From positions 1 through 21,635 of the IMG/VR virus record IMGVR_UViG_3300000547_000196: a DNA stretch of 21,635 nucleotides; one strand, 5' to 3'. Shown one piece after another: positions 1 to 21,635 of the stretch (position 1 is the stretch's first letter; every line of letters starts with the position of its first letter). A program made the translations under genes and the position numbers. The notes under the pieces were generated by a model, which saw only the letters and a list, made by a program, of their open reading frames with translations, did no database searches and was not told the DNA's origin. This stretch comes from a virus.

Positions 1-305
1 TTAAACTGCTCTGCTTCTGAAAGCGGAATATCAAGAGTGCAGAGATAATCGTTATCTAAAAAGTAGGCAATCATTCTTTCCCACTGTTCCCATTCAGCAT
101 AGTCTGAGCCAGGCTGAAAAGAATGATTAGCACCAAAGAAAATGTGTTCGCAGTTGTGGCGATCATACAGGTCGATAATATCGTCTGCAGGATGCAGGCC
201 TGTGACAAACAGAGTAAGCATACCATAAGCAGGCGTGCGTTCTACTTCCCAGCCTGTAAAAAATTGCACATCTTCTGCTTCGCCTGTGCTATACGTCCGC
301 TTCAT
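1..305 (-). CDS. Conserved T4-like phage protein, 3' end beyond window
   Basis: The reading frame begins MKRTYSTGEAED at 305 and stays open to the window edge, giving 101 codons. The protein therefore lacks its C-terminus here. Visible stretches such as VERTPAYGMLTLFVTG and EHIFFGANHSF resemble, from memory, a conserved hypothetical protein of T4-like cyanophages. No catalytic motif or membrane segment is visible. Its first 17 bases overlap the end of the upstream TGT-like gene, which suggests translational coupling in one operon. Function unknown. The frame is well supported; the family assignment is only recall. Confidence 0.75.
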   Translation of the reverse strand, partial: MKRTYSTGEAEDVQFFTGWEVERTPAYGMLTLFVTGLHPADDIIDLYDRHNCEHIFFGANHSFQPGSDYAEWEQWERMIAYFLDNDYLCTLDIPLSEAEQF

Positions 306-1860
306 TTTCCAAATCCTCTAACTTGTGTTCTTGTTCTTCTGAAAACTCACCGTCTTCTATTAGTGTAGCATCTTTTTCTTCTGTGTCAAATAGTGCATCA
401 AAGTAAGTGGAAGAATTCACAGTCTTCTTGCCAGTAGCACCTCTTGTTCCTGGAATTGCCATCCAAAAGCGTGAGTGTTCGTCTACAAGTTCAAGTGCTC
501 GTTCTTTGTCGTCAGTTGCAAATATTTCATTCACAATGTCTTTGAAAAACACTCTGTCAAATCTTTCCTGTACAAGCATCTTGGGAATAACCCCTTCATC
601 ATATTTTCTGTTTGCTCTTTGAACAGCATTAATGTGACTCCATACATTGTGTCCCATTTGTATTGCATAAGAGAAAGAATCCCAAGCAGTTTTACCTTCT
701 TTGCCAATCTTGTTCAAATCTCCAGGAGCATATATGCAGACATCAGAAACTTTTAGACCGTCTGTGAGAGGAGAGTCTTCGAATTTGTGATAGAAACCGT
801 TCTTGCCTTTGACTAATACATTGTCCTGTTCTACAACTTCTCTGAACGTGCGACTGTCTTTTGCATACTTCTTGTCGTCTATAGACGGAACCATTCTATA
901 AGTCCATTTCGATCTATCTTCTGTTTCTGTCTGTATATAGATTTGTCCGTTTGCTGTAGCAAGGAAAGGAGAAGCACAGTCAAATGTAATAGTAAAGTTT
1001 TCGTTGTGATGACGACGAACCGCTCTTTGAATGTCTGTGAGCAGCACAGCCCATTCCAGTTTAGAAGTGCCAAGAAAGTGCATTACATCGTGTAAGTTCT
1101 TTTCTAAAAAGCCGTCATATCTCAGTTCTATAATCCTCTTTAGCGCAAGGTGAATATCGCACATGTTCTGACCACCCATTGCCCAACCATTGAAGTGATC
1201 GTCGGGATACACTTTGGGATCGCAGTAGTCCTTCATACGCGAATACCAATCATCTGCGTCTCTGTGATTTTCACCTTGAAGCACGTTAAGAAATTGACAC
1301 GCACCTGTTCTATGCCGCATCCAGTAGTCGTTGTTGATTCTAGTTGCTGCAACAGCGTCCTCATAGTTGTTGATGCCAGTTGCTTTTGCGCCAGCAGGTG
1401 AGCGAGACACCCAAGCAGGAATGTCTAAAATCATTCCATAGTCCATATAGGCATCCATCCAACGCAGCACACCGTCTCGCTTCTTCTGTGCTTTGGGGCA
1501 GTTTGGATCCTTCCAGTCACCTTCCCATACACCCTTACCAATCTGGAATCCGCCCGAGTCTCCCAATACCCAAGTATTTGCCCTATCTCTTTTACGAATC
1601 ATATCTTCTTTGGGAGAATCTTTTTGAGTGTCTAATTCAGCGTGACCTGCAGAGTAAAGACTCCACTTATAGGAAAACGCACCCTCTTTTTCGTTGAGGT
1701 AGTTTAGACTTTCAACACCGTTTTGAAAGTTGGCGGGAATGCGTGACTTTTCAACATACTCAGCACTCTGCTGTTTGCCTACATAGGTAGCATAAAACCC
1801 ACTAAGTGCTGGCAAGAATCTCGCATAGTCCTTTTGTTCTTCTGTTAGATTTTTTTTCAT
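289..1860 (-). CDS. TGT/DpdA-like 7-deazaguanine transglycosylase family protein
   Basis: This 523-residue protein carries the ordered motifs of the tRNA-guanine transglycosylase TIM barrel. DSGGFQ lies at 101-106, LDIPAW at 145-150 (the position of the second active-site Asp), VLQGE at about 193-197 (QGG motif), GWAMGG at 225-230 (GGLAVG motif) and FDCASPF at 293-299. Asp294 is the expected nucleophile. TGT enzymes exchange guanine for a 7-deazaguanine base in tRNA, while the related phage and bacterial DpdA proteins act on DNA. It is longer than bacterial TGT (about 375 aa), and I see no CxCxxC zinc motif. This argues for a divergent phage DpdA-type enzyme rather than a housekeeping TGT. 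No queuosine or preQ0 synthesis gene lies in the window, so the substrate is inferred. It starts one base after the preceding gene ends. Confidence 0.75.
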   Translation of the reverse strand: MKKNLTEEQKDYARFLPALSGFYATYVGKQQSAEYVEKSRIPANFQNGVESLNYLNEKEGAFSYKWSLYSAGHAELDTQKDSPKEDMIRKRDRANTWVLGDSGGFQIGKGVWEGDWKDPNCPKAQKKRDGVLRWMDAYMDYGMILDIPAWVSRSPAGAKATGINNYEDAVAATRINNDYWMRHRTGACQFLNVLQGENHRDADDWYSRMKDYCDPKVYPDDHFNGWAMGGQNMCDIHLALKRIIELRYDGFLEKNLHDVMHFLGTSKLEWAVLLTDIQRAVRRHHNENFTITFDCASPFLATANGQIYIQTETEDRSKWTYRMVPSIDDKKYAKDSRTFREVVEQDNVLVKGKNGFYHKFEDSPLTDGLKVSDVCIYAPGDLNKIGKEGKTAWDSFSYAIQMGHNVWSHINAVQRANRKYDEGVIPKMLVQERFDRVFFKDIVNEIFATDDKERALELVDEHSRFWMAIPGTRGATGKKTVNSSTYFDALFDTEEKDATLIEDGEFSEEQEHKLEDLENEADV

Positions 1861-1861
1861 A

Positions 1862-2143
1862 TTAGTTTAACAAGTCTCCTGCTTGGGAGTATTTAGAAAA
1901 AGGCAGTTCTCTCTGTTGCTCTTTTATTTCCAATTCTCTAACTCTTAGAGTGAGAGTATCTATATGGTCTAAAAGACTTTCAATAGAGCCAGGTATCTTC
2001 GACCTATCCTCCTGTGCTTCAACAAGAGCAACTATAGTCATTAGACGTGAGAACGCTCGCTTGACACGTTCATCGTCTGATTCTATTGCAGAATCAATCA
2101 AGCGAGCTAAATCTCTTAGATCATCTGCCTCAAACTGTTTCAT
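1862..2143 (-). CDS. Small charged helical protein of unknown function
   Basis: A 93-residue protein, strongly charged and predicted mostly helical. A heptad-like stretch (about residues 55-78, SIESLLDHIDTLTLRVRELE) suggests a short coiled coil. No catalytic or metal-binding motif and no signal peptide are visible. It begins two bases after the sliding clamp stop codon and ends one base before the TGT-like gene, so it belongs to the clamp operon. Its 3' end contains a CTAAATACT sequence that may act as a late promoter for the next gene. Function not recognised. Confidence 0.7.
   Translation of the reverse strand: MKQFEADDLRDLARLIDSAIESDDERVKRAFSRLMTIVALVEAQEDRSKIPGSIESLLDHIDTLTLRVRELEIKEQQRELPFSKYSQAGDLLN
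1890..1896 (-). promoter_or_regulatory. Candidate T4-type late promoter before TGT-like gene
   Basis: The minus strand reads CTAAATACT, resembling the T4 late -10 box TATAAATA, and lies about 30 bases upstream of the TGT-like start codon. It is inside the end of the preceding coding region. The same TAAATACT core recurs upstream of other genes here. A GGAG lies between it and the ATG but about 15 bases from the start, which is further than usual. Inference from motif recurrence only. Confidence 0.4.
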
Positions 2144-2145
2144 TT

Positions 2146-2877
2146 TTACTTGGACTGTGCTGGCAGGATATAATCATATTTTGCCATTCCGGAATCCACA
2201 GAGATCTGCATAGCACCCTGATCCGATATACTCATAGTAACATCACCGTCAAGATTAAGAATGCTCTGCACCTGCTGAACAGGCCAACTCCAGGTATGCG
2301 ATAGTGATCCTTCTACGTCATGCTGAAACACAAACTCGCCTGCGTGTGTGCTTGCGTCACCAAAAGAAAATACAAGATTACTGTCTTCTGTGCGAACAGA
2401 AAATACCGGCTCGTCTGAATGTGCAGCGCTCATTAGTTTCATTCTTGAAATAGCAGCAACACTCGGCTCAAATACCACATTCCAGTTAGCACCCTTGAAT
2501 TTCACAGTCTTGAGTTTCTCCTCAATGATTGCTCTGTTCATAAAGCGATAGTCGTTCTGAAAGTCGCCCTTCTCATTTTCAAAGTGAATATGAGTAGGCA
2601 CAGTTTCGCCGTTTCTTTCCTGCTCTACGACATCAATCTTAGCATTTTCCTTGTATTCAGGATTCTTCAAGTGTAGCGCCAACTTGTCAAGATTGGGCAT
2701 GCCAAACACAGACTTAAACTCCGCGACAGGTGAATGTGTTTCTGCGAATAAGATAACAGAACGATCTTCTGCCATTGATTCGAAGCTGGTTGCGTCGCTT
2801 TCTGCATTTACACGCACGAGATCCAAAAAGCCAAGTGCGTGAGTCTTTGATACGATGTCTTGTAGAATGTCCTTCAT
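2146..2877 (-). CDS. 45: DNA polymerase sliding clamp, gp45-like
   Basis: A 243-residue protein of about the length of T4 gp45 (228 aa). The trimeric clamp encircles DNA, tethers gp43, and in T4 also acts as the mobile activator of late transcription. Family features I recognise are the N-terminal segment with VILFAETHSP, the FGMPNLDKLALHLKN stretch at about 58-73, alternating beta-strand and helix organisation, and the C-terminal KYDYILPAQ. A good Shine-Dalgarno (AAGGAG) precedes the ATG, and a near-consensus sigma70 promoter lies just upstream. It follows the polymerase gene, separated only by a 36-codon ORF. In T4 the genes between 45 and 43 (44, 62, regA) are present; here they are not in this interval. 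Confidence 0.88.
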   Translation of the reverse strand: MKDILQDIVSKTHALGFLDLVRVNAESDATSFESMAEDRSVILFAETHSPVAEFKSVFGMPNLDKLALHLKNPEYKENAKIDVVEQERNGETVPTHIHFENEKGDFQNDYRFMNRAIIEEKLKTVKFKGANWNVVFEPSVAAISRMKLMSAAHSDEPVFSVRTEDSNLVFSFGDASTHAGEFVFQHDVEGSLSHTWSWPVQQVQSILNLDGDVTMSISDQGAMQISVDSGMAKYDYILPAQSK

Positions 2878-2901
2878 TTATAGATTCTCCTTATTGTTTC
2901 T

Positions 2902-2930
2902 ATGATACGACATAAGTTATTGATTGTCAA
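2902..2930 (-). promoter_or_regulatory. Near-consensus sigma70 promoter for gp45
   Basis: On the minus strand, TTGACA (2930-2925) is followed by exactly 17 bases and then TATCAT (2907-2902). This is a perfect -35 and a 5/6 -10 with ideal spacing. Transcription would begin about 20 bases before the gp45 ATG, with AAGGAG as ribosome-binding site inside that leader. It overlaps the 3' end of the 36-codon ORF. Its match to host consensus suggests an early or middle promoter that needs no phage factor. Confidence 0.7.
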
Positions 2931-3027
2931 CATTTTTTAGAGATTCAGCTAGCTGAACTATGCGTTCAACCAACTCTCTGTCTTCTTCGTTATCAGTGTC
3001 TACTGACACTTTTATTTCTATTTGCAT
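2917..3027 (-). CDS. 36-residue acidic mini-protein between polymerase and clamp
   Basis: The ORF begins MQIEIKVSVDTDNEEDRELV, with one untranslated base between the polymerase stop codon and its ATG. A GGAG Shine-Dalgarno lies six bases before the ATG, which is a stronger signal than many larger genes here have, so I regard it as real. The peptide looks like a short beta strand followed by a charged helix. It is far too short to be RegA (about 120 aa) or gp62. A longer in-frame version starting inside the polymerase gene is rejected because the ribosome-binding site marks the internal ATG. Function unknown. Confidence 0.55.
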   Translation of the reverse strand: MQIEIKVSVDTDNEEDRELVERIVQLAESLKNVDNQ

Positions 3028-3028
3028 T

Positions 3029-5701
3029 TTATTCTCCAAAATCAAATAGACTTTTGAATGTGTTGTCCTGCTTGGTGTCTTCCAAATCCATATCCAATAC
3101 ACCAATCAGGTTTTTCAACTTCAAGTCTATGATTGTTTCTGCCATTGCGTCTTCGTCAAAAGGCAGTTCTTTAAACCAGTCTGGAAGACGCAGTTCGTCT
3201 GTTGGATAGGCAACAGAAGTATAGCCCAGAGGATTCTGCTTGAGTTTACATACAATAACCTTCATACCATCTACGATGTCCTGCGAATATCTATCGCCAT
3301 TCATTTTTTTAAGAGTATTCCAGTTGATTGACGCTCTTACATGTCCAGGCATATTTGCTTTGCCCTTTCTCTGTTCTTCCTTCTGATAGTGTCCTATCTT
3401 GTTTGCTCGCTTGGGAGATCCCTTCTCCCAACCAGGCATCTGCTTGAACTCTTGCCGAAACTCTGTGATTCTATCAAGCACATCTTTCTCTTCGTATGAT
3501 TGCAGCACCATGAGCAGAATCTCCATGAGAAACTCTTGCATATACACAGGCGTGTCAGAGCGGCGCAGATCCAAGCCCATCGCCTTGACCTTGCCAGGAG
3601 AGTCTCCTTCGTCTTTTCTCTCACCTTCGTCGTCATACACAAGAATAGCATAGCGTTTCTTGGTAATGAACAATCCGCTCTCACCTACGATTTCTCTGCC
3701 TGCCGCGATAACATCTGACCGTGTTTTAGGACAATGAAATGCTCTCAGCATAAAATCTTGGAAGGACGTATTTGCCTGCTCACAGACCTGATCATACAGT
3801 TGTATCACCGTGTCTTTTGTCCAAGGTACCTTGCCTGCTTCAATGTCTGCTTTTAGCACAGGGTAGGCAGAGAAATACACAGAGTCAGTGTCACCATAGA
3901 TAACTGCTTCACCTGTGTGATCATATTCACCTGTGACTACCTTGTTTACTTCTGCTGACATGTGCTTGACAATCTGCCTGCCTGTTAGCGTAGTAGATTG
4001 CCCTAATCTCTTATCAAAGAAACGACAGCCAGGATTGAGAATAGCACCATACAGTGAGTTAAGGTTAATCTTTTTAACCAACTGCCGTTTGTCCCAGAAC
4101 GCAGTTTCTACTTCGTTGCCTGCTTCCTGTGCTTTCTTTTTCTTTGCCTGTAGTTCTTTTCTTTCAGCATACCAACGCTTTAGCAAGCCAGGAATGACAC
4201 CTTCAAACTCTGTTGTAAGGATAGTACCGTTTGCTGTGAGCATTAAGGGAGCGTGAGAGTTGTATATCTTGTCGTAGATCTCAGCACCACTTAGTACCTC
4301 TGTATTGCCATTCTCCCAATCTACCGTAATAGCAAGATCCTTTCGCTGTTCCATTACAGCATCATATTCAAGAGAACCAAAACGACCTTCCCAAGCCGCT
4401 GCAAATGACTTCTTCTTGAGTCCTGTTTCTTCCTGAATCATATCTTCTGTATAATCCTGCCTCAACTGCCCTACGATTGTCTCAGGAGCCATGTTAAGAG
4501 CGCGAATTACGGAAGGATATAGAGAGTTTAAGTCCATTGAACCTATCCATTTGTGTAAGCCTTTTTTGGGATAGGCAACATAAGCACCTGCTGCTCTTGT
4601 GTCATCTGAATCATCACGCTTAGGACGATTGGGAACTACCAAACCTCTGTGATGTGCTTCGTTGATGATTGCCTGCTCTGTAACAGCAACCGCACCCATA
4701 GTAGTCTGCATGAGAACGGTATTTGCGTGAGCAAGTTCGTTAGATAAGTCAATAAACTTCAACTTCTTGTCTAGCTTGTCAAGCAGAGCAACGTCCTGCC
4801 TATTGTATTCTATGAATTTGCGAAAGTCATTGTTATACAGTTGGTCAAGTGTGCCTTCATACACAGTTTTGTTTTCGCCTACTTCTAGTTCGCCGATAGC
4901 GTCAAGTCTGTATGTGTGGCGTTCTTCATAGGTGTATTTTCTATACAATTCAAGTGAGTCAAGATGTATTCTGCCTACGAGATCAAAAGTTTCTGCAGTT
5001 TTGCCATATTTTTCAAACTCTCTTCTCTTGGGCAACTGCTTCCATAGACAGAAACGGCGTGTGTCATCTTTTGAAAGCACACGACTTACTCTATTCACAG
5101 TGTATGGAATATCATAACCTTCCGAGTTCCAACCTGACAGCACATCAGCGTCTTCTATGATGTCAAGAAACGCTTCAAGCATGTCTGCTTCTCGTTCATA
5201 GAGGAATGTGTTATCAAAGTCTTTTACGCTTTCTTGTGCTTCTGCCATTGTCATTGTCTTGGGAGGCAGAGCAAATGTGATGAGAGCATCCATCCACTGC
5301 AGATGAACGGTGATAGCAGTAATAGGCATGAAGGGATCTGCGGGATCTGCGAAACCTCGCTCTGGATCAAAATCTGTCTCAATGTCAAAAAATGCTATAT
5401 TAAGTTTAGGAGCATCTTGGTTGAGATAGTTTTCTGACAGGCACTGAAAGATTGGATTTACATCCGCTTCAAACAGGCCTTTGTTTTTGTTAATAGCAAC
5501 TTCCTTGCGAAAGTCTTTTGTAGATTTACAAACTACTCTTGATACAGAATCGCCATAAACTGACTGATATTTGCCTTTGGGATCTTCGTAGTAGAATGTG
5601 TATTTGACTGGATAGTCTTGATAGTGTCTTTCGCCGTCGCGTCTTTCCACAACGCGAATAACATCCGCATCTCTATCAAAGTATGCGTCTACATATGCCA
5701 T
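3029..5701 (-). CDS. 43: Family B replicative DNA polymerase, gp43-like
   Basis: This 890-residue protein matches the length of T4 gp43 (898 aa). It synthesises phage DNA and proofreads. The 3'-5' exonuclease motifs are intact: FFDIETD at 104-110 (D106, E108), GWNSEGYDIPY at 190-200 (D197) and YNRQDV at 299-304 (D303). The polymerase motifs are also intact: DLNSLYPSVIR at 390-400 (motif A), KINLNSLYGA at 544-553 (motif B) and YGDTDS at 602-607 (motif C). The C-terminus SLFDFGE fits the short clamp-binding tail through which gp43 contacts gp45. The start has AAGGAG upstream. A 39-base gap separates it from the upstream membrane-protein gene, and no promoter is obvious there. No intein or intron interrupts it. 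Confidence 0.97.
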   Translation of the reverse strand: MAYVDAYFDRDADVIRVVERRDGERHYQDYPVKYTFYYEDPKGKYQSVYGDSVSRVVCKSTKDFRKEVAINKNKGLFEADVNPIFQCLSENYLNQDAPKLNIAFFDIETDFDPERGFADPADPFMPITAITVHLQWMDALITFALPPKTMTMAEAQESVKDFDNTFLYEREADMLEAFLDIIEDADVLSGWNSEGYDIPYTVNRVSRVLSKDDTRRFCLWKQLPKRREFEKYGKTAETFDLVGRIHLDSLELYRKYTYEERHTYRLDAIGELEVGENKTVYEGTLDQLYNNDFRKFIEYNRQDVALLDKLDKKLKFIDLSNELAHANTVLMQTTMGAVAVTEQAIINEAHHRGLVVPNRPKRDDSDDTRAAGAYVAYPKKGLHKWIGSMDLNSLYPSVIRALNMAPETIVGQLRQDYTEDMIQEETGLKKKSFAAAWEGRFGSLEYDAVMEQRKDLAITVDWENGNTEVLSGAEIYDKIYNSHAPLMLTANGTILTTEFEGVIPGLLKRWYAERKELQAKKKKAQEAGNEVETAFWDKRQLVKKINLNSLYGAILNPGCRFFDKRLGQSTTLTGRQIVKHMSAEVNKVVTGEYDHTGEAVIYGDTDSVYFSAYPVLKADIEAGKVPWTKDTVIQLYDQVCEQANTSFQDFMLRAFHCPKTRSDVIAAGREIVGESGLFITKKRYAILVYDDEGERKDEGDSPGKVKAMGLDLRRSDTPVYMQEFLMEILLMVLQSYEEKDVLDRITEFRQEFKQMPGWEKGSPKRANKIGHYQKEEQRKGKANMPGHVRASINWNTLKKMNGDRYSQDIVDGMKVIVCKLKQNPLGYTSVAYPTDELRLPDWFKELPFDEDAMAETIIDLKLKNLIGVLDMDLEDTKQDNTFKSLFDFGE

Positions 5702-5740
5702 ATTGTCTCCTTGTTGTGCCGCTTGTGGCCGGCCTACCTT

Positions 5741-6022
5741 CTACATGCTCGTCTTTCGACTTGAGCGAGATTGATACCATCTAATCAATCCTACAATACT
5801 TAGTATAAACCAAAATATCTCAATGATAATACTGGATAGGTTAGGTTTAAAGTAGAGATTGATTCCTAGCAGTATTGCTACTAGAAGATTGTTAAATGAA
5901 TACCAAAATCCTTTTGGGTCGAGTTTTCCAAATTGTATGCCTGCGTATGAGCCTACGAGCAGTGCTACGCCTATATTGCCTATAAAATCTGTTATTTCAT
6001 ATTGATAGTTAAGTATTTCCAT
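5741..6022 (-). CDS. CBU_0592-like small integral membrane protein
   Basis: A 93-residue hydrophobic protein with about three transmembrane helices (roughly 13-29, 43-58 and 64-81). The pattern of IGNIGVALLVGSYAG, then YSFNNLLVAILLGINLYF, then SIIIEIFWFILSIVGL matches my recollection of the bacterial CBU_0592 membrane domain, in which a Pro/Asn-led strand and an IIEIFW helix are conserved. The C-terminus is basic (RWYQSRSSRKTSM), so it probably faces the cytoplasm. Biochemical role unknown. It sits between dsbA and the polymerase gene, starting three bases after the dsbA stop. It may be host-derived; homology is inferred by eye. Confidence 0.65.
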   Translation of the reverse strand: MEILNYQYEITDFIGNIGVALLVGSYAGIQFGKLDPKGFWYSFNNLLVAILLGINLYFKPNLSSIIIEIFWFILSIVGLIRWYQSRSSRKTSM

Positions 6023-6025
6023 ACA

Positions 6026-6286
6026 TCACTTGTCTTTGCCTACGGTTGTTACGATAGTTTCTAAATCTTCAAACTCGTCATAATGCTTGTGCCAATCGCC
6101 ATTCTTCGCAACCTTGATTGCTTTGTTGATTAGGCTGGGCTTGATGTCAAGTTCTTCTGCGACAGCTTTTACGGTTTCCTTCAAACCCTGCTGTAGATCC
6201 TCAACTTCCTGCATTACGGTAACGCCTTCATTTACGAGACGCTCGAGCTTTGCCTTCTCTTCGGCACCATAAGTTCTATCACTCAT
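6026..6286 (-). CDS. dsbA: DsbA-like double-stranded DNA-binding protein
   Basis: An 86-residue charged, helical protein close in length to T4 DsbA (89 aa), a dsDNA-binding protein linked to late transcription. The second half (AEELDIKPSLINKAIKVAKNGDW followed by an acidic stretch) parallels T4 DsbA, which has a DELGVDGKMFNRLLALYHKDN-type segment before an acidic helix. The segment reads like a helix-turn-helix. A strong AAGGAGGT Shine-Dalgarno precedes the ATG, and a TTGACA-based promoter lies upstream, so it may head the dsbA-membrane protein-gp43 transcript. Assignment rests on size, composition and this motif. Confidence 0.65.
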   Translation of the reverse strand: MSDRTYGAEEKAKLERLVNEGVTVMQEVEDLQQGLKETVKAVAEELDIKPSLINKAIKVAKNGDWHKHYDEFEDLETIVTTVGKDK

Positions 6287-6307
6287 CTATTACCTCCTTG
6301 GATTATA

Positions 6308-6336
6308 AGTGTATGAAAAGATTAGAGAAATGTCAA
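6308..6336 (-). promoter_or_regulatory. Sigma70-like promoter upstream of dsbA
   Basis: On the minus strand, TTGACA (6336-6331) is followed by 17 bases and TACACT (6313-6308, 4/6 match). It is immediately followed by TATAAT (6307-6302), which would give a 23-base spacer and is less likely the -10. The site begins inside the last codons of the preceding 212-aa gene and ends in front of the dsbA ribosome-binding site (6299-6292). It would give independent expression of dsbA and possibly the polymerase from the upstream block. Confidence 0.55.
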
Positions 6337-6971
6337 CCGGAAAATACTTTTCGATTATCGAAGGCGCGATGCCAGCCAAAGAACTGCGCCTTGTAGTCTG
6401 AATGATCATCTGAGGATAGATCAATCCATTCCGACTTGCGTTTTAGCAGTTCTTCGACGCCTGCTTCCCAGTCTGTGTTTTCGATGATATGCTCAAGTTT
6501 CTGCTGTGCTTCTTGTGCTTCTTCTACGGTGAGAAAATCCTGCTCAACATGCATGACTTCCATGCAGATTTCTTGACTTACATAGTCTAGTGAAAAGTCT
6601 ATACCCCACTTGGGTTTGATTCCAAGCAGTTTATAGAGGATAGGTCTGTCTTTAGCAACTTCTTCCAATTGCTGTCTTGCTTCCCCTGCGAATGCCCAAC
6701 GTTCTATTATCATGCAGTGATCTAAAACAAGTCCTACTTCAGAGTCTTCGTCGTCTACATACCAATACTTCGCAGGAGAACGAGTAAATTGAATTTCTTC
6801 GTTTAATTCTTTGTTCATTGCGTCATAGTGCAATTTTTCTATTGGAGTAAGGATTTCATAGCCGTCCTTGTCGAAGTCTTGCAGTTTTAGAGTTTCTACA
6901 AGATTTCTTTCTATTGGCTGTGTGAGGTAGGGTTGTTCTGTAAAAGTAGGGTTGAGGTTTCTTAGTTTCAT
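6333..6971 (-). CDS. Uncharacterised 212-residue acidic protein
   Basis: A soluble, acidic protein starting MKLRNLNPTFTEQPYLTQP, rich in Glu, Asp, Trp and Tyr. No known catalytic motif, transmembrane segment or signal peptide was found. The N-terminal MKLRNLNPTFTE ends in a TE dipeptide, but it lacks the E-[FI]-[IV]-x-E core of the targeting peptides seen further upstream, so I do not group it with them. It overlaps the first pterin-dehydratase-like gene by 4 bases and is the last gene of the long upstream operon, ending inside the dsbA promoter. Function not recognised. Confidence 0.7.
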   Translation of the reverse strand: MKLRNLNPTFTEQPYLTQPIERNLVETLKLQDFDKDGYEILTPIEKLHYDAMNKELNEEIQFTRSPAKYWYVDDEDSEVGLVLDHCMIIERWAFAGEARQQLEEVAKDRPILYKLLGIKPKWGIDFSLDYVSQEICMEVMHVEQDFLTVEEAQEAQQKLEHIIENTDWEAGVEELLKRKSEWIDLSSDDHSDYKAQFFGWHRAFDNRKVFSG

Positions 6972-7282
6972 AAATCTTTTGCGTTCATTTTGTCTAGTAT
7001 TGAGTCTATGTGTAGGGCAAGTTCAAAGTCTTTGAGTGTGACTGAATCTGTATCGTGTGTAAAGAGAATAATCTCAACGGTATCATACACAAAGTAGAAA
7101 TGAGCGTGGTGATCCAGTTTGCGTTGGGGTTTTTCCGCTGCTAGAAAGAAACGAACTACTTGATTGTAATCTTCCAGTTCGGTTCGTTTTACTAGATAGT
7201 TTTTTTCAAACTTCCATGAACTTGCAAACTTGCTTTGTAGTGTTTCGATTTGATTGTCGGTAAGTTCGTTGTAATCACTCAT
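6968..7282 (-). CDS. Pterin-4a-carbinolamine dehydratase-like protein (copy 1)
   Basis: A 104-residue protein of the PCD/DCoH size class. The C-terminal half has the family layout: DHHAHFYFVYDTVEI (His58, His59), then FTHDTDSVTLKDFELA (His76, Asp77), then a helix IDSIL. In PCD, two adjacent His and the THD His form the site that dehydrates 4a-hydroxytetrahydrobiopterin. All three His are kept here, but the Pro that normally follows HH is Ala. Whether it is enzymatic is unknown; DCoH proteins also serve as dimerisation partners. It follows, with a 1-base overlap, a gene encoding a YGV-tailed protein, and a second PCD-like gene lies about 1.5 kb upstream in the same operon. Confidence 0.7.
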   Translation of the reverse strand: MSDYNELTDNQIETLQSKFASSWKFEKNYLVKRTELEDYNQVVRFFLAAEKPQRKLDHHAHFYFVYDTVEIILFTHDTDSVTLKDFELALHIDSILDKMNAKDL

Positions 7283-7626
7283 TACACGCCGTACCTATTT
7301 GTTTTCTTTTTGGCAACAGGACTTGTAGTGTATGTGTCAGGAGTTTCACCTTGGTCGTTTGTTGGATCCGCAATGTTGTCAAAACTTACGCCTTTTGCTC
7401 TCAAAAACTCTTCAAATTCCTGTTTTTCTTGATCCGAATAAAACATAGCCATAGCATTATTGCCTACTACATTGTAGGTATCTTTTTCTGCTCTAAACTC
7501 TTTCATCAGAGTAGAAAGGTCGTATGGTGTAATATCAATATTGAGAACTCTTTCCTGCGAAATGAGAGTTTCCATGAGAGAGAAAGTTTCTAAAATGTCT
7601 TTTATTTGACTTTTATCAGACTGCAT
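7282..7626 (-). CDS. YGV-tailed protein 1, possible virion-associated
   Basis: A 114-residue protein whose last 15 residues (TTSPVAKKKTNRYGV) are nearly identical to the tail of a second 114-residue protein encoded upstream (TTSPVAQKKKNKYGV). The rest of the two proteins shows no similarity by eye. The N-terminal part is acidic and helical, without the targeting peptide found in other members of the block. The shared tail suggests a common docking or sorting signal. It is coupled to the pterin-dehydratase-like gene that follows. Function unknown. Confidence 0.65.
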   Translation of the reverse strand: MQSDKSQIKDILETFSLMETLISQERVLNIDITPYDLSTLMKEFRAEKDTYNVVGNNAMAMFYSDQEKQEFEEFLRAKGVSFDNIADPTNDQGETPDTYTTSPVAKKKTNRYGV

Positions 7627-7629
7627 ATA

Positions 7630-8229
7630 TTATAACTTACTTAATATTTTTTCTGTTTTTTCGTCGTATGGCTCTATGTTCTTAATGTTTAATTCGCGTC
7701 GAACTCTTTCCAGTTCTTGTTTTATTTCACTGGGTTTGAGATCGCCGCTTTCATGATCTGCGTTTGCGGCAGTTAGACGTCCGCCGCCGAAGCCAAGAAT
7801 CACTCTAAAACCGGTAGGCTTTTTTACTATTCTAAAATTAGCACGATTTGTTGGCTCGGTGTTAAACTTTATTTCTTCGGCTAGTTTCTTGCCAAGATAG
7901 TTTTTATATGCTTTGGATTCTGCAGTTTCTTCTACGGCTTTCTCCATTTCAGCACCGTCGATGCCTGCATCAATTTCTTTTTCAATTGATTTTTCATATG
8001 CAAGATCGTTATAAACAGCGTCTATATAATCTGCTGCTTTTGTGATATAACTCTGCTGCCATGCTTGAAGCCCTTCTACTTCTGAAATGCTTTTTAATAG
8101 GTCGTGCAGTTTGATTGAATATTTAGAAAGTTTGTATAGTTCTGATCTTGCCATTTGAACTTCGTGGTCTTTTTCTGCTTTAGCAGCAAGATCGGCAAGT
8201 CCTTCTCGGATTTTTTGTTTGTTAGCCAT
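7630..8229 (-). CDS. Virion-associated helical domain protein (DHEVQMA type)
   Basis: The ATG at 8229 (MANKQKIREG) is preferred over an upstream in-frame TTG at 8244, because a GAGG ribosome-binding site and a late-type promoter precede it. The protein has 199 residues. The segment EKDHEVQMARSELYKLSKYSIKLHDLLKS...EGLQAWQQ...ITKAADYID (about 19-70) is, from memory, a helical domain repeated in many proteins of T4-like marine phages near structural genes. The second half contains KFNTEPTNRANFRIVKK and a Gly-rich FGGGR. It is likely a virion or scaffold component; no enzyme motif is visible. Confidence 0.65.
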   Translation of the reverse strand: MANKQKIREGLADLAAKAEKDHEVQMARSELYKLSKYSIKLHDLLKSISEVEGLQAWQQSYITKAADYIDAVYNDLAYEKSIEKEIDAGIDGAEMEKAVEETAESKAYKNYLGKKLAEEIKFNTEPTNRANFRIVKKPTGFRVILGFGGGRLTAANADHESGDLKPSEIKQELERVRRELNIKNIEPYDEKTEKILSKL

Positions 8230-8252
8230 CTCGGATGTCCTCAATAATAAAG

Positions 8253-8259
8253 TATTTAG
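8253..8259 (-). promoter_or_regulatory. Candidate T4-type late promoter
   Basis: The minus strand reads GCTAAATACTTT, a T4-late-like -10 box, 24 bases upstream of the ATG of the DHEVQMA-type gene with GAGG between them. It overlaps the stop codon of the preceding 71-aa gene. This is the best-placed of the CTAAATA boxes in the window, since the predicted start leaves a normal leader. Confidence 0.55.
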
Positions 8260-8471
8260 CGTTTTACAGCCTCGCCGCTGAACAAGTTTTTCTTTAGGTT
8301 AAGTGCGTTCTTAGCAGTGCCGTCTTTGTTTTTCGCCTGTGGAGCAATTGGCACGCCGTTTTTATCTCGTTTTATTTTTGCATTTGCTGCTGTAGGGTTA
8401 GCAACTGCTGCAACATTGCCTGCTGAAGTTGCACCTGATGTTGCTGCTTCTATTATTTCTCTCAACCTCAT
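8256..8471 (-). CDS. Small Ala/Asn-rich protein with capsid-targeting-like leader
   Basis: A 71-residue protein starting MRLREIIEAATSGATSAG. The first residues match the block-wide pattern M-[KR]-x-x-E-[IF]-I-x-E, and IIE-A offers an (I/L)-x-E cleavage site like that of the T4 gp21 prohead protease. The rest is low complexity (Ala, Asn, Lys, Gly) with KRDKNGVPIAPQAKNKDG, and appears disordered and basic. Proteins like this occur, from memory, in T4-like cyanophages. It is probably packaged in the head or bound to DNA; this is inference from the leader and composition. Confidence 0.65.
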   Translation of the reverse strand: MRLREIIEAATSGATSAGNVAAVANPTAANAKIKRDKNGVPIAPQAKNKDGTAKNALNLKKNLFSGEAVKR

Positions 8472-8472
8472 T

Positions 8473-8817
8473 TCAAACTCCGTATTTGTTCTTTTTCTTT
8501 TGTGCCACAGGTGACGTAGTATTTACGCCTTGCATTTCTTCTGATGTCTCTGTAGATAGCGGCTCGGAAGTAGTTCCAAGTCTTTTTTCTGTAGCATCGA
8601 CAATTTCTTTGTCACCGTCAGTATAGGCAACGGTTACACCTAGATTAGCAGCAGCGCCGTAGGTTTGAGGTGTCGTATGATCTGCCATTTGAGTAGAAAA
8701 ACGATATATCTTATAGGGAGAACTTGAAGGATATTCAGGATAACGACGCGCTCTTGATAGAGGAGCAGCGTAGCGGTTTTTCATCATTTTTTCTGTTATA
8801 AATTCACGTGCCTTCAT
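8473..8817 (-). CDS. YGV-tailed protein 2 with capsid-targeting-like leader
   Basis: A 114-residue protein starting MKAREFITEKMMKNRYAAPL. MKAREFITE is the closest match in the window to the T4 internal-protein targeting peptide (MKTYQEFIAE), with ITE-K as the candidate cleavage site. The mature part begins basic and Pro/Ser/Tyr-rich, then becomes acidic. It ends TTSPVAQKKKNKYGV, nearly the same tail as the protein encoded at 7282-7626. Its start overlaps the end of pterin-dehydratase-like copy 2 by 14 bases. The combination of leader and tail is the clearest hint that the YGV tail belongs to virion-packaged proteins. Confidence 0.65.
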   Translation of the reverse strand: MKAREFITEKMMKNRYAAPLSRARRYPEYPSSSPYKIYRFSTQMADHTTPQTYGAAANLGVTVAYTDGDKEIVDATEKRLGTTSEPLSTETSEEMQGVNTTSPVAQKKKNKYGV

Positions 8818-9097
8818 AAATCTTATCCATCTGTCTTGCTAATTTGTAATCAAGTTCTGTTAAACCATTGACATCGTGTGTATATATTCTTACAAGAAGT
8901 TCATTGTAGAAAAATGCAAAATCAGCAAAATGGTCTAGTTTTACTTGCACAGACTTTGTGTCTTCAAAAAAGTCAAGCACTGCGTCATAGTCGTCAAACA
9001 CAAACTTTTTCTGAAGCATCATACCTTTCACCATTTCCCAGCTTGGTGTATATTTTGCTCTTGCTTTTTCTGCGGTTTCGACATCCAGTTTCTTCAT
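8804..9097 (-). CDS. Pterin-4a-carbinolamine dehydratase-like protein (copy 2, altered site)
   Basis: A 97-residue protein with the PCD/DCoH pattern: LDHFADFAFFYNELLVRIYTHDVNGLTELDYKLA. The THD...GLT..D segment (His74, Asp75, then Gly78-Leu79-Thr80) is closer to the family consensus than copy 1. The second of the paired active-site His residues is Phe57, and the Pro after it is absent. The usual dehydratase chemistry may therefore be impaired. It is paralogous to the protein at 6968-7282, and both are adjacent to a YGV-tailed gene. It overlaps the HAD-fusion gene by an ATGA junction. Confidence 0.68.
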   Translation of the reverse strand: MKKLDVETAEKARAKYTPSWEMVKGMMLQKKFVFDDYDAVLDFFEDTKSVQVKLDHFADFAFFYNELLVRIYTHDVNGLTELDYKLARQMDKIYEGT

Positions 9098-10122
9098 GAT
9101 TTTTTTCTACCTGATTTCATATTAGCACACCAATGTGCCATTTTCTGTTCTTCGCCTGACGAATTTTTAGCCTGCTTTCTTAAAGCAGTTACACTTTTTG
9201 AGCAATCTACACCTGCTCTTTTTGCTCTACCAGGACGGCTCTTGCCTTTCTTTTTACCGTCTGCAAAGTTTTCGTTTTTCTTCTTACTTGCACAATGTGC
9301 CTTCTGTGAAAAACCTTTTGGATTAGAGCAGTTGATAGAATCCTTATACTTCTTGCTCCATTTTTCTTCTACAGGCTGATCTATATGCTGTTTGATATTT
9401 TTCGCAGTTCTTTCAAACTTGTGATCTTTGTGTTTAAATCCAATGCCGCCTGCTGATTCCCACTTTTGAATATTTACACCGTAATCGTCAATTAGAATAT
9501 TTGGTGTTCCGTCCGGCTGTGTAGCATACTTTGCTTTGTCGTGTTCGATAATAACCTGTTCGGGAGGAAAAAACTCTAAATGCTCTTTGACCCATAGTCT
9601 TTTGTGCGGTTCAGAGTTTTTATCTCCTGGCAGAGGCGAAGAAAGTATTTTGTATTTTCCTTTAACCTGTTTGATAAGGTTAAGAAGACTTTTTGCATTT
9701 GAAGTAAGCGGCAAATTGATCCAAAAGTCGTCTGTTTGTCTTATTTTTTCAAGTGCGTCGTCTATGTTGTGTTTTTTGTTAATATCACGCCAGTCTTCTA
9801 CGCCCATTAGATTAGCCCATGCATTGAAAAAGTCTGCGAGGACGCCGTCCATATCTACAAATATTTCTGTTGATTCTGCAATTTCGCCTACTGCTTCTTG
9901 ATACAAACGACGATTCTGTGATTCTGTCAAACCAAGGTTGAATAGAACATTTGTTTTAGAACCTTTCGTTTTCTTTGACAGAGAAGGAGGACGACCGTCT
10001 TTATCGACAGTATTGCCAAACTTCGCAGCCTGCTTTTTGATTTCTTGAGGACCAACATCTGCAGTTTGGTTCTGCTTGGTGATTCTGCCTACGCCGCCTT
10101 CTGTGATTTCTTGAAATCTCAT
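9094..10122 (-). CDS. Leader + HAD deoxyribonucleotidase-like + Cys/basic tail fusion
   Basis: The start at 10122 (MRFQEITEGG) makes an ATGA overlap with the preceding gene and exposes a targeting-like leader; an in-frame extension to 10188 is rejected. The product has 342 residues. Residues 1-8 end ITE-G, a candidate prohead-protease site. Residues 86-235 form a HAD domain like 5'(3')-deoxyribonucleotidases: VDMDGVLADF at 89-98 (D90, D92), LSSPLP at 160-165, and LIDDYGVNIQKW at 210-221 (D212, D213). The C-terminus carries two short Cys modules, SINCSNPKGFSQKAHC (262-277) and VDCSKSVTALRK...MAHWC (306-332), in a very basic context. The architecture suggests a virion-packaged, DNA-binding nucleotidase. 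Activity on dNMPs is inferred. Confidence 0.75.
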   Translation of the reverse strand: MRFQEITEGGVGRITKQNQTADVGPQEIKKQAAKFGNTVDKDGRPPSLSKKTKGSKTNVLFNLGLTESQNRRLYQEAVGEIAESTEIFVDMDGVLADFFNAWANLMGVEDWRDINKKHNIDDALEKIRQTDDFWINLPLTSNAKSLLNLIKQVKGKYKILSSPLPGDKNSEPHKRLWVKEHLEFFPPEQVIIEHDKAKYATQPDGTPNILIDDYGVNIQKWESAGGIGFKHKDHKFERTAKNIKQHIDQPVEEKWSKKYKDSINCSNPKGFSQKAHCASKKKNENFADGKKKGKSRPGRAKRAGVDCSKSVTALRKQAKNSSGEEQKMAHWCANMKSGRKKS

Positions 10123-10343
10123 TTTTTCTTGCGTCCCCTCAATCCCCGCGGATATTCCTGTCCTTTCCAAAGCGGACGAGAAAACCACAACTTAAACCAT
10201 TCTTCTGTGCCAGGTTGAATGTTTTTCTCTCTTTCAATTTCTTTTTTTTCTGTGCCTGTGACAGAGATATTCGATCCTTCATAGGGAGTATAACCCTTAA
10301 ACTCATTTATACCAGCAAGCCGTTTGAGTTCCTTAATATCCAT
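10119..10343 (-). CDS. Small basic protein with EWFKLWFSRP motif
   Basis: A 74-residue protein starting MDIKELKRLAGINEF and ending in a basic RGLRGRKKK. The central GTEEWFKLWFSRPLW motif is one I associate with small proteins of T4-like marine phages. The N-terminus differs from the MKxxEFI-type leaders, yet an INE-F site at about 12-14 could be cut by a prohead protease, so it may be a variant leader. It shares one base with the preceding gene (TAATG) and four with the next (ATGA), so translation is tightly coupled. Function unknown; head-associated by context. Confidence 0.6.
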   Translation of the reverse strand: MDIKELKRLAGINEFKGYTPYEGSNISVTGTEKKEIEREKNIQPGTEEWFKLWFSRPLWKGQEYPRGLRGRKKK

Positions 10344-11191
10344 TAGTCGCCTTGCAGACCCTTCATTGTAGATTGATAATACATATCATTTACATTTTTA
10401 TGCTGCTCTCTTGCAGCCTTCATTACGATCTGCGCCCACTTAGCTCGTGCGTTTGGTTCATTCTTGAGAAGTTTTCTTAACTCTTTTTCGTTATTAGGAA
10501 TACTTCCTAATCCCGTACGTAATTTTCCAAATGTATTTAGAAATTCTTCCATCGTTGATCGTGTAAATCCGTCTTGAGCAATTTTTTCAATTGAGCCTGC
10601 TGCTTGTATTGCAAGTTCCTGTTGATTCCTGCCTCCAAATTGATTTTTTGTTTTGTCTAATTTGCGGAGTTTCGTGTAGATATCATCGACCATCTTTTCC
10701 ATTTTTGCACGCATTTTAGGCATAAAGGTATCGTTCATGTAATTGTATATTTCTTCAGCACCTCCTGCTAGAGGATCTGCATTATCTTCTTCGCCTGACG
10801 TCTTATCTCTTGAAACATATAAAAAGTTGTCTGCTGATATTTGATAAAGTTTTCCTCTAGTAGTCATTCCTTTTGCTGCAGTTTTTAGACTATCTGTGCT
10901 TTCGATGTTAAATTCTCCGTTTGCAAGAGTAATTCTCTGATAGAAAGACGGCCCCATCATGGGTCCTGTGTCTGGTCGTTTTAGAACAGCAACTACATCG
11001 TCGTTTGGCAGGACATTTATTATCATGTTTCCGTCCTGTATATCAGAGGCTTTTGGTTTCCCTTCTACCGGTGCAATCTCTGTGTCATGCGAAAATTTGA
11101 ACTTGCGTAAAATGTTTTTTGCAAATTCGTCTGGAATTCCTGCTTCTCTAAAATTATTTAAATCTTCTGTGATTATTTCTGATAACTTCAT
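10343..11191 (-). CDS. Helical virion-associated protein with capsid-targeting-like leader
   Basis: The start at 11191 (MKLSEIITEDLNNF) is chosen because it leaves one base after the preceding stop codon and exposes the block-wide leader; an upstream in-frame start at 11221 lies inside the preceding gene. The product has 282 residues. IITE-D gives the candidate (I/L)-x-E cleavage site. The body has a mixed N-terminal half with GPMMGPSFYQR and a Lys/Glu-rich helical second half (about 135-230) with QFGGRNQQELAIQAAGSIE. No catalytic motif is visible. Proposed to be packaged in the head on the basis of the leader alone. Confidence 0.62.
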   Translation of the reverse strand: MKLSEIITEDLNNFREAGIPDEFAKNILRKFKFSHDTEIAPVEGKPKASDIQDGNMIINVLPNDDVVAVLKRPDTGPMMGPSFYQRITLANGEFNIESTDSLKTAAKGMTTRGKLYQISADNFLYVSRDKTSGEEDNADPLAGGAEEIYNYMNDTFMPKMRAKMEKMVDDIYTKLRKLDKTKNQFGGRNQQELAIQAAGSIEKIAQDGFTRSTMEEFLNTFGKLRTGLGSIPNNEKELRKLLKNEPNARAKWAQIVMKAAREQHKNVNDMYYQSTMKGLQGD

Positions 11192-11192
11192 T

Positions 11193-11531
11193 TTAGTATT
11201 CGCCCTTTTTAATATTCTCAATTTCTTCCGAGCAGACTTTCTCTATCATTCGGGTCCTGTCTTCGAGAGAAAAAATCTGTGAGGGAGTCTTGCCCAGTTT
11301 AAACTTTTTGCAGTAGGTATTCATACCTGAATCTATAACGCCGCCGAATATACGTTCTGCGTCTATTCTTTTCTTTTTGTTGACATCATCTTTTAGTTGC
11401 ATAAGAGCAGGATAGTATTTTCTACGATAGAACATAGGGTCGTTACGCATGAATGTCACAGCGTCGTCGCAGGGATCGAACTTTAGTTTGATGGGCTCTC
11501 CTGGTCTATCGTCTATTTCATTAATCCTCAT
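11193..11531 (-). CDS. Small conserved Cys-containing protein, targeting-like start
   Basis: The start at 11531 (MRINEIDDRPGEPIKL) gives 112 residues and an 11-base overlap with the preceding gene; a longer frame to 11606 lies inside that gene and is rejected. The core DPCDDAVTFMRNDPMFYRRKYYPAL, then ERIFGGVIDSGMNTYCKKF and KVCSEEIENI, has three Cys residues and reads as a compact helical domain. The leader MRINEI matches the first half of the targeting pattern but lacks the I-x-E site, so it is a weak member. I think I have seen this domain in other T4-like phages, without a known function. Confidence 0.62.
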   Translation of the reverse strand: MRINEIDDRPGEPIKLKFDPCDDAVTFMRNDPMFYRRKYYPALMQLKDDVNKKKRIDAERIFGGVIDSGMNTYCKKFKLGKTPSQIFSLEDRTRMIEKVCSEEIENIKKGEY

Positions 11532-11994
11532 CTTCGGTTTCCTTTTCTTCAAAGTCTGCACTCTTCTGCCATTCGTAGGATACTTTGTCTTCTTCGATAG
11601 GACCACCCTTTGCCCAGGTTCTGCAACTTCTCGCAGAGTGACACTTGAAGTGATGCATCCAGCAGTAGCCTAATTCTCCATCTTCGTCTGAAGTAGGACC
11701 AGGCAAGCAGTCTTTCATTCTTGGTGAAATGTCAAACGCAGTGCAGTTACCGCATAGACTAGATTTTGCGGCTTTTTCAGTTGTGCTCCAAAAGTCTGCA
11801 ATTTCCTGCCAATAGTCTCCTGGCTCATCTACATTTAGAGGACCATACTGTATATGATCTGCCTGTATTGCACGGTTTCTATTTTCCGTATTTTTCTGTA
11901 GATCCTCTGTAGCAGGAGGACAGGGCATTTTTGCTTCTGTTAATTTAAGTGAAAATTCTCGATTCTGTATTGCTGCAATTTCTTCTAATTTCAT
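11521..11994 (-). CDS. HiPIP-like Cys-rich protein with targeting leader
   Basis: A 157-residue protein. Its leader starts MKLEEIAAIQ and ends KLTE-A at residue 20, a prohead-protease-like site. The core has six Cys: C81-x2-C84-x11-C96-x14-C111-x6-C118-x5-C124, with two His between C111 and C118. The first four Cys, the PG after C96 and the Gly-Tyr-Cys-Trp at C111 resemble the cluster ligands of high-potential iron-sulfur proteins (CxxC-x16-C-x13-C). An Fe-S or zinc site is therefore plausible. The C-terminus is acidic. An ATGA overlap joins it to the preceding gene. Virion packaging and metal type are both inference. Confidence 0.65.
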   Translation of the reverse strand: MKLEEIAAIQNREFSLKLTEAKMPCPPATEDLQKNTENRNRAIQADHIQYGPLNVDEPGDYWQEIADFWSTTEKAAKSSLCGNCTAFDISPRMKDCLPGPTSDEDGELGYCWMHHFKCHSARSCRTWAKGGPIEEDKVSYEWQKSADFEEKETEDED

Positions 11995-12647
11995 CTTTTT
12001 GTTCCTATTGTTAAAGCAGGCTTTGGTATACGCATTTTTTCTCTAGGATTGTCTACTACGCTGTCAAACTTCAAATCAAAAACTCTATTACCGTCTTTGT
12101 CTTCTGCGTCTATACCAATAATGTATCTACCATTGTCAATTAAATCGGCTTTCTGTGCTACCTTGCCAGGCAATGGTACGGCAGGAACTTTTGTAGTTCC
12201 TTCTGCATCTTTGACGTTTCTAATTGCACTTTTTTTAAATCCTTCTGATCTAAGAAGATCTGGATATTGTTCCATTTCTTCTCCTGCTATAACTAGCTTA
12301 GGACCTTCTATAATTTTAGCATAGAAAGTTTCTGTAGGATCTTTTAACATACCAGTTGCAAATCGAACATTAAAATCGATTATAGCGTCTCTTGACACTC
12401 TTTTTCTTTCTTCATCTCTACTATCGATAGATTTTTTTAGGTTTTCTATTGCTTCTTCTTGTGTACCGCCTGCCTGTTTGTCTAGTTCTTCTCGAGTTCT
12501 CGGGTGTATAGCATAGGCTATAAAGTGTTTGTTCATTACTTTTTGATTTGTGGCATATATGTTGACATGTTTGTATGATTCTATTTTATCAACATTTTTG
12601 CTTGAAGTTATATCTAGTTCTTGTAAAACAAATTCGTGTAATCTCAT
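11991..12647 (-). CDS. Uncharacterised protein with capsid-targeting-like leader
   Basis: A 218-residue protein starting MRLHEFVLQELDITSSK, in which MRLHEFVLQE fits the leader pattern with LQE-L as the possible cut. The body contains KHFIAYAIHPRTREELDKQAGG, a charged helix around residues 80-105, and a C-terminal beta-rich segment (DNGRYIIGIDAEDKDGNRVFDLKFDS) resembling a small beta domain. No enzyme motif was recognised. It begins three bases after the preceding stop and overlaps the following Cys-rich gene by ATGA. Proposed internal head protein on leader evidence. Confidence 0.62.
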   Translation of the reverse strand: MRLHEFVLQELDITSSKNVDKIESYKHVNIYATNQKVMNKHFIAYAIHPRTREELDKQAGGTQEEAIENLKKSIDSRDEERKRVSRDAIIDFNVRFATGMLKDPTETFYAKIIEGPKLVIAGEEMEQYPDLLRSEGFKKSAIRNVKDAEGTTKVPAVPLPGKVAQKADLIDNGRYIIGIDAEDKDGNRVFDLKFDSVVDNPREKMRIPKPALTIGTKR

Positions 12648-12650
12648 CTT

Positions 12651-13265
12651 TTAATCCAACATATCTGACACTGTTTTGCCACTCTGCCACATTTTACATG
12701 ACCAGTAGCGTGCTTTGTCTTTTGGGCCAGGATTTTCGCAGTTGTGGCGTGCTCTGAAACTTCTTCTTGCTTCAGGATCGTCTCTTTTGATTTCCATTTT
12801 ATCAGAACCAAAATTTACTTTTTTGGCTTTGACTTTTCCATCTGCGGTTTTTTCGCCAGAATTGACATACACTTTGAACTTCTTAACATCGCCTCTCATA
12901 GGTTGATTGAGTTTGACTTTTCTACCGTCATACTCTGCTTCCCAGAGAGGATCGTCAGGCACAAATCCCAGTATGCCAAACTCTTCGTAAAAGTCTTCGT
13001 CATTTTCCAATGTTATTTCGTCGGATTCTTCAATATCATCTGCGGATATTTCAATGTCAAAATCATCATAGCCTTCTGCGAAAAAATAGTTCGCTAATTT
13101 TTCTGCAAACCTGTGCGATTCTTCTTCATTTAGAGAACGAGGAAGAGGTATTTCAAAAACCGTTCCTTCCTGCTCTGTTTCGTATATTTCATATGATTGA
13201 AAAGCGTCTTCGTTGATAGCAGGATTTTCCTGTTTGTCCATGATTATTCTTGCAAAATGTGTCAT
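12651..13265 (-). CDS. Acidic protein with C-terminal RGDVKKFKVYV/YWSC virion module
   Basis: A 204-residue protein. The ATG at 13265 has AGGA upstream; an internal Met at residue 9 is an alternative start. Residues 1-105 are strongly acidic. Residues 107-200 form a module I recognise from several T4-like marine phage proteins: EYDGRKVKLNQPMRGDVKKFKVYV, then KVNFGSDKMEIKRDDPEARRSFRARHNC (C176), then PGPK...YWSCKMW (C190). The basic, paired-Cys module appended to unrelated N-terminal parts suggests a DNA-binding or capsid-docking unit. It lacks the short N-terminal leader. It follows the beta-sandwich virion gene with a 9-base gap. Confidence 0.7.
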   Translation of the reverse strand: MTHFARIIMDKQENPAINEDAFQSYEIYETEQEGTVFEIPLPRSLNEEESHRFAEKLANYFFAEGYDDFDIEISADDIEESDEITLENDEDFYEEFGILGFVPDDPLWEAEYDGRKVKLNQPMRGDVKKFKVYVNSGEKTADGKVKAKKVNFGSDKMEIKRDDPEARRSFRARHNCENPGPKDKARYWSCKMWQSGKTVSDMLD

Positions 13266-13274
13266 TGCTGTGTC

Positions 13275-13706
13275 CTAATGGTTGAGATAGACAGATTCTA
13301 TTGATCCGCCCGACCAATCGTCTACTCGTATCCGTATCCAGACATAGTTGCCTGTAAAGTTTGTGAGTTTGTTTGCGTTTTCTGATATACCAGGCGTGCT
13401 TTGTAGATCATACGAAGCAGAATAAACGGTAAACCAATCCGCTTCTTGAGGATCTACAGCAAGAGTTGCCTGAACGTGAATATTACCAATAAACCCTGAT
13501 AGATTGTATTGCACGGTGTGGAAACCGTCAGCACGACCGTAATAGCCGTCGCCTCTTACAGGATCAGATGTGGCTGTTAAGATATCAGAAAACCCAACGA
13601 TGTCGTCAGGGTAGGTAATCTTTACCCCTTCTCTTTCGTTGGGTGTTTCTTCTTCGGGATTATCGAAGGTAAACTTTAATAGAAATGTTTCGCTTTTTGC
13701 CGGCAT
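13275..13706 (-). CDS. Small beta-sandwich virion protein, possible fibre or decoration
   Basis: A 143-residue beta-rich protein with alternating hydrophobic strands and many Gly, Asn and Asp turns. The segment DGYYGRADGFHTVQYNLSGF, then HVQATLAVDPQEADWF, then NFTGNYVWIRIRVDDWSGG resembles, from memory, small structural proteins of T4-like cyanophages and pelagiphages. No Cys residues. No Shine-Dalgarno precedes the ATG. Instead, a GATAAATA late-type box ends four bases before it, so the transcript may be leaderless. Exact virion location is unknown. Confidence 0.65.
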   Translation of the reverse strand: MPAKSETFLLKFTFDNPEEETPNEREGVKITYPDDIVGFSDILTATSDPVRGDGYYGRADGFHTVQYNLSGFIGNIHVQATLAVDPQEADWFTVYSASYDLQSTPGISENANKLTNFTGNYVWIRIRVDDWSGGSIESVYLNH

Positions 13707-13723
13707 GTAGTATTTATCATGCC
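13702..13723. repeat. Inverted repeat GGCATG/CATGCC around late promoter box
   Basis: Six-base arms (13702-13707 and 13718-13723) are perfect inverted repeats enclosing ten bases that include most of the late-type -10 box. One arm contains the start codon of the beta-sandwich virion gene. It could be a protein-binding operator or a small RNA hairpin if transcription begins further upstream. It could also be chance. Confidence 0.4.
13711..13718 (-). promoter_or_regulatory. Candidate T4-type late promoter, beta-sandwich virion gene
   Basis: The minus strand reads GATAAATACTAC immediately before ATG. GATAAATA is a 7/8 match to the T4 late box TATAAATA. It occupies the 17-base gap between two genes. 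Because only four bases separate it from the ATG, a start at the usual distance would fall at or near the initiation codon. Confidence 0.55.
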
Positions 13724-14329
13724 TTACTCACACACAAGTCTATCTATTCTTCGAATATTTTGATGGATCATAAGATTTACAAGGGAGAGAACCTTGTCGT
13801 CGCGAAGGTAGAAATACAATCCGCCTGTCATCCAGCCCCTTTTAATAGCAGAGTATGCCGCATCACCTATTCTAATCTTGTCAGGATTAGCATCAACCCA
13901 TTTTGCAAAATCCGGTGATATTTTTCTGTCATTCAGCATTACTCGCATTGGATATAAAGGCCGTTCCTTTACGACAATAGTGTTTGAGTCTTTGAGTAGA
14001 TGCTGCGTGTCAGGGTTGGGCTCCCAAATCTCTTCTACTCTGTCTCCTGCGATAGAAGCAATGTCACTTATCAACTTTTTGTTGTTTGTAAAAATAGATA
14101 CCGCGTCACCTTCTGCTCTACTGCGATAATCGTCTGCTTTTTGAAGAAGTTCGTTTACAGCAAAGTTGATTCTCTTATCTTCGTCGTAGTCAGGATTTTG
14201 TAGTTCGTCCCACTTCAGCCACGAAGTAGCATGTCTAAATCTCCAAGCAGGCCAAGAGTTTCGCGACTGAACTACGATTTTATAGAGATATCGGTTATAC
14301 CATAGCTTTGTAGTTTCTAAACTTTTCAT
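13724..14329 (-). CDS. Uncharacterised 201-residue protein
   Basis: A basic, Trp-rich N-terminus (LWYNRYLYKIVVQSRNSWPAWRF) is followed by a mixed alpha/beta body with IFTNNKKLISDIAS and a C-terminal NKxxI-type segment. No catalytic motif, Cys cluster or membrane helix is visible. It starts one base after the clpA stop codon and is followed by the beta-sandwich virion gene with its own late-type promoter, so it could be the last gene of the chaperone transcript. I do not recognise the family. Confidence 0.68.
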   Translation of the reverse strand: MKSLETTKLWYNRYLYKIVVQSRNSWPAWRFRHATSWLKWDELQNPDYDEDKRINFAVNELLQKADDYRSRAEGDAVSIFTNNKKLISDIASIAGDRVEEIWEPNPDTQHLLKDSNTIVVKERPLYPMRVMLNDRKISPDFAKWVDANPDKIRIGDAAYSAIKRGWMTGGLYFYLRDDKVLSLVNLMIHQNIRRIDRLVCE

Positions 14330-14330
14330 T

Positions 14331-16568
14331 TTAAGCCTCGACAGTTTCTGTGTTTAGCACGATTTCTTCATCAACAAAGTCAATCACAACCTTGCCACCT
14401 TCTTTTAGATCACCGAACAGCATCTGCCGTGATAAGGGTGACTTGATTTCTCTGTCAATCACTCGCTGTAGCGGACGAGCACCCATTTTAGGATCAAATC
14501 CTACATCTACGAGATGATCAAGTGCGTTGTTTGTAATGTCGATTTCGATTGACTTGTCCTTGACCATATCTTTGAGTTCAAGCAGGAACTTGCCTACAAT
14601 CTTGATCATAACTTCCTTGCTCAACTTCGCAAATGTAACAACAGCGTCTAAACGGTTGCGGAACTCTGGCGCAAAGAACTCCTTAAGAGCAGTGTCTTCA
14701 TACTCTTTTTCTTGAGTATCTGTAAAGCCGATTGTGTTTTTCTCGGCATCTCTTGCACCCAAGTTAGTAGTAAGAATAACAATAGAGTTTCTCGCATCTG
14801 CTTCCTTACCGTTGGAGCCTGTGACCATGCCATTGTCCATCATTTGAAGCAGAATCTGACTCACATCAGGATGCGCTTTTTCAATCTCATCCAGCAGTAG
14901 AACACAGCCAGGATTTTCCTGTAGTTTAGTAATCAATAACCCTGCGTTGTCTTCATAGCCGACATAGCCCGGAGGGGAACCAATCAACTTCGCAACAGAG
15001 TGTTTTTCTTGATATTCACTCATGTCAAATCTAACAAGTTCAACACCCATCTGTTCTGCCAGCTGACGAGCAGTTTCTGTTTTACCTGTGCCAGTCGGAC
15101 CCATAAACACGAATGATCCTACAGGCTTGTGTTCATCTTTGAGGCCTGCCTGTGCAACAAGGATTTTGTCAACGACTTTTTCGATTGCATCATCTTGACC
15201 ATACACTGCTCGCTTGAGGTTGTGTTCAAGTTTCGCAAGATTGTCGTTTTCCTTCTCCGCAATCGTTTCTTCAGGCAGTTTCACGCTCTTGGAAAGTTCG
15301 AACTGAATGTTTTCTAACTCAACATGACGCTCTTCTTCGGGAGTGTCTTTTAGTTTGAATCGCGAGCAGGCCTGATCAATAAGATCGATTGCCTTGTCTG
15401 GAAGTTTCTTGTCTGCCTGATACTTCACAGAAAGATCAACTGCGCCTTCAATTGCTTCATCAGAAATACTTGCGACGTGGAAAGTCTCATAGTATTTTCT
15501 AATACCCTTGAGGATATCAACAGCAACTTCTCTTGAAGGTTCATCTACTGTCACTCTCTGAAAGCGACGCATTAGCGCACGATCCTTTTCAAAGTGCTTG
15601 CGATACTCGTCCCAGGTAGTAGAAGCAACTACTTTGAGGTTGCCTTTCGCAAGAGCAGGCTTGAGTAGATTTGCAAGATCGTTTGACGAATCCTTTGTGC
15701 CAGCACCGGCACCGTTAATCATGTGTGCTTCGTCAATGAACATCACGGTCTTGCCCTTCTTTTCAAGAGCATTGAGAATCTGCTTGAAGCGTTCTTCAAA
15801 ATCACCACGATACTTGGATCCTGCCAGCATAGCCCCAATGTCTAGATTGTAAACCTCATAGTCAAGCAAGAACGTAGGCACATTGCCATTTACAATATTC
15901 CAAGCCAAGCCTTCCGCAATTGCAGTCTTGCCTACACCAGGATCACCTACGAGAATAGCATTGTTTTTTGAACGGCGTCCCAGCGCAAGAGCAATCGACT
16001 CCAACTCTTCCGCCCTGCCAATAACAGGATCAACCTTTTCTGCTCTAACTTCTTCGTTAAGGTTGGTAGTGTAGTTGCGCAGTGCCTTTTGAGCACCAGC
16101 AGAAAGTTCTTCTCGTTCTGTTTCTTCCTCCATTTCCGCAGAAATATAGTCTGCAAAAGTATCCTTTACTACACCTGCTTCTTCGAGATAGTAGTAGGCG
16201 TAGCTCTTTGTCTCACTTAACATAGAAAGCAAGACATCAGAAAGTTCAATCTCTGCCCTGCCCGCGAATAGAACCTGCGTGAATGCTCTATTAAGAGTGC
16301 GCTCTACCGTAGAAGTTTTTTTGGGCTTGAACTTGGTCGTATCCTCTGCAATCTTTAAATCTTCACACTTTTCTTTTAGATAGTGTTCGAGAGAGTTTTT
16401 AAGAAAATCTACTTCTGCGCCATAACCTTTGAGAAGATTGTAGAAGTTTTCAGAACACATCATTGCAAAAAGCAGATGCTCAAGAGTCAAATACTCGTGC
16501 TGCAACTTTCTTGCATCTTTTAGACTCTTTTCAAAAACGGATTGTAGCTCTTCAGATGGATCAACCAT
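14331..16568 (-). CDS. clpA: ClpA-type AAA+ unfoldase
   Basis: This 745-residue protein has the full ClpA layout (E. coli ClpA, 758 aa). It has an N-terminal Clp_N domain (1-145), AAA module 1 with GDPGVGKT at 208-215 and VMFIDE at 275-280, and AAA module 2 with GPTGTGKT at 490-497 and VLLLDE at about 556-561. Pore-loop segments SKYRG (251-255) and GYVGYE (534-539) are present. IGF at 613-615 matches the ClpP-docking loop. The middle domain of ClpB/ClpC is absent. It should unfold substrates and feed the host ClpP, since no phage clpP is in the window. GAGG precedes the start, which overlaps the deformylase gene by eight bases. It appears intact. Confidence 0.95.
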   Translation of the reverse strand: MVDPSEELQSVFEKSLKDARKLQHEYLTLEHLLFAMMCSENFYNLLKGYGAEVDFLKNSLEHYLKEKCEDLKIAEDTTKFKPKKTSTVERTLNRAFTQVLFAGRAEIELSDVLLSMLSETKSYAYYYLEEAGVVKDTFADYISAEMEEETEREELSAGAQKALRNYTTNLNEEVRAEKVDPVIGRAEELESIALALGRRSKNNAILVGDPGVGKTAIAEGLAWNIVNGNVPTFLLDYEVYNLDIGAMLAGSKYRGDFEERFKQILNALEKKGKTVMFIDEAHMINGAGAGTKDSSNDLANLLKPALAKGNLKVVASTTWDEYRKHFEKDRALMRRFQRVTVDEPSREVAVDILKGIRKYYETFHVASISDEAIEGAVDLSVKYQADKKLPDKAIDLIDQACSRFKLKDTPEEERHVELENIQFELSKSVKLPEETIAEKENDNLAKLEHNLKRAVYGQDDAIEKVVDKILVAQAGLKDEHKPVGSFVFMGPTGTGKTETARQLAEQMGVELVRFDMSEYQEKHSVAKLIGSPPGYVGYEDNAGLLITKLQENPGCVLLLDEIEKAHPDVSQILLQMMDNGMVTGSNGKEADARNSIVILTTNLGARDAEKNTIGFTDTQEKEYEDTALKEFFAPEFRNRLDAVVTFAKLSKEVMIKIVGKFLLELKDMVKDKSIEIDITNNALDHLVDVGFDPKMGARPLQRVIDREIKSPLSRQMLFGDLKEGGKVVIDFVDEEIVLNTETVEA

Positions 16569-17058
16569 TCTTTAACCTCTTTTGTTGTTTCTTTCGTGCT
16601 CGGTCCAGTTTCAGTTTAGAAACTCTGTCTGTAAATGTAATGCCTTGTAGATGATCATACTCGTGTAGAAAACATCTTGCATCTAAATCATATAAATCTA
16701 TTTTACATTCTTTGCCTGTCCTGTCAAAGTATTTGGCAGATATAGCAATGGGTCTTTTTACATCTAACCACAAACCAGGGTAGGAAAGACATCCTTCTGG
16801 TCCTGTCTCTGTTTCTTCACTAACTGCGGTAATAACAGGATTGATTGCTTCGAACGGTTCCCGAGAGCCGAACAGAGTAGGTCGCATTACAAATATTTGG
16901 CCGTCAAACTCTATTTGATTGGCTGCAAGACCAAGGCCGCCTTCTTGCATCATAAGTTCGATCATTCTGTCGCTTACTTCGGCAGCGTCGTGTTTGTCAA
17001 AATCAAAGGGCTGTACTTGATGCTCAAGCCATGAGTTAGGAGCGTGTATCAACTTCAT
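16561..17058 (-). CDS. def: Peptide deformylase
   Basis: A 165-residue metalloenzyme that removes the N-formyl group from nascent proteins. All three signature motifs are present: GLGLAANQ at 41-48, EGCLS at 88-92 (Cys90 binds metal) and HEYDH at 132-136 (two metal-binding His and the catalytic Glu). The residue before HEYDH is Leu rather than the common Gln. The C-terminus is very basic. Phage deformylases are known from T4-like cyanophages, where they act on host or phage proteins. It overlaps the dnaJ-like gene by 23 bases and clpA by eight, forming a compact protein-quality operon. Confidence 0.95.
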
Positions 17059-17875
17059 TGTGTAGGTCTCTTATTTTTTCTAATATTTCGGGATCTGTGA
17101 TTTTAGGAACTACGCCGTTAATTTTTACAAAAAGTTTTCCTCGTCTTGAACTGTTTCTCGAGTTGGGAATACCGTGTCCTGTCACAGAAAAAGTAGTACC
17201 ACTTTGCGACCCTGCAGGAACTTTTAAGTTTATGGTCTTTCCTTCGGGTGTGTCAACTTCTATATCCACGCCAGTGATCAAATCAAATATAGATAGTTTT
17301 TTCTCTGTGTGTAAGTCTAAACCATTCACAGCCCAGCCTGGCGTGTTCCTTACCCTTATTTGTAGTATTAGCTTTCCTCTGGGAATATCCTGTCGAGAAT
17401 CGTCACCATATCCTTCAAACTGCACCACATCACCGTCTTTAGCACCCGGCGGTATTTTCACATCGATAGTTTCAGTTTTGCCAGAAGGAAGGTTGTATGA
17501 TAGGGTAATACCTCTTCCAGTAAAACAATCTTGTAGGTCTATCGTGTATTGAAGCCGGATATCTCTGTTTCGAGCCTGCCTTCTTCGCTGTGGTCCTCCA
17601 AAACCAAACGCGTGAGCAAATAGGTCTTCAAAAGGGTCGCCCGAACCAAATCCTGAAGTCCTAAAAGAAAACTCCGGCTGTGGATTGTCATACTGCTGAC
17701 GCTTGTTAGGATCTCCTAATACATCGTAGGCTTCGTTTATTTTCGATAAAAGCTCGCCGTCACCACCTCTGTCAGGATGGTGTTTCATAGCAAGCTTTCT
17801 GTATGCTTTTTTGATCTCTTCCTGTGATGCGTTTTTAGATACGCCGAGTATAGAATAGTAATCTTCCATACCCAT
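17036..17875 (-). CDS. DnaJ/CbpA-like J-domain co-chaperone
   Basis: A 279-residue type-II (no zinc finger) J-protein. The J domain (3-66) has the HPD motif at 33-35, which stimulates Hsp70 ATPase. A Gly/Phe-rich linker (about 70-97) and two C-terminal substrate-binding beta domains (about 105-185 and 186-265) follow, with [16 protein letters not shown] and [19 protein letters not shown] as the paired family repeats. No DnaK is in the window, so it should recruit host DnaK. Two ATGs, at 17875 and 17869 (MEDYYSIL), are possible starts, and neither has a clear ribosome-binding site. A CTAAATA late-type box lies three bases upstream of the first. Confidence 0.93.
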
Positions 17876-17878
17876 ACT

Positions 17879-17885
17879 TATTTAG
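17879..17885 (-). promoter_or_regulatory. Candidate late promoter before dnaJ-like gene
   Basis: The minus strand reads CCTAAATAAGT directly before the first ATG of the J-protein gene. It fits the CTAAATA form seen elsewhere in the window. Being so close to the start codon, it would imply a leaderless message or use of the second ATG. It falls in the 13-base gap between two genes. Confidence 0.38.
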
Positions 17886-17888
17886 GTA

Positions 17889-18209
17889 TTATTCAGTGTT
17901 GTTGCCGTTTGATTTCTTTTTACCTGAACCTGTGTAAAGGCCAAACCAAGCAGCCCCTGCACCTACTACAACAGAAATCAAACCACTCTGTTCCATGGTT
18001 GGATTTTCAAGGTGCGTAAACCAAATCACTACATGGATTAGTAGAAACATATAAACAGAAATGAACGCTCTTGGAAAAAGTCTCCAAGCGTCAACTGCTT
18101 CTGCGAGATGTATCAGTTTGCGATAGGGATTGGGGCCTATGCTTTCTGCTCTTTTTGGTTCTATTTCTAAATCCAGTGTGACTTTTTTTGTAGTTTTTTC
18201 TTCACTCAT
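17889..18209 (-). CDS. Two-TM membrane protein, holin candidate
   Basis: The start at 18209 (MSEEKTTKK) has GGACACGGAA upstream and overlaps the MscS-like gene by eight bases; an extension to 18245 is rejected. The product has 106 residues. A charged N-terminus (1-45) ends in AWRLFPRAF, followed by two hydrophobic segments (about 46-65 and 74-92, SGLISVVVGAGAAWFGLY) and a Lys-rich hydrophilic tail. The two-TM layout with charged tail and its position after endolysin and spanins make it the best holin candidate in the window, though other membrane roles are possible. No homologue of T4 holin gpt is implied. Confidence 0.65.
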   Translation of the reverse strand: MSEEKTTKKVTLDLEIEPKRAESIGPNPYRKLIHLAEAVDAWRLFPRAFISVYMFLLIHVVIWFTHLENPTMEQSGLISVVVGAGAAWFGLYTGSGKKKSNGNNTE

Positions 18210-18543
18210 TTCCGTGTCCTTTTCTTTCTGTAATAACTTTTTCAAGTTTTAGATAGGGTATTCTTTCATTGGGCACATAACGCCAAAGAGTTTCTACATC
18301 TCCTGTGCCTTGTTCGGTTTTGTATGTTGCGAAGATGGAGTGTGTAATGCCTATCGAAATGATAACAGCATTTTCGCCGTCCAGTATAACCTTATCGCCT
18401 GCGTTAAACGCCTTATTCATTTTGAAGGACAGACCTTTCGCTATCTTTGTGGCAAGGTCCTTAAACCATAGAGTAAAAACAAGTGCAACAAGTGCTGATA
18501 GAAATGGCATAACAAGATTAGAAAACTCTTCTGTCGGTATCAT
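18202..18543 (-). CDS. Small MscS-like membrane protein
   Basis: A 113-residue protein with one hydrophobic helix (about 10-28), then FKDLATKIAKGLSFKMNKAFNAGDKVILDGENAVIISIGITHSIF. This reads like the last helix and beta domain of MscS channels (F..GD.V...G..G.V..I), including the later YVPNERI resembling the MscS IPN turn. Canonical MscS has three TM helices and about 286 residues, so this is a minimal version. It might oligomerise into a pore or stabilise membranes during lysis. It overlaps its upstream neighbour by ATGA. The similarity is judged by eye. Confidence 0.6.
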   Translation of the reverse strand: MIPTEEFSNLVMPFLSALVALVFTLWFKDLATKIAKGLSFKMNKAFNAGDKVILDGENAVIISIGITHSIFATYKTEQGTGDVETLWRYVPNERIPYLKLEKVITERKGHGNE

Positions 18544-18791
18544 TTTTTGCCCTCTAGTTGTTTTATTCTTGTTTCTAGTTCGTCGATTTTAGAGACCAAC
18601 TTGGGGTATTTTGAACGCCATTGGTATTCTGCTTGATCGAGCATGTCAATACCATAGCGATCTTTTATTTTATTCGCAAGTGCTTCAAACTTACGATAAG
18701 CCCATTTTCCCAAACGAGTGTTTTTGATATAAGTTGCGGATGCTGTGCCAAGCAGTCCGGAAGCAACGGCTTTCATTGCCCAAAAATACAT
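18540..18791 (-). CDS. Small membrane-anchored coiled-coil protein
   Basis: An 83-residue protein with a short apolar N-terminus (MYFWAMKAVASGLLGTASATYI), a basic middle and a C-terminal coiled coil (about 66-81, LVSKIDELETRIKQLE). A second Met at residue 6 is possible, but the first has GAGAGG at good spacing. It lies between the o-spanin and the MscS-like gene in the lysis cassette and may be an accessory membrane protein. The start codon sits in the stem of an inverted repeat with the ribosome-binding site in the loop. Function unknown. Confidence 0.6.
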   Translation of the reverse strand: MYFWAMKAVASGLLGTASATYIKNTRLGKWAYRKFEALANKIKDRYGIDMLDQAEYQWRSKYPKLVSKIDELETRIKQLEGKK

Positions 18792-18814
18792 AAACAGCCC
18801 TCTCTGTGTTTATG
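18789..18814 (-). promoter_or_regulatory. Start-site hairpin before 83-aa lysis-cassette gene
   Basis: Perfect 8-base arms, CATAAACA (18789-18796) and TGTTTATG (18807-18814), are separated by ten bases. In the minus-strand RNA, the ATG lies in the second arm and GAGAGGG lies in the loop. The stem is AT-rich, so stability would be modest. It could delay translation of this gene, or it could be a chance palindrome. Confidence 0.4.
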
Positions 18815-18818
18815 TTAT

Positions 18819-19238
18819 TTATTTGTTTTCTTGCGTTTTAACTGCGCCGTCAAGTGCTTCTTGACTTTCTTTGTAGTAGTTTTCGTAGGCAGCTATGATT
18901 GTTTTCTGCTGTTGAACGTATGCTCTAATATCGGATATATTTAGACCGAGATTTTCATAGCCTTTGTCTGTGAGAGCAAAGAACACTATGGGTCTGCCTG
19001 ATTCTTCCGCCTCCGCAAATACTTCTTCGGCGTTGTCAGGTGTGATAAGAGTCCAGTCTATTTCTCTCAATCTTAGTTCGTCTGCTTGTGGTAGTTCAAG
19101 TTGGGGTTTTTGAACAGGCGTAGTAGATATTTCTACTTGCTGTGGTTGTGGTGTGAGCAAAGAACAGCCACTAAGAAGAACTGCCAGGCTCAAACAGCCA
19201 AGGACATTCACTGTTGAATTCTTGTCCAGTTTCCGCAT
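18819..19238 (-). CDS. Outer-membrane spanin lipoprotein (Rz1-like)
   Basis: The start at 19238 (MRKLDKNS) has AGGAGG seven bases upstream; an extension to 19280 is rejected. The 139-residue product has a lipoprotein signal with LLSGC ending at Cys25, followed by a Pro-rich stretch (LLTPQPQQ) typical of o-spanins. A longer domain follows (IDWTLITPDNAEEVFAEAE, FFALTDKGYENLGLNISDIRAYVQQQKTII) that I associate with long o-spanins of T4-like phages. It begins inside the i-spanin gene in another frame, overlapping it by 68 bases, the classic embedded Rz/Rz1 arrangement. It would be anchored in the outer membrane, supporting a Gram-negative host. Confidence 0.85.
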   Translation of the reverse strand: MRKLDKNSTVNVLGCLSLAVLLSGCSLLTPQPQQVEISTTPVQKPQLELPQADELRLREIDWTLITPDNAEEVFAEAEESGRPIVFFALTDKGYENLGLNISDIRAYVQQQKTIIAAYENYYKESQEALDGAVKTQENK

Positions 19239-19632
19239 TCTGTTCCTCCTCTGTGAGTTCTGCTCCGGATAGGATTTCAAAACATCTATTTGTTTTATCT
19301 GTTGCAGAATCTACTACTCGTTCTACTAATCCAGGTTTTGCATTGCCTAGAACACCGAGATCGTGTCGTTCAAGTTTTTCTGCTAGAACATCATTCTGTC
19401 TGCGTATCGCAGCAAACTCTTCGTTCACACGACGCAGTTCTTCTCTAGACTCTCTAAAACTCTGTTCAAGCGAATCTATGGTCTGCTCGTTCATTTCAAC
19501 CGCAGTTTCTAACTTCGCATTGTTTTCAGAAAGCGTTTGAATTCTTGCCTGCGAATCTTGATAATACCAGTAAAAGGCGCCTGCCATTCCTAGCATAATA
19601 GCGCCCATTACTGCTGCGATCTTTAATCCCAT
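19171..19632 (-). CDS. Inner-membrane spanin (Rz-like)
   Basis: A 153-residue protein with an N-terminal transmembrane anchor (about 4-24, IAAVMGAIMLGMAGAFYWYY), a long coiled coil (about 28-92) and a C-terminal region with RCFEILSGAELTEEE and a final ECPWLFEPG. These two Cys-bearing motifs occur, from memory, in i-spanins of T4-like marine phages. It pairs with the o-spanin across the periplasm to fuse the two membranes at lysis. It starts one base after the endolysin stop and has no clear ribosome-binding site, so translation is probably coupled to the endolysin gene. Confidence 0.83.
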   Translation of the reverse strand: MGLKIAAVMGAIMLGMAGAFYWYYQDSQARIQTLSENNAKLETAVEMNEQTIDSLEQSFRESREELRRVNEEFAAIRRQNDVLAEKLERHDLGVLGNAKPGLVERVVDSATDKTNRCFEILSGAELTEEEQNAETGQEFNSECPWLFEPGSSS

Positions 19633-19633
19633 A

Positions 19634-20098
19634 TTAATAGTTTAAGCCGTATGAATACTGAGTTTTACCGTCAACACGGGCTGCGGTAAGATCTTCGTTT
19701 CTGTTAGATCCGTCTGCTTTGTAGGAAACGTGAACCCAGCCTGAGTTTGTTTCACCAGGTGTGTAAAATTCGAGGATGAGCTGATCATAGTCTAGATTGT
19801 CTGAAATCCACTGAGCCACTTCTGCTGTGGCAACACCAGGAACTTCAAGGTCGGCTGCTTCTCCTTTTGAATGCTGTGATGTAGCAGATCCTCCGATTGC
19901 TTCGTTGAGAGCAGGAGAACGATAGCCAGAAGTAATAATAGTAGGACCAAAGTGATCTCTTACCTTCTGGACAACATTCTCAAACAGTGCCTTTGCTGCC
20001 TCTAAGTGTTCTTCGCCTGGTGTGTTGTCAATGCCTTTTCTTGAAGCAGTTTGACTTTTAGTGTATTCTGCAAGTGTGAAGTTTTCTGAAAGACGCAT
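19634..20098 (-). CDS. M15 family peptidase endolysin
   Basis: A 154-residue soluble protein of the M15A (D-Ala-D-Ala carboxypeptidase/VanY-like) type. LSENFTLAEYTKSQTA opens the fold. TSGYRSPALNEAIGG...SQHSKGEAADLEV (about 57-86) supplies the first zinc His and Asp, and GWVHVSY (about 121-127) the second His. It should cleave peptidoglycan peptide links during lysis. No signal peptide is present, so a holin is needed. It precedes the two spanins and shares one base with the upstream structural gene (TAATG); AAGGAG is at good distance. Confidence 0.88.
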   Translation of the reverse strand: MRLSENFTLAEYTKSQTASRKGIDNTPGEEHLEAAKALFENVVQKVRDHFGPTIITSGYRSPALNEAIGGSATSQHSKGEAADLEVPGVATAEVAQWISDNLDYDQLILEFYTPGETNSGWVHVSYKADGSNRNEDLTAARVDGKTQYSYGLNY

Positions 20099-20817
20099 TA
20101 TCTCAATCTCCTTAATACAAGTGCTTTGTCTTCGTTTTCTAGAACTATGTTATCTCCGTATTTGGAAACCGCATAGTCACCTATGTATTTTGTAAGATAC
20201 ATTATTTCTGGATATGCGTTTAACACATCAAACGTACCTTCCTGTGATTCTTTTATTTCTATGGCATCTCCGAAATCTACAAATTCAAAGTCTAGAGGAT
20301 CTGCCCATTTTTTCTTTAATACCAAATGATCGTCTAACATTGATATTTCATCTAGATAGCTTCTATTGAAGAAATCCTTGTAGTTGTTTAGGCGATTTTC
20401 TTCGATTGAAATACCATACTGATCGGGATCAGTTGGAACTTTATCTGCAAGATTCGAACTTGTTGCTTCTTCGCTTCTAAAATTTTTGTAATATCTAAAA
20501 CGAAAATCTTTTCTGCCCGCCAGTCTCTCCAGCCCATCTTTCAAATCGCAGATGTGTTCTACAACATCTCTATCTCTTTCAAGCTCAACAAATACCTTGT
20601 ATGTTCCGTCCCGCTGTTCTCCTGGTGTAGAATCTGCGTCAAGTACGTATTCATAGCCTTTTTCAAAGAAACTGACAAGATCTTCCGCAGCGGCTCTGTC
20701 TTTGATAGAAAACGCAAGAACTACGATATTTTTGTCTTCTCCCATCTTGCTCTTGTAAGAATCTATCTCAAAGGTTTTTTCTACGAGATCTTTGAGGCTA
20801 CCTTTTCTAAGTCCCAT
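20098..20817 (-). CDS. Conserved T4-like virion structural protein
   Basis: A 239-residue protein starting MGLRKGSLKDLVEKTFEIDSYKSKMG. The segments FFEKGYEYVLDADSTPGEQRDGTYKVFVELERD and FRFRYYKNF match what I remember of a conserved structural protein of T4-like cyanophages and related marine phages. No membrane segment or catalytic motif is visible. A ribosome-binding AGGAGG lies in the end of the upstream gene, with which it shares a TAATG junction. Precise virion position (head, neck or tail) cannot be told from the sequence. Confidence 0.72.
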   Translation of the reverse strand: MGLRKGSLKDLVEKTFEIDSYKSKMGEDKNIVVLAFSIKDRAAAEDLVSFFEKGYEYVLDADSTPGEQRDGTYKVFVELERDRDVVEHICDLKDGLERLAGRKDFRFRYYKNFRSEEATSSNLADKVPTDPDQYGISIEENRLNNYKDFFNRSYLDEISMLDDHLVLKKKWADPLDFEFVDFGDAIEIKESQEGTFDVLNAYPEIMYLTKYIGDYAVSKYGDNIVLENEDKALVLRRLR

Positions 20818-21362
20818 TAGAGGATGCCTCCTTCTTCCTCGCCGCCTAGATCTCCTCCGCCTTCTGCTTCGAGTTCAGGCTCGGGCGGCGCTGTATCCAA
20901 CGTGTCAGGAGCAGCAGTGGTAGGTTCTGTGATTTCGTCTTTCTGTTCTTGATAGCCGGAGTAGATATCTGCGATAAGACTTTTTGGCATCTGTATTTCT
21001 ACAATCCATATTGGCAGTCTGTCTAACTTGCCTTTCTTTGTGCCTGGACGCATGTCACTGGGTTCTCTTATTTTTCGTGGTTTGACAAGATGTGTTTTAG
21101 CATATCTTACATGGCAGTCATAGTCGAGCAGTCTTTTACCGCCTTCGGGATCAGGCATTTGTTCTCTCGGCCAAAACAATCTTACCGTTACCCAGTGTCT
21201 ATCTATGTGAGGACCTGAAGCTAACTCGCCTTCAAACCAGTTGTCATATACATAGAGGTCGATTTCATCTAACACTCTTTCAAAGTCCTTTAGAACTTGA
21301 AAGTCTGTGTCAGACTCGTAAATTCTTTCTAAATTGCGTATTATATCATAAACATCTTGCAT
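20817..21362 (-). CDS. Conserved T4-like virion structural protein, acidic tail
   Basis: A 181-residue protein. The core (about 1-135), with DVYDIIRNLERIYESDTDFQ, RHWVTVRLFWPREQMPDPEGGKRLLDYDC and PGTKKGKLDRLPIWIVEIQMPK, matches my recall of a conserved structural protein of T4-like cyanophages. The last ~45 residues are a low-complexity Pro, Thr, Glu and Gly tail ending EEEGGIL, probably disordered. It is the first minus-strand gene after the divergent promoter region, with a CATAAATA late-type box about 30 bases upstream. Role unknown beyond virion membership. Confidence 0.72.
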   Translation of the reverse strand: MQDVYDIIRNLERIYESDTDFQVLKDFERVLDEIDLYVYDNWFEGELASGPHIDRHWVTVRLFWPREQMPDPEGGKRLLDYDCHVRYAKTHLVKPRKIREPSDMRPGTKKGKLDRLPIWIVEIQMPKSLIADIYSGYQEQKDEITEPTTAAPDTLDTAPPEPELEAEGGGDLGGEEEGGIL

Positions 21363-21392
21363 AGTTTCTGCTCGGTGACTATTTTACATCTG

Positions 21393-21400
21393 TATTTATG
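21393..21400 (-). promoter_or_regulatory. Candidate T4-type late promoter (leftward)
   Basis: The minus strand reads CATAAATA, one mismatch from the T4 late box TATAAATA, about 30 bases upstream of the first virion gene. It would drive the structural and lysis genes. It lies in the only sizeable intergenic region of the window, and a matching box on the other strand lies about 40 bases away. Confidence 0.6.
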
Positions 21401-21441
21401 CCCCGTTTCAATAAGTTATGTTATTTTATAAAATTTCACAT

Positions 21442-21449
21442 CATAAATA
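21442..21449 (+). promoter_or_regulatory. Candidate late-type promoter (rightward)
   Basis: CATAAATA on the + strand, 55 bases before the rightward gene. A 12-base AT palindrome (21423-21434) lies between the two divergent boxes, and a GATGC-AGAA-GCATC hairpin (21455-21468) lies in the expected leader. If the gene is phoH, a middle or early promoter might be expected instead, so this site is uncertain. Confidence 0.42.
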
Positions 21450-21454
21450 TTTTT

Positions 21455-21468
21455 GATGCAGAAGCATC
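21455..21468 (+). other. Small leader hairpin GATGC-AGAA-GCATC
   Basis: Five-base perfect arms around a four-base AGAA loop, in the predicted 5' leader of the rightward gene. It is short and not followed by a T-run, so it is not a convincing terminator. It may stabilise the leader or be chance. Confidence 0.3.
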
Positions 21469-21504
21469 TCACAATTTAAATATCCATTATAAGGAGGCAA
21501 ATTA

Positions 21505-21635
21505 ATGGGTGCAAAAAGAAAGTCTCGACAGAGGCAGAATTCAAACTACTCAAACGTAGTAGATATCAATTGTTACAACAAAAAAAATCACGTAGAAATC
21601 ATTCCCCGAAACAAACATCAGGAATCATACATGCT
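21505..21635 (+). CDS. Partial PhoH-like protein, 5' end only
   Basis: The frame starts MGAKRKSRQRQNSNYSNV after an AAGGAGG Shine-Dalgarno seven bases upstream and is open to the window edge (43 codons). The basic N-terminus followed by NKKNHVEIIPRNKHQESYM resembles the opening of phage PhoH proteins. In those, an I-x-P-[RK]-N-x-x-Q-x-x-Y segment immediately precedes the GPAGTGKT Walker A motif. That motif would lie beyond the edge, so the call is tentative. It is the only gene on the + strand and is transcribed away from the structural genes. Confidence 0.55.
   Translation, partial: MGAKRKSRQRQNSNYSNVVDINCYNKKNHVEIIPRNKHQESYM

Follow-up and report, generated by a model that had tools for sequence, protein, structure and literature searches.

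Short T4-type leaders at gene starts of an uncultured marine giant phage, and a copy of the capsid N-fist behind one of them

Short N-terminal leaders of the CTS type are present at true gene starts of an uncultured, T4-related marine giant phage, far above chance. The window analysed (21,635 nucleotides, 21.6 kb) forms the start of a linear virus contig of 106,249 bp. Based on the sequences, T4-like capsid targeting and prohead processing is the best reading of these leaders, because a peptidase S77 is present in relatives and the leaders or their junctions are conserved in orthologues. Prohead targeting, S77 cleavage and, for a 71-aa protein which carries a copy of the capsid N-fist, docking in the shell form together the best explanation, to which we give a probability of roughly four in five. 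An earlier note on this DNA had proposed a T4-like set of head cargo proteins; targeting and cleavage stand as the best reading, but the run of genes is not pure cargo. The N-fist copy goes beyond that note, as does the fusion of one body behind another domain in relatives.

Concerning the relatives of the contig, the best matches of its DNA polymerase among named phages are jumbo members of the T4 superfamily (Phosso, Vibrio 2.275.O, Atu_ph07 and 121Q; 44-50% identity), and many uncultured IMG/VR contigs match it at 78-100% identity. The latter include the syntenic G001 (357,559 bp), so the contig is probably a genome fragment.

The strict leader pattern was defined as M-[KR]-x-x-[EDQ]-hydrophobic...E. 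On the contig it is found at 10 of 165 first ATGs (nine of them real) vs 0 of 351 internal Met (p=9e-6), and in the IMG/VR relatives at 177 of 2644 first ATGs vs 3 of 7315 internal Met, in 29 body clusters; the relatedness of the rows lowers the effective numbers, and as the gene starts were also called by a simple script, the p-values are indicative. A scan for further leader genes, as the earlier note had proposed, gave four more beyond the window (Table 1). Two of these are adjacent paralogues which share RKFRC.SGPRKGR and are candidate DNA-binding internal head proteins.

Table 1. Leader genes and associated features, in positions of the window (last four lines: positions of the contig); a slash marks a junction
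Feature	Position	Strand	Basis or remark
71-aa leader protein with capsid N-fist copy, putative analogue of T4 gp61.1	8256-8471	-	residues 1-24 match PHROG 17311 (function unknown)
Leader MRLREIIE, predicted cut after E8	8448-8471	-	motif enrichment; E adjoining module in 26/26
N-fist copy AATSGATSAGNVAAV	8403-8447	-	best non-capsid match to relatives' N-fists; alignment; capsid N-termini in six genomes
114-aa protein, leader MKAREFITE (8791-8817)	8473-8817	-	strict leader
Pterin-4a-carbinolamine dehydratase-like protein, leaderless, within run	8804-9097	-	Pfam PF01329 7e-18; NCBIfam below cut-off
Deoxyribonucleotidase (NT5C), leader MRFQEITE (10099-10122), C-terminal basic Cys module CSNPKGFSQKAHC	9094-10122	-	PHROG 2643 9e-22; PF06941
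74-aa protein, start MDIKELKRLAGINE (10302-10343)	10119-10343	-	partial; 55 distinct homologues
282-aa orphan, leader MKLSEIITE (11165-11191)	10343-11191	-	strict leader; body fused in two relatives
112-aa protein, partial leader MRINEI	11193-11531	-	45 distinct homologues
157-aa protein, long leader MKLEEIAAIQNREFSLKLTE (11935-11994)	11521-11994	-	long form
218-aa orphan, leader MRLHEFVLQE (12618-12647)	11991-12647	-	strict leader
199-aa conserved protein, short start MANKQKIRE/GLADLA, candidate extra member	7630-8229	-	67 distinct homologues
Leader MRFHEFRILE	78926		strict-motif scan
Leader MKISEILNE	103863		strict-motif scan
Leader MKVEEILE (locus L005)	104144-104410		very basic small protein
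Leader MRISEITE (locus L005)	104407-104694		very basic small protein

All N-termini quoted in the earlier note are present in the window, on the minus strand. It had counted seven to eight consecutive leader genes; five strict leaders, one long and two partial ones are found, but a leaderless gene (8804-9097) lies inside the run. The regex match of this gene is false, and its product, an enzyme of the PF01329 family, was rejected as a leader protein. The bodies are mutually unrelated, as had been stated, except for small recurring modules. No confident function was found in Pfam, PHROGs and NCBIfam for the proteins at 8473, 10119, 10343, 11193, 11521 and 11991, and the predicted structure of the 282-aa orphan (pLDDT 63) has no convincing PDB match. 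The only homologue found for the 218-aa orphan is a near-identical copy. Most homologues of the 199-aa protein start ..[IVL]-x-E-G, and it may tentatively be added to the leader set.

The leaderless protein has a diverged paralogue at 6968-7282, and the two pterin-4a-carbinolamine dehydratase-like genes flank leader genes. Their enzymatic activity is doubtful, since both score under the curated NCBIfam cut-offs and the protein at 8804-9097 reads DHFADF where a HHPDW-type motif is usual. An identical C-terminal tail (TTSPVA.KKK.N.YGV) is shared by the proteins at 7282-7626 and 8473-8817, of which only the second has a leader; cyanophage-type proteins at the loci L273 (S-SKS1) and L274 (AG-345-L05) end in a similar stretch (PPV.KKKRKPTP.GRYG). 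The basic Cys module SINCSNPKGFSQKAHC of the C-terminal part of the nucleotidase recurs in cyanophage proteins (S-SM2, Bellamy), whose genes adjoin terminase and tail-fibre genes; the S-SM2 protein SSM2_108, described below, is among them. Also, a protein of G001 (224780-225871, locus L190) has the leader MRLRQIFE and a nucleotidyltransferase-like body (weak, sub-threshold Pfam matches), which indicates that enzyme bodies vary among relatives.

The earlier note expected the leaders to be conserved in homologues; what is kept is at least the hydrophobic-x-E junction, while the leader sequences themselves vary. In the homologues of the nucleotidase, E stands right before a conserved module in all 39 distinct junctions and P3 is hydrophobic in 38 of them (background 31.5%), and the leaders in front are near-freely variable (MKLRELFE, MRYKDIKLAE, MRLRQIYE, MKISDLLE, or forms of about 30 residues). 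The leader of the 114-aa protein is kept in the loci of three relatives (MKAREFITE, MKMKELLTE), and the body of the 157-aa protein follows in relatives another leader, which ends in I-x-E before A (MREYIKIIE/A). The body of the 282-aa orphan is fused in two relatives behind another domain; there it has no start of its own and retains the I-x-E junction (GISE/SVQ in the fusion vs IITE/DLN in the window), which is expected of a protease site and would not be predicted by a simple docking tag. The start of the 74-aa protein differs from the strict leader in its conserved LAG[IV]xE, an alternative junction which, as LAGIxE, also precedes N-fist copies. The homologues of the 112-aa protein start M-[KR]-x-x-E-F/I/L; the cleavable E is often missing in them and the hydrophobic-x-E junction is not retained.

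A gp21-type protease in the genome was a further expectation of the earlier note. No such S77 protease is found on the contig, which is partial, but peptidase S77 (gp21) is present in the relatives G001, G003, G004 and G009, as well as in every named comparison phage searched; a search of five other IMG/VR records, all of them incomplete, gave none. In the syntenic G001 the gene lies within a portal-gp21-gp22-gp23 cluster (gp22 and portal assigned by position and sequence). In G001 and G003 the processing context of the capsid protein, positioned by alignment with T4 gp23, is LAE/S and LAE/A, respectively, which matches the hydrophobic-x-E of the leaders.

Based on the above, the leader genes would encode precursors bound for the prohead, and the short N-terminal leader would carry each body into the assembling core. 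A gp21-type S77 protease would cut behind the E of hydrophobic-x-E, leaving the body in the head; these bodies would comprise the deoxyribonucleotidase with its basic Cys module, the very basic small proteins elsewhere on the contig and the orphans. They might subsequently be injected.

Two other explanations of the shared start were considered. Chance or a composition bias at translation starts, where K/R and E are common, has produced the false regex match at 8804-9097, and a slightly wider pattern, applied in the same type of scan, is not significantly enriched in five other T4-superfamily genomes (T4, Syn9, HTVC008M, S-SM2 and Vibrio 2.275.O). The wider pattern does recover T4 ipII, ipIII and 61.1, however, and with the strong contrast between gene starts and internal Met in the group of the contig and the conservation of the leader across orthologues, such an origin is very improbable. 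That the leader is an uncleaved docking tag for another partner (e.g. a scaffold or a chaperone) would suit the family of the 112-aa protein, which retains M-[KR]-x-x-E-F yet often lacks the cleavable E. We consider this unlikely, as hydrophobic-x-E is constant where the tag residues vary or vanish and the junction agrees with the capsid processing site. Targeting followed by cleavage is thus preferred.

The evidence for N-fist mimicry in the 71-aa protein is strong at the level of sequence. The contig has no major capsid protein gene, and the capsid proteins of relatives served for the comparison. After its leader the 71-aa protein continues as E/AATSGATSAGNVA, a near copy of the mature capsid N-terminus (E/AATAGATSAGNVA); its post-leader segment AATSGATSAGNVAAV can be set beside AATAGATSAGNVATL, which follows the predicted cut in the capsid protein of G003. 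When the proteome of the contig was queried with the N-fists of relatives, the 71-aa protein was the top non-capsid match, above 200 shuffled queries. In the reverse direction (tblastn against whole genomes) it matched the capsid N-terminus in G001, G003, Phosso, Atu_ph07, 2.275.O and 121Q, as the sole match in the last four, with marginal single E-values (0.008-0.14); with the threshold set at E 0.01, tblastn gave no match to it in named phages. What precedes the module in relatives may be a leader, LAGIxE or a long domain; in all 26 sequences (26/26), which include two capsid proteins, the residue immediately before it is E. This jumbo-type copy has a length of about 15 residues, which is short, and a high content of A, G, S and T. 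No mimic was found in Vibrio 2.275.O by N-fist proteome query and tblastn, nor in Phosso, Atu_ph07 and 121Q by tblastn with the 71-aa protein, so that the copy is dispensable.

The same build is seen in gene 61.1 of T4 (MKTFKEFIKE/DMVAGDSGGNPENISIGTTSGAVVNKGP vs E/AEIGGDHGYNATNIAAGQTSGAVTQIGP in gp23) and in SSM2_108 of S-SM2 (MKTLKQFLKE/TPTNSVGNGGYTSAGGQTVAGYD vs E/QPTNAVGNGGYTSSGGQTVAGFD in its own capsid protein). In whole-proteome N-fist queries of T4, S-SM2 and G001 the small leader gene is the top non-capsid match and beats every shuffled query; similarity scores of N-fist and copy are high when both come from one lineage and drop to background when the lineages differ. Relatives of gp61.1 are found in 1,438 phage records, and in several groups they are the C-terminal part of a longer protein; the gene usually lies right before that of the primase. 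Some GenBank records label 61.1 'major capsid protein', which is consistent with the N-fist resemblance. In the open-access papers searched, neither a function for 61.1 nor a report of its N-fist copy was found. A candidate in S-SKS1 failed against its own capsid protein and was rejected as a further mimic. The loci L273 and L274 contain NN.S.G.IAGL...PPV.KKK segments, which resemble the PTNSTG with which cyanophage-type capsid N-fists start and may be a further type of copy.

In T4 the N-fist comprises residues 66-91 of gp23*, a region without order in the prohead that on expansion shifts outward, touches four subunits and contributes to the Soc site. It is reported for gp23 and not for gp24, and those N-fists that face the portal are disordered (PMC7136217, PMC9958956). 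The mature capsid N-terminus of T4 folds into this N-fist, which clamps neighbouring subunits after expansion. In the 71-aa protein, removal of the leader would expose an N-terminus copying that of the mature capsid protein, and the processed protein would dock in N-fist acceptor sites left empty by the capsid protein, e.g. near gp24 vertices or the portal. We infer that the 71-aa protein, gp61.1 and SSM2_108 are processed capsid-docking peptides which could occupy acceptor sites vacant in the shell. A T4-superfamily class of head-targeted, protease-activated N-fist peptides, plugging vertex or portal-side sites or tethering cargo to the shell, is a tentative proposal with somewhat less than even chances.

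It is also possible, at odds well below even, that the leaders are cleaved tags and the resemblance is a relic of a gene 23 fragment that became joined to a leader, or an extended protease recognition site, with no docking. The similarity tracks lineage, as repeated copying from the phage's own capsid gene would yield, and the copy starts exactly at the junction. A requirement of the protease for N-fist similarity is ruled out by T4 ipII and ipIII, which carry the leader without the copy, and the retention of the module across many phages and in differing protein contexts also speaks against this alternative. Under the docking proposal, a testable function is offered for gene 61.1, which has relatives in over 1,400 phage records, in T4, one of the best-studied viruses. 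The leaders would extend the T4 capsid-targeting system to a group of uncultured marine giant phages, with enzymes among the probable passengers, and would be natural tags for loading proteins into capsids.

That T4-like phages load varied proteins by CTS is established (PMC9026906, PMC3012670). The leaders of the contig resemble those of the T4 internal proteins (ipII, ipIII; CTS MKTYQEFIAE) in the short M-K start, the acidic and hydrophobic core and the predicted cut after the E of I/L-x-E, and the two systems share unrelated bodies behind a common tag and a gp21-type protease in the lineage, for the contig that of its relatives. The contig leaders vary more and are in many cases shorter by one or two residues; the bodies behind them include enzymes, e.g. 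the nucleotidase, some junctions of the group are distant from the start or within fusions, and their packaging is predicted. In phiKZ-like phages (SPN3US, phiKZ) many head proteins are freed of propeptides by a prohead protease that cleaves behind E (PMC5694885), as is predicted for the leaders of the contig; SPN3US has an A-x-E site and its own type of protease, whereas the contig group has a predicted hydrophobic-x-E and S77/gp21 in relatives. T4 gp61.1 (PHROG 1823; longer form PHROG 2086) shares with the 71-aa protein the leader or upstream domain, the junction E, the N-fist copy of its own lineage and behind it a tail that is for the most part basic. The N-fist types of the two are unlike, and the 71-aa protein has no homology to PHROG 1823/2086, which T4 61.1 matches; it matches PHROG 17311 and, weakly, one unrelated PHROG. 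It appears therefore to resemble gp61.1 in build, yet to lie outside its PHROG family.
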